Shown piece by piece: positions 1 to 64,000 of a DNA stretch of 64,000 nucleotides (within the stretch, counting starts at the first letter, position 1; every line of letters begins with the position of its first letter). Position numbers and translations under genes: made by a program. The DNA lies in assembly GCF_018263905.1 (NCBI RefSeq), contig NZ_JAAFZU010000001.1, positions 298,228-362,227 of the forward strand. The letters are read 5' to 3'. The notes beneath the pieces are model-generated. The model was not told the origin of the DNA, searched no databases, and was given only the letters and a program-made list of their open reading frames with translations. Source of the stretch: Loktanella sp. SALINAS62 (GTDB lineage Bacteria; Pseudomonadota; Alphaproteobacteria; Rhodobacterales; Rhodobacteraceae).

Positions 1-432
1 CCAGCCACCGCGTCGTAATTCAGGTTCATCTGCGTTGTCGGGCAAGTTCGACGCGGCATCGACCGCCGCCTGCACATTTTCCGCCGCACGGTCGATGTCC
101 GTGCCGGGGGCGAATTCCAGTTCTATTCGGGCGCGGCCTTCGGTGGAACGCGATTCGGACCCGGTCACGCCTTCGACGGCCAACAGCGTCGGTTCCAGCA
201 CCTGCACGATGCCTTGGTCCACCGCTTCGGCCCCGGCACCGTCCCAGACGACGGTCACATCGATGCCGTCGACCACGACGTCAGGGAAATACTGGGCGCG
301 CATGTTGGGCCATGCGAACAGACCGGCCCCGATCATCAGGAACAACAACAGGTTGGCGATGGTCCGGTGCCGGACGAAATACGACAGGATGCCGCCCGCG
401 CCCGCCATCAGCCTGTCGCCCCCGCTGGCCAT
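1..432 (-). CDS. RND efflux transporter permease, N-terminal part (cut by window edge)
   Basis: This is the first 144 residues of an AcrB/MexB-type inner-membrane pump, and the rest lies beyond the left edge. After a short basic N-terminus comes a transmembrane helix (about residues 24-42, reading IANLLLFLMIGAGLFAWPNM). The family-typical start of the periplasmic porter domain follows (QYFPDVVVDGIDV, then LLAVEGVTGSES). The start ATG shares one base with the stop of the upstream adaptor gene (TGATG), so the two are translationally coupled and probably form one proton-driven export complex. Substrate specificity cannot be judged from this fragment. Confidence 0.9.
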   Translation of the reverse strand, partial: MASGGDRLMAGAGGILSYFVRHRTIANLLLFLMIGAGLFAWPNMRAQYFPDVVVDGIDVTVVWDGAGAEAVDQGIVQVLEPTLLAVEGVTGSESRSTEGRARIELEFAPGTDIDRAAENVQAAVDAASNLPDNADEPELRRGGW

Positions 433-1886
433 CAGCTTCCCATCCGGCGTTCCAGATTTGCGACCGTTTCGGCAGGCACCTCTGGCTGGTCCAACTGGGC
501 AAGGATGCGGGTCTTGACCGCATCGGACATCTGGCTGGTTTGCACAAAATCGCGCAGCCGGGCACGGCGGTCATCGTCCAGCGCCAACGACGGGTTCGGA
601 TCACCCACAGCACCATCGGGCGACAACGGTCGCACACCGATCCCTGCCCCTAGCAATGGCGAGCGTTCGGTCACGATGCGCGCACCGTCCAGCATCTCCG
701 CCGCAATGATCACATCGTCGCCCTGACGGCGCAGAATCTCTGTCTGGACGCTTTCCAGGCGATCGTCTGCCGTGACACGCAACACGGTGCCGTCGGCGGC
801 AACGGCGGTGGCGGGCACCTGTGCCACATCATCCATCGGCGGTTCTTCGACGGCCACGGTCACGAAATCGCCGGGACGGAAAGCACGCCCGGCATCCAGT
901 GTCGCAAACAACAGACGTCCGGTCTGGCCTTCACCCACAGCGCCGCCAACCCGGTCGATCCGGCCCGTCGCCGTCGCGGCGGCCCCATCACCGGCATCCA
1001 GCGTGACCCGCACCGGCAGTCCCGTCACCTGACCGTTTTCACCCAGCAGGCGCGCGAATTGGTTGGTGGAGACGCGAAACGACACGTCCAGCAGATCAGG
1101 GTCCAGCAGTGTGGCAACCTGTTCGTTGGCGGTCACACGCGCCCCCGGCGTCACCGTGACATCCGCCAGCACCCCGGCAAAAGGTGCGGTGACGGTCGTG
1201 TCTTCCAGCGTGCGGTCGGCTTCTGCCAAATCGATACGGACACGGTCCAGCGCGGTTCCGGCGGCGTCGATCCGTGCCTCTGCACTGGCCAGCGCCTGCC
1301 TGCGGGTCAGGACCGCGCCTTCTGCGCTGGACAGTGACAATTCGGCTTCTTCCAATGCCTGTTGCGTGCCGATCCCGCGGTCGGCCAGATCACGGGCCCG
1401 GTCCAGCGCGGTCTGACGCAATGCGACCTGCCGTTCGGCGGCCACCAGTTCGTCCTGTGCCAGCGTCAGGCCACGGTCGGCATCACGAACCTCTGCCTGT
1501 GCATCGCGTAATTGTGCGGCGACACGGTTGCGTGCGGCTTCTGCCGTAACCGGGTCGATCCGCAGCAACACGTCGCCCTGCGCCACCCGTCCGCCATCGA
1601 TCAATGCGTCGGACACGTCCAGCACGATCCCCCCGGCAGCGGGCCGCACCTGCAATGTCCGGCGGCTGCGCAATTCACCAAACGTCCGCAGGACAGGCGT
1701 AACGGTTCCCGCATCGACCGGGGTGACATTCACCGCAAAAATGCGTTCACGCTGTGGAAAGCTGCGCGGTTCTTCGTTCATGCGGGCCACGACGGCACCG
1801 CGCACGGAATTGACCGCGACCGCCAGCAAGGCAAATGTCACGGCCAGCAGGAACAGGCCCGTCAGGCTCCGCCGAAGAAAACGCAT
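432..1886 (-). CDS. RND efflux periplasmic adaptor subunit (HlyD/MFP family)
   Basis: This membrane fusion protein should bridge the inner-membrane pump encoded just downstream and an outer-membrane channel. The protein has an N-terminal anchor (FLLAVTFALLAVAVNSV), a first biotinyl-lipoyl half (TLQVRPAAGGIVLDVS), a long helical hairpin rich in Ala/Gln/Arg (about residues 100-205), the second lipoyl half (VTAPFAGVLADVTVTPGARV) and beta-barrel domains. I start at ATG 1886, preceded by AAGGACC, giving 484 residues. An in-frame ATG eight codons upstream lacks a good ribosome site. The C-terminal stretch with a MGS tail is longer than in short adaptors. The overlap with the permease supports an operon. 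Confidence 0.9.
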   Translation of the reverse strand: MRFLRRSLTGLFLLAVTFALLAVAVNSVRGAVVARMNEEPRSFPQRERIFAVNVTPVDAGTVTPVLRTFGELRSRRTLQVRPAAGGIVLDVSDALIDGGRVAQGDVLLRIDPVTAEAARNRVAAQLRDAQAEVRDADRGLTLAQDELVAAERQVALRQTALDRARDLADRGIGTQQALEEAELSLSSAEGAVLTRRQALASAEARIDAAGTALDRVRIDLAEADRTLEDTTVTAPFAGVLADVTVTPGARVTANEQVATLLDPDLLDVSFRVSTNQFARLLGENGQVTGLPVRVTLDAGDGAAATATGRIDRVGGAVGEGQTGRLLFATLDAGRAFRPGDFVTVAVEEPPMDDVAQVPATAVAADGTVLRVTADDRLESVQTEILRRQGDDVIIAAEMLDGARIVTERSPLLGAGIGVRPLSPDGAVGDPNPSLALDDDRRARLRDFVQTSQMSDAVKTRILAQLDQPEVPAETVANLERRMGS

Positions 1887-1969
1887 AGAATGGTCCTTGT
1901 CAGCCTGCACCCGAACCTAAAGCGGATCAGGGTTTTTACCAGCGGCACGAGGTCACAGCAGCGTGCACG

Positions 1970-2512
1970 TCATTTGCGACGTTGATGTTCGTCCAAGCGC
2001 GGCATGATTTCCACAAAATTGCAGGGCCGGTGCCGATAATCGAGCTGTTTGCCCAATATTTCATCCCAAGCGTCGCGGCACGCCCCCGGAGACCCCGGCA
2101 GCGCGAACAAATAAGTGCCATTCGCCACACCGCCCGTCGCGCGCGACTGCACGGCACTGGTGCCAATCTTGGCCATGCTGACATGGGTAAACACGGTGCC
2201 AAAGGCGTCGATTTCCTTTTCATAGACATCGCGGTGCGCCTCGACGGTGACATCGCGTCCGGTCAATCCGGTCCCGCCCGTCGAAATGATCACGTCGATA
2301 TCCGGATCGGCGCACCAATCGCGCAGTTGCGTGGCGATCACGTCGCGGTCGTCACGCAGGATCGTGCGCGCTGCAAGGCTGTGTCCCGCGTCGGTCAGTC
2401 GTGCAACCAGTGTGTCGCCCGACCGGTCGTCGTCCGTGCCGCGTGTGTCGCTGACGGTCAGGACGGCGATGCGGACGGGAATGAAATCGCGGGTGTCGTC
2501 GATACGGCTCAT
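1970..2512 (-). CDS. moaB: Molybdenum cofactor biosynthesis protein B (MoaB/Mog fold)
   Basis: The 180-residue protein belongs to the MoaB/MogA family, which adenylylates molybdopterin or assists before molybdenum insertion. The characteristic motif STGGTGLTGRDVT and the substrate-pocket segment FALPGSPGACRDAWDEIL are both visible. The ATG overlaps the stop of the upstream uracil-DNA glycosylase gene by four bases (ATGA), so the pair is cotranscribed. A longer in-frame reading to 2809 runs through the glycosylase gene in another frame and is not credible. The remaining cofactor genes visible in the window (fdhD, mobA, mobB, moeA) are about 18 kb away. Confidence 0.93.
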   Translation of the reverse strand: MSRIDDTRDFIPVRIAVLTVSDTRGTDDDRSGDTLVARLTDAGHSLAARTILRDDRDVIATQLRDWCADPDIDVIISTGGTGLTGRDVTVEAHRDVYEKEIDAFGTVFTHVSMAKIGTSAVQSRATGGVANGTYLFALPGSPGACRDAWDEILGKQLDYRHRPCNFVEIMPRLDEHQRRK

Positions 2513-3297
2513 GCAGTGTCCTTCAGCTTGGATTTCAGCGCCAGCAGGTCTGCCCATGCTTCGCGCTTTGCAGCGGTATTGCGTAACAGATAGGCAGGAT
2601 GGAACATCGGCAAAGCCGGACGGCCCAGCACCTGCGCCCATTGCCCCCGCAGGCGGGTGATCCCCTGACGGTCCAGCAGCGCACCGCAGGGTGTATTGCC
2701 CATCAGAACCAGAATATCGGGGTTCGCCAGCGCGATATGGCGGTTCAGAAACGGCACCATCATCGCCACGTCCGCAGGCGCAGGCGTTCCATTGCCGGGC
2801 GGCCGCCACGGCATGACATTGGTGATATAGACAGCCTGCGCCGCGTCGGCAGCATGGCGGTCCAGCCCGATCGCGGCCAGCATCCGGTCCAGCAGACGCC
2901 CCGCTTCACCGACGAACGGCCTGCCTTCCAGATCCTCTGTCCGCCCGGGTGCTTCGCCCACGATCATGACCCGCGCGCCCGGCATGCCATCGGCAAAGAC
3001 AAAATTGCGCGCGCCTTTCTTCAGCTCGCACAGATCGAACGCGGATTGCGCGGCGGCGAGCGCATCCAGATCGGCGGCCCCTTCGGCCGCGTGCCAGGCC
3101 GTTGCTACGGCATCGATGTCGTCCGGCGTGACCGGGGGCGGCGGTGCCTTTGGCTGTGCGGCAGGCGCTGGCGTGGGCTTCACCGGATCCAGCGCATAAC
3201 GGTCGACCGGCATGTCGCCCACCGCATCGACAGCGCCCAAGGAAACCTGCCAGTCAAGCAGCGCCAGATCGGACCAATAGGTGTCAGACGATTCCAT
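2509..3297 (-). CDS. Uracil-DNA glycosylase, family 4-like, with most Fe-S ligands replaced
   Basis: This base-excision repair enzyme of 262 residues has the family 4 motifs GEAPG (motif 1 region), [28 protein letters not shown] and the late motif MFHPAYLLR. Compared with thermophilic family 4 enzymes, which bind a [4Fe-4S] cluster through four cysteines, only one ligand (the C in [12 protein letters not shown]) is kept. The others align with F, W (MPWRPP) and M (ADVAMM). The Pro/Ala-rich stretch at residues about 35-50 looks like a linker. I chose ATG 3297 (MESSDTYW); the 24 upstream in-frame codons are an unlikely extension. It is coupled to moaB. Confidence 0.85.
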
Positions 3298-3434
3298 GCC
3301 CCACAGATACCCCCCCGCGTGGCAAAAGGGCAGTCCCCCACCGCAGGCTTGTGAAAAAACCCGCAGCACGGGCCGGGGGCTGGCCCCCCTGCACCGCCGA
3401 CCCTATAATCAACGCAGGCAACAGGAGCCCGCCC

Positions 3435-4385
3435 ATGACCTTTCGCGCCCGCCATCTGCTTGGCATCGAACACCTGCACCCGACCGAAATCACGACCCTG
3501 CTGGATCTGGCCGACACCTACGCCGAGGCGAACCGCACCGGCACAGCGCCGCGCGACCGGCTGGCGGGCATGACGCAGATCAACATGTTCTTTGAAAACT
3601 CCACCCGCACGCAGGCCAGTTTCGAGCTGGCAGGCAAAAAGCTGGGTGCCGACGTGATGAACATGGCGATGCAGACCTCCAGCGTGAAAAAGGGCGAAAC
3701 GCTGATCGATACGGCGCTGACGCTGAATGCGATGCACCCCGACCTGCTGGTCGTGCGGCACCCGTCATCGGGGGCAGTCGATCTGCTGGCGCAAAAGGTC
3801 AACTGCGCAGTGCTTAACGCCGGCGACGGCCGGCACGAACATCCGACGCAGGCGCTGCTTGATGCGCTGACGATCCGCCGGGCCAAGGGGCGGTTGCACC
3901 GGCTGTCCATCGCGATCTGCGGCGATATCGCCCATAGCCGCGTCGCCCGGTCCAACATCCTGCTGCTAGGCAAGATGGAAAACCGCGTCCGCCTGATCGC
4001 GCCGCCAACCCTGATGCCCACGGGAATCGCTGATTTCGGGGCAGAGGTGTTCCACGACATGCGTGAAGGTCTGGCAGGCGTCGATGTCGTCATGATGCTA
4101 CGCCTGCAAAAAGAACGGATGGACGGCGGTTTCATCCCGTCAGAGCGGGAATATTTTCACCGCTACGGGCTGGATGCGGAAAAGCTGGCCTGCGCCAAGC
4201 CGGACGCCATCGTTATGCACCCCGGCCCGATGAACCGTGGTGTGGAAATCGACGGCACCATCGCCGACGATATCAATCGGTCCGTAATCCAGACACAGGT
4301 GGAAATGGGTGTCGCTGTCCGCATGGCCGCGATGGACCTGCTGGCCCAGAACCTGCGCGCCGCGCGCGCCGCCGCTGCGGCGTGA
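3435..4385 (+). CDS. pyrB: Aspartate carbamoyltransferase catalytic subunit
   Basis: PyrB condenses carbamoyl phosphate with aspartate in the second step of pyrimidine synthesis. The carbamoyl-phosphate site [14 protein letters not shown] is intact, as are the later segments [26 protein letters not shown] and the conserved [10 protein letters not shown] near the C-terminus. The length is 316 residues, normal for the catalytic chain. The start ATG follows AGGAG by a few bases; the much longer upstream reading frame is antisense to the glycosylase. No pyrI regulatory subunit is present. A degenerate dihydroorotase lies just downstream, as in bacteria where such a subunit completes the ATCase holoenzyme. 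Confidence 0.96.
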
Positions 4386-4450
4386 CCGCCCGACACGGAA
4401 CCAGACAATCGCAATAGCGTTTGTTAACAGAAGATTAGAAAAAGGCTGCC

Positions 4451-4969
4451 ATGACCCTGACAATCCCCGCCGACGACTACGGCCAGATCCGCATCTTTTC
4501 CGTGCCACCCCCCGCAAGCGAGGCGCTGTTGAATTCCGATCCTGACGCCGTCGCGCAGGCATTGGGGACGGACGCGCTGAACCTTGATTTTGTCGATGTG
4601 GTCGATACCGAAAATCTGGCCGGTCTGTCGTTGCTGGATTATCTGCATCAGGGATACGACGTGCCAGCCGATCTGGCCGATGATGCAGCACTGCGCGATT
4701 TGCGCGGCCCGGTCATTCTGGTGATGTCGCGCGCCACATCGGGTGCCGCCGTCACGCTGCACCCCGCAGCAGGCGTGCGCCATGTCACCACAATCGGCCA
4801 GCCGGCACGGTTGCAGGCGCCGCTGTCGCCATTGCCCGGCGCGGGCGCTGCGGGCATCGTGACGGGCAAGGCGCCGCCGTCAAACGCCGCCATGTCCGGT
4901 CGTGTCGCCACGATTGCCCTGTTGGTGTTGTTCGTGCTGGTCGCCCTGATGATCTGGGTCGCCAGCTGA
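4451..4969 (+). CDS. Hypothetical C-terminally anchored protein between pyrB and pyrC-like gene
   Basis: I do not recognise a family for this 172-residue protein. Its N-terminal 130 residues are acidic and soluble-looking (PADDYGQIRIFSV at the start). A Pro/Ala/Gly-rich linker follows, then a single C-terminal hydrophobic helix (TIALLVLFVLVALMIWVAS) that ends the protein, so it is predicted to be tail-anchored. The start follows an AAAAGG ribosome site. It lies 65 bases after pyrB on the same strand and before the dihydroorotase-like gene, which suggests cotranscription with pyrimidine genes, though a divergent gene separates it from the latter. Confidence 0.75.
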   Translation: MTLTIPADDYGQIRIFSVPPPASEALLNSDPDAVAQALGTDALNLDFVDVVDTENLAGLSLLDYLHQGYDVPADLADDAALRDLRGPVILVMSRATSGAAVTLHPAAGVRHVTTIGQPARLQAPLSPLPGAGAAGIVTGKAPPSNAAMSGRVATIALLVLFVLVALMIWVAS

Positions 4970-4973
4970 TCCG

Positions 4974-5330
4974 TCATTCGTATTGCCACACCGGCAGGTT
5001 CGCGATGTCTGACGTGTCGGCCATCACCATCACGCTTTCATCGAACGTCAACGCCGTCAGGGGCACGACCCGTTCCGTATCGCCATCCGCGACCATGTCT
5101 TGCGCAAAGTCGATGGCAAAGGCTTCTGGCGATGCGGCGTCCGGTCCGATGACCTGACGCACCGTTCCCACCTGATTGCCGCTATCATCGACCACGTCCA
5201 AACCCTCTGCCAGTTCCGCATCAAAGGGGAAGCCCGGCAAAATCATATCGTTCTGCACGTTCACAAACAGATCCTGTGCAAGCACCGGGGCTGCTGCAAG
5301 GCAAAGCATGATTGCAGTCGTTCGTAGCAT
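4974..5330 (-). CDS. Secreted PRC-barrel-like protein
   Basis: This is a 118-residue protein with a clear signal peptide (LRTTAIMLCLAAAPVLAQD, cleavage near residue 19). A short beta-rich domain follows, containing GLDVVDDSGNQVGTVRQVIG, which resembles the start of a PRC-barrel fold. A second strand-rich part has VVPLTALTFD. It is probably periplasmic. It is transcribed against the pyrB and pyrC-like genes on either side and ends only four bases past the preceding stop codon. Function is unknown; PRC-barrel similarity is judged by eye. Confidence 0.7.
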   Translation of the reverse strand: MLRTTAIMLCLAAAPVLAQDLFVNVQNDMILPGFPFDAELAEGLDVVDDSGNQVGTVRQVIGPDAASPEAFAIDFAQDMVADGDTERVVPLTALTFDESVMVMADTSDIANLPVWQYE

Positions 5331-5493
5331 AAATCACCTGTGTCGTTTCGGGTCAGAATTGGTCTTGGCTGCGAAGCAAACGCAGGATCGCAAGCCGATG
5401 TTCCCGCCTGGATTGCGCAGCACACCGACCGCGCATGATTGACCCTGTCCGTGGACCTGCCTAAACCTCGGGCACCTTTGACGGACGCCCCAG

Positions 5494-6774
5494 ATGACAT
5501 TGATCCATTTCACCAACGCCCGCCTGATCGACCCCGTGGCACTGACCGACGCGCAGGGGACGCTGACTGTGCGCGATGGGGTGATCGTGGCGGTCGATGG
5601 ACCGACCCCGCCTGACGCACAGGTGATCGATTGCGGCGGTCACTGTCTTGCGCCCGGAATCATCGACATCGGGGTCAAGGTGTCCGAACCCGGCGAACGG
5701 CATAAGGAATCGTTCCGATCCGCCGGACGCGCCGCTGCGGCAGGCGGTGTCACCACGATCGTCACCCGTCCCGATACGCTGCCCGCCATCGACACCCCCG
5801 AAACGCTGGAATTTGTCGCCCGCCGCGCGGCTGCGGATGCCGCTGTCCACGTCCTGCCCATGGCCGCCCTGACCAAGGGCCGCAACGGACATGAAATGAC
5901 GGAAATCGGCCTGTTGCAGGATGGCGGGGCGGTTGCCTTTTCCGACTGCGACCGCGTGGTCACCAACACAAAAGTTTATGCCCGCGCACTGACCTACGCC
6001 CATAGCCTAGATGCGCTTGTCATCGGCCATGTGCAGGACCCGATCCTGTCGGACGGGGCCGCCGTGACATCTGGTAAATTCGCGTCCCTGCGCGGCCTGC
6101 CCGGCGTGTCCCCAATGGCCGAACGCATGGCGCTGGACCGCGATATATCCCTATTGGAAATGACCGGCGCGAAATATCACGCAGACCAGATCACCACCGC
6201 CCGCGCCCTGCCCACACTTGAACGCGCGAAACGCAACGGGCTGGACATCACCGCAGGCGTCAGCATCCACCACCTGACCCTGAACGAGCTGGACGTCGCG
6301 GATTACCGCACCTTTTTCAAGCTGAAGCCGCCGTTGCGATCAGAGGATGATCGCCGCGCCGTCATCGCGGCCTTGGCCGAAGGGCTGATCGACATCATCA
6401 GTTCCATGCATACCCCACAGGACGAGGAATCGAAGCGCCTGCCATTCGAAGACGCGGCATCAGGCGCCGTCGGTCTGGAAACCCTGCTGCCCGCCGCCCT
6501 GCGCCTGGTCTACGAAGACCATCTGTCGTTACCGCGCCTGTTCCGCGCCCTGGCGCTGAACCCCGCCCGTCGTCTGGGGTTGCAGGCCGGTCGCCTGCGC
6601 GATGGCGCGCCCGCCGACCTGATCCTGTTCGACCCTGATGCGCCGTTCGTGCTGAACCGCGAAACCCTGCGGTCAAAATCAAAGAATACGCCGTTTGACG
6701 GTGCCCGCCTGCAAGGCCGCGTGCTGGGCACATGGGTCGATGGTCGGCGCATATTTGGAGACACCGATGCCTGA
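5494..6774 (+). CDS. pyrC: Dihydroorotase-like protein, catalytic residues degenerate (PyrC'-like)
   Basis: The 426-residue protein has the full amidohydrolase architecture of class I dihydroorotases, including LAPGIIDIGVKVSEPGERH at residues 52-70. However, the metal-binding DxHxHxR motif reads D58-I-G-V-K-V-S, so both histidines are lost. The later ligand region reads YHADQITT (Gln in place of His) and the catalytic TDHAPH motif reads SMHTPQ (residues 304-309, Met in place of Asp). Such inactive PyrC' homologues serve as structural partners of aspartate carbamoyltransferase in pseudomonads; that role is inferred here from the nearby pyrB. An active dihydroorotase should then lie elsewhere in the genome. 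It overlaps plsY by eight bases. Confidence 0.88.
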   Translation: MTLIHFTNARLIDPVALTDAQGTLTVRDGVIVAVDGPTPPDAQVIDCGGHCLAPGIIDIGVKVSEPGERHKESFRSAGRAAAAGGVTTIVTRPDTLPAIDTPETLEFVARRAAADAAVHVLPMAALTKGRNGHEMTEIGLLQDGGAVAFSDCDRVVTNTKVYARALTYAHSLDALVIGHVQDPILSDGAAVTSGKFASLRGLPGVSPMAERMALDRDISLLEMTGAKYHADQITTARALPTLERAKRNGLDITAGVSIHHLTLNELDVADYRTFFKLKPPLRSEDDRRAVIAALAEGLIDIISSMHTPQDEESKRLPFEDAASGAVGLETLLPAALRLVYEDHLSLPRLFRALALNPARRLGLQAGRLRDGAPADLILFDPDAPFVLNRETLRSKSKNTPFDGARLQGRVLGTWVDGRRIFGDTDA

Positions 6775-7375
6775 ATTCACCAGTCCTGCGGGCGTTCTGC
6801 TGTTGTGGGCCATCTTGGGCTATCTGTTGGGATCGATCCCCACCGGCGTCGTGACCGCCCGCGCCATGGGTCTGGGCAACCTGCGCGAAATCGGGTCTGG
6901 CAATACAGGCGCCACTAACGTGCTGCGGACCGGCAACAAGACGGCGGCGCTGATCACCCTTTTGGGCGACGCGATCAAAGGGATCGCCGCCGTGATGCTG
7001 GCCCAGCGGTTCGCGGGCCCGGATGCGGCACAAGTCGCCGCCTTTGCCGCATTCATCGGACATTGCTACCCGGTCTGGCTGCGTTTTATCGGCGGTAAGG
7101 GGGTTGCGACATTTTTGGGTCTGGCGCTGGTTCTGGCGCCGCTGTCGGGGCTGATCGCCTGTGTGATCTGGGCAGGCACCGCGAAGCTGTCGAAAATTTC
7201 GTCACTGTCGGCGCTTGTGGCCGCGGCCCTGACGCCCTTTACGATGCTGCTGACCGGATCATACGACACTGTGGCCTTGGCGATTGTGTTGGCCATTCTA
7301 ATTTTCTGGCGGCACCGCGCCAACATCATACGACTGTGGGCAGGCACCGAACCGAAACTGGGGCGCAGCCCCTAA
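6767..7375 (+). CDS. plsY: Glycerol-3-phosphate acyltransferase PlsY
   Basis: PlsY is an integral membrane enzyme transferring acyl groups from acyl-phosphate to glycerol 3-phosphate, the first step of phospholipid synthesis. All three family motifs are visible: GYLLGSIPTG near the N-terminus, GSGNTGATNVLR, and GHCYPVWLRFIGGKGVATFLG. Several hydrophobic helices fill the rest of the 202 residues. The ATG at 6767 lies inside the end of the preceding gene and follows TTGGAG, so translation is coupled. The next gene converges on it, with the two stop codons overlapping within four bases. Confidence 0.95.
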   Translation: MPEFTSPAGVLLLWAILGYLLGSIPTGVVTARAMGLGNLREIGSGNTGATNVLRTGNKTAALITLLGDAIKGIAAVMLAQRFAGPDAAQVAAFAAFIGHCYPVWLRFIGGKGVATFLGLALVLAPLSGLIACVIWAGTAKLSKISSLSALVAAALTPFTMLLTGSYDTVALAIVLAILIFWRHRANIIRLWAGTEPKLGRSP

Positions 7376-7605
7376 CGCACGAAAACAAAGCGCAGCAACC
7401 AAACCGGCCAGCCCAGTACCGCCCGCAACGGCAGCACACCCAATACAATCGCCACTGGCATAACTAGCGCTACGCCAACCAGCGCGCCTGCGGCGACAGC
7501 CACGCCGCTGCCCATGGGCAAGCCCAGAAACATCGGTCCGGCAAAAAGTAGCGGCAACAGCCCGCGTCTGATCAAGAGTCCCATCCGAACAGGAATCCCG
7601 AACAT
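7372..7605 (-). CDS. Small hydrophobic membrane protein
   Basis: This is a putative 77-residue protein with a basic N-terminus (FGIPVRMGLLIRRG) and two or three hydrophobic segments (LLPLLFAGPMFLGLP, VAVAAGALVGVALVMPVAIVLGVL), ending in a basic tail. I recognise no family. It lies directly after gshA on the same strand and its stop overlaps the convergent plsY stop. GTG at 7638 would add 11 residues; neither start has a strong ribosome site. It could be a real gshA-linked gene or a chance hydrophobic frame. Confidence 0.5.
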   Translation of the reverse strand: MFGIPVRMGLLIRRGLLPLLFAGPMFLGLPMGSGVAVAAGALVGVALVMPVAIVLGVLPLRAVLGWPVWLLRFVFVR

Positions 7606-7641
7606 TGCGGCAAAGATGTGGCAGCCCCCCGGCGCCACAAA

Positions 7642-9012
7642 TCAATATTGGAATTCGTTGTAGACCGGGTCCAGCGTTTCGCCCCACGCCCCATGATACC
7701 GCGCCAGCAACTCGTCCGCGGGCACCTGCCCGGTTTCGATGCTGTCCTTGAGCGCGTTCAGGAAATGCGTCTCGTCCGGGATCAACCCCCCGGTGCCGGG
7801 GCGCGCGCGCGCCTTCAGACCGGCTTCTGCGATGGCGACGCAGTCGCGCGCAAGCGCATGCATGTCGATGCCGTCCACCTTGGCCTGCAGCCCATCGACC
7901 GATGCCGCCACGCGCAGCGCCTCGCGCTGTTCGGCGGTCCAGTCCTTGCACAGGTCCCATGCCGCATCCAGCGCGGTCTGGTCATACATCATGCCGACCC
8001 AGAACGCGGGCAGCGCGCACAGCCGCCGCCACGGGCCGCCATCGGCGCCGCGCATTTCCATGAACTGTTTGATCCGTGCTTCCGGAAATACGGTCGTCAG
8101 GTGGTCAGCCCAGTCCGACAACAGCGGCTTTTCCCCCGGCAGGGCGGGCAATTCGCCTTTCAGGAAATCGCGGAACGACTGGCCCAGCGCGTCGATGTAC
8201 TTGCCATCGCGATAGACGAAATACATCGGCACATCCAAAACCCACTGGACCCATGCCTCGAACCCAAAGCCGTCTTCGAATACGAACGGCAGCGTGCCGG
8301 TGCGGCTGTCGTCCAGCCCGCGCCAAACCCGGCTGCGCCAGCTTTTGTGACCGTTGGGCGCGCCTTCGAAGAACGGAGAGTTTGCAAACAGCGCAGTCGC
8401 CACCGGCTGCAATGCAATCGCCGTGCGCAGCTTTTGCACCATGTCGGCCTCTGACCCGAAATCAAGGTTGACCTGTACCGTACAGGTCCGTCGCATCATC
8501 TGTTTGCCATGGGTGCCCACGGTATCCATATAGGCATCCATCAGCTTGTATCGCCCCTTGGGCATCAGCGGCATCTGGTCGTGCGTCCATTCGGGCGCAG
8601 CCCCCAGCCCGATAAAACCCGCACCGATCTCGTCCGCGATTTCCTTGACCTGTGCAAGATGTTCGTTCACCTCGTCGCAGGTCTGGTGGATCGTTTCCAG
8701 CGGGGCGCCGGACAATTCCAGCTGCCCACCGGGTTCCAGCGACACGTTGGCACCGTCCTTGGTCAGGCCGATGATATGGCCACCTTCCTCGACCCGGTCC
8801 CAGCCGAACCGGCCCTCCAGCCCTTCCAGCATCGCCTTGATCCCGCAATCGCCCTCATAGGGCAGCGGCAGGTGGGTCTTGACGTCATAGCCGAATTTCT
8901 CGTGTTCGGTGCCGATGCGCCATTGATCCTTGGGCTTGCAGCCCTGTTCCAGCAGTTCGGCCAACTGGTCGTGATGTTCGATGGGCCCGCCACCGGATTG
9001 AGGAATAGACAT
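7642..9012 (-). CDS. gshA: Glutamate--cysteine ligase (plant/alphaproteobacterial type)
   Basis: This 456-residue enzyme makes gamma-glutamylcysteine for glutathione synthesis. It is of the class shared by plants and alphaproteobacteria, with the marker segments KDQWRIGTEHEKFGYD near residue 30, SLEPGGQLELSGAPL, and MPKGRYKLMDAYM. The glutathione link fits the S-(hydroxymethyl)glutathione dehydrogenase encoded later in the window. It is monocistronic or followed by the small membrane gene at 7372. The start ATG lies about 60 bases downstream of the next minus-strand gene. Confidence 0.95.
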   Translation of the reverse strand: MSIPQSGGGPIEHHDQLAELLEQGCKPKDQWRIGTEHEKFGYDVKTHLPLPYEGDCGIKAMLEGLEGRFGWDRVEEGGHIIGLTKDGANVSLEPGGQLELSGAPLETIHQTCDEVNEHLAQVKEIADEIGAGFIGLGAAPEWTHDQMPLMPKGRYKLMDAYMDTVGTHGKQMMRRTCTVQVNLDFGSEADMVQKLRTAIALQPVATALFANSPFFEGAPNGHKSWRSRVWRGLDDSRTGTLPFVFEDGFGFEAWVQWVLDVPMYFVYRDGKYIDALGQSFRDFLKGELPALPGEKPLLSDWADHLTTVFPEARIKQFMEMRGADGGPWRRLCALPAFWVGMMYDQTALDAAWDLCKDWTAEQREALRVAASVDGLQAKVDGIDMHALARDCVAIAEAGLKARARPGTGGLIPDETHFLNALKDSIETGQVPADELLARYHGAWGETLDPVYNEFQY

Positions 9013-9073
9013 GTCGGGCGCCTTCGCTTGAGATGTTTGACTGATCAGTAACTGGCGTGACCGGAGGTCCGCG

Positions 9074-9589
9074 TCAATGCAAGAGAGGCTTGGTCTTTTG
9101 CCACACCGTCACCCGCGCACCCGGTGTGCGTTCCAGCACATCCAGCACGGCGCGGGTGCGGATACCCGGCAGGCTTGCGAAAACATCGAACAACTGGTCA
9201 GCGCCTTCTGCATTGACCGGAATTTCCAGCTGCTGACCGCCCGCCCCCGACAGCACCCAATGCGGCGCTGGCAGCGCCATCGGTTCCAGTTCCAGCGCGA
9301 TCAAATCATCGACATCCATCGCCCCGCCCGTCAGCGGTCCCATGTAAACCAGACGCCGTTCATCCAGTGCCACGATTCCCGGACCCTGCCCGTCCTGCCG
9401 GAACCGGGCCCGCTGGACCCCCGCCACAGCCAGCCCCGCGCCGATCACCATGAACGTCCAGCCCAGCCAGCGCACCACGCCAAAACTTTGCGCCAACCAC
9501 AGGCCCAGCAGCACAAGACCGCCCGCCAGCAGGACTTCGCGCCAGCGCCACAGCGCGGCCCGCGCCTGCGGTCGTATCAATCGCGGCAT
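9074..9589 (-). CDS. Hypothetical two-helix membrane protein
   Basis: This is a 171-residue protein with a basic start (MPRLIRPQARAALWRWRE), two closely spaced transmembrane helices (about residues 18-38 and 41-59) and a cytoplasmic C-terminal domain of about 110 residues with a repeated beta pattern (GIVALDERRLVYMG, WVLSGAGGQQLEIPVN). It resembles photosynthetic-apparatus or PH-like membrane domains only loosely, so I assign no function. The longer in-frame reading to 9883 is rejected because it would run through the overlapping frame upstream and lacks a recognisable sequence. Confidence 0.75.
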   Translation of the reverse strand: MPRLIRPQARAALWRWREVLLAGGLVLLGLWLAQSFGVVRWLGWTFMVIGAGLAVAGVQRARFRQDGQGPGIVALDERRLVYMGPLTGGAMDVDDLIALELEPMALPAPHWVLSGAGGQQLEIPVNAEGADQLFDVFASLPGIRTRAVLDVLERTPGARVTVWQKTKPLLH

Positions 9590-9927
9590 CTGCCCCTCCC
9601 GGTGGCGGGCAACCCGCCGCATAACATTGTCACCCACGGTCGGACCGCGACGCGTCGGGTCGCCCGAAAGACGCACACGGCAGCGCGGCTGGTCACGGCC
9701 AGCGTCGCCACGGCCTGCGCCAGATGCAGCACCGCGCCGCGCGGCGCGTCCGGCGATAGGGCCAGCGGACCACAATCGTGCGGCATCACAGTCAGACAAA
9801 CCCGCATCAACGGGGCGTGGCCCGCAGCACCATTCACACCGCCACTGTTCGTAATCTTCGCAAATGTCGCCCGATGCACGCAATCATGCAAACGCACCGG
9901 CGGATCCTGCATTTTCATCAACCGCAT
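9577..9927 (-). CDS. Uncertain ORF, possible Cys/His-containing small protein
   Basis: This 116-residue reading frame sits in an otherwise empty 440-base gap and overlaps the next gene's start by 13 bases. Codons favour G/C at position three in its middle, which is why I list it, but two other minus-strand frames here are also partly open. Visible features are scattered Cys/His residues (VRLHDCVHRATF, TVMPHDCGPL) and a weak hydrophobic patch (VLHLAQAVATLAV). No family is recognised. The upstream extension to 9999 would enter the intergenic repeat and is rejected. Confidence 0.3.
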   Translation of the reverse strand: MRLMKMQDPPVRLHDCVHRATFAKITNSGGVNGAAGHAPLMRVCLTVMPHDCGPLALSPDAPRGAVLHLAQAVATLAVTSRAAVCVFRATRRVAVRPWVTMLCGGLPATGRGRCRD

Positions 9928-9943
9928 CGCGATGGTCCCCTGC

Positions 9944-9997
9944 TTCTTCTTGCCAAAAATATCCCGGGGAGGTGCGCAGCACCGGGGGCAGCGCCCC
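9944..9997 (+). repeat. Dispersed intergenic element, copy A
   Basis: The core TTCTTGCCAAAAATATCCC is followed by GGGGAGGTGCGCAGCACC and GGGGGCAGCGCCCC. The same core plus G/C-rich tail recurs at 21528, 25411 and 60641. The G/C-rich tail can fold into a hairpin, so it may act as a terminator or a REP-like element. Confidence 0.6.
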
Positions 9998-10030
9998 AAA
10001 CCGATTTTTCGCAGAGAAATCGTGGCATCC

Positions 10031-10750
10031 TCATCGCCAGTCGCCCAGCGACGCTTGCCACAACGTCAGGGCCGCAACAGCGGCGGTATCGGCGCGCAGA
10101 ATGCGTGGTCCCAGACTGATCGCGTGGGCCTGCGGCATTGCGTGCAGCCGCGCCCGCTCGGCAGGGGAAAAACCACCTTCGGGTCCGATCAACACGGCCC
10201 ATGGCCCGACCGGCAATGCCGACAGGTCCAGCGGTGCGCCGGTCAGACCCTCATCGCAAAACAGGATATGACGATCCGCGGGCCAGTGGTCCAACAGGAC
10301 ATCCAGCTTTTGCAGATCATCCACGGGCGGCACATACAGCCCGCCGCATTGCTCTGCCGCCTCGATCGCGTGGGCCTGCAGCTTGTCCTTGCGCATCCGT
10401 TCGTTGGTAAACGCGGTCTGCACCGGCACCAGCCGCGCCGCGCCCAGTTCCACCGCCTTTTCCACGATGAAATCGGTGCGCGCCTTTTTGATCGGGGCAA
10501 ACACCAGCCACAGATCCGGCGGATGTCGCATCGCTGCGGTCTGCGACAGGCAACGCATCAATCCACCGCGCTTGTTGCCAGCTTCGACACAGGCATCCCA
10601 TTCACCGTCACGTCCATTGATCAGACATACCACGTCCCCCGGTTCCAGCCGCATCACCGCAAAGAGGTAATTCGCCTGCGCCCGGTCAAGCGGGAGTGTT
10701 TGCCCTTCGGACAGCGGGTGATCTACATAGAGCCGAACCTTGGATACCAT
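10031..10750 (-). CDS. rsmE: 16S rRNA (uracil1498-N3)-methyltransferase
   Basis: RsmE methylates U1498 of 16S rRNA with S-adenosylmethionine. The 239-residue protein has the N-terminal PUA-like part (VRLYVDHPL...VMRLEPGD) and the C-terminal SPOUT knot with LIGPEGGFSPAERA and the final SLGPRILRADTAA motif. I choose ATG 10750 (MVSKVRLY); ATG 10762 adds four residues and abuts the start codon of the divergent ubiA, giving CATATG. The longer reading frame to 11398 is antisense to ubiA. Confidence 0.95.
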   Translation of the reverse strand: MVSKVRLYVDHPLSEGQTLPLDRAQANYLFAVMRLEPGDVVCLINGRDGEWDACVEAGNKRGGLMRCLSQTAAMRHPPDLWLVFAPIKKARTDFIVEKAVELGAARLVPVQTAFTNERMRKDKLQAHAIEAAEQCGGLYVPPVDDLQKLDVLLDHWPADRHILFCDEGLTGAPLDLSALPVGPWAVLIGPEGGFSPAERARLHAMPQAHAISLGPRILRADTAAVAALTLWQASLGDWR

Positions 10751-10762
10751 GAAGCGATACAT

Positions 10763-11719
10763 ATGACCCCTTCCCCCCGGACACCAGACGCCGCCGTCGC
10801 GGATTCCGCAGGCAACTGGGTCGACACCCGCGCGCCCGAATTCCTGCGCCCCTATCTGCGGCTGTCGCGGTTTGATCGTCCGATCGGCACGTGGCTGTTG
10901 CTGTTGCCCTGCTGGTGGGCGATCCTGTTGGCCAGTCTTTATACCGGCAGCTTCACCGCCTTTGACGTCTGGCTGTTTGTCGGGTCCGGCGTCGGGGCGG
11001 CATTGATGCGCGGTGCGGGCTGCACATGGAACGACATCACGGACCGCCATATCGACGGCAGCGTGGCGCGGACCCGTTCGCGCCCGATCCCGTCGGGGCA
11101 GGTCAGAATCCGTCAGGCCTTGGCCTGGATGATCGCGCAAGCGCTGGTGTCGTTCCTGATCCTGCTGACCTTTCCGCCTGTGGCCATCATTGTCGGGATT
11201 GCGGCGCTTTTTCCGGTGGCGATCTATCCTTTTGCAAAACGCTTTACGTGGTGGCCGCAAGTGTTTCTGGGGCTCGCGTTCAACTGGGGCGCGCTTTTGC
11301 TGTGGACCGCGCATACCGGCGCGCTGCACTGGCCCGCCTTTGTGCTCTACGGCGCGGGTATCGCATGGACGTTGTTTTACGACACGATCTATGCCCATCA
11401 GGATGCAGAGGATGACGCCCTGATCGGCGTCAAATCCACCGCCCGCCTGTTCGGTGACCGCACGCCAAAATGGCTGCTGGGGTTTCTGGTCGCTACGGTC
11501 GTGGGCGTTTTGTTCGCAACCTTGGGTGCTGTGGCGGACCGCTCTTTCCTGTCACTGGTCATCGCAATCGGCGGGCCGTGGGCGCTGGGATGGCATTTAT
11601 CGTGGCAATTGGCCCAGTTCGATTCAAAGGATGACGCAGGTTTGCTGCGGCTGTTCCGGTCCAATCGCAACGCAGGGTTGCTGGCTTTGCCGTTTTTCGC
11701 CGTTGCACTGCTGCTATGA
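10763..11719 (+). CDS. ubiA: 4-hydroxybenzoate polyprenyltransferase
   Basis: UbiA attaches the polyprenyl tail to 4-hydroxybenzoate in ubiquinone synthesis. The 318-residue protein carries both Asp-rich prenyl-diphosphate motifs, NDITD at residues 90-94 and AHQDAEDD around 211-218, and about eight hydrophobic helices. The start ATG is immediately adjacent to an alternative start of the divergent rsmE. The reading frame stays open for over 560 codons upstream, but that stretch is antisense to other genes and has no credible protein character. Confidence 0.95.
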   Translation: MTPSPRTPDAAVADSAGNWVDTRAPEFLRPYLRLSRFDRPIGTWLLLLPCWWAILLASLYTGSFTAFDVWLFVGSGVGAALMRGAGCTWNDITDRHIDGSVARTRSRPIPSGQVRIRQALAWMIAQALVSFLILLTFPPVAIIVGIAALFPVAIYPFAKRFTWWPQVFLGLAFNWGALLLWTAHTGALHWPAFVLYGAGIAWTLFYDTIYAHQDAEDDALIGVKSTARLFGDRTPKWLLGFLVATVVGVLFATLGAVADRSFLSLVIAIGGPWALGWHLSWQLAQFDSKDDAGLLRLFRSNRNAGLLALPFFAVALLL

Positions 11720-11780
11720 TTGCACCCTGCGACAGGTCGGCCTACACCCTGCGGCACGATAACTGACAGGATTCCGGCCC

Positions 11781-13649
11781 ATGCGCCTATCCCACCTTTT
11801 CCTGCGCGCCGGCGCGTTTGTCCTTGCCGCCGGGGTCAGCGTGCTTGCCGCACGCACCACCGTCGCCATGGTCGAAGACATTTCTGTCATGTCGGTGCAG
11901 GAAAATCTGGTCGATGCCGACATGCCGTGGACATCGGTGATCGGCGACGGGCTTCAGGTCATCCTCGAAGGGTCCGCCCCGTCAGAAGCTGCGCGCTTTC
12001 GCGCCATGTCGTCCGCCGGACGGGTGGTGGATGCCAGCCGGGTCATCGACAACATGACCGTGGTGGATACCGACGGGATCGCAGCGCCGGAATTCGCGGT
12101 CGAAATCTTGCGCAACGACAGCGGCGTGTCGCTGATCGGATTGATCCCCGCCGACACCAACCGCGAGGCGCTGAACGCCCGCATCGCCCGTATCGCCGGC
12201 GGGGCAGAGGTCACGGATTTTCTCGAAGCTGCCGATTACCCGGTGCCGCCAAATTGGCGCGCCGCGATGGATTACGCTTTGCGTGCGCTCGACCTTTTGC
12301 CGCGCTCAAAGATTTCGGTCAGCGCCGAACGGGTCGAAATCACGGCCATCGCGGACAGTGCGCTGGAAAAGTCGCAGCTTGAGACCTCGTTGGCCCGCAC
12401 GGCACCCACGGGTGTGCAGCGCGCCATCACGATCACAGCGCCGCGCCCGGTGATTTCGCCCTATACCGTCCGCTTTACAGTCGATCCCGACGGCGCGCGA
12501 TTTGCCGCGTGCGCCGCCAACAGCCCCGAATCTGAACGGACAATCATTTCGGCCGCCAGCGCGCTGGGGTTCAGCGGAAAATCGTCCTGCGTGCAGGCAC
12601 TGGGCGCGCCGACGTCCGAATGGGGCGACGCCGTGGCCACAGCCATCCGCGCGCTGTCCGATCTGGACGGCGGCACGGTCACCGTTGCCGATACGACCGT
12701 CACGTTGCAGGGGCTGGAAACCACCGATCAGGCCGCGTTTGAACAGGCGGCAGGCACGCTGGGCAATACGTTGCCGGACCTGTTCGAACTGGTGACGGAA
12801 CTGCCACGCCCGGCGGACCCCACCGCCGAAGGTCCGCCGACATTTACCGCCACGCGCAGCCCCGAAGGTCAGGTTCAACTGCGCGGCCGGATCGAAACCG
12901 ATCTGTCCAATCTGACGGCGGAAAATTATGCGGCGGCAAAATTCGGCGCGGTGAACGTCACGATGGGCACCAACGTGGCCGAAGGCCTGCCCGCCGACTG
13001 GTCGGTCCGTGTGTTGGCCGCGCTCGAAGCACTGGCCCAACTAAGCAGCGGCAACGTTTCCGTCACACCCGAAACCGTGTCTGTTGCAGGTCAAACCGGC
13101 AACGCGAATGCGGATGCGCAGATCACCGCCCTGTTGATCGACAAGCTGGGTGCCACAGCGAATGCCGAACTGGACATCACCTATGTAGAAGCACTGGACC
13201 CCGTCGCCGGATTGCCGACGCCGGATGAATGCATTGCACAGATCGGCGTGGTCACATCGGAACGCAAGATCCTGTTCGATCCCGGCTCTGCCTCTTTGAC
13301 CAGCGCATCGCAGGACATCATGGATGACATCGCGGACATCCTGCGCCGATGCCCCGACATTGCACTGCAGATTGCCGGATATACCGACAGTCAGGGCGGC
13401 GAAGACATGAACCAGCAACTGTCCCAGCAGCGCGCAGAGGCCGTGCTGGACGCCTTGCGCGTGCGCCGTATCCCCATTTCAACATTCGCGGCTGACGGAC
13501 TTGGCGAAGTTGACCCGATCGCGGATAACGACACCGCAGAAGGCCGCGAAGCAAACCGCCGGATCGAATTTTCACTGATCCAGGCTGAAACGGCTGACGA
13601 CGACGCAACAACGACCGACGCGGATAACGACACCGCCGAGGACCAATAA
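11781..13649 (+). CDS. OmpA-family envelope protein with BON-like repeats
   Basis: This 622-residue exported protein begins with a signal peptide (residues 1-25, LFLRAGAFVLAAGVSVLAAR). The middle contains repeated alpha/beta units resembling BON domains (WTSVIGDGLQVILEGSAP; ALDLLPRSKISVSAERVEITAIA; ALSDLDGGTVTVADTTVTLQG; LAQLSSGNVSVTPETVSVAG). The C-terminus is an OmpA peptidoglycan-binding domain (about 488-600) with IAGYTDSQGGEDMNQQLSQQ and the closing NRRIEFSLI. A poly-Asp/Thr tail follows. It should tether the envelope to peptidoglycan. A coiled-coil membrane protein is encoded 16 bases downstream. Confidence 0.9.
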   Translation: MRLSHLFLRAGAFVLAAGVSVLAARTTVAMVEDISVMSVQENLVDADMPWTSVIGDGLQVILEGSAPSEAARFRAMSSAGRVVDASRVIDNMTVVDTDGIAAPEFAVEILRNDSGVSLIGLIPADTNREALNARIARIAGGAEVTDFLEAADYPVPPNWRAAMDYALRALDLLPRSKISVSAERVEITAIADSALEKSQLETSLARTAPTGVQRAITITAPRPVISPYTVRFTVDPDGARFAACAANSPESERTIISAASALGFSGKSSCVQALGAPTSEWGDAVATAIRALSDLDGGTVTVADTTVTLQGLETTDQAAFEQAAGTLGNTLPDLFELVTELPRPADPTAEGPPTFTATRSPEGQVQLRGRIETDLSNLTAENYAAAKFGAVNVTMGTNVAEGLPADWSVRVLAALEALAQLSSGNVSVTPETVSVAGQTGNANADAQITALLIDKLGATANAELDITYVEALDPVAGLPTPDECIAQIGVVTSERKILFDPGSASLTSASQDIMDDIADILRRCPDIALQIAGYTDSQGGEDMNQQLSQQRAEAVLDALRVRRIPISTFAADGLGEVDPIADNDTAEGREANRRIEFSLIQAETADDDATTTDADNDTAEDQ

Positions 13650-13665
13650 TGCAGGACCGCAGCAC

Positions 13666-13980
13666 TTGAACCGCACTGAATTTATCGTCGCCACCGCCAT
13701 CATCCTTTTTATTGCCTTTTCGCTGGGATGGTTCGCCAACTGGCTGGTCACCCGCGCCACGCGCGTCACCAAGGCAGAGATCGGGGAATTGGACCGCATG
13801 GCGCAAGCGCTGCACGAAGCCGAAGAAACCCGCGATCAGGCCATCACCTACCTGCAGCAGCGCGAGGCGGAAATCACCAACCAGCTGTCCCAGACAGAAG
13901 CCGAATTGCGCGCCGCCATGGAAGGCCTGCGCGACGCCCGGCGCGAGGCCGAAGAATTGCGCAGTCAGTTGCGCGACTGA
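13666..13980 (+). CDS. Small membrane-anchored coiled-coil protein (TTG start)
   Basis: This 104-residue protein has one N-terminal helix (EFIVATAIILFIAFSLGWFANWLV) followed by a long charged coiled coil from about residue 35 to the end (rich in Glu, Arg, Gln, Ala). The only start that keeps the helix is TTG at 13666; an ATG at 13649 is in another frame and stops after six codons. It follows the OmpA-family gene by 16 bases and is probably cotranscribed. Function is unknown, possibly a scaffold partner of the envelope protein. Confidence 0.8.
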   Translation: MNRTEFIVATAIILFIAFSLGWFANWLVTRATRVTKAEIGELDRMAQALHEAEETRDQAITYLQQREAEITNQLSQTEAELRAAMEGLRDARREAEELRSQLRD

Positions 13981-14109
13981 CGTACCGGGGTGGCGTTGAC
14001 GCCACGTGATATGGCGCCTCAGGGAACTTCATCCCGTCCGACGCATTGAATGTATGACCGCCGCAGATTTTGTCTGCGGCGTTGTGCATTTCGATAAAAG
14101 GATACAGCG

Positions 14110-14784
14110 ATGAAAATTTTGATGGTTCTGACCTCGCACGATCAATTGGGCGACACCGGCAAGAAAACCGGTTTCTGGCTCGAAGAATTCGCAGCGCCCT
14201 ATTATGTGTTCAAGGACGCGGGTGCCGAAATCACACTGGCCTCACCCAAAGGCGGGCAGCCCCCGCTTGATCCGTCTTCCGACACCGACGACGCGCAGAC
14301 CCCCGCGACCGGCCGGTTCAAGAAAGACGACGATGCGCAAAAGGCGCTGGCCAATACCGACGTATTGTCCACTGTGGATGCCAGCGGTTTTGACGCGGTC
14401 TTTTATCCCGGCGGACACGGCCCGCTGTGGGATCTGAGCCAGGACGCCGATAGCATCAAGCTGATCGAAACCGTCGTTGCATCCGACCGCCCGCTGGGTG
14501 CCGTCTGCCACGCACCCGCCATTTTCCAGAACACAAAGGGCACGGACGGCAAATCACTGGTCGCTGGCCGTAAGGTCACGGGATTTACCAACACCGAAGA
14601 AGAAGCCGTCGGCCTCACGGACGTTGTGCCGTTCCTTGTCGAAGACATGCTGAAAGCCAACGGTGGCATATACCACAAAGGCGACGACTGGGCGTCATAC
14701 GTTGTGATGGACGGCAAACTGGTCACCGGCCAGAACCCCGCTTCATCTGAAGAAGCCGCTGAAAAACTGCTTACATTGATCTGA
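14110..14784 (+). CDS. DJ-1/PfpI family protein (type 1 glutamine amidotransferase-like)
   Basis: This 224-residue protein of the HchA/DJ-1/PfpI superfamily has the nucleophile elbow GAVCHAPA with Cys133-His134, the conserved Glu25 (TGFWLEE) and YPGGHGPLWDL. Homologues act as deglycases, glyoxalases or chaperones; which activity applies cannot be told from sequence. An ATG follows AAAGGA. A hairpin with CGCCGCAGA/TCTGCGGCG arms lies just upstream at about 14059-14081, and a G/C hairpin lies just downstream. Confidence 0.9.
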   Translation: MKILMVLTSHDQLGDTGKKTGFWLEEFAAPYYVFKDAGAEITLASPKGGQPPLDPSSDTDDAQTPATGRFKKDDDAQKALANTDVLSTVDASGFDAVFYPGGHGPLWDLSQDADSIKLIETVVASDRPLGAVCHAPAIFQNTKGTDGKSLVAGRKVTGFTNTEEEAVGLTDVVPFLVEDMLKANGGIYHKGDDWASYVVMDGKLVTGQNPASSEEAAEKLLTLI

Positions 14785-14796
14785 CAAACTCAGGCG

Positions 14797-14818
14797 GGGG
14801 GGCCGAACATGGCCCCCC
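14797..14818 (+). terminator. G/C-rich hairpin downstream of the PfpI gene
   Basis: The arms GGGGGGCC and GGCCCCCC enclose a six-base loop (GAACAT), 12 bases after the stop codon. There is no T-tract, so it is only a possible terminator or mRNA-stabilising hairpin for the convergent gene pair. Confidence 0.4.
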
Positions 14819-14872
14819 ACCACACGATTGCAAAAGCAAATAACCCGCCGAGACTAAGGCAGCGCCGTTCGA

Positions 14873-15835
14873 TCAGCGCGGCGCGGCCGCCCTGCGCAGC
14901 CGGTCGTTGATCGCGCGGCCCAGCCCGCGATCAGGAACGGGTGCCACCGCAATGGCGGGTGCGTCCATCGCATCCAGCCGGTGCAGGCAATCGAACAGCC
15001 GCGCCGCCGCTTCTTGCAGATCGCCTGCAGCAGACAGGGTCAGCGTACCACTGACCGGACCGAACCCCAGCAGCACCTCATCGTTTTGCGCGGTTGTGGC
15101 ATTCAGTCGCACACGCCCGCGCGGGGCATAATGACTGGCAAGCTGGCCGGGTGAGATCGGCGCGGATGGATCGTCGCCCGGATGCCGCAGGGCGACGCCC
15201 AACGCCTGTTCCAATGCCTCTGCAGGAACACCACCGGCGCGCAACAGCGCCGGTGCACCGACAACACTGATGATGGTGGATTCCAGCCCGACGCCGCAGG
15301 CACCACCATCCAGCACTGCGTCAATTCGGCCATCCAATCCGGCCAGCACATGCGCCGCCGTCGTCGGTGAAACCCGCCCCGATGGATTGGCCGACGGGGC
15401 CGCAACTGGCCTGCCGAATGCCGCCAAAAGCCGTTGCGCCAATGGATGATCAGGCACCCGCACCGCCAGCGTATCAAGCCCCGCCGTCACCAATGACGCG
15501 ATCCCAGCGCCGGGTTTCAATCGACCGACCAGCGTCAGCGCACCGGGCCAGAACGCCTGCGCCAGCAGATCACCACGGTTGTCCAGATCGATCAACGCGC
15601 GCGCCGCTTCGACGGTGGCAACATGCACGATCAGCGGGTTGAAACTGGGCCGCCCCTTGGCCGCAAAGATGCCCGCCACGGCATCGGCATTGCAGGCATC
15701 CGCACCCAAGCCGTAGACCGTTTCAGTCGGGAACGCGACCAGCCCGCCACTGGTCAGCAGTGCCGCGGCCCGCGCCACACCTGCGGCATCGGGGCCCAGC
15801 CGTTCTGACGTGGCGTTTGCGTTGCGCGATTGCAT
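14873..15835 (-). CDS. L-threonylcarbamoyladenylate synthase (Sua5/YwlC type)
   Basis: This enzyme makes threonylcarbamoyl-AMP from threonine, bicarbonate and ATP for the t6A37 tRNA modification. The 320-residue protein is the long Sua5 form: a YrdC domain (LVAFPTETVYGLGADA, PSFNPLIVHV, RVPDHPLAQRLL, APSANPSGRVSPT) followed by a C-terminal Sua5 domain beginning near SPGQLASHYAPRG. I start at MQSRNANAT because the in-frame extension to 15943 overlaps the divergent acyl-CoA dehydrogenase start. Confidence 0.93.
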   Translation of the reverse strand: MQSRNANATSERLGPDAAGVARAAALLTSGGLVAFPTETVYGLGADACNADAVAGIFAAKGRPSFNPLIVHVATVEAARALIDLDNRGDLLAQAFWPGALTLVGRLKPGAGIASLVTAGLDTLAVRVPDHPLAQRLLAAFGRPVAAPSANPSGRVSPTTAAHVLAGLDGRIDAVLDGGACGVGLESTIISVVGAPALLRAGGVPAEALEQALGVALRHPGDDPSAPISPGQLASHYAPRGRVRLNATTAQNDEVLLGFGPVSGTLTLSAAGDLQEAAARLFDCLHRLDAMDAPAIAVAPVPDRGLGRAINDRLRRAAAPR

Positions 15836-15927
15836 GACACGGCTACCCTTGGCACAGTTGGGGCCGACATAGCGATCACGCGTGCCGGTGCCAAGCGCCC
15901 CGGACCCATAACTTAAAGGCTGAGCAC

Positions 15928-17634
15928 ATGCCATATCACGCACCCGCCACCGATATCCGGTTCATACTTGATCACGTCGCCGGGTTTGCCGATGTCACCG
16001 CAACGGATCGTTTCGCCGAAGCGACGCCCGATGTCACCGGCGCGATCCTGACCGAAGCGGCCAAGATGTGCGACGAGGTGCTGGCCCCACTGCAACGCAA
16101 TGGTGACACCCACCCCGCGCGACTGGAAAACGGCGTGGTGCGGACCTCTCCGGGGTTTGGCGACGGCTATCGCGCCATTGCGGACGGCGGATGGATCGGC
16201 ATGTGTGCCAGTGAAAACTACGGCGGCATGGGCCTGCCATTCAGCCTGTCGGTCGCGGTCAACGACATGATGTCGGGCGCCTGCCTTGCGCTGCAACTGA
16301 AACCGTTGATGGCACAGGGCCAGATCGAAGCGCTGGAACACCACGCCTCCGACGCGATCAAGGATCTGTATATGCCGAAACTGGTGTCCGGCGAATGGTC
16401 CGGCACCATGAACCTGACCGAACCGCAAGCCGGGTCCGACGTCGGCGCGCTGGCGTCAAAGGCGGAACCGAACGGCGACGGCACCTACAGCATTTCGGGC
16501 CAGAAAATCTATATCAGTTGGGCCGACAACGATTTCACCGAAAACGTCTGCCATCTCGTGCTGGCGCGCTTGCCCGACGGTGTGCCGGGGACAAAGGGGA
16601 TCAGCCTGTTTCTGGTGCCGAAATACATCCCCGACGCGGATGGCAACCCCGGCAAGCAGAACGACCTGCGCGTCGTGTCGCTGGAACACAAGATGGGCCT
16701 GCACGGATCACCCACCGCAGTGATGCAGTACGACGGTGCGACCGGTTGGATGGTCGGACCGGAACACGGCGGCATGGCTGCAATGTTCACCATGATGAAC
16801 AACGCCCGCGTCGGTGTCAGCACCCAAGGCATCGGCGCCGCCGAAGGCGCCTATCAACACGCGCTGGCCTATGCGCTGGACCGCAAGCAAGGCCGCGCAG
16901 GCGGCAGCGGCTCTATCGTGGAACACGCCGACGTGCGCCGGATGCTGGCTGAAATGAAGGCCGAAATCTTTGCCGCACGCGCGATTTCCACCATGTGCGC
17001 CGTGTCGCTGGATATGACGACAGCAACCGGTGACGCGACACACCGCGCCCGCGCCGCCCTGCTGACGCCGATCGCCAAATCCTTTGGCTCTGACACAGGG
17101 ATCAAGGTCGCGTCGCTGGGAATTCAGGTTCACGGCGGCATGGGCGTGATCGAAGAAACCGGCGCCGCGCAATACGTCCGCGACGTGCGCGTGACCGCCA
17201 TCTACGAAGGCACCAATGGCATTCAGGCTATGGACCTGGTCGGTCGCAAGATGATGGACGGCGGCGAAGCGGCACAGGCGCTGCTGGACGAAGTCCAGTC
17301 CGGTGCCGACGCAGCCAAAGGTCAGTTTCCCGAACTGGCAGAAGCGGTCTGGAACGCCTCTGTCGAACTGTCCGAAGCGACCGACTGGCTTGTCGCGCGC
17401 ACCGATATGCAGGACCGGTTCGCGGGTGCCGTGCCCTATCAATCCGCCTTTGCCCGCGTGCTGGGCGGCCATGCCCACCTAAAGGCCGCGTTGCACGGCG
17501 ATGAAACCCGCCAGCGGCTGGCGCGGTTTTACATCACGCGCCTGTTGCCAGAGGTGTCGGGCCTGCTGGCCCAAGTGCGCGCCGGTGGCGTGGACCTGCT
17601 GGCGATCTCGCCGGACGATCTGGCGGTCGCATGA
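15928..17634 (+). CDS. Acyl-CoA dehydrogenase, long DmdC-like form
   Basis: This is a 568-residue FAD-dependent acyl-CoA dehydrogenase of the long type with an extra C-terminal helical domain, as in DmdC (3-methylmercaptopropionyl-CoA dehydrogenase) and related fatty acid enzymes. Visible features are NLTEPQAGSDVGAL (FAD/substrate contact), LGIQVHGGMGVIEETGAAQY and the catalytic-base region VTAIYEGTNGIQAMDLVGRK. The substrate is not determinable by eye; DMSP degradation is possible in this lineage, but other dmd genes are absent here. An MBL-fold hydrolase gene follows 70 bases downstream on the same strand. Confidence 0.9.
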   Translation: MPYHAPATDIRFILDHVAGFADVTATDRFAEATPDVTGAILTEAAKMCDEVLAPLQRNGDTHPARLENGVVRTSPGFGDGYRAIADGGWIGMCASENYGGMGLPFSLSVAVNDMMSGACLALQLKPLMAQGQIEALEHHASDAIKDLYMPKLVSGEWSGTMNLTEPQAGSDVGALASKAEPNGDGTYSISGQKIYISWADNDFTENVCHLVLARLPDGVPGTKGISLFLVPKYIPDADGNPGKQNDLRVVSLEHKMGLHGSPTAVMQYDGATGWMVGPEHGGMAAMFTMMNNARVGVSTQGIGAAEGAYQHALAYALDRKQGRAGGSGSIVEHADVRRMLAEMKAEIFAARAISTMCAVSLDMTTATGDATHRARAALLTPIAKSFGSDTGIKVASLGIQVHGGMGVIEETGAAQYVRDVRVTAIYEGTNGIQAMDLVGRKMMDGGEAAQALLDEVQSGADAAKGQFPELAEAVWNASVELSEATDWLVARTDMQDRFAGAVPYQSAFARVLGGHAHLKAALHGDETRQRLARFYITRLLPEVSGLLAQVRAGGVDLLAISPDDLAVA

Positions 17635-17704
17635 TCACTGCCACGATGGCACGACAGGCGGGGCGCAGTTGCGTCCTGCCTGCATCTGCGTCACCAGACG
17701 CGCT

Positions 17705-18769
17705 ATGAAAATCAACACACCCTTCCCCGATCCGCCCGCGCCGGGCACGGCGATCACCGTTGCCGACGGCATCCTGTGGATCCGCCTGCCGCTGCCCATG
17801 GCGCTGGACCATGTCAACGTCTATGCGCTGGACGACGGCGATGGGTGGACCATCGTGGACACCGGGTTCGACACCCGCAAGACCCGCGCGATTTGGCAAG
17901 ACCTGATCGACGGCCCGCTGGCGGGCAAGCCGATCAAGCGCGTGCTGGTCACCCACCACCACCCCGACCACGTCGGCCTTGCAGGCTGGTTCATGGCGCA
18001 GGGGGCGACGCTGCTGACCACGCGGACAGCTTATTTGCAGGCCCGCATGCTGGTGCTGGATGAACAGACAACCGCGCAATCCGAACAGATCGCGTTCTGG
18101 ACCCGTGCCGGCATGGATGCCGACATCCTGACCCAGCGCCGTAATGAACGGCCTTTCAACTTTGCCGATTGCGTGCATCCGCTGCCGCTGGGCTTTACCC
18201 GGTTGATCGACGGCGGCACCCTGACCGCCGGGGGCCGCACGTGGGATATCCGCATGGGTGACGGTCACGCGCCCGAACATGCGACCCTGTGGTCACGCGA
18301 CGATGCTGTCGTGCTGGGCGGCGACCAGTTGCTGTTGTCGATCAGCCCCAATCTGGGCGTCTATCCCACCGAACCGGACGCCGACCCCGTGGCCGACTGG
18401 ATCGCATCTTGCGAAAGATTTCAGCCCCACGCGCGCGCCGAACAATTGATTCTTGGCGGGCACAAGCTGCCTTATACCGGACTGCCCCTGCGCCTGCGCC
18501 AGATGATAGAGAATCACCATCACGCGCTGGACCGTCTGCTGGCACATCTGGGGGAGCCGCGCAGCGCCGCGCAATGCTTTGCCCCGCTGTTCAAACGACA
18601 GATCGACGCGGGCACCTATGGCTTGGCGCTGGCGGAATCGGTCGCACACCTGAATCACCTGCACCAGACAGGGCGGGTTGCCCGGCATATGGGGCAGGAC
18701 GGCGCGTGGTATTTCACGGCCAATGACAATCTTGAAATCAGCCCGCAGGATGCCGCCAGCGGGGCGTGA
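17705..18769 (+). CDS. MBL-fold metallo-hydrolase
   Basis: This 354-residue metallo-beta-lactamase-fold hydrolase has the zinc motif VTHHHPDHVGLAG (residues 82-94), an early TIVDTGF, a later DGHAPEH and GGDQLL. The C-terminal half includes a winged-helix-like segment common to LACTB2-type thioesterase/hydrolase proteins. Position after an acyl-CoA dehydrogenase suggests a role in acyl-CoA or ester metabolism, which is an inference. The ATG at 17705 was chosen because upstream codons overlap the dehydrogenase in another frame. Confidence 0.88.
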   Translation: MKINTPFPDPPAPGTAITVADGILWIRLPLPMALDHVNVYALDDGDGWTIVDTGFDTRKTRAIWQDLIDGPLAGKPIKRVLVTHHHPDHVGLAGWFMAQGATLLTTRTAYLQARMLVLDEQTTAQSEQIAFWTRAGMDADILTQRRNERPFNFADCVHPLPLGFTRLIDGGTLTAGGRTWDIRMGDGHAPEHATLWSRDDAVVLGGDQLLLSISPNLGVYPTEPDADPVADWIASCERFQPHARAEQLILGGHKLPYTGLPLRLRQMIENHHHALDRLLAHLGEPRSAAQCFAPLFKRQIDAGTYGLALAESVAHLNHLHQTGRVARHMGQDGAWYFTANDNLEISPQDAASGA

Positions 18770-18823
18770 CAGCCACCTGCGAATGGTCTATTTCACCCCA
18801 AACGCTTACCAAAGGACAGTCTC

Positions 18824-18958
18824 ATGTCAGATCACAAACACGGCGAAATGGACATCAAAACACAGGAAAAGACGTTCGACGGTTTCATGTGGTTCGTGTC
18901 ACGCGGGACCATTCTGATCATCGCGTTCCTGATCTTCCTCGCGCTCGTCAACGGCTGA
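18824..18958 (+). CDS. aa3-type cytochrome c oxidase subunit IV (44 residues)
   Basis: This small protein typifies the alphaproteobacterial aa3 oxidase: an N-terminal hydrophilic half (MSDHKHGEMDIKTQEKTF) and one transmembrane helix (TILIIAFLIFLALVNG). It is a single-helix accessory subunit in the oxidase structure. The start follows AAAGGACAG. The stop and the next gene's ATG overlap as TGATG. No other oxidase subunit genes are nearby, as is common in this group. Confidence 0.88.
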   Translation: MSDHKHGEMDIKTQEKTFDGFMWFVSRGTILIIAFLIFLALVNG

Positions 18959-19569
18959 TGCTGACCCGCCGTGCTGCCCTGCTGGGCGGGGCCGCGGCAT
19001 TGGCCAGCTGTGCCGCACCGCAGACGTCTTCGACCCCTGAACTGATTGCGCAGCGTCAATTCGCGGGTCCCGGCCCGCGCGTTCTGACGCTGTATACCAT
19101 GCGCGGCATCCGCACCGGCAATGGTGCGCATACTGCCGTGTTGATCGACGCCCCCAGCCAGCGGATCATGTTCGATCCCGCCGGATCGTTCCGCCACAGT
19201 TTCATTGCGGAACGCAATGATGTGCTGTTCGGCATGACCCCACAGGTCGAAGCCTATTACGTCTCTTATCATGCCCGCGAAACATACTATGTGCTGGCCC
19301 AAACGGTTCGGGTCACTGATAGCGTGGCCGAACAGGCGGCGCGGTTGTCCCTGACCAACGGTGCGGTATCGCAGGCATTTTGCGCACAAGCGACATCTGG
19401 CCTGCTGCGTCAATTGCCCGGTTTCGATGGATTGCCGCGCACGTTTTCACCAAACCGGCTGGCCAATGCTTTTGGCAAGCTGCCCGGCGTCACGCAACGC
19501 GAATGGCGTGAAAACGACCCCGACAACAAATCACTGGCGCTGGCCGAAATCGAAATGCAGATGCGCTAG
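18958..19569 (+). CDS. Putative lipoprotein of unknown function
   Basis: This 203-residue protein has a twin-arginine-like basic N-terminus (MLTRRAALLGGAAALASCAAP) and a lipobox LASC at residues 15-18, so it is probably an exported lipoprotein. The body contains IRTGNGAHTAVLIDAPSQRIMFDPAGS and conserved His/Cys (HARETYYVLAQ; SQAFCAQATSGLL), a pattern reminiscent of papain-like DUF4105-type folds, though unproven. It is translationally coupled (TGATG) to the oxidase subunit IV gene and converges on azlD with overlapping stops. Confidence 0.8.
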   Translation: MLTRRAALLGGAAALASCAAPQTSSTPELIAQRQFAGPGPRVLTLYTMRGIRTGNGAHTAVLIDAPSQRIMFDPAGSFRHSFIAERNDVLFGMTPQVEAYYVSYHARETYYVLAQTVRVTDSVAEQAARLSLTNGAVSQAFCAQATSGLLRQLPGFDGLPRTFSPNRLANAFGKLPGVTQREWRENDPDNKSLALAEIEMQMR

Positions 19570-19895
19570 AACGCGCCCGTCAGCCACAGCCCCAGATACA
19601 GAGTGGCAAAACCGGTGATCACCGCCGGAAGCACACTGCGCGTCCATAATCCCACCGCCATCGCAACCGCTGCCGCGCACAGCCGCGCGGGGTCGGGCGT
19701 CCCCCCTGTGGCCGCGGGCCACAGCACCAGTGGCGCCACAAGACCCGGCAGAACCGCGACCGGCGTGTAGCGCAGCAGACGCAGCAACAGCGGCGGCATC
19801 GGACGCGTGCCGATCAGCCCCAGAAACGAAAACCGGATCACGAATGTGCCGATCCCCAACAAAAGGATCACTGTCCAGATGGTGGTGTCGCTCAT
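19566..19895 (-). CDS. azlD: AzlD family branched-chain amino acid export subunit
   Basis: AzlD is the small partner of AzlC in branched-chain amino acid (and analogue) export. The protein has 109 residues with four hydrophobic helices and the family segment RFSFLGLIGTRPMPPLLLRLLRYTPVAVLPGLV. ATG at 19895 overlaps the stop of azlC (ATGA). The longer reading frame is antisense or out of frame within azlC. Confidence 0.9.
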   Translation of the reverse strand: MSDTTIWTVILLLGIGTFVIRFSFLGLIGTRPMPPLLLRLLRYTPVAVLPGLVAPLVLWPAATGGTPDPARLCAAAVAMAVGLWTRSVLPAVITGFATLYLGLWLTGAF

Positions 19896-20590
19896 GCCGT
19901 GCGCTCCTCGACGATAACGCCTGCAGCCATGGCACAGGCTGCCGCAATCAGCAGGCCGGTGCCCGACGGCAACCCGATCAGCGCCAACGCGACGACCACC
20001 GACACCAGTGCCGCCACGACATGCGCCAGCGTTCGCAGCATCGGGGCAACCATGGCGATGAATGTGATGGGCAACGCGAAATCCAGTGCCGCCGCCTCTG
20101 GTATCCGCGCGCCCAGCAGCGCCCCCAGCAGCGTCGCCACCACCCAGACCGGTGCGATCGGCGTGGCCACCCCAACGAAAAACGCCATCCGGTCGCGCAC
20201 CGTCATCTGCGGTGCCGCCTCGAACCGGGCCACCCCCGCGACATAGGTCTGGTCGAACAGCAGATAGGACACGCAGGCGCGTTTCCACAGCGGCGCATCA
20301 CCCAAATAGGGCACCAGCGATGCGCTATACATCGCCATCCGCAAATTCACCGCCAGTGCGGCCAGCAGAGTCAGTGCGACGCCCGCATGATCAACGATCA
20401 TCTGCAGCGCCGCGAATTGCGACGCCCCCGCGATGACCAGAACGCTGAATCCCATCGCCTGCCCGATGGTCAGTCCCGCCTCGATCGCCGACACACCGAA
20501 CAAGGCCGCAAACGGTATCGCCACCAGCAGAAATGGCATGCCGTCCCGCACGCCTTGCAAATAAACCGATTTCGCTGTGGCAGAGGCCAT
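19892..20590 (-). CDS. azlC: AzlC family branched-chain amino acid ABC-independent exporter
   Basis: This 232-residue multi-helix membrane protein has the AzlC signatures GVRDGMPFLLVAIPFAALFGVSA near the N-terminus (residues 13-35), GASQFAALQMI and NLRMAMYSASLVPYL. It should form the large subunit of an amino acid exporter with AzlD. The gene starts 56 bases from the divergent fdhD, so both promoters must lie in that short space. Confidence 0.92.
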   Translation of the reverse strand: MASATAKSVYLQGVRDGMPFLLVAIPFAALFGVSAIEAGLTIGQAMGFSVLVIAGASQFAALQMIVDHAGVALTLLAALAVNLRMAMYSASLVPYLGDAPLWKRACVSYLLFDQTYVAGVARFEAAPQMTVRDRMAFFVGVATPIAPVWVVATLLGALLGARIPEAAALDFALPITFIAMVAPMLRTLAHVVAALVSVVVALALIGLPSGTGLLIAAACAMAAGVIVEERTA

Positions 20591-20646
20591 GGTTTCCCCC
20601 TAGGTTTCACAACGACCCGGTTACGCCTGACAAACAGGAACTTCAA

Positions 20647-21525
20647 TTGGCCACCGCCCAGAACGCAAGCTACCTGATCGGCCCCGCACCGGACGATCCG
20701 CGCCTGACCCGCATCGTCACCGGCACCGACCAGTCAGGTGCTGCGGTCAGCCTGAACGTGGTCGAAGAACGCCCCCTGACGATCTACCTGAACGCACGCG
20801 AAATCGTCACGGCCATGACCATCGGTGACCATCCCACGTATCTCGCTTTGGGCTTCCTGCTCAATCAGGGCATGCTCAAACGCAGCGATCAGGTCACCGG
20901 CGTCGACTATGACGCAGAAATCGAAACCGTCGTCGTGCGCACCCGCGTCCAGACCGACCACGAAGACAAGCTGGCGCGCAAGACCCGGACATCGGGCTGC
21001 GCCGTCGGCACGGTCTTTGGCGACATGATGGCCGGACTCGATGGCGTGACCCTTCCCGATACCTCTGTCCGGACCTCCGATCTTTATAACCTCAGCCACA
21101 CCATCAACCGCACGCCCAGCCTTTATCTGGCCGCCGGCGCGATCCACGGCACAGTGCTGTGCAAGGCCGACCAGCCACTGATCTACATGGAAGACGTCGG
21201 GCGCCACAACGCGGTGGACAAGGTCGCGGGCTGGATGTTTTCCGAACAGCAAGACGCCGGCGACAAGGTGCTTTACACCACGGGCCGCCTGACGTCTGAA
21301 ATGGTGATCAAAACCGCGCTGATGGGAATTCCGACACTGGTGTCGCGCTCTGGCTTCACGGCTTGGGGCGTCGAAATCGCCCAACAGGTCGGCCTGACCC
21401 TGATCGGACGGATGAAAGGGCAGCGATTCGTCTGCCTGTCGGGCGAACACCGTCTGATCCGTGACGCCGACCCCGCAGCACAACCGCCAGAGCCACAAAA
21501 AGCCGGGCGCAAGGCCGCCACATGA
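20647..21525 (+). CDS. fdhD: Formate dehydrogenase accessory sulfurtransferase (TTG start)
   Basis: FdhD transfers sulfur from a cysteine desulfurase to the molybdenum cofactor of formate dehydrogenase. The 292-residue protein has ERPLTIYLNA, a single active-site-loop Cys118 in RKTRTSGCAVG (E. coli has two cysteines here), MEDVGRHNAVDKVAGW and the C-terminal SRSGFTAWGVEIAQ. No ATG precedes the conserved region; TTG at 20647 sits seven bases after AGGAA, while the ATG frame at 20533 is antisense to azlC. It is the first gene of a molybdenum-cofactor cluster. Confidence 0.9.
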   Translation: MATAQNASYLIGPAPDDPRLTRIVTGTDQSGAAVSLNVVEERPLTIYLNAREIVTAMTIGDHPTYLALGFLLNQGMLKRSDQVTGVDYDAEIETVVVRTRVQTDHEDKLARKTRTSGCAVGTVFGDMMAGLDGVTLPDTSVRTSDLYNLSHTINRTPSLYLAAGAIHGTVLCKADQPLIYMEDVGRHNAVDKVAGWMFSEQQDAGDKVLYTTGRLTSEMVIKTALMGIPTLVSRSGFTAWGVEIAQQVGLTLIGRMKGQRFVCLSGEHRLIRDADPAAQPPEPQKAGRKAAT

Positions 21526-21527
21526 CC

Positions 21528-21571
21528 TTCTTCTTGCCAAAAATATCCCGGGGTCCGGGGCAGCGCCCCGG
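21528..21571 (+). repeat. Dispersed intergenic element, copy B
   Basis: TTCTTGCCAAAAATATCCC followed by GGGGTCCGGGGCAGCGCCCCGG, immediately after fdhD. The tail forms a CCGGGGC-AG-CGCCCCGG-type hairpin. Nearly identical to the copy at 60641. Confidence 0.65.
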
Positions 21572-21601
21572 CTGTGCGCCATCCCCGACGGGCTACCGCA
21601 T

Positions 21602-22183
21602 ATGAACGCCCCGCTGGGTGTCATTCTTGCGGGCGGGCAGGCCACGCGGATGGGCGGCGGCGACAAGGGGCTGTTGCTGCTGGGCCAGACCCGCATCATC
21701 GACCACGTCATCGCGCGTCTCGCGCCGCAGTGTGACGGTCTGGTGCTGAACGCCAACGGCGATCCCGCACGCTTTGCCGCCCTTGGTCTGCCCGTGGCGC
21801 CCGACGGCATGGCGGATTTCCCGGGCCCGCTTGCCGGTGTGCTGGCGGGGCTCGATCACGCGGCGACCACGGGCCACAGTCATATCGTCACTGCCGCCGC
21901 CGATACGCCGTTCCTGCCCTGCGATCTGGTGCCGCAACTGCAACTGGCCGGTGGCGACGCAGGTCTGGCGCTGGCCGCCAGCCCCGGCGGGCGGCAACCG
22001 ACCTTTGGCCTTTGGCCGGTGGCCCTGCGCGGCCCGCTGCGACAGGCGCTGACCGACGGCATCCGCAAGGTCGTGCAGTTCACCCGCGCCCATGACGCGG
22101 GCACCGCCACATTCCCTGACGATGCCGCGTTCTTTAACGTCAATACGCCGGATGATCTGGCCACAGCGCGGGCCATGACATGA
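21602..22183 (+). CDS. mobA: Molybdenum cofactor guanylyltransferase
   Basis: MobA links GMP to Mo-molybdopterin to form the MGD cofactor used by DMSO-reductase-type enzymes such as formate dehydrogenase. The 193-residue protein starts with the nucleotidyltransferase motif GVILAGGQATRMGGGDKGLL and has AAADTPFLPCDLV (metal-binding Asp) and FFNVNTPDDL. It overlaps mobB by four bases (ATGA). The ATG was chosen over the in-frame extension through the intergenic element. Confidence 0.95.
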   Translation: MNAPLGVILAGGQATRMGGGDKGLLLLGQTRIIDHVIARLAPQCDGLVLNANGDPARFAALGLPVAPDGMADFPGPLAGVLAGLDHAATTGHSHIVTAAADTPFLPCDLVPQLQLAGGDAGLALAASPGGRQPTFGLWPVALRGPLRQALTDGIRKVVQFTRAHDAGTATFPDDAAFFNVNTPDDLATARAMT

Positions 22184-22674
22184 ACCTTTATGGCGTTACC
22201 GGATGGAAAAACGCAGGTAAAACCGGCCTGATGGAACGTCTGGTGATGGAATTGGTGCGCCGCGGCCTGACCGTGTCCACCATCAAACACGCCCATCACA
22301 GCGTTGACGTGGACCAGCCGGGCAAGGATTCGCATCGACACCGACAGGCGGGTGCGGATCAGGTGTTGCTTGCCTCGGCCAACCGCTGGGCGTTGATGAC
22401 CGAACTGCGCGGTGCGCCCGAACCGCCCCTGTCAGACCTGCTGGCGCGACTGGACCCCGTCGATCTGGTGCTGGTCGAAGGTTACAAGCGCGACACCCAC
22501 CCCAAGGTCGAAGCCTTTCGCGCCGCCACCGGCAACCCGCTGATCGCCGCGGACGACCCGACCATCCGCCTGATCGCATCCGACACACCGCTCCAAACCG
22601 ACCGCCCTGTCGTCGATCTGGACGACACGACAGCCATCGTCGATTTCATCCTGACCGATCTGGGGATGGCATGA
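22180..22674 (+). CDS. mobB: Molybdopterin-guanine dinucleotide biosynthesis protein B
   Basis: This GTP-binding partner of MobA has 164 residues. The P-loop is GVTGWKNAGKTGLMERLV near the N-terminus, followed by STIKHAHHSVDVDQPGKDSHRH and VLVEGYKRDTHPKVE. It overlaps both neighbours (ATGA at each end), so mobA, mobB and the moeA fusion are one translationally coupled set. Confidence 0.94.
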   Translation: MNLYGVTGWKNAGKTGLMERLVMELVRRGLTVSTIKHAHHSVDVDQPGKDSHRHRQAGADQVLLASANRWALMTELRGAPEPPLSDLLARLDPVDLVLVEGYKRDTHPKVEAFRAATGNPLIAADDPTIRLIASDTPLQTDRPVVDLDDTTAIVDFILTDLGMA

Positions 22675-24821
22675 CCCACGATGCCGCATTTGACACGGTT
22701 CTTGCCGTCGACTGGTCCAGCGGCCACGATCGGGGTGCGGCCCCCAAACAAGATGCGATCTGGACCTGTCTTGCCCGCAGCGGTCAGCCCACTGACCCGG
22801 TCTATCATCGCAATCGGCAGGTCGCAGAAGCCAGCATCGCTGATACCATCGCACAGGAACACGCAGCGGGCCGCCGTGTCCTGGTCATTTTCGATTTGTG
22901 CTTTGCCTATCCTGCGGGGTTTGCGCAGGCCCTGACCGGCACATCCGATCCGCTTGCCGTCTGGGACTGGTTCGAAGAACGGGTCAAGGACAGCAAGCAC
23001 GCCAACAACCGCTTTGATCTTGCGGGACAGATCAACGCGATGTTCCCCGGCATCGGCCCCTTCTGGGGCAACGGCAGACCGCACCACGATGTCGATCATC
23101 TGCCTCGGACACAGAAAACATCCGGCTACGGCGGCCACGGCCTGCCCGAATTCCGCGACACCGACACGGCAGCAAAAGGGGCGCAATCGCCGTTCAAACT
23201 GTCGGGGGTCGGCGTTGTCGGCAGTCAGGTCATCATGGGATTGCCGATGCTGTCACGATTGCGCCGCGGCTTTGGCGCGGACCTGTCTGTCTGGCCCTTC
23301 CAGCCCGCCACAACCCCGATCGTGCTGGCCGAAAGCTATTTTTCGCTCTTGCCCGACGGGCTGGACAGGGACCTGCACCCGATCAAGGATGCCGCCCAAA
23401 CCACCCTTTACGCCACGGCCTTCTCTGCGCTGTCGCAAACGGATATGGCCCAGTGTCTTGATGTGCCAGCATCACAAGAAGGCTGGGTTCTGGGCCTTGG
23501 TAGCCAGCACCTGCTGCGTGCGGCGATGCCAGATCCCGTCGCACCGACAAGCGACAGTGCAAGCGGCACCAAACTGACCCCGCCACCCCTGCGCAACGAT
23601 TGTTTCGCCATGCCGCAGGGCGCACACTGGACGCCGGTCGATGCCGCCCTCGATCATCTGCAAAAGCACTTGTCGCCGGTGACGGGTCAGGACATCATCC
23701 ACGTGACGGGTGCCGCCGGGCGAATCCTTGCCCGCCCGGTCATCGCCGCGCGCAGCCACCCGCCGCACCCCAATGCGGCCGTCGACGGTTACGCCTTTGC
23801 CGGACCACTGCCACCGGGCACACATGACCTGCCGCTGCACCCCGGCCGGTCTGCCGCCGGTGCGCCATTTGCCGGGACCGTGCCGCAGGGACACGCGCTG
23901 CGAATCCTGACCGGTGCGAATATCCCCTCCGGCACCGATACCGTCGTCCTGCAAGAGGACGTGACCGCCAGCGACACCCGCATCGCCCTGCACGGCCCCC
24001 TGAAACAAGGCGCCAATGCCCGCCGCGCCGGAGAGGACATGACCAAAGGCGACATCGTCCTGCCCGCGGGCCGGCGCCTGACGCCCGCCGACCTTGCGAC
24101 CCTTGCCGCCTGCGGCACCGGTGACATCACCGTGCGGCAGCGGCTGCGCGTCGGCGTGCTGTCCACCGGTGACGAATTGCGCGACCCCGGCAGCGTCGTC
24201 GACGATGGCCAGATTTTCGACGCCAACCGCGCCATGCTGCTGGCCGACGTGGCAGGCTGGGGCCATGCGCCCGTCGATCTGGGCCGCGCGCCCGATGACC
24301 GCGACCGCCTGCGCCACATCCTGACGCAGGCCGCCACCCGTTGCGACGCGATCCTGACCTCTGGCGGCGCATCTGCCGGGGACGAAGACCACGTCTCCGC
24401 CCTGCTGGCGACCACCGGCAGCTTTGCCCTGTGGCGTATCGCGGTAAAGCCGGGCCGCCCACTGGCACTGGGGCTGTGGGATGGCGTGCCGGTCTTCGGC
24501 CTGCCGGGCAATCCGGTCGCCGCACAGGTCTGCGCGCTGATCTTTGCCTATCCTGCGCTGGCGGTGCTGGCGGGGGCTGACTGGCAGCCGCCGCAATCGT
24601 TCACCGTGCCCGCCGGGTTCAGCAAATCCAAAAAACCCGGCCGCCGCGAATACCTGCGCGCACGCATCAACGACGGCGCCGCGCAGGTATTCCCCTCCGA
24701 AGGGTCGGGCCGCGTTTCTGGGCTAAGCTGGGCAACCGGGCTGGTTGCATTGCCCGACGACGGCATCGACGTTCGCCCCGGCACCCCGGTCACATTCCTG
24801 CCGTTCACCGGATTTTCATGA
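22671..24821 (+). CDS. moeA: Molybdopterin molybdenumtransferase MoeA with an extra N-terminal DUF429-like domain
   Basis: This is a 716-residue fusion. Residues about 310-716 are a full-length MoeA, which inserts molybdate into adenylylated molybdopterin, with PHPNAAVDGYAFAG, RILTGANIPSGTDTVV, VLSTGDEL, SGGASAGDEDH and KPGRPLALG...GLPGNPVAAQ. Residues 1-285 are a separate domain that starts AVDWSSGHDRG (Asp14) and has IFDLCFAYPAG (Asp75) and VLAESYFSL, resembling RNase H-fold DUF429-type proteins. A short linker (about 287-308) joins them. The gene overlaps mobB and the following acetyltransferase. The role of the N-terminal domain is unknown. Confidence 0.88.
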   Translation: MTHDAAFDTVLAVDWSSGHDRGAAPKQDAIWTCLARSGQPTDPVYHRNRQVAEASIADTIAQEHAAGRRVLVIFDLCFAYPAGFAQALTGTSDPLAVWDWFEERVKDSKHANNRFDLAGQINAMFPGIGPFWGNGRPHHDVDHLPRTQKTSGYGGHGLPEFRDTDTAAKGAQSPFKLSGVGVVGSQVIMGLPMLSRLRRGFGADLSVWPFQPATTPIVLAESYFSLLPDGLDRDLHPIKDAAQTTLYATAFSALSQTDMAQCLDVPASQEGWVLGLGSQHLLRAAMPDPVAPTSDSASGTKLTPPPLRNDCFAMPQGAHWTPVDAALDHLQKHLSPVTGQDIIHVTGAAGRILARPVIAARSHPPHPNAAVDGYAFAGPLPPGTHDLPLHPGRSAAGAPFAGTVPQGHALRILTGANIPSGTDTVVLQEDVTASDTRIALHGPLKQGANARRAGEDMTKGDIVLPAGRRLTPADLATLAACGTGDITVRQRLRVGVLSTGDELRDPGSVVDDGQIFDANRAMLLADVAGWGHAPVDLGRAPDDRDRLRHILTQAATRCDAILTSGGASAGDEDHVSALLATTGSFALWRIAVKPGRPLALGLWDGVPVFGLPGNPVAAQVCALIFAYPALAVLAGADWQPPQSFTVPAGFSKSKKPGRREYLRARINDGAAQVFPSEGSGRVSGLSWATGLVALPDDGIDVRPGTPVTFLPFTGFS

Positions 24822-25396
24822 TCATCAGCCGTGGCGTGCCCACAGCCGACAGATCAGCGGCAGCCCGACTTTACTGGCAGGCCTTCGGCGGCAAGCTGGG
24901 CCGTGTCATGGGCCCAGACGCCCGCGCCCTAGCCTATATCGGGCGGGCCATGCGCAGCGATCACGCGTTGACAGCCCATGATGCAACCGGACGCCTGATC
25001 GGCATCGTTGGTTTCAAAACCCCCGACGGCGCCTTTGTCGAAGGCGGTCTTGCAGACATGCGCGCGGCCTATGGCACCATCGGCGCGCTCTGGCGGGCCG
25101 TGCCACTGGCCCTGCTGGACCGCGATATCGACAATGCACGCTTTTTGATGGACGGTATCTGCGTTCACCCCGATGCACGCGGCCAAGGCGTCGGCACCGC
25201 CCTGCTGGACGCGATCTGCGGCGAAGCACGCCAGCGCGGTTATTCCCATGTGCGCCTTGACGTCATAGATCGCAACACCCGCGCCCGCGCGCTTTACCAA
25301 CGCCTTGGCTTCGTGCCCGTCGCGACCCAGACGATGGGCCCGCTGCGCCATATCTTCGGCTTTGCCAGCAGCACCACGATGGTCAAAACGCTCTGA
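24818..25396 (+). CDS. GNAT family N-acetyltransferase
   Basis: This 192-residue GNAT enzyme uses acetyl-CoA. The P-loop-like motif A is clear (MDGICVHPDARGQGVGTALL, followed by RNTRARALYQRLGF). The N-terminal half (YWQAFGGKLGRVMGP, ALAYIGRAM) is typical of GNATs acting on small molecules or proteins; the substrate cannot be named. The ATGA overlap with moeA makes it the last gene of the molybdenum-cofactor operon, but a functional link is only implied by position. Confidence 0.85.
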   Translation: MIISRGVPTADRSAAARLYWQAFGGKLGRVMGPDARALAYIGRAMRSDHALTAHDATGRLIGIVGFKTPDGAFVEGGLADMRAAYGTIGALWRAVPLALLDRDIDNARFLMDGICVHPDARGQGVGTALLDAICGEARQRGYSHVRLDVIDRNTRARALYQRLGFVPVATQTMGPLRHIFGFASSTTMVKTL

Positions 25397-25410
25397 CCGC
25401 GATGATCCGC

Positions 25411-25460
25411 TGTTTTCAAAATATCCCGGGGGGGTGCGCAGCACCGGGGGCAGCGCCCCC
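25411..25460 (+). repeat. Dispersed intergenic element, copy C
   Basis: A truncated front (TTTTCAAAATATCCCGGG) followed by GGTGCGCAGCACC and GGGGGCAGCGCCCCC, matching copy A at 9944. It lies between the GNAT gene and asd. Confidence 0.55.
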
Positions 25461-25531
25461 TGCCACACCATCCACCCTTTCCCTTTGCCGCTAATCAGCG
25501 TAACAGCCCTTCGTCATTCAAGGAGCAGACC

Positions 25532-26554
25532 ATGGGTTACAGAATCGCCGTCGTCGGGGCCACGGGCAACGTGGGCCACGAAATGCTGAACATCCTCGCG
25601 GAACGGATGTTCCCCGTGGACGAGATCGTCGCGCTCGCCAGCCGCAAATCGCTGGGCACCGAAGTCAGCTTTGGCGACAAGACCTTGAAGACCAAGGATC
25701 TTGATACCTTTGATTTTACCGGCTGGGACATGGCGCTGTTCGCCGTGGGGTCAGAGGCCACGAAAAAATATGCCCCCATCGCCGCCAAGGCAGGCTGCGT
25801 CGTGATCGATAACTCGTCGCTTTACCGCTACGACAGCCAAATCCCGTTGATCGTGCCAGAGGTAAACCCCGAAGCGATCCACGATTACAAGAACAAGATG
25901 ATCATCGCCAATCCGAACTGTTCGACGGCCCAGATGGTCGTGGCGCTGAAACCCCTGCATGATCGCGCCCGGATCAAACGCGTGGTGGTCAGCACCTATC
26001 AATCCGTGTCCGGTGCGGGCAAGGAAGGCATTGACGCGCTGTGGGATCAGACAAAGTCGATCTACAATCCCACCGACAATCCACCGATGGACCAGTTCAC
26101 CAAACAGATTGCGTTCAACGTGATTCCACACATCGACGTCTTCATGGAAGACGGATCGACCAAGGAAGAATGGAAGATGATGGTCGAGACGAAAAAGATC
26201 ATCGACCCGTCCATCAAGGTCACGGCGACCTGCGTGCGCGTGCCCGTATTCGTCGGCCATTCCGAAGCGATCAACATCGAATTCGAGGACCATCTCGACG
26301 AAGACGAAGCGCGCGACATCCTGCGCGAAGCGCCGGGCGTCATGGTGATCGACAAGCGTGAAGACGGCGGCTACGTGACCCCGATCGAATGTGTGGGCGA
26401 CTTTGCCACCTTTATCAGCCGTATCCGGCAGGACAGCACGCTGGATAACGGCCTGAACCTTTGGTGCGTGTCCGACAACCTGCGCAAGGGTGCCGCGCTG
26501 AACGCGGTGCAAATCGCCGAACTGCTGGGCCGTGAGTGCCTAAAAAAAGGCTGA
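25532..26554 (+). CDS. asd: Aspartate-semialdehyde dehydrogenase
   Basis: Asd reduces aspartyl phosphate with NADPH to the semialdehyde, feeding lysine/diaminopimelate, threonine and methionine synthesis. The 340-residue protein has the NADP motif AVVGATGNVGHEML, the nucleophile Cys130 in IIANPNCSTAQM, and STYQSVSGAGKEGI. The start follows AAGGAGCAG. A strong hairpin terminator sits 33 bases after the stop. Confidence 0.96.
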   Translation: MGYRIAVVGATGNVGHEMLNILAERMFPVDEIVALASRKSLGTEVSFGDKTLKTKDLDTFDFTGWDMALFAVGSEATKKYAPIAAKAGCVVIDNSSLYRYDSQIPLIVPEVNPEAIHDYKNKMIIANPNCSTAQMVVALKPLHDRARIKRVVVSTYQSVSGAGKEGIDALWDQTKSIYNPTDNPPMDQFTKQIAFNVIPHIDVFMEDGSTKEEWKMMVETKKIIDPSIKVTATCVRVPVFVGHSEAINIEFEDHLDEDEARDILREAPGVMVIDKREDGGYVTPIECVGDFATFISRIRQDSTLDNGLNLWCVSDNLRKGAALNAVQIAELLGRECLKKG

Positions 26555-26587
26555 CCGCCGCAACAGGCGCGGTTGTCTGATATCTTT

Positions 26588-26612
26588 GGGCGGGCCTTCG
26601 GGTCCGCCCTTT
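26588..26612. terminator. Intrinsic terminator between asd and the diguanylate cyclase gene
   Basis: The stem GGGCGGGCC/GGTCCGCCC closes on a TTCG tetraloop and is followed by TTT. The two flanking genes converge here. Confidence 0.7.
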
Positions 26613-26635
26613 GCACGTTCCGGACCGTGTTTGCG

Positions 26636-27856
26636 TCAGGCTGTATACAGCAGCGATACCGCGCGGGGGCTGTCACCCGCCATGCGCCAGCAGTCGCGGC
26701 CTGCGCGTTTCGCATCATAAAGCGCGCTATCGGCACGGGTCATCAATCCGGCACGGTCAAACGGCGCACCTGCCGGTGTCACGGTCAATCCCAGACTGAT
26801 GGTGACCACCCCGACCCCATCCATCCGACCGGGGTGCGGGTCGGCCCGCGCACGGATATCACCGACGATCCGCGTCGCCAGCGCCTTGGCACGCGCAACC
26901 GACATCGACCTTGCGACAATGGCGAATTCTTCACCGCCGATGCGGGCGACGCGCACGCCGGCGCCATCAGCGGCAGCCAACAGGACGGACGCGACCCGTT
27001 GCAGGCAGGCATCCCCCGCAGGATGTCCCAGGGAATCGTTGTAAAGCTTGAAATGATCGATATCGATCATCATCAGCGCGACAGATGTATCGTCAGCGAC
27101 CCAGGACTGCATCATCCGGTCAAAACTGCGGCGGTTGGCGATCCCGGTCAGCGGATCGGTCAACGACAGGGCGGTCATGCGCGCATTTGACGATTCCGCG
27201 GAATCGGCACGATGCGATGCGCGGTGCGCCAGCATGAAATCACGGCATCGCTGCACTTCACGGTGATGGTTTGCGAACAGGCAGAACACGCAAGCCGTCA
27301 ATATCTGGATCGTGAACGCGAATTGCTGATGCACGGTCAGATCGGCCTTTGTCATCAGGGCGATCAGCGTGCTGCACAAGACGAACGCGGTATATAAAAT
27401 GGCGTGTCGGAACCGCAGCGCCACCAGCACCGTGGCAAAGACAATCACCAGCGTCAGTTCGTTGAAAGACAGCAATGCCGACGGCACGCGGGACCACCAG
27501 AACAACCCCAGCGGCGGAAGATAGGCGTTCATCAGCCCCAGCAACAGCAGACGTTCCCGCCAGACAGGGCCCACGCGACAGATGATCACGATCAACACCA
27601 GCGAACACGGCGTCACGATCCCGACCCGCAAAATGACAGATACGACGAAAATGTCCGTCAGCAACACTTGGGCGGTCAGGTTATAGACATTGTACAACAC
27701 CAGTCCGAACAGGATCATGCGCGCGATATGCTGTCTGCGGTCTTGGCCCTGTTCGGTTTCATATTTGGCATCGACGGCGGGCGCAAAACGCAACAGCCGA
27801 TCATACCCGGTGCCTGCCGGAAAGGTTTCAACACGGGATAGCGGCCATGACATCAT
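26636..27856 (-). CDS. Membrane diguanylate cyclase (GGDEF)
   Basis: This 406-residue protein should make cyclic di-GMP from GTP. The N-terminal half contains five or six hydrophobic helices (from about residue 45 to 195) acting as an unknown sensor module. The C-terminal GGDEF domain begins at SLTDPLTGIANRRSFDRMM and has the active-site motif RIGGEEF (GGEEF at 307-311). No RxxD inhibitory site lies at the usual five-residue spacing, so product inhibition through the I-site is unlikely. ATG 27856 has another ATG directly after it; ribosome site not obvious. Confidence 0.92.
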   Translation of the reverse strand: MMSWPLSRVETFPAGTGYDRLLRFAPAVDAKYETEQGQDRRQHIARMILFGLVLYNVYNLTAQVLLTDIFVVSVILRVGIVTPCSLVLIVIICRVGPVWRERLLLLGLMNAYLPPLGLFWWSRVPSALLSFNELTLVIVFATVLVALRFRHAILYTAFVLCSTLIALMTKADLTVHQQFAFTIQILTACVFCLFANHHREVQRCRDFMLAHRASHRADSAESSNARMTALSLTDPLTGIANRRSFDRMMQSWVADDTSVALMMIDIDHFKLYNDSLGHPAGDACLQRVASVLLAAADGAGVRVARIGGEEFAIVARSMSVARAKALATRIVGDIRARADPHPGRMDGVGVVTISLGLTVTPAGAPFDRAGLMTRADSALYDAKRAGRDCWRMAGDSPRAVSLLYTA

Positions 27857-28017
27857 GCCATGCAGTGTGCGGATAAAACCTTAATCAAACATTTCCACCG
27901 CCGTGCACCGTACCCAACGTCGTGGGCAAGGGATAATTCCTGCGGCGGGCGTGAAACCCTTTTGCGCTAACCTGCGTAACTGCTGCTGCGTGGGGGCGCA
28001 AAACAGGACCAACCGCC

Positions 28018-28149
28018 GTGACAATTGCAATCGAATTTCTGCGTCGTGCGATCAAACCAACGCAGCGCCACCAAACGCAACAACCGTCCCGCGATGTCGT
28101 GACGCAAGAAGAAATGCTGGACCTGTTCGGTGATCTGTTGCGTCGCTAA
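28018..28149 (+). CDS. Small unknown protein (43 residues, GTG start)
   Basis: This short frame starts at GTG, ten bases after AGGA, and ends at TAA, only eight bases before the convergent carbonic anhydrase stop. The product is basic in its first half (FLRRAIKPTQRHQTQQPSR) and ends in an amphipathic acidic helix (EEMLDLFGDLLRR). Codon choice is coding-like. No family is recognised. Confidence 0.5.
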   Translation: MTIAIEFLRRAIKPTQRHQTQQPSRDVVTQEEMLDLFGDLLRR

Positions 28150-28157
28150 GATGCCGT

Positions 28158-28805
28158 TCAGATCGGATGAAACGCCTGACTGGCTGGATCATAGGCTTCC
28201 AGCGATCCATCCCCGATATGATTCCAAAGGCCATGCAGCGTCAAGTCACCCGATTCGACCACCGCGGCCACAAAGGGAAAGGTCATCAGATTTTCCAGGC
28301 TGATCAGCACCGCCTCTTTTTCCAATGCCCGTTTGCGGGTTGCATCGTCACCTGCGGGCAGGCGGTCGTAGCCGGGGCGCAGAATATCCATCCACCGCCC
28401 CACGAAACTGGTCTTTTCATCCAGCGCGGGGGCATGACCTTCGCACATGTCATAACAGCCTTCGACGCCGCCACATCCAGAATGGCCCATGACCACCAGA
28501 TGCGCCACCTTCAGGGATGAAACGGCATATTCAACCGCGGCAGAGGTGCCATGGTGTTCGCCATCCGCGTTAAAGGTCGGCACAAGGTTCGCAATGTTGC
28601 GGTGAATGAAAAATTCGCCCTGATCCGCCCCAAACAGCGACGTGACATGCACCCGGCTGTCACAGCATGAAATGATCATCGCGCGGGGCCGCTGACCTTC
28701 GTCCGCAAGCCTTTTGTACCAGGTTTTGTTTTCGGAATAGGTCGTCGCTTTCCAACCATGAAAGCGTTTGATCAGATATTCCGGAAGGGGTCTGGCTAGA
28801 TCCAC
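28158..28805 (-). CDS. Beta-class carbonic anhydrase (GTG start)
   Basis: This enzyme interconverts CO2 and bicarbonate. The 215-residue protein has the zinc-binding CDSR motif (residues 48-51), HRNIANLVP and the second ligand pair in VVMGHSGCGGV (His108, Cys111). No ATG exists near the conserved start; GTG at 28805 follows GGAG at normal spacing and gives the expected N-terminus (LPEYLIKRFHGW). The longer in-frame reading to 29204 is antisense to the next gene. Confidence 0.93.
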   Translation of the reverse strand: MDLARPLPEYLIKRFHGWKATTYSENKTWYKRLADEGQRPRAMIISCCDSRVHVTSLFGADQGEFFIHRNIANLVPTFNADGEHHGTSAAVEYAVSSLKVAHLVVMGHSGCGGVEGCYDMCEGHAPALDEKTSFVGRWMDILRPGYDRLPAGDDATRKRALEKEAVLISLENLMTFPFVAAVVESGDLTLHGLWNHIGDGSLEAYDPASQAFHPI

Positions 28806-28943
28806 GGTTGTGATCTCCCTGTAATTTAGACAGCGTTTATCGCCATTTTGATTGGAATTCGAGAGACTAAAGCCGATTTGCGCAACGAATTGGGAACCTT
28901 GTGGCCCGCATATGTTGGCAGCCCCACAGTAAAGAAGTCCACC

Positions 28944-29318
28944 ATGACCTGCGTTACCGTTCTTCAATGCCATCATCGGTCCGATATCGATCCCGGCCCA
29001 CTGTCCGATTTGTATGACACGCTTGGCGCTGCAGGCGCCGATCAGGCGATTTGCACCATGCTGGAAGATCTTGCGCAACGCTTGAATATTATCCACGTCA
29101 CGCGGATCAGCAGCGGTTTTGACGACCTGACCGACCGCGCCGAACGGATGGCCGTCATCGCCGCCGACATCGGCCTGACAGAGGTGGCGACCGCAGCACA
29201 CCATCTTTCAGACAGTGCCCGGCAACGCGACGGCATCGCCGTCGAAGCAACGCTGGCCCGTCTGGAACGCGGGTTCGATATGGCGATCGGCCAGATCTGG
29301 TCAATGCGCAAAGGGTGA
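28944..29318 (+). CDS. Hypothetical small helical protein
   Basis: This 124-residue protein is mostly alpha-helical. The end region reads IGLTEVATAAHHLSDSARQRDG, loosely like a histidine phosphotransfer helix (AHxL), but the surrounding HPt consensus is absent. I start at ATG 28944 because upstream codons lie in the promoter region shared with the divergent carbonic anhydrase gene. The M17 peptidase gene follows 61 bases later on the same strand. Confidence 0.7.
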   Translation: MTCVTVLQCHHRSDIDPGPLSDLYDTLGAAGADQAICTMLEDLAQRLNIIHVTRISSGFDDLTDRAERMAVIAADIGLTEVATAAHHLSDSARQRDGIAVEATLARLERGFDMAIGQIWSMRKG

Positions 29319-29379
29319 TGCCTTGTCGTCGGCGACCAGTGGGATAGGCTGGTGTGAACCCCAAGACGCAAGGCACCTT

Positions 29380-30747
29380 ATGTCCGCGACATTCGCACCG
29401 CACGATACATCATCCATCCCGCTTTACGTGATTGAGTCCGACGACACCGACGCCATCCCCGAACAGGCCCGCGCATGGGCGGCGGCGGTCGGGTTCACCG
29501 GCACGGCAGGCGCCGTTCTTTGTGTGCCCGGCCCTGATGGCAATGTGGCGTTGGCGTTGGTCGGCGCCGGATCGCCCGCATCACGCAAACGCAGCCGGTT
29601 CGATGTCGGCAGCGCGGCGCGTAAACTGCCAGAAGGCACCTATGTAATCGTATCGGACCTGCCCCCAAGCGCGCTGGAAGAAGCCGCGTTGGGCTGGTTG
29701 CTGGAATCCTATGATTTTGACCGCTACCGCAAACCCAACCGTACCCCCGCACGCCTGATCGCGCCCAAAGGCATCGATGCAGACCGGATCGCCGCCATCG
29801 CCACCGGCGAATACCTGACCCGCGACCTGATCAACACGCCCGCGTCCGACATGGGCCCGGCAGAACTGGAGGCCGCAGCGCGCACCCTTGCAGATCAGCA
29901 CGGTGCGCAGATCGATGTGACCACTGGCGACGATCTGCTGGACGCGAATTTTCCGATGATCCACGCCGTCGGCCGCGCCAGCGACCGCGCGCCGCGCCTG
30001 ATTGATCTGCGTTGGGGCGACAGCGGCCCGACCCTGACGCTGGTGGGCAAAGGCGTCTGTTTCGACACCGGCGGGCTGAACATCAAACCCGGCAGTTCCA
30101 TGGGCCTGATGAAAAAGGACATGGGCGGGGCCGCCACGGCGCTGGGTCTTGCGCATATGATCATGGCGCTGGGGCTGGATCTGCGCCTACGTCTGTTGGT
30201 GCCCGCCGTCGAAAACAGCATCGCGGGCAACGCGTTCCGCCCGCAGGACATTCTGACCAGCCGCAAGGGGCTGACGGTCGAAATCAACAACACCGACGCC
30301 GAAGGCCGGCTTGTGCTGGCCGATGCGCTGGCACTCGCATCCGAAGAAAACCCCGATCTGATCGTGTCGCTGGCGACCCTGACCGGGGCTGCGCGTGTCG
30401 CCGTGGGGCCTGACCTGTCGCCGTTCTTTACCGATGACGACGCACATGCCGATGCCCTGACCGTTTCAGGGCGTGCCGTGGCCGATCCGGTCTGGCGACT
30501 GCCGTTTCACGATCCTTACGAATCCATGATCGAACCCGGCGTCGCGGATCTGGATAATGCGCCAGCGGGCGGCATGGCGGGGGCCACGACCGCCGCCTTG
30601 TTCCTGCGCCGCTTCGTCGATGCGCCCTACATCCATTTCGATATCTATGGCTGGAACCCCAGCGCCAAGCCGGGCCGCCCCAAGGGCGGTGTCGGCATGG
30701 GCGCGCGGGCACTGCTTGATGCCTTGCCGCATCTGTTGCCCCGATGA
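29380..30747 (+). CDS. Leucyl aminopeptidase family protein (M17)
   Basis: This 455-residue metallo-aminopeptidase is of the M17 family. The C-terminal catalytic domain contains GKGVCFDTGGLNIKPG (metal-binding Lys/Asp), LLVPAVENSIAGNAFRP and the family signature NNTDAEGRLVLADAL (binding Asp/Glu and catalytic Arg). The N-terminal domain is less conserved. It should act in the cytoplasm on short peptides. It overlaps the NlpC/P60 hydrolase gene by four bases (ATGA), an arrangement suggesting joint turnover of peptidoglycan peptides; this is inference. Confidence 0.93.
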   Translation: MSATFAPHDTSSIPLYVIESDDTDAIPEQARAWAAAVGFTGTAGAVLCVPGPDGNVALALVGAGSPASRKRSRFDVGSAARKLPEGTYVIVSDLPPSALEEAALGWLLESYDFDRYRKPNRTPARLIAPKGIDADRIAAIATGEYLTRDLINTPASDMGPAELEAAARTLADQHGAQIDVTTGDDLLDANFPMIHAVGRASDRAPRLIDLRWGDSGPTLTLVGKGVCFDTGGLNIKPGSSMGLMKKDMGGAATALGLAHMIMALGLDLRLRLLVPAVENSIAGNAFRPQDILTSRKGLTVEINNTDAEGRLVLADALALASEENPDLIVSLATLTGAARVAVGPDLSPFFTDDDAHADALTVSGRAVADPVWRLPFHDPYESMIEPGVADLDNAPAGGMAGATTAALFLRRFVDAPYIHFDIYGWNPSAKPGRPKGGVGMGARALLDALPHLLPR

Positions 30748-31574
30748 CCGACCACAGGCTTTGGCCCGCCAATGACCGGGTTGCCCTGCAGTCATTGGGC
30801 CTGCCCGACCGCATTGCGGTTGATGGCACCCCCGCACGACTGACCCGCCCGGTGACGGACTTGTGCCGCGCGCCGGACGGTCCACGCGAACGCCAGCTGT
30901 TGCTGGGCGACACTGTGACCGTGCTGGAAACCCGTGACGGCTGGGCATTCGTGCAGACCGATAACGGCTATTGCGGCTATGTGCCCGCCGACCGGCTGGA
31001 CAACACCGTTTGGCCCACACACCGGGTCGGCACATTTGCAACCCACGCCTATGCCGAAGAATCGATGAAATCACAGGCCGTCATGGCGCTGCCCTTTGGC
31101 GCGCGACTACGTGTTCTGGACGAACGGGCGAAATTTTTTGAAACACCGCAGGGGTTCGTGCCGAAAAAACATTTGCGCCCGCTGGACCGTCCCTTTGCCG
31201 ATCCCGTCACCGTGGCGCAACTGCATTTCAACGTGCCCTACCTGTGGGGTGGCAATTCCACGCGCGGGCTGGATTGTTCCGGCCTGATCCACGCCGCATT
31301 GACGGCCTGCGACATCCCCTGCCCCGGCGATGCTGACCTGCAGGAAAACGCCGTTGGTGAACCACTGTCTGCGGACGCGCCCTTGCAACGTGGTGACCTG
31401 TTGTTCTGGGTTGGTCATGTCGGCCTGATGGTCGATGCGCAGGTGATGATCCACGCCAACGGTCACGCGATGGCCTGCACCTACGAACCCGTCAATGCAG
31501 CGATCCTGCGCATCCAAGCCCAAGACGGAGGAGAGGTGACGCAGCGCCGCAGACTGACCGCGCTATCCGGTTAA
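30744..31574 (+). CDS. NlpC/P60 family cysteine hydrolase with SH3-like domains
   Basis: This 276-residue protein has two bacterial SH3-like modules (about residues 28-90 and 95-148) followed by an NlpC/P60 domain. Catalytic Cys178 is in RGLDCSGLIHAAL and His225 in FWVGHVGLMVD. The family cleaves gamma-D-Glu-meso-DAP bonds in murein peptides, and members of this architecture (YkfC-like) act on cytoplasmic recycled peptides. No signal peptide is visible, which agrees with that. Translationally coupled to the M17 peptidase. Confidence 0.9.
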   Translation: MTDHRLWPANDRVALQSLGLPDRIAVDGTPARLTRPVTDLCRAPDGPRERQLLLGDTVTVLETRDGWAFVQTDNGYCGYVPADRLDNTVWPTHRVGTFATHAYAEESMKSQAVMALPFGARLRVLDERAKFFETPQGFVPKKHLRPLDRPFADPVTVAQLHFNVPYLWGGNSTRGLDCSGLIHAALTACDIPCPGDADLQENAVGEPLSADAPLQRGDLLFWVGHVGLMVDAQVMIHANGHAMACTYEPVNAAILRIQAQDGGEVTQRRRLTALSG

Positions 31575-31597
31575 GTAATTGTTAAATATAACATAAT

Positions 31598-31617
31598 ATG
31601 TTTCGCATGCGAAACAT
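31598..31617. promoter_or_regulatory. Perfect 20-base palindrome between convergent genes
   Basis: ATGTTTCGCATGCGAAACAT reads the same on both strands, in an AT-rich stretch between the stops at 31574 and 31639. With no loop and no T-tract, it may be a protein-binding site or a cruciform-like terminator. Confidence 0.5.
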
Positions 31618-31638
31618 GTCGAAACGTTGATATAGTTT

Positions 31639-31980
31639 TCAATCGACAGTGCGGATCAGCTTGCGTTCCAGAACCCGCAATACCTGTTGCAGGTCGTTGC
31701 CGCGCTTCAGGATCTGGCCATCCATGCCGACGACGGCGTATTGCCCTTGCTTCATGCGCAACTTTGGTCGCTTTTCAATCCGGTAGATCGGGTTTTCCGC
31801 CGTGCGCCGAAACACCGAAAACACCGCCACATCACGCAACGCGCTGATCCCATAGTCGCGCCATTCGCCCGCCGCCACGAACCGTCCGTAAACCGCCAGA
31901 ATGGGCGACATCTCTGTCCGGTGGAACGACACGCGGTCATCGCGGAACGCCGCGAACGGAATGGGGGTCTGATCAGTCAT
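31639..31980 (-). CDS. DUF2794 protein
   Basis: This 113-residue alphaproteobacterial protein of unknown function contains the family core VSFHRTEMSPILAVYGRFVA, AGEWRDYGISALRDVAVFSV, FRRTAENPIYRIEKRPKL and KQGQYAVVG. It is often found near tRNA/translation genes in this class, but the context here (murein hydrolase and I78 inhibitors) does not inform function. Transcribed from the minus strand toward the palindrome at 31598. Confidence 0.9.
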   Translation of the reverse strand: MTDQTPIPFAAFRDDRVSFHRTEMSPILAVYGRFVAAGEWRDYGISALRDVAVFSVFRRTAENPIYRIEKRPKLRMKQGQYAVVGMDGQILKRGNDLQQVLRVLERKLIRTVD

Positions 31981-32167
31981 CCATTCAAGATCAACGCAAG
32001 CGGACGATAAATCAACCCTGCCGCGCGCTGTCGTGTAATGGTCCGACCTAGGCCATGATCATGCCATGGTTCAAAGCCATGTTCATCGACAGAAGAGCTG
32101 CCCCGGCACCGTATTATTAAGCCCCCACCCAGTATGCGGTGCCGGTGGTGGTCTTCGCACCGATGGT

Positions 32168-32470
32168 TCAGCCGCAGGTGATCTGCGTGATTGTCCCGGC
32201 CTGCCCCACGATAAAATTGATCCTGTCAGGCTGATAATCCTGCGCCGTGACCATGCCCGGTCGAATGACCTGCACCGGACCCAGGATCAGCACGGTTTCC
32301 AGCACGGTCGCATCCTTGCCAACCAGACTGCCGTAACGTCGCCCACCGCAGCTGTTATCGGTCCCCTTTGGCACAGGGTTTTCTGCCACGGCATCGGCAC
32401 CCGGCGTCATCCCGCGCGGCGATCCACACGCCACGAGCGCCAGCAACGGAAACATCAGGATCAGCCGCAT
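32168..32470 (-). CDS. I78-type peptidase inhibitor lipoprotein (second of two)
   Basis: This 100-residue protein has a lipobox signal peptide ([15 protein letters not shown]). The small domain matches the I78 inhibitor layout: [18 protein letters not shown], a central [19 protein letters not shown] and the closing ITQITCG with the paired cysteines. I78 proteins block serine peptidases. It overlaps the preceding paralogue by ten bases, so the two are cotranscribed. Confidence 0.82.
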
Positions 32471-32715
32471 GTGATGGCCGTGATGACACCGAAACTGTCG
32501 GTCTCGAAATTGATCCGGCTTTCGATGTAATCCATCGTCACCATGTCGTTCGGCCCGATCACACGGGCATTGAGGTCGGCCGGCAGTGTCACCGCCGCGA
32601 TGTTCTGACCCATCAGGCCGCTATAGGATGCGGCGCCACAGCCGTCTTCGGACGGCACGGGCGCCGGGCCGATGGTGCAGGCCGCCAGAAGCGGCAGGAT
32701 AAACAATGCTCTCAT
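32461..32715 (-). CDS. I78-type peptidase inhibitor lipoprotein (first of two)
   Basis: This 84-residue lipoprotein ([11 protein letters not shown] signal with Cys anchor) carries the same inhibitor pattern as its neighbour: [37 protein letters not shown] and TAITCG. It is a diverged paralogue from tandem duplication. ATG 32715 is chosen; ATG 32724 is possible. The promoter must lie in the 105 bases shared with the divergent alcohol dehydrogenase gene. Confidence 0.8.
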
Positions 32716-32820
32716 AACCAACATCTTGCCAAGCAATCGCGCCAATTGGCAAGCCCGCGCGGCTTGAAATCCCCGGTCAATTCGCGGACCATCGCGGCAA
32801 AGCAACAAAGGATTTGTGAA

Positions 32821-33933
<1,113 letters not shown>

Positions 33934-33963
33934 CGACAGGTTTGCGTAAGGGACGTGTGAAAG

Positions 33964-33990
33964 GCCCGGTCGATGCGACCGGGCTTTTTT
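33964..33990 (+). terminator. Rho-independent terminator of frmA
   Basis: A nine-base stem GCCCGGTCG/CGACCGGGC with loop ATG is followed by six Ts. It marks the left edge of the AT-rich island. Confidence 0.9.
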
Positions 33991-34151
33991 GGGGGGATGG
34001 TCTGGGTGGCGGCGGTACGCTGCAGTGCGTGCAAACCTCATCTGAGAACGGAGCAGCCAATCTCCATGGTCGCCTAGACGCCAATAGAACTCGTACACTG
34101 CAGCGCAATAGGATACACTTTGGTGACAAAGCTATAAAAATAGGTGCCCTT

Positions 34152-34631
34152 ATGGTTTCAGCGGAGGAAGTCTCGGGAAGTCCCCAAAAAATTCTGTTTA
34201 CTTTTTTGGATGCGAGAATTCGAAGCTGCGAAAGTAAGCGTCGACTTAATTCGTTCTTCATGAACTCCCTCAAATTGTTACGCGTGGTATCTGGTGTGCT
34301 AGCAGTGCTCTTCGTAGCATTACTCGCCGCCGATGGCTTTGATCGAGAGATTAAATTTGGGCTCAATATTGCAGCTATTGTGAGCACTTCGTTGGCTGCA
34401 CTTGGGTCCGATATTTCGACCGCCTTTGGGTTTGAGACTCGTTTTAAACAGAATGTGCAGGCTTCTGGAAAACTTCGAACGCTAAAGTCAAGGCTTGAAC
34501 TCGACATCAGCATGTTAAAGTCTGGAGAGACTTTAGACTACGCTCAATGGCATAATACTATCATTGAGGTCCTAGACGGACAATCGGTTAGTTTTGACGC
34601 TTCGTTTGAAAGGGCCCACAAGGCAAAATGA
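34152..34631 (+). CDS. SLATT-like two-helix membrane protein (predicted effector)
   Basis: This is a 159-residue protein with two adjacent transmembrane helices (about residues 39-61 and 67-92) flanked by soluble helical parts. The post-membrane region (FETRFKQNVQASGKLRTLKS and a downstream acidic helix) follows the layout of SLATT (SMODS and SLOG-associating two-helix) proteins, which are predicted pore-forming effectors of nucleotide-signal conflict systems. This family call is by architecture, not database search. Start ATG follows AGGTG at good spacing. It overlaps the next gene by four bases (ATGA). Composition and codons are foreign. Confidence 0.65.
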   Translation: MVSAEEVSGSPQKILFTFLDARIRSCESKRRLNSFFMNSLKLLRVVSGVLAVLFVALLAADGFDREIKFGLNIAAIVSTSLAALGSDISTAFGFETRFKQNVQASGKLRTLKSRLELDISMLKSGETLDYAQWHNTIIEVLDGQSVSFDASFERAHKAK

Positions 34632-35290
34632 TTTCCAAAATAATATCACTAAACAGGCCAACGATGCTAGGAAAGATTTCTCCCTTGGACCAAAGCTTAG
34701 GGGCACAGACATCGCAAGGATCTCGTGAGTATTTTGATATTGGATTCCCTATGTTTGAACCAATTTCTCCTGTTGGAACTATAGCGATTATCTTGGAACG
34801 TAGCTTTCTTTACCGAAATTTAGAATTATTTTTATGGGCATCTATTCCGGATAACGGTGGAGTAAGATATGGATTTTTACCCTACCTCTCAAAGGAATCA
34901 TATAAGTCTATACGAATCGACTATCTCCATTTTTTGGAAATCTTGGAAAAGATCGATACGCTATCCAAAAAATGCATCAGAGACGTTCTATCCAAGAGGG
35001 AATCGAAAAGCTTTTGCGCAGCCATTCAAGGCTTGGTCTCTGACCGAGTTATTGACGGCATGTTGAAGCAGCCTATGCAGGCTGCCCGACGTATTGAATT
35101 TTGCCTCGAAGGGGCGTTGGAAGTCCAAAATTCAGACGTAAGATCTGTCCTCATTCCAAACACTTATAAGCACGCTCTACGTCGAAGTGCCGCTAAAGTT
35201 GAGGCCTCAAAGATAGTTTACTATAATCCTAGAAAAACAGTAATAGAGTGTTTGAAGCAGCATGAACTTGGTTGTAGTTGGCGCATTTGA
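34628..35290 (+). CDS. Unknown protein, second gene of the island operon
   Basis: I do not recognise this 220-residue protein. It looks soluble. The N-terminal half has FDIGFPMFEPISPVGTIAII and RNLELFLWASIPDNGGVRY; the middle is helical and charged (EILEKIDTLSKKCIRDVLSK), and the end is basic (TYKHALRRSAAKVEASK, then YYNPRKTVIECLKQHE). No nucleotidyltransferase, SLOG, TIR or nuclease motif was found. It is coupled to the SLATT-like gene upstream and overlaps the next gene by 29 bases. It may be the sensor, regulator or antidote of the system; this is speculation from position. Confidence 0.7.
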   Translation: MISKIISLNRPTMLGKISPLDQSLGAQTSQGSREYFDIGFPMFEPISPVGTIAIILERSFLYRNLELFLWASIPDNGGVRYGFLPYLSKESYKSIRIDYLHFLEILEKIDTLSKKCIRDVLSKRESKSFCAAIQGLVSDRVIDGMLKQPMQAARRIEFCLEGALEVQNSDVRSVLIPNTYKHALRRSAAKVEASKIVYYNPRKTVIECLKQHELGCSWRI

Positions 35291-35630
35291 ATGCGCGGGA
35301 AAAGCACCTTATCCCAGCCATGTGCCCCCAATCCTTGCAGAGCAAACCTCTCGGGGTTTTCGAAGGGTATTTTACAATCACTTATTAAACCCCATTAACT
35401 TGCACGACGAAGGCCGATGGGAAATGAATCCGAAAGATATTTTGAAGCATAGTTCAGTAATTTGGATTTGTCCAATGCCGTATTCGCCGCTGGATCAGAT
35501 TATATATATTGGCGACAACAATTTGATCGTAGAGTCCAAAAAATTTAAAATCATTTTTTGGTTGATCCCGCATATATTTTCAAGTCGGATAGTTAATACA
35601 CTGCGAACAGTTATAAATGTTTTCTGGTGA
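35262..35630 (+). CDS. Unknown small protein, third gene of the island operon
   Basis: This 122-residue protein has a beta-strand start reading LVVVGAFECAGKAPYPSH, a middle with two Trp/Cys-rich segments (SSVIWICPMPYSPLDQIIYI) and a hydrophobic C-terminal stretch (KIIFWLIPHIFSSRIVNTL) that could be a membrane-associated helix. Its ATG lies 29 bases inside the previous gene in another frame. No family is recognised. Composition is the most AT-rich of the island. Confidence 0.6.
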   Translation: MNLVVVGAFECAGKAPYPSHVPPILAEQTSRGFRRVFYNHLLNPINLHDEGRWEMNPKDILKHSSVIWICPMPYSPLDQIIYIGDNNLIVESKKFKIIFWLIPHIFSSRIVNTLRTVINVFW

Positions 35631-35818
35631 GCTACATCTGACTACTTAGCCACGACTTTTGCGACTGATAGCTTCAGCCACTCTGGACGCTTTCCCAACT
35701 TTCACAGCGCAGCGCATCAATATCCACTATGGTCCGTTCCCTTATTCTCGCTCCACTCCCCCTTCCGCCCCCCGCGCGCCTGCGTTAGGGCTGGGGGAAC
35801 CGGAAAGGATACCTTTTT

Positions 35819-36556
35819 ATGCCCGACAAACGCCCGCTGCTGGCTGTGCTGATTGATGCCGACAACACCAGCCCGAAACATGCCGCCGCGATTTTTGAAG
35901 AAGTGGCGAGCTTTGGCGAAGCTTCGGTGCGGCGGATCTATGGCGATTTTGCCAGCAACCAGCTCGCGGGATGGAACCGTGTGTTGTTGGAACACGGGCT
36001 GAACCCACAACAGTCGCCCGCCTATACCACCGGCAAGAATTCGAGCGACATTGCGCTGGTGATCGACGCAATGGATCTTTTGCACACCGACCGCTTTCAG
36101 GGCTTTGTGCTGGTCAGTTCGGACAGCGACTTTACCTCTTTGGCGGCGCGCATCCGTGAACAGGGCGTCGATGTCTACGGGATCGGACAGAAAAAGACTC
36201 CGGACGCGTTCCGGCGGGCGTGCAAGCGGTTCATCTTTGTTGAAAATCTGGGCGATGCCACCGACCCCGCGCCGGTCCCCAGCACGAATGGCGTGCCTGC
36301 CGCGAAACCCGACAGCAACGCCAAGGATGCGCCGCATAACGTCATACCGCTGGTGCTGGCGGCGATGCGGTCGATTGATCCGGATGCGGATTGGTACACG
36401 CTGGGGCAGTTGGGGCAATATCTGGTCAGCGCCAATCCCGAATTCGATCCGCGCACCTACGGCAGCCCGAAACTGTCGGATTTGCTGAAGAAAGCTGGCC
36501 GGTTCGAGGTCGCACAACGGCAGGGCAACCATCTGGAGGTCCGCCGTCTGGACTAA
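35819..36556 (+). CDS. NYN-domain RNase with C-terminal OST-HTH/LOTUS domain
   Basis: This is a 245-residue PIN-like NYN nuclease. The acidic metal-binding residues are in place: LIDADN (Asp13, Asp15), SSDIAL (Asp77) and VSSDSDF (Asp102, Asp104). After a Pro/Ser linker (about 148-172) comes an OST-HTH/LOTUS RNA-binding domain (SPKLSDLLKKAGRFEV). It probably processes or degrades RNA. GC-rich and host-like, so I place it outside the island, although it is the first gene to its right. The ATG follows AAAGGATACC. Confidence 0.9.
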   Translation: MPDKRPLLAVLIDADNTSPKHAAAIFEEVASFGEASVRRIYGDFASNQLAGWNRVLLEHGLNPQQSPAYTTGKNSSDIALVIDAMDLLHTDRFQGFVLVSSDSDFTSLAARIREQGVDVYGIGQKKTPDAFRRACKRFIFVENLGDATDPAPVPSTNGVPAAKPDSNAKDAPHNVIPLVLAAMRSIDPDADWYTLGQLGQYLVSANPEFDPRTYGSPKLSDLLKKAGRFEVAQRQGNHLEVRRLD

Positions 36557-36586
36557 CGGGCTTGCGTTGATGGCAAAATGGCATAG

Positions 36587-36603
36587 TTTAGAACCATTCT
36601 AAA
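36587..36603 (+). promoter_or_regulatory. Iron control element (ICE), probable Irr operator of mbfA
   Basis: TTTAGAACCATTCTAAA is an exact match to the alphaproteobacterial ICE consensus TTTAGAA-N3-TTCTAAA, and one more flanking base pairs on each side. It lies directly before the ribosome site (AGGAGG) of mbfA, so Irr bound in low iron should block this iron exporter. Confidence 0.88.
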
Positions 36604-36616
36604 CTAGGAGGCCGCC

Positions 36617-37594
36617 GTGATCCCCGGTTTCAATCATCGTCGCCGGTTCCGCGACCTGTCCGAACAAGAGGTGCTGGCGCTTGCCATCTCGTCCGAAGAG
36701 GACGACGCCCGCATCTACCGCACCTATGCCGAGATGTTGCGCGACGATTACGCCGCCAGTGCCGCCCTGTTCGACGGGATGGCCGCCGAAGAAGACACCC
36801 ACCGCAAGCGCCTGATCGACCTGCACCGCGATCGGTTTGGCGACGTGATCCCGCTGATCCGGCGCGAACACGTCGCAGGTTTCTACGCCCGGCGGCCCGT
36901 CTGGCTGACCGCAAACCTGCCACTGGATCGCATCCGCGCAGAGGCGGGCCAGATGGAACGGGATGCCGAACGGTTCTACGCGCGGGCCGCACAGGTGACA
37001 TCCGACGCGGGAACGCGCCGTCTGCTGGGCGATCTGGCCGCAGCCGAAGGCGGGCATGTCGACACCGCAAGATCACTGGCGCACGACACCCTGGACGCGG
37101 GTGCAGCACAGGACGAAGACGCCGCAGCACACCGCCAATTCGTGTTGACATGGGTGCAACCGGGGTTGGCCGGACTGATGGACGGGTCGGTCAGCACGCT
37201 GGCACCGATCTTTGCCACCGCATTTGCGACGCAGGACACGCATACGACGTTTCTGGTGGGACTGGCCGCCAGTATCGGGGCCGGAATCTCTATGGGATTT
37301 ACAGAGGCGGCGTCGGACGACGGCCAGATTTCCGGCCGGGGATCACCGATCAAGCGCGGGATCGCGGCGGGTGTCATGACGACCGTGGGCGGGTTGGGCC
37401 ATGCGCTGCCCTATCTGATCCCCGATTTCTGGACCGCGACGATCATCGCGATGATCGTGGTCTTTGTCGAACTGTGGGCCATCGCGTGGATCCAGAACCG
37501 TTACATGCAGACGCCGTTCCTGCGGGCGGCATTTCAGGTCGTGCTGGGCGGCGCGCTGGTGTTCGGTGCGGGCGCATTGATCGGGGCGGGCTAG
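36617..37594 (+). CDS. mbfA: Membrane-bound ferritin A, iron exporter (ferritin-like plus VIT1 domains)
   Basis: This 325-residue protein combines an N-terminal ferritin-like di-iron domain (residues about 15-165, with LAISSEEDDARIYR, AAEEDTHRKRL and AAAEGGHVDTA) and a C-terminal VIT1/CCC1 transporter with about five helices (from residue 180). MbfA exports iron and protects against iron and peroxide stress. Translation starts at GTG 36617, seven bases after AGGAGG. The upstream ICE element indicates Irr control. It is probably a single-gene unit, since the next gene starts 63 bases later. Confidence 0.94.
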   Translation: MIPGFNHRRRFRDLSEQEVLALAISSEEDDARIYRTYAEMLRDDYAASAALFDGMAAEEDTHRKRLIDLHRDRFGDVIPLIRREHVAGFYARRPVWLTANLPLDRIRAEAGQMERDAERFYARAAQVTSDAGTRRLLGDLAAAEGGHVDTARSLAHDTLDAGAAQDEDAAAHRQFVLTWVQPGLAGLMDGSVSTLAPIFATAFATQDTHTTFLVGLAASIGAGISMGFTEAASDDGQISGRGSPIKRGIAAGVMTTVGGLGHALPYLIPDFWTATIIAMIVVFVELWAIAWIQNRYMQTPFLRAAFQVVLGGALVFGAGALIGAG

Positions 37595-37657
37595 CCGATT
37601 TTGCGCAGAACATCGGCGGGGCTTTCCCTTTGACCGCGGGCGGTTCACAGTCCGCCC

Positions 37658-38872
37658 ATGGACCTGACAGCCGATCATCTGCGATCCCCGGCGCACCGCA
37701 ATCTGTGTACCGACTGCGGCGTCAGTCGCATGGCGGACCCGTCGGCCTGCGGCACCGCCTGCCAGTTCATCGCGCCGGATTATCCCGCACAGGAACAGCA
37801 GGTGCATGGCCGCGTGGCAGGCACGGACGGGGACGAAGCATTCTTTGGCGTCACGCAGGCGATGTATCGCGCCGCCATGGTGCAACCGCGCGACGGCGCG
37901 CAATGGACGGGGATCACGACGTCACTGGCCGCGTCTCTGCTGCGTGCGGGCACCGTTGACGCGGTACTGGCCTGCGTGCCCGATGCAGCCGACCGCTGGG
38001 CACCGGTGCCCGCCATCCTGACCGACCCTGACGATCTGGTGCGCGCGCGCGGGATGCGGATGGGCTATGCCCCGCTGCTGGCCGCACTGGAACCCGCCGT
38101 CGCTGCAGGACATCGCCGCATTGCGGTGGTCGGCATTCCCTGTCAGGTCTTTGCCCTGCGCGCGCTGGAAAAACGGCTGGGGCTTGATCTGTACGTGATC
38201 GGCACGCCCTGTTCGGACAATACCACCACGGCGCATTTCCATGATTTTCTGGGCCGCCTGACCGATCGGCCCGGTGATGTGACCTATCTGGAATTCCGCG
38301 CTGATTTTCATGTGGAACTGCGGTTTGCCGATGGCACAAAACGGCTGATTCCGTTTCTGAAACTGCCAATTTCGGACCTGCCGGATGATTTCTTTCCCCT
38401 GACCTGCAGGACCTGCGTCGATTACACCAACCGTCTGGCCGATATCACCGTAGGCTACATGGCAGGCGAAGGTGACCAATGGCTGATCGTGCGCAATGCA
38501 CGCGGCGCGCAGATGCTGGCGGGGCTGGGCGATGCAGTCCGGCTGGCCGCACCCGGTGACAAGGGCAAGCGGCAGGGGTCGGTCACAGGATTTATCGCCA
38601 ACACCCGGCGCGCGGCGGGGGGCATGCCACTGCGGCGGATGCCCGACTGGCTGCGCCCGGTCATGGGTTGGCTGATGCCCCGCATCGGCCCCAAGGGTCT
38701 GGAATTCGCCCGCGCCCGGGTCGAGATGAAAGCCGCAGAAACGATCCTGCACCTGCGTCGCCACGCCCCCGCCCGGATGAAAACGATGATACCCGATCAC
38801 GTATGGCGTCTCGCCGCACCCTATGATCTGCCCCCCGCACCGGGGGAACAAAAGACACCAACCGACGATTGA
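37658..38872 (+). CDS. FrhB/FdhB-family flavoprotein with Fe-S cysteines
   Basis: This is a 404-residue protein of the coenzyme F420 hydrogenase/dehydrogenase beta-subunit family, which includes divinyl-chlorophyllide reductase BciB and 7-hydroxymethyl-chlorophyll reductase. The N-terminus has CTDCGVSRMADPSACGTACQ, a cluster-binding pattern; later segments are VVGIPCQVFALRAL, IGTPCSDNTT and DFFPLTCRTCVDYTNRLADI, all family-typical cysteines. Rhodobacteraceae are not known to make F420, so the donor is more likely ferredoxin or a flavin. A bacteriochlorophyll role is possible but untested; no other photosynthesis genes occur here. Confidence 0.85.
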   Translation: MDLTADHLRSPAHRNLCTDCGVSRMADPSACGTACQFIAPDYPAQEQQVHGRVAGTDGDEAFFGVTQAMYRAAMVQPRDGAQWTGITTSLAASLLRAGTVDAVLACVPDAADRWAPVPAILTDPDDLVRARGMRMGYAPLLAALEPAVAAGHRRIAVVGIPCQVFALRALEKRLGLDLYVIGTPCSDNTTTAHFHDFLGRLTDRPGDVTYLEFRADFHVELRFADGTKRLIPFLKLPISDLPDDFFPLTCRTCVDYTNRLADITVGYMAGEGDQWLIVRNARGAQMLAGLGDAVRLAAPGDKGKRQGSVTGFIANTRRAAGGMPLRRMPDWLRPVMGWLMPRIGPKGLEFARARVEMKAAETILHLRRHAPARMKTMIPDHVWRLAAPYDLPPAPGEQKTPTDD

Positions 38873-38900
38873 CCCCAGACCCAAATCACAGGAGACCGGC

Positions 38901-39236
38901 ATGTCATCGAAATCGCGGGACGACATCTGGAACGAATGGCGCGAGTTGGTGAACATCGCGCCGAAAGAGTTGGAAGACTGGCTGGAGACAGACGAATCAA
39001 AGCGCGTCGGTGACAGCGACAGCGGTGAATCGACCGGCCACCAGTCAGGCCGCCGGATCGTCGACATCCAGCGGACCAACAAGCCCGATCTGACCGATGA
39101 CCAGTGGGATCACATGGCCAAGGTCGTAGGCTACATCAACCGACATCTGGCACAGGGCGGACCCGATGACGACGTCGAACATTCAGACTGGCGCTACAGC
39201 CTGATGAACTGGGGCCACGACCCGCTGCGTGATTGA
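38901..39236 (+). CDS. DUF3140 protein
   Basis: This 111-residue protein of unknown function has the family markers DDIWNEWRELVNIAPKELED, GESTGHQSGRRIVDI, AKVVGYINRHLAQG and the closing SLMNWGHDPLRD. Homologues of this family are often linked to DNA-binding or stress contexts, but nothing here confirms that. ATG at 38901 follows AGGAGACC. Converges with the D-amino acid aminotransferase gene 19 bases later. Confidence 0.88.
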   Translation: MSSKSRDDIWNEWRELVNIAPKELEDWLETDESKRVGDSDSGESTGHQSGRRIVDIQRTNKPDLTDDQWDHMAKVVGYINRHLAQGGPDDDVEHSDWRYSLMNWGHDPLRD

Positions 39237-39255
39237 TGGGCACTGCAACGCTTGA

Positions 39256-40113
39256 TCAAACCGCCGCTTTGCGGCTTTCGTCCAGATAGATTTCGCGCAG
39301 ACGCGTGGCCACCGGACCGGGGGTGCCCTGTCCGACCGCCGCCCCGTCGATTTCGACGACAGGCATGACAAAGGTACTGGCAGAGGTGATGAACGCCTCG
39401 TCCGCGCTTTGCGCTTCAACGATGGTAAAGGGGCGTTCCTCGACCTTCATCTGCGCTTCACGGGCGAACCGCAGCACGGCGGCACGAGTGATACCGTGCA
39501 GGATCTCATTTCCCAGATGACGGGTGACGATGGTGTTGCCCTTGACGATATAGGCGTTGTTGGATGTGCCTTCGGTGACGTGACCGTCTTCGACCATCCA
39601 GGCGTCGTCGGCGCCAGCGGCCTTGGCCATCATCTTGCCCATCGACGGATACAGCAGTTGCACCGTCTTGATGTCGCGGCGCCCCCAGCGCTGGTCTTCG
39701 ATGCTGATGATCTTCATGCCCGTTTTTGCCATCGGGCTGTCGGCCATGCCGGGCTTGGCCTGCGTGAACAGCACGACCGTGGGCACCGTGTCTTCGGGCG
39801 GATAAGCAAAATCGCGGTCACCGGGGTTGCCGCGCGTAACCTGCAGATAGATCATCCCGTCCGTGATGTCGTTGCGGCGCACCAGTTCGCGGTGCACTTC
39901 TAGCAGATCATCCTTGGATGACGGGTGTTTCATGTCCAGCGCATCCAGCGACCGTTGCAGGCGGACCGCATGGCCGTCGAAATCGATCAGCTTGCCGCCC
40001 AGCACCGACGTCACTTCATAGATGCCGTCGGACATCAGGAAACCCCGGTCAAAGATCGAAACCTTGGCCTGATCTTCGGGCAGGTATTCGCCATTCAGGT
40101 AAACGGTGCGCAT
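39256..40113 (-). CDS. D-amino-acid transaminase (class IV)
   Basis: This is a 285-residue PLP-dependent class IV aminotransferase. N-terminal segment MRTVYLNGEYLPEDQAKVSIFDRGFLMSDGIYEV is fold type IV, Lys149 in RRDIKTVQLL binds PLP, and GTSNNAYIVKGNTIVTR and TSASTFVMPV are the cofactor-pocket segments. D-specificity is inferred from the neighbouring D-glutamate genes. It is the last gene of a three-gene minus-strand run with dgcA and dgcN, separated by four bases from dgcA. Confidence 0.9.
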   Translation of the reverse strand: MRTVYLNGEYLPEDQAKVSIFDRGFLMSDGIYEVTSVLGGKLIDFDGHAVRLQRSLDALDMKHPSSKDDLLEVHRELVRRNDITDGMIYLQVTRGNPGDRDFAYPPEDTVPTVVLFTQAKPGMADSPMAKTGMKIISIEDQRWGRRDIKTVQLLYPSMGKMMAKAAGADDAWMVEDGHVTEGTSNNAYIVKGNTIVTRHLGNEILHGITRAAVLRFAREAQMKVEERPFTIVEAQSADEAFITSASTFVMPVVEIDGAAVGQGTPGPVATRLREIYLDESRKAAV

Positions 40114-40117
40114 GTCT

Positions 40118-41071
40118 TTAACCCCAAAGTTCGGGCCGGGGCGGGTGCACACCGGCGGCGTCGTATTGCAACGGATAATCCCGGTCTTCGGCCAGAAGAA
40201 GCGGGCCGTCAAGATCGACAAAGGCCGCATCCTGCGCCAGCAGTGTCGCAGGGGCCATCGCCAGCGACGATCCGACCATGCAGCCAACCATGACGGCAAA
40301 GCCCTGCGCCTGTGCGTCGGCTTTCAGCGCCAGCGCCTCGGTCAAACCGCCGGTCTTGTCCAGCTTGATGTTCACCATGTCGTATTTGCCGCGCAGGGCT
40401 GCCAGCGACGCCCGGTCATGGCAGCTTTCATCGGCGCAAACGGGCAATGGCCGCGCGATGTCGCCCAGCATGTCATCGGCCCCGGCGGGCAGCGGCTGTT
40501 CGACCATCGCCACGCCAAGCCGCAGCAGATGCGGCGCCAGATCGCTGTAAACATCTGCCGTCCAGCCTTCGTTGGCATCGACGATGATGGTGGCATCGGG
40601 CGCGCCACGGCGGACCGCTTCCAGCCGGGCCATGTCGTCGGGCGTGCCCAGCTTGATCTTCAGCAGCGGCCGGTGCGCGTTCTTTGCGGCCTGCACCTGC
40701 ATGGCATCCGGCGTATCCAGCGACAGGGTATAGGCGGTGATTGCAGGACCGGGCGGGGGGACGCCGATCAGGTCCCAGACCCGGACCCCCGCCTGTTTCG
40801 CCGCCGCGTCCCACAACGCGCAATCCACCGCGTTGCGCGCGGCACCCGCCGGCAACGCATCCTGCACGTCGGCACGGCTGATCCCCGCAGGCAATGTTGC
40901 GATCTGATCCGACACGCTGTCCATCGTTTCGCCGTAGCGCGCATACGGCACGCATTCGCCCCACCCCGCCCCCGCGCGCACGGTCAAAACCTGTGCCTGG
41001 GTCCGCGACCCGCGCGATATGGTGAATACCTGCGCCAGCCGAAAGGTATCGCGGCTTATCTCAAGCATCAT
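40118..41071 (-). CDS. dgcA: Enolase-superfamily epimerase, DgcA-type (N-acetyl-D-Glu racemase/dipeptide epimerase)
   Basis: This is a 317-residue enolase-superfamily protein. The ligand and catalytic segments are LLKIKLGTPDD (KxK base), IIVDANEGWTADV (metal Asp), MVEQPLPAGADDM (metal Glu), VCADESCHDR (metal Asp) and NIKLDKTGGLTEAL (second base). By sequence this is the L-Ala-D/L-Glu epimerase subgroup; paired with DgcN it fits the marine D-glutamate pathway in which DgcA racemises N-acetyl-D-glutamate. ATG 41071 is used (ATGATG pair). Confidence 0.85.
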   Translation of the reverse strand: MMLEISRDTFRLAQVFTISRGSRTQAQVLTVRAGAGWGECVPYARYGETMDSVSDQIATLPAGISRADVQDALPAGAARNAVDCALWDAAAKQAGVRVWDLIGVPPPGPAITAYTLSLDTPDAMQVQAAKNAHRPLLKIKLGTPDDMARLEAVRRGAPDATIIVDANEGWTADVYSDLAPHLLRLGVAMVEQPLPAGADDMLGDIARPLPVCADESCHDRASLAALRGKYDMVNIKLDKTGGLTEALALKADAQAQGFAVMVGCMVGSSLAMAPATLLAQDAAFVDLDGPLLLAEDRDYPLQYDAAGVHPPRPELWG

Positions 41072-41123
41072 CTTGCCCCAAATACTCCCGCCGGAGGCAT
41101 GGGGTTCGCGCAGCAAACCCCGT
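41071..41123 (+). repeat. Degenerate copy of the dispersed intergenic element
   Basis: TCTTGCCCCAAATACTCCC followed by GCCGGAGGCATGGGGTTCGC and AAACCCC lies between dgcN and dgcA and overlaps the dgcA start region. It is more diverged than the other copies. Confidence 0.4.
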
Positions 41124-42127
41124 CATAGGTTTTCCAGCGCATCGACCAGCCGCGCCGCGCCCTGCCGGAACGGGTCCACCGTCGGCAGGCCCATCCGCTG
41201 TTCCACCGTCGCCAGATGATCGGCAAAGGCGTCATCGTCCAGACCAGATGTATTGATGGAAATGCCTGCGACCTGACAGGCGGGATTGGCAACGCGCGCC
41301 AGCATCAGGGCGGTGTCGCGCACCTGTTCCAGTGACGGCAGATCATAGTCGGGCAGGCCGCGCATGTGCGTCCGTGTGGGTTCGTGGCACAGCACCAGCG
41401 CGTCGGGCTGGCCGCCATGCACCAACGCCATCGTCACCCCCGAATAGCTGACGTGGAACAGGCTGCCCTGCCCCTCGATATGGTCCCAGTGGTCGGGATC
41501 GTTATCGGGTGTCAGCCATTCCACGGCACCGGCCATAAAATCCGCGACGACCGCATCCAGCGGCACGCCTTCGCCGGTGATCAGGATGCCGGTCTGTCCG
41601 GTGGCCCTGAATGACGATTTCAGGCCGCGCCGTTTCATTTCGGCGTCCATGGCAAGACCGGTATACATCTTGCCGACCGAACAATCGGTGCCCACGGCCA
41701 GACAGCGTTTGCCGGTCCGTTTCAGACCGTTGGCGATGGGATAATTCACCGTCGGCACCCGCACATCATACAGCGCGCGCCCGTGGGCATGGGCAGCGGC
41801 GACCAGATCGGGATCGTCACGCAGCAGGTTGTGCAGGCCGGATGCCAGATCGTAGCCCTGCGCCAGCGCGTCCAGCAGCACCGATTTCCACATTGGGGAA
41901 ATCACGCCACCGCGGTTGGCCACGCCAATCACCAGCGTGCGCGCGCCAGCGGCCAGACCGTCAGCCAAGGTCATGTCGGGGATCTTCATATCGGCCCGGC
42001 AGCCGTTCAGCCGCAGCTGGCCCAGTGCGTATTGCGGGCGCCAGTCCTTGATCCCCTGCGCCACCTTGGCGGCCAGCGGATCGGGCGCATCGCCCAGAAA
42101 CAAAAGATACGGGGTCTGTAGCATCAT
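41123..42127 (-). CDS. dgcN: DgcN-type D-glutamate N-acetyltransferase (DUF1611)
   Basis: This 334-residue DUF1611 protein carries a P-loop-like segment VGTDCSVGKMYTGLAM, and LLFLGDAPDPLAAKVAQG at the N-terminus. DUF1611 members next to an enolase-type racemase were shown to acetylate D-glutamate (DgcN) ahead of racemisation (DgcA). Gene order here (dgcN, dgcA, D-transaminase) matches that pathway. ATG 42127 has AGGTGA four bases before it; a GTG at 42133 is an alternative. Confidence 0.85.
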   Translation of the reverse strand: MMLQTPYLLFLGDAPDPLAAKVAQGIKDWRPQYALGQLRLNGCRADMKIPDMTLADGLAAGARTLVIGVANRGGVISPMWKSVLLDALAQGYDLASGLHNLLRDDPDLVAAAHAHGRALYDVRVPTVNYPIANGLKRTGKRCLAVGTDCSVGKMYTGLAMDAEMKRRGLKSSFRATGQTGILITGEGVPLDAVVADFMAGAVEWLTPDNDPDHWDHIEGQGSLFHVSYSGVTMALVHGGQPDALVLCHEPTRTHMRGLPDYDLPSLEQVRDTALMLARVANPACQVAGISINTSGLDDDAFADHLATVEQRMGLPTVDPFRQGAARLVDALENL

Positions 42128-42181
42128 AGTCACCTGTCAGTCATCGACCGGACCCTTGCACGTCAGGCGCCGGGACAAAAG

Positions 42182-42212
42182 AAAAACCCGGGCGCGGCAT
42201 GGCCGCGCCCGG
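42182..42212 (-). terminator. Rho-independent terminator of amtB
   Basis: On the minus strand, CCGGGCGCGGC and GCCGCGCCCGG pair around a three-base loop and are followed by G and five Ts. It sits 28 bases past the amtB stop. Confidence 0.9.
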
Positions 42213-42239
42213 ATCAAGCAGAAAGGCCGGAGGGGAGGA

Positions 42240-43583
42240 TCAGCCTTTCGCAAACTCTGGATAGGCTTCCATGCCCAGTTCCGAAACATCGAGACCGTTG
42301 ATCTCTGCTTCTTCGCTGACACGGATGCCCATGGTGGCTTTCAGGATCAGCCAGACGACCAGCGATACGACAAAGGTAAAGATACCGATCGCGGCAAAGC
42401 CGATGAACTGGGTGACAAAGCTGGTATCCGCAGAGTTGAACGGAACAACCATCGTGCCCCAGAAACCGGCGGCGAGGTGCACGGGAATTGCGCCCACGAC
42501 ATCGTCGATCTTCAGCTTGTCCAGCAGCGGCACCACGACGACCACGATGACACCACCCACGGCACCGATCAGCAGGGCACCGAACAGCGACGGGTCAAGC
42601 GGACCTGCGGTGATCGACACCAGACCGGCCAGCGCACCGTTCAGCACCATCGTCAGGTCGGGCTTTTTGTACATCACCTGCGTCAGGATCAGGGCTGCAA
42701 CTGCACCGGCGGATGCCGCCATGTTGGTGTTGGCAAAGATCCGGCCGACGTCGGTGATGTCGCCCACGGTGCCGGCTGCCAACTGCGAACCGCCGTTGAA
42801 GCCGAACCAACCCAGCCACAGGATGAACGTCCCCAGCGTGGCCAGTGCAAGATTGGAACCGGGCATCGGGATGACGCGACCGTCCTTGTACTTGCCGATC
42901 CGGCTACCCAGCACGATGGCACCGGCGAGTGCTGCAAAACCACCTGCGGCGTGCACCAGTGTGGACCCTGCAAAGTCATAAAAGCCCATTTCCGACAACC
43001 AGCCGCCGCCCCACTGCCAGGATGCTTCGATCGGGTAGATGAAGCCGGTCAGCACGACAACGAAGATCAGAAATGGCCACAGCTTGATGCGTTCGGCCAG
43101 CGTGCCGGACACGATCGATGCGGTGGTGGCACAGAACATCAGCTGAAAGAAAAAGTCCGATGCAACGGATGCGTAATCCAGCGTGGCACTGGCAGCGTCC
43201 AGACCGACCGGTTCAAGCGAAGTGATGTTGAAGAATCCGCCGACCCAGCCAGCGATGATCCAGCCGTCGCCCGGATACATCAGGTTAAAGCCGACCAGCC
43301 AGTACATGATACCGGCGATGCTGAACAAGGCGATGTTCTTTGTCAGCTGGGTGGTGACGTTCTTGGACCGCACGAGGCCTGCCTCGAGCATGGCAAAGCC
43401 TGCGGCCATCCACATGACCAGAAAACCGCCGATCAGGAACAGCAGCGTGGTCATGATGTAGGGACCGATTTCGTCGAACGACGGCGCGGCGACGGCGGCT
43501 TCTTCCGCGACCTCCTGTGCGAAGGCCAGACCGGGTAGCAGCGCAAGTGCGGCCCCGGCCCAAAGTGTTTTCTTAAAATTCAT
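42240..43583 (-). CDS. amtB: Ammonium transporter AmtB
   Basis: AmtB is a trimeric channel for ammonium uptake. The 447-residue protein has a cleaved signal peptide (LWAGAALALLPGLAFAQ), as in E. coli AmtB, and family segments FDEIGPYIMTTLLFLIGGFL, LEAGLVRSKNV, YDFAGSTLVHAAGGFAAL (channel region), and GWFGFNGGSQLAAG. The first of two nearby ATGs sits only two bases after GGAG; the second (43583) has normal spacing and is preferred. The glnK gene lies 22 bases upstream, so PII controls the channel. Confidence 0.95.
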   Translation of the reverse strand: MNFKKTLWAGAALALLPGLAFAQEVAEEAAVAAPSFDEIGPYIMTTLLFLIGGFLVMWMAAGFAMLEAGLVRSKNVTTQLTKNIALFSIAGIMYWLVGFNLMYPGDGWIIAGWVGGFFNITSLEPVGLDAASATLDYASVASDFFFQLMFCATTASIVSGTLAERIKLWPFLIFVVVLTGFIYPIEASWQWGGGWLSEMGFYDFAGSTLVHAAGGFAALAGAIVLGSRIGKYKDGRVIPMPGSNLALATLGTFILWLGWFGFNGGSQLAAGTVGDITDVGRIFANTNMAASAGAVAALILTQVMYKKPDLTMVLNGALAGLVSITAGPLDPSLFGALLIGAVGGVIVVVVVPLLDKLKIDDVVGAIPVHLAAGFWGTMVVPFNSADTSFVTQFIGFAAIGIFTFVVSLVVWLILKATMGIRVSEEAEINGLDVSELGMEAYPEFAKG

Positions 43584-43605
43584 TTTCATCTCTCCTTGAT
43601 CGCCT

Positions 43606-43944
43606 TTACAGCGCGTCGTCGTTCAGCTCGCCGGTCCGAACGCGCAAAGCGCTTTCGACGTCGAGGGTGAAAATCTTGCCGTCGCCGATCTTGTCGGTCT
43701 TGGCGGTGCTGGCGATGGTGCTGACGACCTGTTCGGCCATGCTGTCTGGCACCACGATTTCCAGTTTGACCTTTGGCACGAAGTTCACGGCGTATTCGGC
43801 ACCGCGATAAATTTCCGTATGCCCGGACTGTGAGCCGAAGCCCTTGATCTCTGAGACCATCATTCCGCGCACGCCGATGGTGGTCAGTGCCTCACGGACC
43901 TCCTCCAGCTTGAACGGTTTGATCGTTGCGATGATGAGTTTCAC
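43606..43944 (-). CDS. glnK: Nitrogen regulatory protein P-II (GlnK)
   Basis: This 112-residue PII protein senses 2-oxoglutarate/ATP/ADP and blocks AmtB when nitrogen is plentiful. The T-loop with the uridylylation site Tyr51 is intact (GHTEIYRGAEYAVNFVPKV), as are the B- and C-loop segments (KIGDGKIFTLDVESALRVRTGE). It is first gene of a glnK-amtB operon; the 256 bases upstream also hold the promoter of the divergent penicillin-binding protein. I saw no convincing sigma-54 or NtrC motif there. Confidence 0.96.
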   Translation of the reverse strand: MKLIIATIKPFKLEEVREALTTIGVRGMMVSEIKGFGSQSGHTEIYRGAEYAVNFVPKVKLEIVVPDSMAEQVVSTIASTAKTDKIGDGKIFTLDVESALRVRTGELNDDAL

Positions 43945-44200
43945 TAATACGCCCTCATATTCTGGGCGGACCCCGAAACGGCCCGCGGTTTGGATGCCCG
44001 ATCAAGGACGCGTGAAACCGGGAAGGCCAAGTTTTCAAGGGGTGGAAAAACTTGCTAAATGGCACAACAGCCATAACTTTTGCACAAAAATGCATCTATG
44101 CTCATTTTTTGGGCAGATGAAAAATGTGTTAAGCTGGCGGGACAAGCGTTGTCCGGGCAGGTATGGTGCGCAAAAGCAAGAAATCGAAGATCGCGGGCAT

Positions 44201-46333
44201 ATGAGCAAGAATCGCAAAACCTCTCGGCCCTTGGTGGCGGAACGCAGGCAAACCCGAAAGCAGGCATCGACCCCCAAAAGGGGCCGCGCAACGCGCAGCC
44301 GCGCCAAAACCAGACGCCCACGCGGGCTGGTTGGCTGGTTGCTGTTCCCGTTTGTCTGGGTGTTCCGGCTGATCCTGCGCCTGATGATCGTCATCGGGAT
44401 CGCCGGGGCGGTCACACTGGGCGTGGTCGTCTGGTATTTCGCGCAACAGATGCCGCCCGTCGCAGACATGGTGGACGGGCGCACGCGTGGATCGGTCACG
44501 TTGCTGGATCGCAACGGCGATGTCTTTGCCTGGCGGGGCGATCAATATGGCGGGATGGTCACCGCACAAGAGGTGTCCGGCTACCTGCACGATGCGATCG
44601 TGGCGACCGAAGACCGCAGGTTCTATAGCCATTTCGGGATTAGTCCGCGCGGCGTGGCCAGCGCCATCCGGATCAACCTGCGCGAAGGCCGCGGGCCACT
44701 GTCGGGCAACGGCGGATCGACGATCACGCAGCAAACGGCAAAACTGTTGTGTCTGGGCGTCCCCTATGACCCCGACACATGGAAAAACGAACGCGAATAC
44801 GAAGCCGACTGCCGCCGCACGACGATCCAGCGCAAGATCAGGGAAGCGATCTATGCCATGGGCATGGAAGCCGCCTATTCCAAAGAAGAAATCCTGTCGA
44901 TCTACATCAACCGCGCTTATCTGGGCGAAGGCGCGCGCGGGTTCGAAGCCGCCGCACAGCGGTATTTCGGCAAATCTGCCCGTGCTGTCGATCCGGCAGA
45001 AGCCGCCATGCTGGCGGGCCTGCTGAAAGCGCCGTCGTCCTATGCGCCGACCAGCAACATGGGGCGCGCCGTGGACCGGGCGGCAGTGGTCATAAGCCTG
45101 ATGGAAGAACAGGGCTACATCACCCCCGAACAGGCGCGCGATGCGCTGGAAAATCCCGCGACGCTGTCACAGGCGGCACAGGCGCGGGCGGGCGGATATT
45201 TCGCGGACTGGGTCATGAGCCAGGGTCCGGATTTCTTTACCCGCAACACGACAGAAGATGTCGTGATCCGCACCACGTTGGATCAGGGCATCCAGACGGC
45301 GGCGGAAACGGCGTTGTTGTCGGTGTTTGACAGCAAGCTGTCAGAGGGGTCCAACGTCGAAGCCGCCGTTCTGGTGATGAGCGCGGACGGTGCCGTGCGC
45401 GCCATGGTCGGCGGACGCGACGTGCGGGCGCAAAGCGCGTTCAACCGCGCAACGCAGGCCCAGCGGCAGACCGGGTCGGCGTTCAAGCCGTTCATCTATG
45501 CCACCGCACTGGATCTGGGATTTTCGCCCAATGACCTGATCGACGATGCACCGTTGACGATTACCGTGCCGGGATCAGGCCCGTGGCGGCCCGACAACTA
45601 TGACAGGGAATTCAAGGGGCCGGTGACACTGACGCAGGCGCTGTACGAAAGCCGCAACATCCCGGCCGTCGTCCTGTCCGAAGAAGTGGGCCGCGAACTG
45701 GTAAGCACCGTGGCATCCGGTTTCGGCATCGACAGCGAGCTTGCTGCAGGACCGGCGCTGGCGCTGGGTGTGTCCGAAAGCACGCTGGTCGAAATGAGCG
45801 GCGCCTACGCAGGCATTCTGAACGGCGGGTCGGCGGTGGAACCTTACGGCCTTGTAGATCTGCGGTTGCAGGGTGACGACGCGCCGCTGATGGATAATGT
45901 CGGCACCGGGATGCAGGAACGCGTCATTCAGGAACGCGCCGCACGGCAGCTGACCTATATGATGAATCAGGTCGTGGTGCGCGGCACCGGCACACGGGCA
46001 CAGATCGACGGCTGGGAACTGGCGGGCAAATCAGGCACGACAAACAGCCAACGCGATGCATGGTTCATCGGTTTCAACGCCGATTACGTGATCGGCGTCT
46101 GGATGGGTTACGACGACAACAGCCCGATGAAGGGCGTCACCGGCGGCGGTCTGCCCGCCGACATCTGGCGCGAAACCATGCGCCGCGTCGTGGCAGGGCA
46201 ACAGCCAAAACCGCTGCCGATGGATATTCCCGGACCGGCGCGCAACGACACGCTGTCCAGCACGGGGATCGTGGCGGATAGCCAGATCCTGAACGTGCTG
46301 GACAACATCTTGGGCGGTTTGGGCGGAAATTAA
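44201..46333 (+). CDS. Class A penicillin-binding protein (bifunctional transglycosylase/transpeptidase, PBP1A family)
   Basis: This is a 710-residue peptidoglycan synthase. The basic N-terminal tail (residues 1-45, rich in Lys/Arg) precedes a single membrane helix (VFRLILRLMIVIGIAGAV). The GT51 transglycosylase domain has VATEDRRFYSHFGI (catalytic Glu), NGGSTITQQTAKLL and RAYLGEGARGFEAAA. The transpeptidase domain has the SxxK motif TGSAFKPFIY, SRN (ESRNIPAV) and KTG-like KSGTTNSQRDAWF. ATG 44201 was chosen over the long upstream frame. The stop overlaps the next convergent gene. Confidence 0.94.
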   Translation: MSKNRKTSRPLVAERRQTRKQASTPKRGRATRSRAKTRRPRGLVGWLLFPFVWVFRLILRLMIVIGIAGAVTLGVVVWYFAQQMPPVADMVDGRTRGSVTLLDRNGDVFAWRGDQYGGMVTAQEVSGYLHDAIVATEDRRFYSHFGISPRGVASAIRINLREGRGPLSGNGGSTITQQTAKLLCLGVPYDPDTWKNEREYEADCRRTTIQRKIREAIYAMGMEAAYSKEEILSIYINRAYLGEGARGFEAAAQRYFGKSARAVDPAEAAMLAGLLKAPSSYAPTSNMGRAVDRAAVVISLMEEQGYITPEQARDALENPATLSQAAQARAGGYFADWVMSQGPDFFTRNTTEDVVIRTTLDQGIQTAAETALLSVFDSKLSEGSNVEAAVLVMSADGAVRAMVGGRDVRAQSAFNRATQAQRQTGSAFKPFIYATALDLGFSPNDLIDDAPLTITVPGSGPWRPDNYDREFKGPVTLTQALYESRNIPAVVLSEEVGRELVSTVASGFGIDSELAAGPALALGVSESTLVEMSGAYAGILNGGSAVEPYGLVDLRLQGDDAPLMDNVGTGMQERVIQERAARQLTYMMNQVVVRGTGTRAQIDGWELAGKSGTTNSQRDAWFIGFNADYVIGVWMGYDDNSPMKGVTGGGLPADIWRETMRRVVAGQQPKPLPMDIPGPARNDTLSSTGIVADSQILNVLDNILGGLGGN

Positions 46334-47256
46334 CCCAAAGGCTGCAAGTGGCCTTCCAGCGCGGAACGCAGGTGTTCGTGCTGGCTGGGCAGTTTCAGCG
46401 CCTCGCCCAGATGCGCGGTATCTTCGTCCCGGTCGAACCCCGGTTCGTTGGTCGCGATTTCGAACAGCACGCCGCCGGGGGTGCGGAAATAGATCGCCCA
46501 GAAATAATCGCGGTCGATCACCGGTGTGACGGCATGGCCTGTGTCGGTCAGCGCGCGCCGCACCGCAAGCTGGGCGGCGCGGTCTTCGACGGCAAATGCG
46601 ATGTGGTGGACCGAACCCGCACCTTGCTGTGCTTCGCGGACACCTGACGCCTGCGCAAGATCAATGGTGTCGGCGGGATTGCCGCCTTCGATCACGTAGC
46701 GGGTCACACCGTCGCGGGTGTCGGATTTCTGATACCCCATGAACGTCAGCAGTTCCGCCATGGCGCCCGTATCGGCCAGCCGCATCGTGGCACCCCGAAA
46801 ACCGCGGATCGCATGATCGGCGCCGACACCGTTCCCGGTCCAGGGATCACGGTTGTCGTCCGCACTTTCGGACAGCGCAAACGCTTCGCCATCATCGCTG
46901 CGGAAACTTAGGCGGCTTTCACCGAAATGATCGACGCGGGCCAGATCCTCTGCCCGGTCAGCCAGACGGTCGGCCCAGAAATCAAGCGACCCCTGCGGCA
47001 CGGCAAACACCGTTTCACCGACTTCGCCCGTGCCGGGCCTGCCGCGTGCCGCGCGGGCAAATGGAAAGTGGGTCATCACGGTGCCGGGCGTGCCCTGTTC
47101 GTCACCGTAATACAGGTGATAAACGTCCGGAGAGTCGAAATTGACGGTTTTTTTCACGCGGCGCAGACCCAGCGCATCTGTAAAGAACGCGTTGTTGCGG
47201 ACGGCGTCCGAGGCGATGGACGTCACGTGATGTAGGCCTTTGATCTGCGTGAGCAT
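46330..47256 (-). CDS. Ring-cleaving dioxygenase (VOC superfamily, MhqO/CatE-like)
   Basis: This 308-residue vicinal-oxygen-chelate protein carries two tandem VOC modules: GLHHVTSIASDAVRNNAFFT at the start and VHHIAFAVEDRAAQLAV in the second half. Metal ligands are the His in GLHHV, the His in VHHIA and a later Glu in FEIATNEPGF. Such enzymes cleave hydroquinones or catechols and are often involved in quinone detoxification. The ATG is preceded by a short gap from the otsA stop; function beyond family is unsure. Confidence 0.88.
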   Translation of the reverse strand: MLTQIKGLHHVTSIASDAVRNNAFFTDALGLRRVKKTVNFDSPDVYHLYYGDEQGTPGTVMTHFPFARAARGRPGTGEVGETVFAVPQGSLDFWADRLADRAEDLARVDHFGESRLSFRSDDGEAFALSESADDNRDPWTGNGVGADHAIRGFRGATMRLADTGAMAELLTFMGYQKSDTRDGVTRYVIEGGNPADTIDLAQASGVREAQQGAGSVHHIAFAVEDRAAQLAVRRALTDTGHAVTPVIDRDYFWAIYFRTPGGVLFEIATNEPGFDRDEDTAHLGEALKLPSQHEHLRSALEGHLQPLG

Positions 47257-47357
47257 GTTTTATGTCCTGTCTGATACGGTCAGACACACCTACACATCTT
47301 TCGTCCGAAATCATCCCTGCCCCGGCTGTCAGATTTTGTGCGTAAATGCACAACACG

Positions 47358-48734
47358 CTAGGTCAGGGCGGCGCGTTCCGTCGAAATGCGGGCCATCGTA
47401 TCAAGATAGGTCTGCGTCCAATGTGCGACATCGTTGCGAAATACGCCACGGGCAAGCGCTTCGTGTCGGTCCTGTCGTTCGTGCAGCGGCATCGCCAGCG
47501 CCTGTTTCAGCGCCTGTGCCATTTCCCCGATGTCATAAGGGTTCACGATCAGCGCAGAGGCCATCTGTTCCACCGCGCCCGCGAATTGCGACAGGATCAG
47601 CACACCGGGATCGGCAGGATCCTGTGCGGCGACGAATTCCTTGGCGACAAGGTTCATGCCATCGCAGAACGGTGTCACGAACCCGACATCCGCCGCACGG
47701 TAAAGCGCGGCCAGCGTGTCGCGCGGCACCGCGTGATGGATGTAGCGGATCGGTGTCCAGCCAAGGTCGGAATGTTCACCGTTCACCTTGCCTGCGGTGC
47801 CTTCCAGCGCGTCGCGGATCTGCTGGTAGGCATCGACGTCTTCACGCGTCGGCGGCGCGATTTGCAGCAGCGATGCGCGGGGTTCGTCCACGATCCGATT
47901 TTCAAGAAAGCGGCCAAACGCGCGAAACCTGTTGTCCAGCCCCTTTGAATAATCAAGCCGGTCCACACCGATGACAAGCCGTTCATCGGGTGCAAAATTC
48001 AGCAGGGACCGGCCATCGGTGCTTTGTGCCTCTTTCACAAAAGCATCGGCGTCGATCCCGATCGGAAAACTGCGGATTTCAAACCGGCGGTCATTCAGCG
48101 AAATCGACCCGTCACGCAGTTGTTCGGCACCGTTCAGACCACGGAACATTTCAAGCGCGGCTGCCACGTCGCGCTGAGTCTGAAGCCCGAACAGATCAAA
48201 ACTGGCCATCCAGCCCGCAAACAGATCACGCTGCGGCAAGGCCATCAGGTCATGGGTCGCGGGAAACGGAATGTGGTGAAAATAGCCGATGGTCGCGGTG
48301 ACACCTTCGGCGCGCAGACAGGCCGCGAGTGGTAGAAAATGGTAGTCGTGAATCCAGATATGGTCGTCCGGACGCAATTCTGGCGCCATCATCCGTGCAA
48401 GCCTGCGATTAACGCTGTCATAGACGTCGTAGTCGCCGGCATTCAGCGCCATCAGATCGGCGCGGCGGTGACACAGCGGCCAGAGCACAGAATTGGCGTA
48501 GCCAAGATAATATCCCTGCTGTTCCGCCGGGCTAAGATCAAAGGTGCGCATCTTATAGCCGTCGCCCGAAAGCTCTGCAAAGCTGTCTTCGGGGTCTTCG
48601 ACAATATCCCCCGATGTGCCGAACCACACGCCGCCGTTGTGTTTCAGGCAGTCATGCAACGCGACGACAAGGCCGCCAGACGGCGGGCCATCGGACGGCA
48701 CCCTGTTGGATACAACGATCAGTCGTCCCATCAT
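47358..48734 (-). CDS. otsA: Trehalose-6-phosphate synthase (OtsA)
   Basis: OtsA joins UDP-glucose and glucose 6-phosphate in trehalose synthesis. The 458-residue GT20 enzyme has [57 protein letters not shown] and [12 protein letters not shown]. It overlaps the otsB stop by four bases, so both are one operon. Trehalose serves as an osmolyte and stress protectant in marine Rhodobacteraceae. Confidence 0.95.
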
Positions 48735-49465
48735 ACATCACCTGCAGACCAGATCCGCAGCAGCGCATGCAGTTCCGATGGCCCATCCAGACGATGCTGC
48801 GCGCTGGTATCGCCCGTGCCGATCTTGATGCAGACGCCGTTCATCTGGTGCGCCACGGCCATTGCTTCTTCGTCAGTGACATCGTCACCGATGACGACAG
48901 GACGGATCGTGTCGGGCTGGCCTTGCATCAGGTGCTGCACCGCTGCAGCTTTCGTCGCGTCTGCAGGGCGCATTTCCCAGGCCATTTTGGACGCATGCAG
49001 CACCAAATCGCCATGATCGTCGACAATATCTTGCAAAGCTGCTTTCACCTGATCGCCTTTCTGTGGCGTTGCCCTGTAGTGAACAACGGCCCCGGTGTCT
49101 TTGAGTTCCAGCAGAAGATCAGGATCGCTGTCGGTCAGCGACCGGGCACGGGCCTGCGCATCCGCGACAATATCGCTGCCAACAAGCCGGTGACGGCGCA
49201 GCGCACCGTCGATCCGCGCCTCTGCCCCGTGGGCACCAAAGATGTCACCGGGGAAATCGGGCAGGAACCGTTCGATCTGCGACACCTCTCGGCCGGATAC
49301 GATGGCCAGTCGCCCATTCAGGCGCTGGTGCAGATCGGCCAAGACCCCGTTCAGTTCATCAGGCACGACAATGCTGTCGGGTGTATCCGCCAAGCTGACA
49401 AGCGTGCCGTCGAAATCCAAAAACACATAAAGAGATCGCGGCAGAAGATTTGAAAGTTCAGTCAT
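48731..49465 (-). CDS. otsB: Trehalose-6-phosphate phosphatase (OtsB)
   Basis: OtsB dephosphorylates trehalose 6-phosphate. The 244-residue HAD phosphatase has the nucleophile motif VFLDFDGTLVSL near residue 15, SGREVSQIERFL, HGAEARIDG and the metal-binding VVIGDDVTDEEAM. ATG 49465 (MTELSN) is used; the in-frame extension to 49549 runs into the regulatory region. otsB is first, otsA second. A Crp-type regulator gene is divergent, 259 bases away. Confidence 0.94.
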   Translation of the reverse strand: MTELSNLLPRSLYVFLDFDGTLVSLADTPDSIVVPDELNGVLADLHQRLNGRLAIVSGREVSQIERFLPDFPGDIFGAHGAEARIDGALRRHRLVGSDIVADAQARARSLTDSDPDLLLELKDTGAVVHYRATPQKGDQVKAALQDIVDDHGDLVLHASKMAWEMRPADATKAAAVQHLMQGQPDTIRPVVIGDDVTDEEAMAVAHQMNGVCIKIGTGDTSAQHRLDGPSELHALLRIWSAGDV

Positions 49466-49724
49466 AACATTTGATATCCAGCTAAAGCACTTTTGGAACA
49501 ATGCACCCAATTCAAGCGATCTACTAGGCAATGATAAAGCAAAACACATGGCATTGCTTGGCTTGATGCTGACAACGCCGCGTCAGGAAACTTATGTTAA
49601 ATGATACATCAGTTTAAACTAGTTTATATTCGGGTTTTTATAAGACGCCTAAAACAGAATCAAGATACCCATCGACCATAACGCGGTGCTAACACTTGCG
49701 GACCTGTTTGAAGAGCGAAAGACG

Positions 49725-50456
49725 ATGAAAAAAACCAACCAAAGCGCATTCATGATGCGCATGTCGAAAATAACGGATCTGTCCGATTCGGATCATAGCG
49801 CACTGGCCTCGCTTGAAGACAATCCAAAGTCGTTGGGCAAGAGATCCGACATTTTCTGTCCAGAACACCCCGAAGACCGGATTGCGATTGTGCGGTCGGG
49901 TCTGGCCATCACCCGTATCACGTCGGGTTCCCAGACGACGATTGCCCAATTATTCATGGCGGGCGACGTCGTCGGCCTGTCAGAACTGGGATTTTCGCGC
50001 TCTCCATACTGCACGTCGATGCAGACCGATGGATCAGTCAGCCTGATTTCGCGGCGCAAGCTTGGCGAATTGGCGAAAACCAATCCGCAGGTCTTTGCAT
50101 TACTGCTGTCTATGGCCAGCCTGGATTCAGTCGCTTTGCTGGACAGGCTACATGCCGTTACGCGGTATTCCGCCGAAGACCGTCTGATGCACTTCCTTTT
50201 GACCGTCAAAAGCAAGACTGATCAGGTCAGTGAACAGGGGTCGGATCGTTTCCCGATGCCTTTATCGCAAAAGGAAATTGGCGACGTTCTGGGATTGACG
50301 GATATCTACGTCAATCGGTTGCTGCGCGGGTTGCAGAAAAGGGGTGTTCTGGAAATCTCACGCCCATATTTCCGTATTATTGACAAACCTCAGTGGATTT
50401 CACAGCTCAACTATAAAGACAGGTACGAATGTATCGATTTCAGCTGGGCTGTCTGA
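49725..50456 (+). CDS. Crp/Fnr family transcriptional regulator
   Basis: This 243-residue regulator has an N-terminal cyclic-nucleotide-binding-like domain (ERIAIV... GDVVGLSELGF) and a C-terminal Crp-type winged helix (SQKEIGDVLGLTDIYVNRLL and RGLQKRGVLEI). A single Cys in the N-terminus (DIFCPEHPED) excludes an FNR-type Fe-S cluster. Its divergent position beside otsB suggests it may regulate trehalose synthesis. The ATG at 49725 lacks a strong ribosome site; GTG 49686 is an alternative start. Confidence 0.88.
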   Translation: MKKTNQSAFMMRMSKITDLSDSDHSALASLEDNPKSLGKRSDIFCPEHPEDRIAIVRSGLAITRITSGSQTTIAQLFMAGDVVGLSELGFSRSPYCTSMQTDGSVSLISRRKLGELAKTNPQVFALLLSMASLDSVALLDRLHAVTRYSAEDRLMHFLLTVKSKTDQVSEQGSDRFPMPLSQKEIGDVLGLTDIYVNRLLRGLQKRGVLEISRPYFRIIDKPQWISQLNYKDRYECIDFSWAV

Positions 50457-50466
50457 AATCTACACC

Positions 50467-50503
50467 AAAAAAGGGCGCCGCGGATATCCGCGGCGCCCTT
50501 TTT
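50467..50503. terminator. Bidirectional terminator between the Crp-type gene and the stress operon
   Basis: A perfect inverted repeat GGGCGCCGCGGA/TCCGCGGCGCCC is flanked by six As and five Ts, so it should stop both convergent transcripts. Confidence 0.92.
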
Positions 50504-50520
50504 CATGTCTGAAATTCAGT

Positions 50521-51126
50521 TCAGTTTTTCGCGGCTTTTGTGGTTTTGGACTTTACGTCGGACGCAGACGTCTTGGCCTGCTCTTCGACTTTATGAGCAG
50601 CGTCCTTGGCCGCGTCGCTCGCATCATCCACGGCGGTTTTCGCGGCTTTTGCAGCGGTGTCTGTCACGTCCTTGACCGCGGTCTGCGCTTCGGATGTGGC
50701 CGTATTCATTGCGGCGCGGGCGCGCTGCGTTTCTTCATGAAAGATGCGTTCCGCTTCTTCCATCAGGGAATCGCGGTGCGATCCGAAGTACGTGTTTTCG
50801 GTCCGCGTTCTGGGCAACAGGGCGGCGACGGCGGCACCGACGGCAAAGGCAAGCGCGCCGATGATCAGCGGCTGGCGATCAAACAGATCGGACGCGGCAT
50901 CGCTGCCGCCCGACATCGCCTTGCGGGCGCTGCGCTGTGCCTCGACCGCACGCTGGCGCGCGTCGATCACGCGGGCACGCGCGGATTCCGACAGATGTTC
51001 GGTGCCTTCGGACAGGCGGTGCCGCAGATCTTCAAGCCGGGACTTTGACTGCTGTGACTGGCTGTCGGTGCCGCCAAACGCGGGTTGACCCGGCACCATT
51101 GCGGGGGTTGGGCGTGAATCGGTCAT
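50521..51126 (-). CDS. Hypothetical Ala/Lys-rich membrane protein (stress-type)
   Basis: This 201-residue protein has a hydrophobic helix around residues 88-105 (PLIIGALAFAVGAAVAALLP) flanked by long charged coiled segments. The C-terminal third is a low-complexity Ala/Lys/Asp/Thr helix resembling LEA-like or apolipoprotein repeats (TDTAAKAAKTAVDDASDAAK). Fourth of four genes in an operon of the YqjD/ElaB/holin kind. ATG overlaps the previous stop (ATGA). Probably a membrane-associated stress protein. Confidence 0.8.
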   Translation of the reverse strand: MTDSRPTPAMVPGQPAFGGTDSQSQQSKSRLEDLRHRLSEGTEHLSESARARVIDARQRAVEAQRSARKAMSGGSDAASDLFDRQPLIIGALAFAVGAAVAALLPRTRTENTYFGSHRDSLMEEAERIFHEETQRARAAMNTATSEAQTAVKDVTDTAAKAAKTAVDDASDAAKDAAHKVEEQAKTSASDVKSKTTKAAKN

Positions 51127-51713
51127 GTTGTGGTCCTTTCTGCGCTGCCTAAGGATCGGCGCGTCGTCAGTTCATCATCATCATCGCGCGCCCATGTGGG
51201 GCGCGGATCGTATGTCGGGGTCCGCTGCGCGTGCGCGGCGCCGCTGTCACGCGCCCACCGGTCGGCGTCCCGTTCCAGTTCGACCGCCGCCATGTCAGCA
51301 GGCGACGAATCGTAATCAGAGACTCCGCGCACGGGTCGCGCGGGTTGTGTCGGGGCATATCCCACACGGCGCACCGGTTTGGGTTTCATCACGCTGTAGG
51401 CCAGCCAAGCCAAACCCAGCCCCGTCAGCGCGATTGGCCACGGATTGTCGCGCGTCGTGCGGGACAAAGTGGTGCCCGCGCGCGATAGCTGGTCACGCAC
51501 TTCGGCGCCGACAACACCTGTGACTTCGAACACCTGTCCGCGCAATTGACGCTGGACATCGGTAATCTGTGACCGGACCTGAAGCCGGACTTCGTCCATT
51601 AGGCCATCAATCGTCAGACGATCCTGAAGCACGTCCAGATCGCGGGTCAGGCGTTCGCGTTCGGCCTCTATCTCTTTTTCGATCTGGGCCGGGGTGCGGT
51701 GATTAGCGGTCAT
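51123..51713 (-). CDS. DUF3618 protein
   Basis: This 196-residue protein has the DUF3618 start (RTPAQIEKEIEAERERLTRD and DVLQDRLTIDGLM), a single hydrophobic helix near residue 96-110 (WPIALTGLGLAWLAYSVMKP) and a disordered C-terminus. DUF3618 proteins occur with YqjD-like and holin-like genes in alphaproteobacteria. It overlaps the neighbour on each side by a few bases. Confidence 0.88.
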   Translation of the reverse strand: MTANHRTPAQIEKEIEAERERLTRDLDVLQDRLTIDGLMDEVRLQVRSQITDVQRQLRGQVFEVTGVVGAEVRDQLSRAGTTLSRTTRDNPWPIALTGLGLAWLAYSVMKPKPVRRVGYAPTQPARPVRGVSDYDSSPADMAAVELERDADRWARDSGAAHAQRTPTYDPRPTWARDDDDELTTRRSLGSAERTTT

Positions 51714-52104
51714 TGTAGGCCTCCTTCATCACGGCGGCGTCGCGTTTGACGTTGCGGGCCGCACGGCTGGGGGCAAGGCTGGACAGCTTAAGCCGTTTGA
51801 CACCGATGACGGCCAGAATGACCGCAAGGATCAGTGTCACGACACCGACGATCAGGGTCGCCATGATTTCAGCGACACCCGCCAGCACCAATGCGCTGAT
51901 TGCAGTCGTCACAAGCACGGACATCGCAATAAAGAACAGCACAAGCGCCACGACCAGAAGCCCCAGCGCACGCGTTGCGCGCTTGAGGTTTTCATCAACC
52001 TCGGCGCGGGCCAGATCGACCTCTTGCCGCAGTAGCGTGCCAATGCTGCCGAGAACGTCCGACAGCAACGACCCGGTGCTGCGTGGATCCTTGGTAGTCT
52101 GCAT
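51703..52104 (-). CDS. Phage-holin superfamily III-like membrane protein
   Basis: This 133-residue protein of the Phage_holin_3_6/YqjE family has the segment LGSIGTLLRQEVDLARAEVD typical of this group, followed by two adjacent transmembrane helices (LLVVALVLFFIAMSVLVTTA; IVGVVTLILAVILAVIG). Despite the name it is a chromosomal envelope protein, not a phage gene. It overlaps DUF3618 by 11 bases. Confidence 0.88.
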   Translation of the reverse strand: MQTTKDPRSTGSLLSDVLGSIGTLLRQEVDLARAEVDENLKRATRALGLLVVALVLFFIAMSVLVTTAISALVLAGVAEIMATLIVGVVTLILAVILAVIGVKRLKLSSLAPSRAARNVKRDAAVMKEAYNDR

Positions 52105-52106
52105 AC

Positions 52107-52595
52107 CTACCCCCGACCGACGATATCGTCGGGATCGGTGTCGCGGCCATAGGCCGTGCCGTATTCACCGTCGTTTTCCGACGATTTTACGAACCGGCTT
52201 AACGCGAACCCGGCCAGTGCGGCACCGGCAAGAAAGGTCAGCGGGTGGCGCCGGGCAAAGCTGCTGGCGTCATTGACGACCGTGCCCAGATCCTTGTTGC
52301 CGATGGTTTCGGACACGTCCGCCAGCGAATTGGCGATTTGGCCGAATGTGCGTTCCTGCGCGCTGCCATCGCGGCTTTCTTCGGCGGCGCGACGCAGAGC
52401 GGCGGCCACGTTGTTGACCTCTCCGGCGGCAGCGCTGCGTGCAGCACCGGCGCGGGCGTCAACTTCGGATTTGACGGTCTCGCGTGCATCGCTTGCAACG
52501 GACTTCGCCTTTTCCCGCACCTCGTCCACCACGCTTTTGGCATGGGACTTTGCGTCCTCGACGGCGTCGTTGATGTTTTCCTTGGCGTCGGCCAT
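52107..52595 (-). CDS. YqjD/ElaB-like membrane-anchored stress protein
   Basis: This 162-residue protein has a long charged N-terminal helix (MADAKENINDAVEDAKSHAK and similar repeats) and a C-terminal membrane helix (PLTFLAGAALAGFALSRFV), with FARRHPL before it. The layout matches YqjD/ElaB, which bind ribosomes at the membrane in stationary phase. First gene of the four-gene operon. AAGGATAAGAAC precedes the ATG. Confidence 0.82.
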   Translation of the reverse strand: MADAKENINDAVEDAKSHAKSVVDEVREKAKSVASDARETVKSEVDARAGAARSAAAGEVNNVAAALRRAAEESRDGSAQERTFGQIANSLADVSETIGNKDLGTVVNDASSFARRHPLTFLAGAALAGFALSRFVKSSENDGEYGTAYGRDTDPDDIVGRG

Positions 52596-52670
52596 GTTCT
52601 TATCCTTCTTCAGTCGCGGGGATGTTCGGCATGAGCGGAGACATCATCACGAAACTTTCATCGCTGGCCT

Positions 52671-52695
52671 AATGCCTGACACGCGAATTAGTTCC
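52671..52695 (-). promoter_or_regulatory. Possible general-stress (EcfG-type) promoter upstream of the YqjD-like operon
   Basis: On the minus strand GGAAC is followed after 16 bases by CATT, one mismatch from the GGAAC-N16-CGTT consensus. The -10 element is imperfect, and many Rhodobacterales lack EcfG, so this is tentative. Confidence 0.3.
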
Positions 52696-52742
52696 GGCGG
52701 TCTGCGACGGATTGTCCGAATCAAACGACGCGCGGGATTGGA

Positions 52743-53756
52743 TCAGTCGCCGTAGCCGTCGGGATTGCCGCGCTGCCACGCCCAGGCGCTGGCGGCCATG
52801 TCATCAAGCGAATGCGTGGCCTGCCACCCCAGTTCGTTGCGCGCACGGGTCGAATCCGCCTGCATGCGGGCAATGTCGCCCGCGCGGCGCGGCGCGATTG
52901 CCAATGGAATCGGGTGGCCGGACGCGGCACGGAATGCTGTCACCATCTGCAGCACGCTGTAGGACTGCCCGGTGCCGATGTTGAACACCCGCGCGCCGCT
53001 GATGGCGGCGGCATGATCCAGCGCCGCGACATGGGCGCGGGCCAGATCCACGACGTGGATGTAATCACGCTCTCCGGTGCCGTCGTCTGTGTCGTAATCG
53101 TCCCCGAACACCTGAAGCTGCGCACGTTTTCCGACGGCGACCTGCGCGATGAAGGGCATCAGATTGTTGGGGTAATCTGCCGGATCTTCGCCCATCCGCG
53201 CAGAGGCGTGGGCCCCGACCGGGTTGAAATAGCGCAAAAGCACGGCACTGGCACCGGGGGTCGCGGCCGCCCAGTCGGTCAGGACATGTTCGGCCATCAG
53301 CTTGGTCCGGCCATAAACCGACAAGGGGTTCGTGGGGTGCGCTTCGTCGTATGGCAGGTATTCGGGTTCACCGTACACCGTGGCAGAGCTGGAAAAGATG
53401 ATCCGCTTGCAGCCGTGGCGATCCATCGCGCGCAGCAGTGCCAATGTGCCGCTGACGTTGACATCGTAGTAATCGACCGGCTGGCGGCTGCTTTCACCGA
53501 CAGCCTTGAGCCCGGCAAAATGGATCACGGCATCGGGCGCGAAATCGGACATCGTATCGTCCAGCACCGATCCGTCACGCACATCACCAGTGACAAGGCT
53601 GATCTTGCCGTTGGTCAGGCTGCGGACGCGGTCAAGCACGACGGGTTTGGCGTTGGCGAAACTGTCCAGCACGCAAACCTCATGCGCCTGTCCCAACAGT
53701 TCAACCAGGGTATGGCTGCCGATATACCCCGCACCACCCGTAACCAGAACGCGCAT
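52743..53756 (-). CDS. galE: UDP-glucose 4-epimerase
   Basis: GalE interconverts UDP-glucose and UDP-galactose for cell-surface sugars. The 337-residue extended SDR has the NAD motif VTGGAGYIGSHTLVEL, VIHFAGLKAVGESS, SSATVYGEP (catalytic Ser), YGRTKLMAEHVL (Tyr-x3-Lys) and YFNPVGAH. The gene lies alone between the stress operon and the rhodanese gene, all on the minus strand. Confidence 0.96.
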   Translation of the reverse strand: MRVLVTGGAGYIGSHTLVELLGQAHEVCVLDSFANAKPVVLDRVRSLTNGKISLVTGDVRDGSVLDDTMSDFAPDAVIHFAGLKAVGESSRQPVDYYDVNVSGTLALLRAMDRHGCKRIIFSSSATVYGEPEYLPYDEAHPTNPLSVYGRTKLMAEHVLTDWAAATPGASAVLLRYFNPVGAHASARMGEDPADYPNNLMPFIAQVAVGKRAQLQVFGDDYDTDDGTGERDYIHVVDLARAHVAALDHAAAISGARVFNIGTGQSYSVLQMVTAFRAASGHPIPLAIAPRRAGDIARMQADSTRARNELGWQATHSLDDMAASAWAWQRGNPDGYGD

Positions 53757-53808
53757 AGATGACCCTTTCGTGATTTCAGGGGCGGTTTATGCGGTTGTCC
53801 GGGTCAGA

Positions 53809-54204
53809 TCAATCGCGCGGTGCGGGATGATCGACAGGACCGCCAGCCGCCGTCCAGCCACCGAAGCCGTCTGTCAGATGCTCTGCCTGAAATCCCATGT
53901 CCTGCAAGGCTGCCACCGTCAGCGCCGACCGCCAGCCGGACGCGCAGTAGAAAACGAACCTTGTATCGGGCCGGGCAAAGATATCCTTGTGGTAGGGGCT
54001 GGCCGGATCCACCCAGAATTCGGCCATGCCGCGCGGACAGTGAAAGCTGTCGGGCACAAAACCCGCCTTGCGTTCGCGTACGTCGCGCAGATCGACAAAC
54101 ACCACGTCGGGCCGATCCAGCAACGCAATCGCATCGCTAGACGGGGTTTGCGTGATGCGCGCGCGGGCCGCCGCGACAAGTTCGGAGACAGGTGTGATCG
54201 ACAT
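53809..54204 (-). CDS. Single-domain rhodanese sulfurtransferase
   Basis: This 131-residue rhodanese-fold protein has the active-site loop VFYCASGWRSALT with the sulfur-carrying Cys, preceded by VVFVDLRDVRERKAGFVP. Start at ATG 54204 follows AAAGG; TTG 54210 is possible. Partner proteins are unknown. The next gene upstream ends nine bases before it. Confidence 0.9.
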   Translation of the reverse strand: MSITPVSELVAAARARITQTPSSDAIALLDRPDVVFVDLRDVRERKAGFVPDSFHCPRGMAEFWVDPASPYHKDIFARPDTRFVFYCASGWRSALTVAALQDMGFQAEHLTDGFGGWTAAGGPVDHPAPRD

Positions 54205-54213
54205 GGCCAACCT

Positions 54214-54648
54214 TTATACAATGATACGACGGCGGCGCGCATAGACGGCACAGCCCAGCAACACCAGCGCCACAGCCAGCGTGAACAACAGTGTGACCAA
54301 CCGCTGCACCCCCATCACGGCGAACAGCCCGACGGCGGCATTGCCCGCGAACATCGCCGCGAACCCGACAACGGACAGCGCCAGCACCGGCACGCAGGCC
54401 GGTTTGCGCATCAGCACAAGAATGCAACCCACAGTGCCGCCCAATACGCCAAGCGCGAAACACGCGTCGATCCAGCCCGGATAGCTTGCCATCGCTTCGG
54501 CCTGACGGGCAGGCATACCCTGTGCAATGTAATCGTCGATCGTGCGGCCAACGCCGCCAATGAACTGGATCACGCCAAAGACGTTCCACAAAAGCCCCAG
54601 CATGATCGTCACGCTGAACCATGTCGGTGCGGGTCTATCCTGTGCCAT
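54214..54648 (-). CDS. Hypothetical four-helix membrane protein
   Basis: This 144-residue protein has four hydrophobic helices (SVTIMLGLLWNVFGVIQFIG; CFALGVLGGTVGCILVLM; VPVLALSVVGFAAMFAG; LFTLAVALVLLGCAVYA) and a basic tail (ARRRRII). No family recognised. ATG 54648 is chosen, since the in-frame extension to 54702 lies in the intergenic region shared with the divergent glucosidase gene. Confidence 0.8.
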   Translation of the reverse strand: MAQDRPAPTWFSVTIMLGLLWNVFGVIQFIGGVGRTIDDYIAQGMPARQAEAMASYPGWIDACFALGVLGGTVGCILVLMRKPACVPVLALSVVGFAAMFAGNAAVGLFAVMGVQRLVTLLFTLAVALVLLGCAVYARRRRIIV

Positions 54649-54781
54649 TCCATCACTCCCATTGGTCGTTCTTGCCACTGTAGAACCCGTGCAAGGCGGC
54701 ATGGCAATGTGCGATTTGCCCTCTTGCGCGCTGACGTGGTTGCGCTAACAGCAATATTGACCCGCAAGACAGGAGACAGCC

Positions 54782-56413
54782 ATGACCCAGCGCGAATGGT
54801 GGCGTGACGCCGTGATCTATCAGATTTACCCCCGGTCCTTTCAGGATACGACCGGCGATGGCGTGGGCGATCTGCCCGGTATTACACGGCGGCTGCCGCA
54901 TGTGGCCAATCTGGGGGTGGATTGCATCTGGCTGTCGCCGATCTTTACCTCTCCGATGGACGACATGGGTTACGACGTGTCGGATTACACCGACATCGAC
55001 CCGCTGTTCGGCACATTGGCCGATTTTGACGAGATGCTGAAAACGGCCCATGATCTGGGGCTGAAGGTGATCGTGGATCAGGTGCTGTCGCATACGTCCG
55101 ACAAGCACCCTTGGTTCATCGAATCGCGCATGGATCAGGAAAACCCCAAGGCGGACTGGTTTGTCTGGGCCGATCCGCTGGAGGACGGTAGCCCGCCCAC
55201 CAACTGGCACAGCCATTTCGGTGGCCCCGCATGGGAATACGACGCGACGCGGCGGCAGTATTACCAGCACAACTTTCTGACCAGCCAGCCGGACCTGAAT
55301 TTCAACAACCCCGATGTGCAGGACGCCATACTGGACACCTGCAAATTCTGGCTGGATCGCGGGCTGGACGGGTTCCGTCTGGATACCGTGAACTACTACG
55401 TGCACGATGCCAAACTGCGGTCGAACCCGCCTGCCCCGCGCCCCGAAGGCATGATCGTCATGGCGTCGGATCTGTTCGGGATGCAGGACAATATCTACAA
55501 CAAGAACCGGCCTGAAAACGTCGCGTTTCTGGAACGCCTGCGCACCCTGACCGACCGCTACGACGACATCATGATGGTCGGAGAGGTCGGTGACCACGGC
55601 CAGCGCAGCATCGACATCATGGCCGAATACACCAAAGGCAACGGGCGCCTGCATATGGCCTACAGCTTTGCCATGCTGTCGGATGAATTCACGCCCGCGC
55701 ATTTTCGCAACTGCATCGAAAGCTTTCAGCAGGGCGCGCCGGACGGCCACCCCGAATGGTCCTTTTCCAACCACGACGTGGTGCGGCATGTGTCGCGCTG
55801 GACCGACCACGCCGTATCAGAGGACGCGATGGCCCGCCTGTCAGCGGCGATGCTGTTCAGCTTTGAAGGCACCATCGGCATCTATCAGGGCGAAGAGCTG
55901 GGACAGCTTGAAACCGTGATGGAATACCACGAACTGACCGACGCGCAGGCGATCCGTTACTGGCCGGGGATCAAGGGGCGTGACGGGTGCCGCACGCCAA
56001 TGGTCTGGGACACCGACAGCGAGAATGCGGGATTCACCGACGGTACGCCCTGGTTACCGATCAAGGCGCCGCAGCGCGCGCATGCGGTCAGCCTGCAGGA
56101 CAAGGCCAACGACAGTGTGCTGCAATTCTATCGCGGTCTGATTGCCTTCCGTAAGGATCATCCCTGCATGACGCGCGGGCGCGCCACGTTCCTTGACCTG
56201 CCCGATCCGATTCTGGGGCAGCGGCGCAGCGTGGACGACCGGAACCTGACTTGCCTGTTCAACATGGGCCGGGATGCGATGACGCTGACGTTGGACAAGA
56301 CCGCCACAATCACCGGGCCGCACCACGCGGACCTGACGGGTCAGACGCTGACGTTGCCGGGCAATGGATTTGTCTACCTAGACCACAGCGACACCCTGAC
56401 GGTCAGCGCCTGA
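54782..56413 (+). CDS. GH13 alpha-glucosidase (oligo-1,6-/maltodextrin glucosidase type)
   Basis: This 543-residue glycoside hydrolase has the domain start WWRDAVIYQIYPRSFQDTTG, the nucleophile region GLDGFRLDTVNYYVHD, the acid/base region MMVGEVGDHG and the third acid in WSFSNHDVVRHVSRW. It should hydrolyse alpha-glucosides or trehalose/maltose-type sugars in the cytoplasm, since no signal peptide is present. Alpha-glucosidases of this type are usually linked to sugar ABC transporters, none of which is here. Start follows CAGGAGA. Confidence 0.93.
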   Translation: MTQREWWRDAVIYQIYPRSFQDTTGDGVGDLPGITRRLPHVANLGVDCIWLSPIFTSPMDDMGYDVSDYTDIDPLFGTLADFDEMLKTAHDLGLKVIVDQVLSHTSDKHPWFIESRMDQENPKADWFVWADPLEDGSPPTNWHSHFGGPAWEYDATRRQYYQHNFLTSQPDLNFNNPDVQDAILDTCKFWLDRGLDGFRLDTVNYYVHDAKLRSNPPAPRPEGMIVMASDLFGMQDNIYNKNRPENVAFLERLRTLTDRYDDIMMVGEVGDHGQRSIDIMAEYTKGNGRLHMAYSFAMLSDEFTPAHFRNCIESFQQGAPDGHPEWSFSNHDVVRHVSRWTDHAVSEDAMARLSAAMLFSFEGTIGIYQGEELGQLETVMEYHELTDAQAIRYWPGIKGRDGCRTPMVWDTDSENAGFTDGTPWLPIKAPQRAHAVSLQDKANDSVLQFYRGLIAFRKDHPCMTRGRATFLDLPDPILGQRRSVDDRNLTCLFNMGRDAMTLTLDKTATITGPHHADLTGQTLTLPGNGFVYLDHSDTLTVSA

Positions 56414-56477
56414 CGGGACGGCGGGCGAGGCGCCTTTCGCGTCAGCGAAACAGCGCAGGCCCGCTGTTAGTCAGCCG

Positions 56478-57155
56478 TCAGCCCGCCGCCGTGCGGATCG
56501 CCCGCATGTTCGCGCCGTAGATTTCTGGGCTGTCAACCGAACCGCCCTTGAACACCGCCGATCCCGCGACCAGCACGTCGGCGCCGGCCGCACGCACCAG
56601 CGGGGCGGTCGTTGGATCGACACCGCCGTCAATCTCGATATGGATCGGGCGGTCCCCGATCATGTCGCGCAGCTTGCGAATCTTGGCGGTCATGTCGATG
56701 AACTTTTGCCCGCCGAAACCGGGGTTCACGGTCATCACGCAGACCAGATCGGCCATGTCCAGCAGGTGGGCGATGGCATCCGCCGGGGTGCCGGGGTTCA
56801 GCGCGACGCCTGCCTTCATCCCGGCAGCACGGATCGCCTGCAAGGTGCGGTGGATATGCGGTCCCGCCTCGATATGCGCGGTCAGGATGTCGGCACCCGC
56901 ATCGGCATAGGCGTCGATATAGGCGTCGACCGGGGAAATCATCAGATGCACGTCCATCACCGTCTTGACGTGGGGCCGGAACGCTTTGACCGCGGGCGGG
57001 CCAAAGGTCAGGTTCGGCACGAAATGACCGTCCATCACGTCGACATGCACCCAATCGGCACCCTGCATTTCGATTGCGCGGATTTCCGCGCCAAAATTTG
57101 CGAAATCGGCGGACAGGATCGACGGGGCGATTTTCAGGCTGCGGTCAAAGGTCAT
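56478..57155 (-). CDS. rpe: Ribulose-phosphate 3-epimerase
   Basis: Rpe interconverts ribulose 5-phosphate and xylulose 5-phosphate. The 225-residue TIM barrel has [31 protein letters not shown] (metal site), [28 protein letters not shown] and [11 protein letters not shown]. It converges with the GH13 gene; a short TTTCGC/GCGAAA hairpin and an AACAGCG/CGCTGTT hairpin lie between them, near 56436-56468. Confidence 0.96.
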
Positions 57156-57312
57156 GGGTGTCTCCGGCACGGGTTCGCGTCGGTCTTTAGCGCCAAACGC
57201 GGTCCGGGTCACGCCCCTGACGCAGCGTCGGACATAATTGACCATTCGGTCAAACCTTGCGCGGCACACGCGGTCATGCGACGCTTCGCCCACGCCCGAA
57301 GGAGTGCCGCCC

Positions 57313-58284
57313 GTGAGCCCGACAAAAACCGAAGATCCGCACCTGCCCCGCAATCCCGGGCGACCGCTGGACATGGACTGGGTGATGCGGACGCAGGCCA
57401 ATACATCCGCCATCGAACGCCGGGCCGCGACCCTGCCCGGCCGGCGCAGCGTCAAAAAGGATTATCAGGCCGCATGGCTGTGCAAGGCGATCAGCCTGAT
57501 CGACCTGACCACGCTGGCCGGTGACGACACCGACGCCCGCGTCCGGCGCCTGTGCGCCAAAGCGCGCCAGCCCGTGTCGGCCGCACTGCTTGATACGCTG
57601 GGCATGCAGGGGCTGACCACCGGTGCTGTCTGCGTCTATCACGACATGGTGCCGACCGCCGTCGCTGCACTGGCAGGATCGGGCATTCCCGTGGCGGCCG
57701 TATCCACCGGGTTTCCTGCGGGCCTGTCGCCATTCCACCTGCGGCTGGCCGAAATCGGGGAAAGCGTCGCTGCGGGCGCGCAGGAAATCGACATCGTTAT
57801 CAGCCGACGCCATGTGCTGTCGGGGAACTGGCAGGCGCTATATGATGAAATGTCACAGATGCGCGCCGCCTGCGGGCAGGCCCATGTCAAGGCGATCCTG
57901 GCAACCGGAGAGCTGGGCACCCTGCGCAACGTCGCCATGGCGTCATTGGTCTGCATGATGGCAGGCGCGGATTTCATCAAAACCTCGACCGGCAAGGAAA
58001 GCGTCAACGCGACCCTGCCCGTGTCGCTGACAATGATCCGTGCGATCCGCGATTATCATGCGGCCACCGGTATCCACGTCGGGTATAAACCTGCAGGCGG
58101 CATTTCCAAAGCCAAGGACGCGCTGGTCTATCTGTCCCTGATCAAGGACGAACTGGGCCACCGCTGGCTGCAACCCGACCTGTTCCGTTTCGGGGCGTCC
58201 AGCCTGCTGGGCGATATCGAACGGCAACTGGAACACCACGTCAGCGGCAGCTATTCCGCCGGCTGGCGTCACGCGATGTCATAG
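57313..58284 (+). CDS. deoC: Deoxyribose-phosphate aldolase (GTG start)
   Basis: DeoC splits 2-deoxyribose 5-phosphate into glyceraldehyde 3-phosphate and acetaldehyde. The 323-residue protein has [48 protein letters not shown] and the Schiff-base-region Lys in [13 protein letters not shown], with [14 protein letters not shown] 57313 follows GAAGGAG, and is favoured over the upstream ATG. The ALDH16 downstream would oxidise the acetaldehyde, a plausible pair. Confidence 0.94.
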
Positions 58285-58297
58285 GCGTCGTGTTTTG

Positions 58298-58320
58298 AGT
58301 ATTTTTGGCAAGATGATGAG
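58298..58320 (-). repeat. Short reversed copy of the dispersed element
   Basis: GAGTATTTTTGGCAAGATGATG is the reverse complement of the same TTGCCAAAAATA core seen at 9944, 21528 and 60641. It lies between deoC and the ALDH16 gene. Confidence 0.5.
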
Positions 58321-58332
58321 AGGGGTTCAGCG

Positions 58333-60633
58333 ATGACCGTCAAGGAGATCTTTGAGACCATGGATTATGGCCCCGCCCCCGAAAGTGCGAAAGAAGCCTT
58401 TGCCTGGTTGGCCGAAAAAGGTGATTTTGGACATTTCATCAACGGGGCATGGACTGCCCCAGGTGATCTGTTCGCCACCGTGAACCCTGCGACCGGCGAT
58501 ACGCTGGCGCAGGTCACGCAGGCGACTCAAGCCGACGTAGACGCCGCCGTGAAGGCCGCGCGCAAGGCGCAGTCCGGATGGGCCAAGGACGGCAGCGCCC
58601 GGGCGCGGGTACTGTATGCGCTGGCGCGGCTGTTGCAGAAACATGCGCGCCTGTTCGCCGTGCTTGAAACGCTGGACAATGGCAAGCCGATCCGGGAATC
58701 GCGCGATATAGACGTGCCGCTGGCACAACGTCATTTCTATCATCACGCAGGCTACGCCCAGCTGATGGCGTCCGAACTGCCGGACCGCGCGCCGCTGGGT
58801 GTCTGCGGGCAAGTCATCCCGTGGAACTTTCCCCTGCTGATGCTGGCATGGAAAATTGCGTCTGCGTTGGCGATGGGCAATACCGTTGTGCTGAAGCCCG
58901 CCGAGTGGACCCCGCTGACCGCCCTGCTGTTCGCGGACATCTGTGGTCAGGCCGGTGTGCCACCAGGCGTCGTGAACATCGTGACCGGCGACGGTGCCGT
59001 GGGCGAAATGATCGTTGCCGCAGAGGTCGACAAAATCGCCTTTACCGGATCCACCGCCGTCGGGCGCCGCATCCGGGCCGTGACCGCTGGTACGGGCAAG
59101 GCGTTGAGCCTCGAACTGGGTGGCAAGGGCGCCTACATCGTGTTCGAGGACGCCGACATCGACAGCGCGGTCGAAGGTCTGGTTGACGCGATCTGGTTCA
59201 ACCAAGGGCAGGTCTGCTGCGCGGGATCGCGGCTTTTGGTGCAAGAAGGCATCGCAGACGACTTTCACGCCCGGCTACGCCGCCGCATGGACGGGCTGCG
59301 TGTGGGCGATCCGCTGGATAAATGCATCGACGTGGGCGCAATGGTGCATCCCGAACAACTGGATCGTGTCCGCGCCCTTGTCGACGCGAATACCGATGGC
59401 GACATGCATCAGGTGCCGGTGCCTGACGGCTGCTACTACCCGCCGACGCTGATCACAGGCCTGTCACCGGCATCGCCGTTGATGGGTCAGGAAATATTCG
59501 GCCCGGTTCTGGTCTCTACCACCTTTCGGACCCCGGCAGAGGCGGTCGAGATCGCCAACAACACGGCGTATGGGCTGGCCACCTCTGTCTGGTCGGAAAA
59601 CGTCAACGTCGCACTGGACATCGCGCCGCGGCTCGTGGCCGGGATCGTCTGGGTGAATGGCACCAACATGATGGACGCCGCTGCCCCGTTCGGCGGCGTC
59701 CGTGAAAGCGGGTTCGGCCGTGAAGGCGGTTGGGAAGGTCTGACGGGCTACACCCGTCCCGCCGTGGCGATGACATCGCCCGCAGCGGTCGCGGCCCACG
59801 GTGGCGACGCCACAGGGGACGGGATCGACCGCACGGCAAAGCTTTACATCGGCGGCAAACAGGCACGACCCGATGGCGGCTATTCCCGCGCGGTCCATGG
59901 CCCCAAGGGCAAGCTTTTGGGCCACGCCAGTCTTGCCAACCGCAAGGATCTGCGCAACGCGGTCGAGGCGATGAATGGCGCGTCCGGCTGGGGACGCACA
60001 TCAGGCCACCAGCGCGCGCAGATCATCTATTACATTGCCGAAAACCTGTCGGCGCGGGCGGATGAATTTGCAAACCGCTTACAGGACTTGACCGGCAAGG
60101 ATGGCAAGGCAGAGGTCGCGGCATCCATCGACCGCCTGTTCAGCGCCGCAGCATGGGCTGACAAATACGACGGTCAGACCAAGGGCGTGCCGCTGCGCGG
60201 CGTTGCCTTGGCGATGAAGGAACCGGTCGGCAAGATCGGCATCCTGTGTCCCGACGCACAGCCGCTGCTGGGACTGGTCGGGCTGATGGCCCCCGCTATC
60301 GCCATGGGCAACAGGGTCGTCATCGCCGCTTCAGAGGCGTTTCCACTGGCTGCAACCGATTTCTACCAAGTGCTGGACACCTCTGACCTGCCCGCCGGCG
60401 TGGTCAATATCCTGACCGGCATGCACGCCGATCTGGCCGAACCGTTGGCCCGGCATCTTGATCTGGATGCGGTCTGGGGGCTGGCGGGTCACGCCCAGAT
60501 GATCGAAGCCGCCAGCGCCGGCAATCTGAAACGCACATGGACCGGACCATTCGATCCCAGTGCCGACATGACCCGGGACATTCTGGGACACGCGACAGAG
60601 GTCAAGACGATCTGGGTGCCCTACGGCGCGTAG
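58333..60633 (+). CDS. Two-domain aldehyde dehydrogenase (ALDH16 type)
   Basis: This 766-residue protein holds a complete ALDH domain (residues 1-about 480) with catalytic Glu261 (LELGGKGAYIV), Cys295 (NQGQVCCAGSR) and PWNFPLLM, followed by a second ALDH-like domain (about 500-766). The second lacks a GQxCxA nucleophile and looks structural. This is the ALDH16 architecture; the known bacterial ALDH16 structure is from a Loktanella. It is paired with deoC, so acetaldehyde from deoxyribose breakdown is the likely substrate, by inference. Confidence 0.92.
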   Translation: MTVKEIFETMDYGPAPESAKEAFAWLAEKGDFGHFINGAWTAPGDLFATVNPATGDTLAQVTQATQADVDAAVKAARKAQSGWAKDGSARARVLYALARLLQKHARLFAVLETLDNGKPIRESRDIDVPLAQRHFYHHAGYAQLMASELPDRAPLGVCGQVIPWNFPLLMLAWKIASALAMGNTVVLKPAEWTPLTALLFADICGQAGVPPGVVNIVTGDGAVGEMIVAAEVDKIAFTGSTAVGRRIRAVTAGTGKALSLELGGKGAYIVFEDADIDSAVEGLVDAIWFNQGQVCCAGSRLLVQEGIADDFHARLRRRMDGLRVGDPLDKCIDVGAMVHPEQLDRVRALVDANTDGDMHQVPVPDGCYYPPTLITGLSPASPLMGQEIFGPVLVSTTFRTPAEAVEIANNTAYGLATSVWSENVNVALDIAPRLVAGIVWVNGTNMMDAAAPFGGVRESGFGREGGWEGLTGYTRPAVAMTSPAAVAAHGGDATGDGIDRTAKLYIGGKQARPDGGYSRAVHGPKGKLLGHASLANRKDLRNAVEAMNGASGWGRTSGHQRAQIIYYIAENLSARADEFANRLQDLTGKDGKAEVAASIDRLFSAAAWADKYDGQTKGVPLRGVALAMKEPVGKIGILCPDAQPLLGLVGLMAPAIAMGNRVVIAASEAFPLAATDFYQVLDTSDLPAGVVNILTGMHADLAEPLARHLDLDAVWGLAGHAQMIEAASAGNLKRTWTGPFDPSADMTRDILGHATEVKTIWVPYGA

Positions 60634-60640
60634 GGTCCCG

Positions 60641-60685
60641 TTTCTTCTTGCCAGAAATATCCCGGGGTCCGGGGCAGCGCCCCGG
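60641..60685 (+). repeat. Dispersed intergenic element, copy D
   Basis: TTTCTTCTTGCCAGAAATAT followed by CCCGGGGTCCGGGGCAGCGC and CCCGG, eight bases after the ALDH16 stop. Nearly identical to the copy at 21528. Confidence 0.65.
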
Positions 60686-60692
60686 TCCTGAC

Positions 60693-61370
60693 CTATCTGC
60701 GATCCTTTGATGTCCAGTTATCGAGCCAGCGGCGAAACCCGCTGCGTCGTTTCGCCAGATCGGCGCGGGCGATATCCATCCGGTCGCCCGCCGCATCCAG
60801 CGAGGGGTCGATCATGCGTTCACGAAACTGCCGCCACATGCCCCGGATGACGAAAAACGCGGCGAACAGGAACACGAAAAACCCGATGTTGAACCACGGC
60901 ACGATGCCCGGTCGCGGCCCATCGACGGGCGATATCGCCACGGCATTGGGATAGATCGATGCCCAGCGGATGCGCCAACCGTAATGCGTGATGGAATACC
61001 AGCCTTCCGTCCGGGCGGCGGCGGCGGATTCAGCCTGAAGATCGGCACTGTCGAACTTGAAATAGGGGGGCCAGATCCAGCCAGTGTCTTCGTTGCGGTA
61101 CACCATGACCTCTGTCCGGTCGCGCGGGATGAACCCCAGCAGATAGGTGCGTATCTTGGACGTGTTGATCAGTCGCAGGTCGCGGGTCGGCTGTTCGACG
61201 GCACCGCTGTCAGGCTGTGCGTAAAAAATCCGGTTATATGAACTGAAATCCGTGCGGATCACCTCGGTCGAGGTGATTTGCACTGTGTCGTGCTGCGGCA
61301 AGACGTAATGCAGGAAAAGCGCCACCAACAGGATCGGCAGCAGGCGAAAGAAAAATCCCAAGGTGCGCAT
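60693..61370 (-). CDS. DUF1523 family membrane protein
   Basis: This 225-residue protein has an N-terminal helix (LGFFFRLLPILLVALFLHYVL), a periplasmic domain (VQITSTEVIRTDFSSYNRI... GFIPRDRTEVMVYRNEDTGW) and a second helix (IGFFVFLFAAFFVIRGMW) near residue 170, then a basic tail. The layout matches DUF1523, a Rhodobacteraceae-typical protein of unknown function. It is followed by a short membrane gene nine bases upstream in the operon order. Confidence 0.85.
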   Translation of the reverse strand: MRTLGFFFRLLPILLVALFLHYVLPQHDTVQITSTEVIRTDFSSYNRIFYAQPDSGAVEQPTRDLRLINTSKIRTYLLGFIPRDRTEVMVYRNEDTGWIWPPYFKFDSADLQAESAAAARTEGWYSITHYGWRIRWASIYPNAVAISPVDGPRPGIVPWFNIGFFVFLFAAFFVIRGMWRQFRERMIDPSLDAAGDRMDIARADLAKRRSGFRRWLDNWTSKDRR

Positions 61371-61379
61371 GTTGTCCCC

Positions 61380-61646
61380 TTATCCTGAATTCACGACATA
61401 GATGATCGTCGAAACCACGACAATCGGCACGATATAGACCGACAGCAACAGCTTGGGGCGTAATCCCGCGCGATAGGCGGCCATGCCATCCGCGACATAC
61501 GCTTCGCGGGTCTGGCCAGGATGCGGTGATTTATCATAATCGTCTTCCAGACGTTCGCGCCGCAGCGATGCGGAATACAGCGACAGCGACCAGTAAACGA
61601 CGGTCAAGCCAATCAGTCCGAAACCCAAGAGTTTGATAAACGCCAT
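61380..61646 (-). CDS. Small two-helix membrane protein
   Basis: An 88-residue protein with an N-terminal helix (LLGFGLIGLTVVYWSLSLYS), a charged loop (RRERLEDDYDKSPHPGQTRE) and a C-terminal helix (LLLSVYIVPIVVVSTIIYVV). Function unknown. The ATG at 61646 follows AAAGGACGATATG; the longer in-frame reading to 61868 is not protein-like. It precedes the DUF1523 gene by nine bases, so the two are cotranscribed. The 200 bases on its upstream side show no gene. Confidence 0.8.
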   Translation of the reverse strand: MAFIKLLGFGLIGLTVVYWSLSLYSASLRRERLEDDYDKSPHPGQTREAYVADGMAAYRAGLRPKLLLSVYIVPIVVVSTIIYVVNSG

Positions 61647-61846
61647 ATCGTCCTTTCTTTTACCCCAAGGTCTGCGCCGGGCGGGCCGTGGCAGGGATCC
61701 TGACCGCGGTCCGCTATGTCCCCGCGCACCACCGCCGTGCCACCACGGTAGTCGCGTTCGTGCATGTGCGCCACGCAGAACGCGCCAATCAGCCAAAGAC
61801 GCTGTCGGGCCGAAAAGCGATGCGCAAGCGGTCCGTGGCCAGCCGC

Positions 61847-62179
61847 CTACCAGACCGCATTGACCCATGTGCGCGGCAAACCCGCCAGCGACAGCAGCAT
61901 GAACGGCGCCCAGATCAACGAGGTCGACAACGCCAGACGGCCAAAGAATACCACGTTTCCGACAATCCCCAGATCAAGGATCCGGTTCAGCGGAATTCCC
62001 CCTTGGAGATAGAGGAAAACGAAATAAACCCCCGTCAATATGCACAGGATCAGCGCCGACAGCACACCATTGACGATCAGCGGTTTGATGCCTTCGGGCA
62101 GGATCATCGACAAAAGCTTTGGCACAAGCCACGCGATCAGGGCCAGCGCCATCGCGGGTATCAGCAGTGCGGCGGTCAT
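61847..62179 (-). CDS. Small three-helix membrane protein
   Basis: A 110-residue hydrophobic protein with helices at the start (AALLIPAMALALIAWLVPKLL), middle (LIVNGVLSALILCILTGVYFVF) and end (FGRLALSTSLIWAPFMLLSLA). No family recognised. ATG 62179 overlaps the preceding 46-residue frame by four bases (ATGA); ATG 62191 is an alternative. Confidence 0.75.
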   Translation of the reverse strand: MTAALLIPAMALALIAWLVPKLLSMILPEGIKPLIVNGVLSALILCILTGVYFVFLYLQGGIPLNRILDLGIVGNVVFFGRLALSTSLIWAPFMLLSLAGLPRTWVNAVW

Positions 62180-62316
62180 GGCGTTTTCCATGCGGCAAGG
62201 CAGCGGAACGCTGCAACCAGACGCAGCGGATCGCGCAGGGCGCTGTCGATGGCTGCCGCGTCGGATATGTCGGCACGGCGGACTGCGATTTCAGTGTCGC
62301 GGTTGATTATCTGCAT
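62176..62316 (-). CDS. Small unknown protein (46 residues)
   Basis: This short frame ends in an ATGA overlap with the membrane gene downstream, which supports it being translated. The product starts MQIINRDTEIAVRRADISDA and ends FRCLAAWKTP. Its look is that of a small regulatory or structural peptide, but no family is known. Codon choice is coding-like. Confidence 0.5.
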   Translation of the reverse strand: MQIINRDTEIAVRRADISDAAAIDSALRDPLRLVAAFRCLAAWKTP

Positions 62317-62542
62317 GACGTTCGGGCCTGATCGGATGTCGCGGTACTGCGATCAACGCAAACTTTGTGTCCTTGTCATGGAACAGAAGCAGAAACAGGC
62401 CGGATTTGTCCATCCCGTCGTCGGGCGGATTTCCATTTATGGCGTGAACCTAACCCGCGCCCCTGCCGCTTTTGGCGCGGGGTCGCCGGGTAGAACGTGG
62501 GGCCACCTGCTTTGTCAGCGGGCCGCGACCGAATGGCCGCAA

Positions 62543-63346
62543 TCAGAAATTGCTGGCCAGTTGGTCGCGTTGCGGTTCACGATCGGCCGACACCGCCGCC
62601 GGGCCAAGCAATTCGTCAGCGCTGATGATGGTCGGCGGCTGTTCGACGCCACGGTTAAAATATTCAGGATCGACGCGCAGTGATTCCGCCTCGGACCGGA
62701 TGTTGATAGTCATCGGCGTGGTGACATTGTTGTACAGGTGAATGATGTCCTGATTGAACATGCGGATACAGCCGGCAGAGCCGGAATTGCCGATGCTGGC
62801 CAGATCGTTGGTCCCGTGCACGCGATAGTAGGTATCGCGCCCGTTGCGGTAGATATACAGCGCCCGCGCACCCAATGGACTGCGCAGACCGCCGGGGATG
62901 CCACCGCGGAAATCGCTGTAAACCTCTGGTTCGGTGCGGATCATGTTGGCGGTTGGCGTCCAGCCGGGCCATGCCTTTTTCAGCTGGATCGTCGCCAGAC
63001 CAGACAATGTGCGACCTTGACGGCCAACGCCGACGGGATAGCGGGTGGCCGTGCCATCCATCTTCACGTGATACAGAAACTTGGCATAGGGATCGACGTC
63101 GATGGACCCGCGCGGCGCTTCGCCGGTATAAACGCCTTCCATCCGGCGATTGATGCCTTGGGTGTATTCCAGCGGGATCGGCGGCAGATCGTAGCCCGCA
63201 TCCTGAAGGGGTGGGTATTCCGGCAAGAATGCGGGCATTTCGACCACAATTCCGGTGTCCGGGACACGCGGGGCACATGCCGCCGCGCCAGAAGCCAAAA
63301 GCATGGACCCAAAGGCCCGGCGGGACATGGACGACGTGACTGTCAT
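62543..63346 (-). CDS. L,D-transpeptidase (YkuD domain), exported
   Basis: This 267-residue protein makes 3-3 crosslinks or anchors proteins to peptidoglycan. The N-terminus has a twin-arginine-like signal with lipobox (MSRRAFGSMLLASGAAACAP). The YkuD catalytic core includes YRVHGTNDLASIG and the nucleophile motif GSAGCIRMFNQD. ATG 63346 is taken; 63358 and 63328 are other candidate starts. It could modify murein peptides together with the NlpC/P60 hydrolase, but the genes are far apart. Confidence 0.92.
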   Translation of the reverse strand: MTVTSSMSRRAFGSMLLASGAAACAPRVPDTGIVVEMPAFLPEYPPLQDAGYDLPPIPLEYTQGINRRMEGVYTGEAPRGSIDVDPYAKFLYHVKMDGTATRYPVGVGRQGRTLSGLATIQLKKAWPGWTPTANMIRTEPEVYSDFRGGIPGGLRSPLGARALYIYRNGRDTYYRVHGTNDLASIGNSGSAGCIRMFNQDIIHLYNNVTTPMTINIRSEAESLRVDPEYFNRGVEQPPTIISADELLGPAAVSADREPQRDQLASNF

Positions 63347-63490
63347 TTCTATTTTCACCGATCTTTATTTCAATCCTCTTTATCATTCCGGAATGATTTG
63401 GCAAATCGTCAGCGCCCCCGCGTTGCAATCGCTCACGATGGGTTGACCGGATTGCTTGCCTTGCGCGGGGCTGAACGGCAAGATTGCAGA

Positions 63491-63631
63491 ATGAAACAGT
63501 TGAATTGCCGGATCGTGACCGGGCCCATCGCGCGAATCGCCCGACCTTTTGCCACCGCAGGGGCGAGGGCGTTGGCTTACTTTCACCACGCTATCGACGC
63601 GGTGGACGTCGATGGGGGACGGTGCACGTGA
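63491..63631 (+). CDS. Doubtful 46-residue ORF before the terminal gene
   Basis: The frame starts MKQLNCRIVTGPIARIARPF and its TGA overlaps the next gene's GTG (GTGA). It is short, has no strong ribosome site and no known family; third positions are moderately GC-rich. It may be chance. Otherwise the 281 bases between the transpeptidase and the terminal gene show no gene. Confidence 0.2.
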   Translation: MKQLNCRIVTGPIARIARPFATAGARALAYFHHAIDAVDVDGGRCT

Positions 63632-64000
63632 AAATGACAGGCCTGTTCAATCGCCTGCTGCGCTATATTGCCCAGCGCGGCCTGCGCGATGCCGCGCGGT
63701 TGATCCCATCGGAAAGCAACCGGCTGGAACAGCCATCCCGCGCCAAGCCCGCGCCTGACGGGCAGATGCGGTTGCACCTCTTCGGGGCGAATTTCGAACA
63801 CGAAGCGGACGCCATCGGGTTTTGCACCCAGCCACCGGGCACCGATCTGCCCAGCCCCCTGACCGTGCAACTGGACGGTGCCTTTGTCGATCACGCAGAG
63901 GTCGAGGTGGTGCACGGCGCGATCAAACAACGGCTGGACACGTTTCTGGAAGACGAAGACACCGATGATGTGTTGCTGCGGCTAGCCGGTGACAACACAC
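63628..64000 (+). CDS. Unknown protein, N-terminal part (cut by right window edge)
   Basis: The frame is open from GTG 63628 (or ATG 63634) to the window end, at least 122 residues. The start reads MTGLFNRLLRYIAQRGLRDA. A later domain-like region reads MRLHLFGANFEHEADAIGFC followed by SPLTVQLDGAFVDHAEVEVV. It is probably soluble. I do not recognise the family; more sequence is required to say what it is. Confidence 0.65.
   Translation, partial: MKMTGLFNRLLRYIAQRGLRDAARLIPSESNRLEQPSRAKPAPDGQMRLHLFGANFEHEADAIGFCTQPPGTDLPSPLTVQLDGAFVDHAEVEVVHGAIKQRLDTFLEDEDTDDVLLRLAGDNT

Follow-up and report, generated by a model that had tools for sequence, protein, structure and literature searches.

In Mycobacterium smegmatis, the RelZ protein (MS_RHII-RSD, MSMEG_5849) joins a DUF429 domain to a (p)ppGpp synthetase, and RNase HII activity has been reported for the DUF429 domain, with cleavage of RNA/DNA hybrids and R-loops (PMC7591505, PMC4429107). 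The purified RelZ domains are described as inactive when apart and mutually dependent (PMC7591505). A second fusion, MSMEG_4305 / Rv2228c, combines RNase HI with CobC across a variable linker; its authors judged fixation by genetic drift most probable and the domains functionally separate in vivo, and they reported that CobC influences the fused RNase H in vitro (PMC7466739). DUF429 itself has been placed in RNase H-like clade D by Majorek et al. 2014 (PMC3985635), and Nudix and phosphomethylpyrimidine kinase domains are also reported joined to it (PMC3153485). Our literature search of open-licence PMC papers found no fusion of such a domain with MoeA or CobH.

The proposed tethering of MoeA in Loktanella sp. 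SALINAS62 appears, by analogy, to recall both M. smegmatis fusions. RelZ likewise has an RNase H-like DUF429 domain N-terminal to a nucleotide enzyme, but its partner is not a cofactor enzyme, and the two proteins were compared by published description. MSMEG_4305 / Rv2228c shares the pairing of an RNase H domain, through a linker, with a vitamin B12 enzyme, but its nuclease is a classical RNase HI. The window, a stretch of 64,000 nucleotides, contains the fused gene within an operon that begins with fdhD (Table 1). The gene runs from its ATG to its stop codon with no internal stops. The original prediction of a MoeA preceded by an additional domain, coupled to a GNAT gene, was borne out. The proposed length of 285 residues was refined: the domain itself extends to about residue 275 and is followed by a linker.

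Table 1. Features of the fused gene and its operon, in window positions.
Feature	Position	Strand	Basis
fdhD, first gene of the operon	20647..21525	+	profile matches, gene order
mobA, molybdenum cofactor guanylyltransferase	21602..22183	+	profile match, gene order
mobB, 4-base overlap with the fused gene	22180..22674	+	profile matches, gene order
fused gene (N-domain, linker, MoeA), 716 aa	22671..24821	+	ORF calling, Pfam
N-domain, residues 1-275, RNase H/RuvC-like model, remote DUF429 relative	22671..23495	+	AF2, fold matches, NF011066 match, conservation
D14 codon, end of strand 9-14	22710..22712	+	model, conservation
D75 codon, end of strand 70-75	22893..22895	+	model, conservation
E221 codon, end of strand 217-221	23331..23333	+	model, conservation
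D240 codon, start of helix 239-252	23388..23390	+	model, conservation
linker, residues 276-321	23496..23633	+	residues 291-317 pLDDT <50, full-length model
MoeA (Pfam MoeA_N, MoCF_biosynth, MoeA_C), residues 322-712	23634..24806	+	Pfam, E. coli MoeA alignment
GNAT acetyltransferase gene, 4-base overlap with the fused gene	24818..25396	+	profile match, gene order

The fusion is confirmed as real. The same fused frame recurs in 66 of the 80 best-matching Rhodobacterales loci found by searching genome contigs, and a sequencing artefact joining two genes was therefore ruled out. Separate adjacent genes at 7 of these loci, and broken frames in two genomes of the family (G006 and G016), are what a sequencing or assembly error would predict, but the fused loci come from independent genomes. 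The dN/dS ratios are low in both halves (0.07-0.24 for the N-domain and 0.10-0.21 for the MoeA part in 6 pairs, with synonymous sites near saturation in most), so each is under purifying selection. We regard an error as having a negligible chance of explaining the fusion.

The C-terminal half is similar to E. coli MoeA (E 1.4e-67), and, as in MoeA and the gephyrin E domain (E. coli structures 1fc5 and 1g8l), all three Pfam MoeA domains exceed their cut-offs in order: MoeA_N at 322-482, MoCF_biosynth at 495-630 and MoeA_C at 646-712. The N-domain is extra to the E. coli architecture. T414, D456, E502, D573 and K593, which we take to be the catalytic positions by reference to E. coli MoeA, are invariant in 42 aligned fused proteins. 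The 1fc5 alignment pairs the STGDEL motif with E502, and the E of that motif is Q in the 2nqu row. This MoeA is a second copy in the genome; the other, on another contig, is 38% identical. The full-length model (pTM 0.53) predicts no fixed arrangement of N-domain and MoeA, and the stretch between them is modelled with low confidence, as would suit a flexible, disordered linker.

Residues 1-310 searched alone gave no Pfam match at E 1 or better. Residues 5-285 did match NCBIfam NF011066 (PRK14495, 'MobB/unknown domain fusion') over positions 165-450 with E 1.3e-61, at 209 bits, below the full-length cut-off of 596, and the separate mobB product matched positions 1-162 at 195.8 bits. The N-domain is therefore real and already catalogued as an 'unknown domain'; the two parts of NF011066 correspond to neighbouring genes here, but its partner is MobB whereas ours is MoeA. 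The N-domain sequence found no match among known structures, and a 23-row profile gave chance-level matches only. For conservation, 167 loci were detected and 148 were retained with at least 230 profile positions, comprising 131 rows in subfamily A (profile score >200) and 17 in subfamily B; L084 and L085 belong to A by score yet do not group with the main A branch of the tree. Subfamilies A and B match each other with an HHalign probability of 100%. There is also a sister subfamily linked to RarA, which the original prediction did not mention.

The AF2 model of the N-domain was of high confidence (pLDDT 95.7, pTM 0.93) and its predicted fold is like that of RNase H/RuvC-type proteins. DSSP gave three strands, a helix, a strand and later helices. 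Among the best PDB matches, most were RNase H-like chains resembling RuvC, including RuvC itself (4ld0: Z 7.0, rmsd 3.0, 127 aligned), Tex, YqgF, terminase nucleases and Cas9/Cas12. The scores are modest (Foldseek best E 0.022, Z at most 7.2), and the top rows are mostly RNase H-like, in agreement with the RNase H-like character originally proposed. ASKHA kinases and exopolyphosphatase appeared as weak rows of one fold search and not among the 50 rows listed by another. The AVDWSS and IFDLCFAYP segments that had drawn attention to the domain are present and contain D14 and D75. Across the 131 subfamily A sequences, whatever their operon, D75, E221, D240, R49, R114, W132 and R162 are kept in all, and D14 in 130, the remaining one having a gap. 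One carboxylate closes each of strands 1 and 4 and another lies in the C-terminal helix, presumably the RuvC geometry. The layout of the RuvC branch is matched by the element order and by the conservation of D14, D75 and D240.

The domain had also been called DUF429-like, and this holds only as a distant relationship. The order of motifs agrees by eye with that of DUF429 (PF04250; COG2410, COG4328, COG4923), namely a D in strand 1, D-x-P-x-G-x-P, E-x-H/Y-P and a late D. However, neither the N-domain nor any of 23 relatives matched PF04250 at the Pfam cut-off, and direct HHalign comparison gave a probability of 4.7-5.2% (E about 0.008, 20-25 columns; reversed DUF429 control, 0.2%). Strict membership of DUF429 is thereby ruled out. 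Three loci (L275, L276 and L278) act as intermediates: they score above the PF04250 cut-off, and with E calculated for 10,000 sequences they match both subfamily profiles, B with values of 1e-9 to 4e-8 and A with values of 4e-5 to 3e-4. The remaining DUF429 loci tested gave no match to either subfamily profile at E 0.01, and a profile built from 17 ordinary DUF429 proteins (17 of 21 loci extracted) found no N-domain relatives, with a best E of 0.21. These comparisons suggest that the N-domain is remotely homologous to DUF429, through intermediate sequences.

The N-domain is usually single-copy and is widespread in Alphaproteobacteria. In Rhodobacterales it lies in a mobA-mobB-moeA operon. Seven of the 80 loci have no MoeA nearby, and mobA is retained in 6 of them; within 3 kb MobA is found at 79 loci versus 73 for MoeA, making mobA the most constant of the neighbours queried. 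Among 26 genomes of the family sample with this MoeA type, the domain was adjacent or fused in 13, on another contig in 5 (G007, G009, G014, G018 and G021) and without a match in 8, while G028, G029 and G033 have the domain and only the other type of MoeA (36-40% identity). Adjacency is the rule at the 80 loci, but independent, non-adjacent halves do exist in these 5 family genomes, a pattern that the original prediction had named as counting against it. The suggested role in cofactor assembly through MoeA is so far not supported; the domain can be found without this MoeA type, and this MoeA type without the domain. MoeA was present in 54 of 56 domain-positive genomes (subfamily A, B and weak matches; the exceptions are G456 and G512) versus 113 of 184 domain-negative genomes, a figure we set aside because many of the latter genomes are small.

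Outside the family, 10 of 23 sampled subfamily A copies in Alphaproteobacteria are located in cobalamin gene clusters, with CobU immediately preceding 3 of them. Which cob genes stand beside the domain varies with lineage, and some copies are fused to CobH; the link to cofactors is therefore broader than molybdenum. An N-domain relative is fused to MobB in G007 (L031). Two loci (L049 and L050) had the length of MobB-domain-MoeA triple fusions, but a Pfam scan of L049 showed no MobB. The surroundings of free copies can also be unrelated, with a CCA-adding enzyme gene in facing orientation or genes for a zinc-type dehydrogenase or exonuclease III close by. At L244, the CobH frame starts with a shrunken domain that has no D14 motif, which gives at least one case of the domain persisting without catalysis. 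On a tree thinned to one in three of the fused loci L090-L169, with L040, L045 and L048 left out, the fused label requires a minimum of 9 changes on starred branches. Fusion and fission recur across the sequences compared.

The reading we consider most likely, with a probability of about 0.5, is that a nuclease-type hydrolase is tethered to MoeA and is dispensable for molybdenum insertion. Two independently folding enzymes would share one chain, the C-terminal half being the MoeA of the mob operon and the N-terminal half a RuvC-branch hydrolase that depends on metal and would use D14, D75 and D240, with E221, to cleave a phosphodiester bond in a nucleotide or nucleic acid. The domain may have originated as a free-standing gene flanked by mobB and moeA in a series of overlapping genes, joined reversibly and more than once to MoeA through the flexible linker, and molybdenum insertion by MoeA would not require it. 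We infer catalysis by the N-domain, a nucleic acid or nucleotide as its substrate, and no involvement in molybdenum insertion. The fold model, the invariant carboxylates, the separate halves and the DUF429 homology through intermediates favour this reading; the modest fold scores, the indirect relation to DUF429 and L244 count against it. Placement in molybdenum cofactor and cobalamin clusters and the retention of mobA would be odd for a domain unconnected with cofactors. The idea of a mere tether is also weakened by the reported interdependence of the RelZ domains and the reported influence of CobC on its fused RNase H (PMC7591505, PMC7466739).

Such placement would be explained if the N-domain hydrolysed nucleotide-activated cofactor intermediates or products (MPT-AMP, MGD, adenosyl-GDP-cobinamide) in proofreading or salvage, because MobA and CobU each attach GMP to a cofactor phosphate. 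The steadiness of MobA, the copies by cobalamin genes and after CobU, and the partners MoeA, MobB and CobH fit this possibility; a small-molecule pocket would suit the invariant Arg and Trp residues, and the Nudix and kinase partners reported for DUF429 point the same way (PMC3153485). Phyletic association is lacking, however: in a comparison that was not a random sample (40 positives from earlier matches, 30 negatives of at least 2.5 Mb picked by hand), CobU was present in 27 of 40 domain-positive versus 17 of 30 domain-negative genomes, and MobA in 34 of 40 versus 28 of 30 at E <1e-30, a cut of our own choice (all 70 genomes match at E <=0.001, and 46 exceed the family cut-off). G343 (100% complete) and G512 (92%) carry the domain with all ten checked residues and no CobU, and their matches to the MobA model are weak (E 3.6e-4 and 1.1e-4). 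CobH, moreover, acts upstream of any nucleotide step. A 'guanylylated-cofactor enzyme' as a universal rule was accordingly dropped, and we hold the hydrolase of cofactor intermediates to be a tentative and rather doubtful alternative. Its more specific form, in which an RNase H/RuvC-fold enzyme would remove or correct the nucleotide moiety on activated intermediates of molybdopterin and cobamide and the MoeA, MobB and CobH fusions would mark a quality-control step shared by both pathways, is improbable.

Likewise improbable is a non-catalytic scaffold or sensor that gathers cofactor enzymes or senses a nucleotide. Its variety of fusion partners and the shrunken domain of L244 would be expected of such a protein, but the carboxylates are kept in 130 or all of 131 sequences, free-standing copies included, and the full-length model holds the domain in no fixed position relative to MoeA. 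We think it very unlikely that the domain is a nuclease that tunes cofactor synthesis by acting locally on RNA from the operon it belongs to, whether mRNA, leader or R-loop. The RNase H-type model, the location within overlapping genes and the R-loop removal reported for RelZ (PMC7591505) would agree with this, but an Rfam scan of the window found no family reaching the gathering threshold, and the free copies lie in unrelated contexts.

These findings suggest that an alphaproteobacterial domain with no Pfam family looks like a catalytic RNase H-type protein, by prediction, in molybdenum cofactor and cobalamin clusters, where it is joined to three different enzymes. Mycobacteria already supply two such pairings, RNase HI with CobC and a (p)ppGpp synthetase with a DUF429 nuclease. 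Further pairings from a different RNase H-type family make it testable in harmless marine bacteria why such domains travel with cofactor or nucleotide enzymes, or whether drift accounts for them. If the N-domain does act on nucleotide cofactors, this would be new chemistry for the RNase H fold.

The fusion of MoeA to an N-terminal domain (here the domain, approximately residues 1-275) was confirmed as one frame of 716 residues. Among the 80 named loci, the best of at least 507 confirmed relatives, the domain was fused to MoeA in 66, adjoined a separate MoeA in seven and had no MoeA nearby in seven. These are Rhodobacterales or alphaproteobacterial records and are close to the query by construction. 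In the same best 80 of at least 507, MobA (79), MobB (74), MoeA (73), FdhD (72) and a relative of the window GNAT (27) lay within 3 kb of the domain, and an AzlC relative lay within 3 kb of its frame in 70. The complete MoeA spans residues 322-712 of the fused protein; among solved structures, E. coli MoeA matches it best (1fc5, E 1.4e-67). A second MoeA (38% identity) is found on another contig, and the genome has six matches to the molybdopterin-oxidoreductase model PF00384. The window contig also bears a CobH, which is unfused since its frame has only 235 residues.

Features of the operon and its flank, with positions within the window
Feature	Position	Strand	Remarks
AzlC/AzlD-type transporter genes	19566-20590	-	divergent to fdhD; named by eye
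fdhD	20647-21525		first in operon order; Pfam and NCBIfam
mobA	21602-22183		second in operon order; Pfam and NCBIfam
mobB	22180-22674		third; 4-base overlap with fused gene; Pfam and NCBIfam
domain-MoeA fused gene	22671-24821	+	fourth; single open frame
GNAT gene	24818-25396		fifth; 4-base overlap with fused gene; Pfam/NCBIfam

The first 310 residues of the fused protein had no Pfam match and no relative among solved structures by sequence search; in NCBIfam the domain is covered only by NF011066 (E 1.3e-61), a MobB fusion model that names it 'unknown domain'. An AlphaFold2 model of the domain built with 68 sequences (pLDDT 95.7, pTM 0.93) consists of strand 9-14, strands 30-36 and 44-46, helix 49-65, strand 70-75, an insertion, helix 183-204, strand 217-221 and helix 239-252. 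As modeled, this order is RNase H-like; D14, D75 and E221 close strands 1, 70-75 and 217-221, respectively, and D240 begins a C-terminal helix. Most PDB chains matched by the model are RNase H-like and RuvC-type, among them RuvC itself (4ld0, Z 7.0, rmsd 3.0 over 127), Tex (3bzc, Z 6.7), YqgF, terminase nucleases and Cas9/Cas12. However, no Z reached 8, and Foldseek gave E 0.022 at best. The RNase H-like fold is therefore proposed from the model, the residue pattern and the matches taken together and not from any single score.

The description of the domain as DUF429-like held only as distant kinship: none of 23 domain relatives reached the Pfam DUF429 score and direct HHalign against DUF429 gave approximately 5% probability, yet three divergent proteins above the DUF429 cut-off (in G467, G402 and G451) matched both the sister subfamily B (1e-9 to 4e-8) and subfamily A, the type found in the window (4e-5 to 3e-4). 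Ordinary DUF429 proteins matched neither subfamily, and their profile recovered no relative of the domain (best E 0.21). The two subfamily profiles align at 100% probability. Majorek et al. (PMC3985635) place DUF429 in clade D of the RNase H-like superfamily with RuvC and YqgF, and Nudix and phosphomethylpyrimidine kinase domains are reported joined to DUF429 as well (PMC3153485).

Profile search matched the domain in 56 of 240 alphaproteobacterial genomes. Subfamily A, which includes the window domain, was defined by a profile score above 200; D75, E221, D240, R49, R114, W132 and R162 were kept in 131/131 of its sequences and D14 in 130/131 (one gap), alike in molybdenum cofactor (Moco), cobalamin and other contexts. 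Nearly every genome searched had one subfamily A copy, the exceptions being G386 and G511 (a second, partial or split match) and G052 (a fragment). The 17 fuller rows of subfamily B all had D14, D75, E221 and E270, but R49 and the aligned D240 were each present in only six, and R114 and Q186 were likewise not conserved. Outside the window organism's family, 31 class-sample genomes had lower-scoring matches; rarA was within 6 kb in 17 and crcB without rarA in two more. The remainder had none of the queried genes, bar G222; the G482 match did not reappear on repeat search. In the 17 with rarA (MgsA/RarA ATPase), the sister subfamily lies mostly directly beside that gene, often with crcB (L046, L201, L218, L221-L226, L228-L230, L233, L237-L239, L242; Pfam confirmed RarA in L046 and L218). 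It has no Pfam name and is a candidate nuclease partner of RarA.

Outside the family, the class sample has 54 domain-positive genomes, of which 23 carry subfamily A; cobalamin genes adjoined 10 of these copies. By Pfam, the domain shares a frame with CbiC (precorrin-8X methylmutase, CobH) in L202, L203, L205 and the family loci L039 and L041. In L211 and L212 CbiC is instead the neighbouring gene, as is CobU in L042, L204 and L208, and the cobalamin-context copies L214 and L215 have CobQ and CobD, respectively. Of the other 13, a CCA-adding enzyme gene faces four, and two have a zinc-type dehydrogenase or exonuclease III gene near them. In L217, on a 3.3 kb contig, an FdhD-like match lies 1.75 kb off, and the last six had no queried gene within 6 kb. 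In L244 (G222; 7844-9154, minus strand) a CobH frame starts with a shrunken domain that lacks the D14 motif and is probably inactive.

In a rapid tree built from 103 sequences (SH-aLRT support only), the family's Moco-context copies grouped together with support 93; three of the 52 rows in that group come from other contexts. All cobalamin-context copies but L039 fell into a second group with support 82, in which half of the 22 rows come from other contexts. Cautiously counted, these are two separate moves into cofactor clusters. On starred branches the fused-to-MoeA label changed at least nine times, so the genes have fused and split repeatedly inside a conserved gene order. Each half can do without the other. 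Among the 26 genomes with this MoeA type in a family sample, the domain was fused or adjacent to it in 13 (two with broken frames), on a different contig in five (G007, G009, G014, G018, G021) and unmatched in eight; G028, G029 and G033 (79, 85 and 100% complete) have the domain and only the other MoeA type. Both halves are maintained, apparently as separate tethered units: over six pairs, most of them close to synonymous saturation, the domain had a dN/dS of 0.07-0.24 and MoeA one of 0.10-0.21, the G275-to-C311 spacing ranged from 10 to 35 residues across 42 fused proteins, and the full-length model (pTM 0.53) fell below pLDDT 50 at residues 291-317.

Other arrangements were seen. The domain lies behind MobB in L031; this genome, G007, is of the same genus, with the domain fused to one MobB (L031:8458-9867); another of its contigs (L017) has a second mobB close to a MoeA that lacks the domain. 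Frames of 583-595 aa in G010, G011, G020 and G026 (L047, L020, L018, L022) have some 170-180 residues before MoeA; those of L047 read as MobB by eye, so some relatives may join MobB straight to MoeA with no intervening domain. The GNAT gene is retained beside the domain in MoeA-less L037, L040, L130, L136 and L165, and may therefore partner the domain rather than MoeA.

Most likely, the domain is a predicted two-metal-type hydrolase of the RuvC branch with nucleic acid or nucleotides as its expected substrate; the fusion would record the merging of overlapping genes. That the domain instead hydrolyses cofactors we regard as rather unlikely. The cob gene beside it differs between lineages, and six of the seven named loci lacking moeA (among the best 80 of at least 507) still pair it with mobA; both oppose pure drift and keep cofactor hydrolysis under consideration. 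Among the genomes chosen for comparison, neither gene tracked the domain: CobU was present in 27/40 domain-positive versus 17/30 domain-negative genomes, and MobA (E < 1e-30) in 34/40 versus 28/30. G343 (L075, 100% complete), G512 (L200, 92%) and G208 (L085, 74%) hold a domain intact at all ten checked residues, with no CobU and only weak MobA-model matches (E 1e-4 to 8e-4), so a guanylylated cofactor is unlikely to be the substrate in every host.

The original prediction, in which a DUF429-like domain may act on a cofactor intermediate or be a regulator, is thus partly supported: the predicted RNase H-like character and remote DUF429 kinship hold, whereas a role in cofactor assembly through MoeA has so far found no support, as each half exists alone. 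For the nucleic acid or nucleotide hydrolase there are reported parallels. In RelZ, the DUF429 domain reportedly cleaves RNA/DNA hybrids and R-loops, and each of that protein's two domains depends on the other (PMC7591505, PMC4429107). MSMEG_4305/Rv2228c is described as RNase HI fused to CobC; its authors concluded from deletion work that the fusion was most probably fixed by drift, although CobC affected the fused RNase in vitro (PMC7466739). None of the open-licence papers listed in our searches describes such a MoeA or CobH fusion with the domain. The domain-MoeA protein joins a known kind, in which RNase H-type domains are linked to cofactor or nucleotide enzymes.
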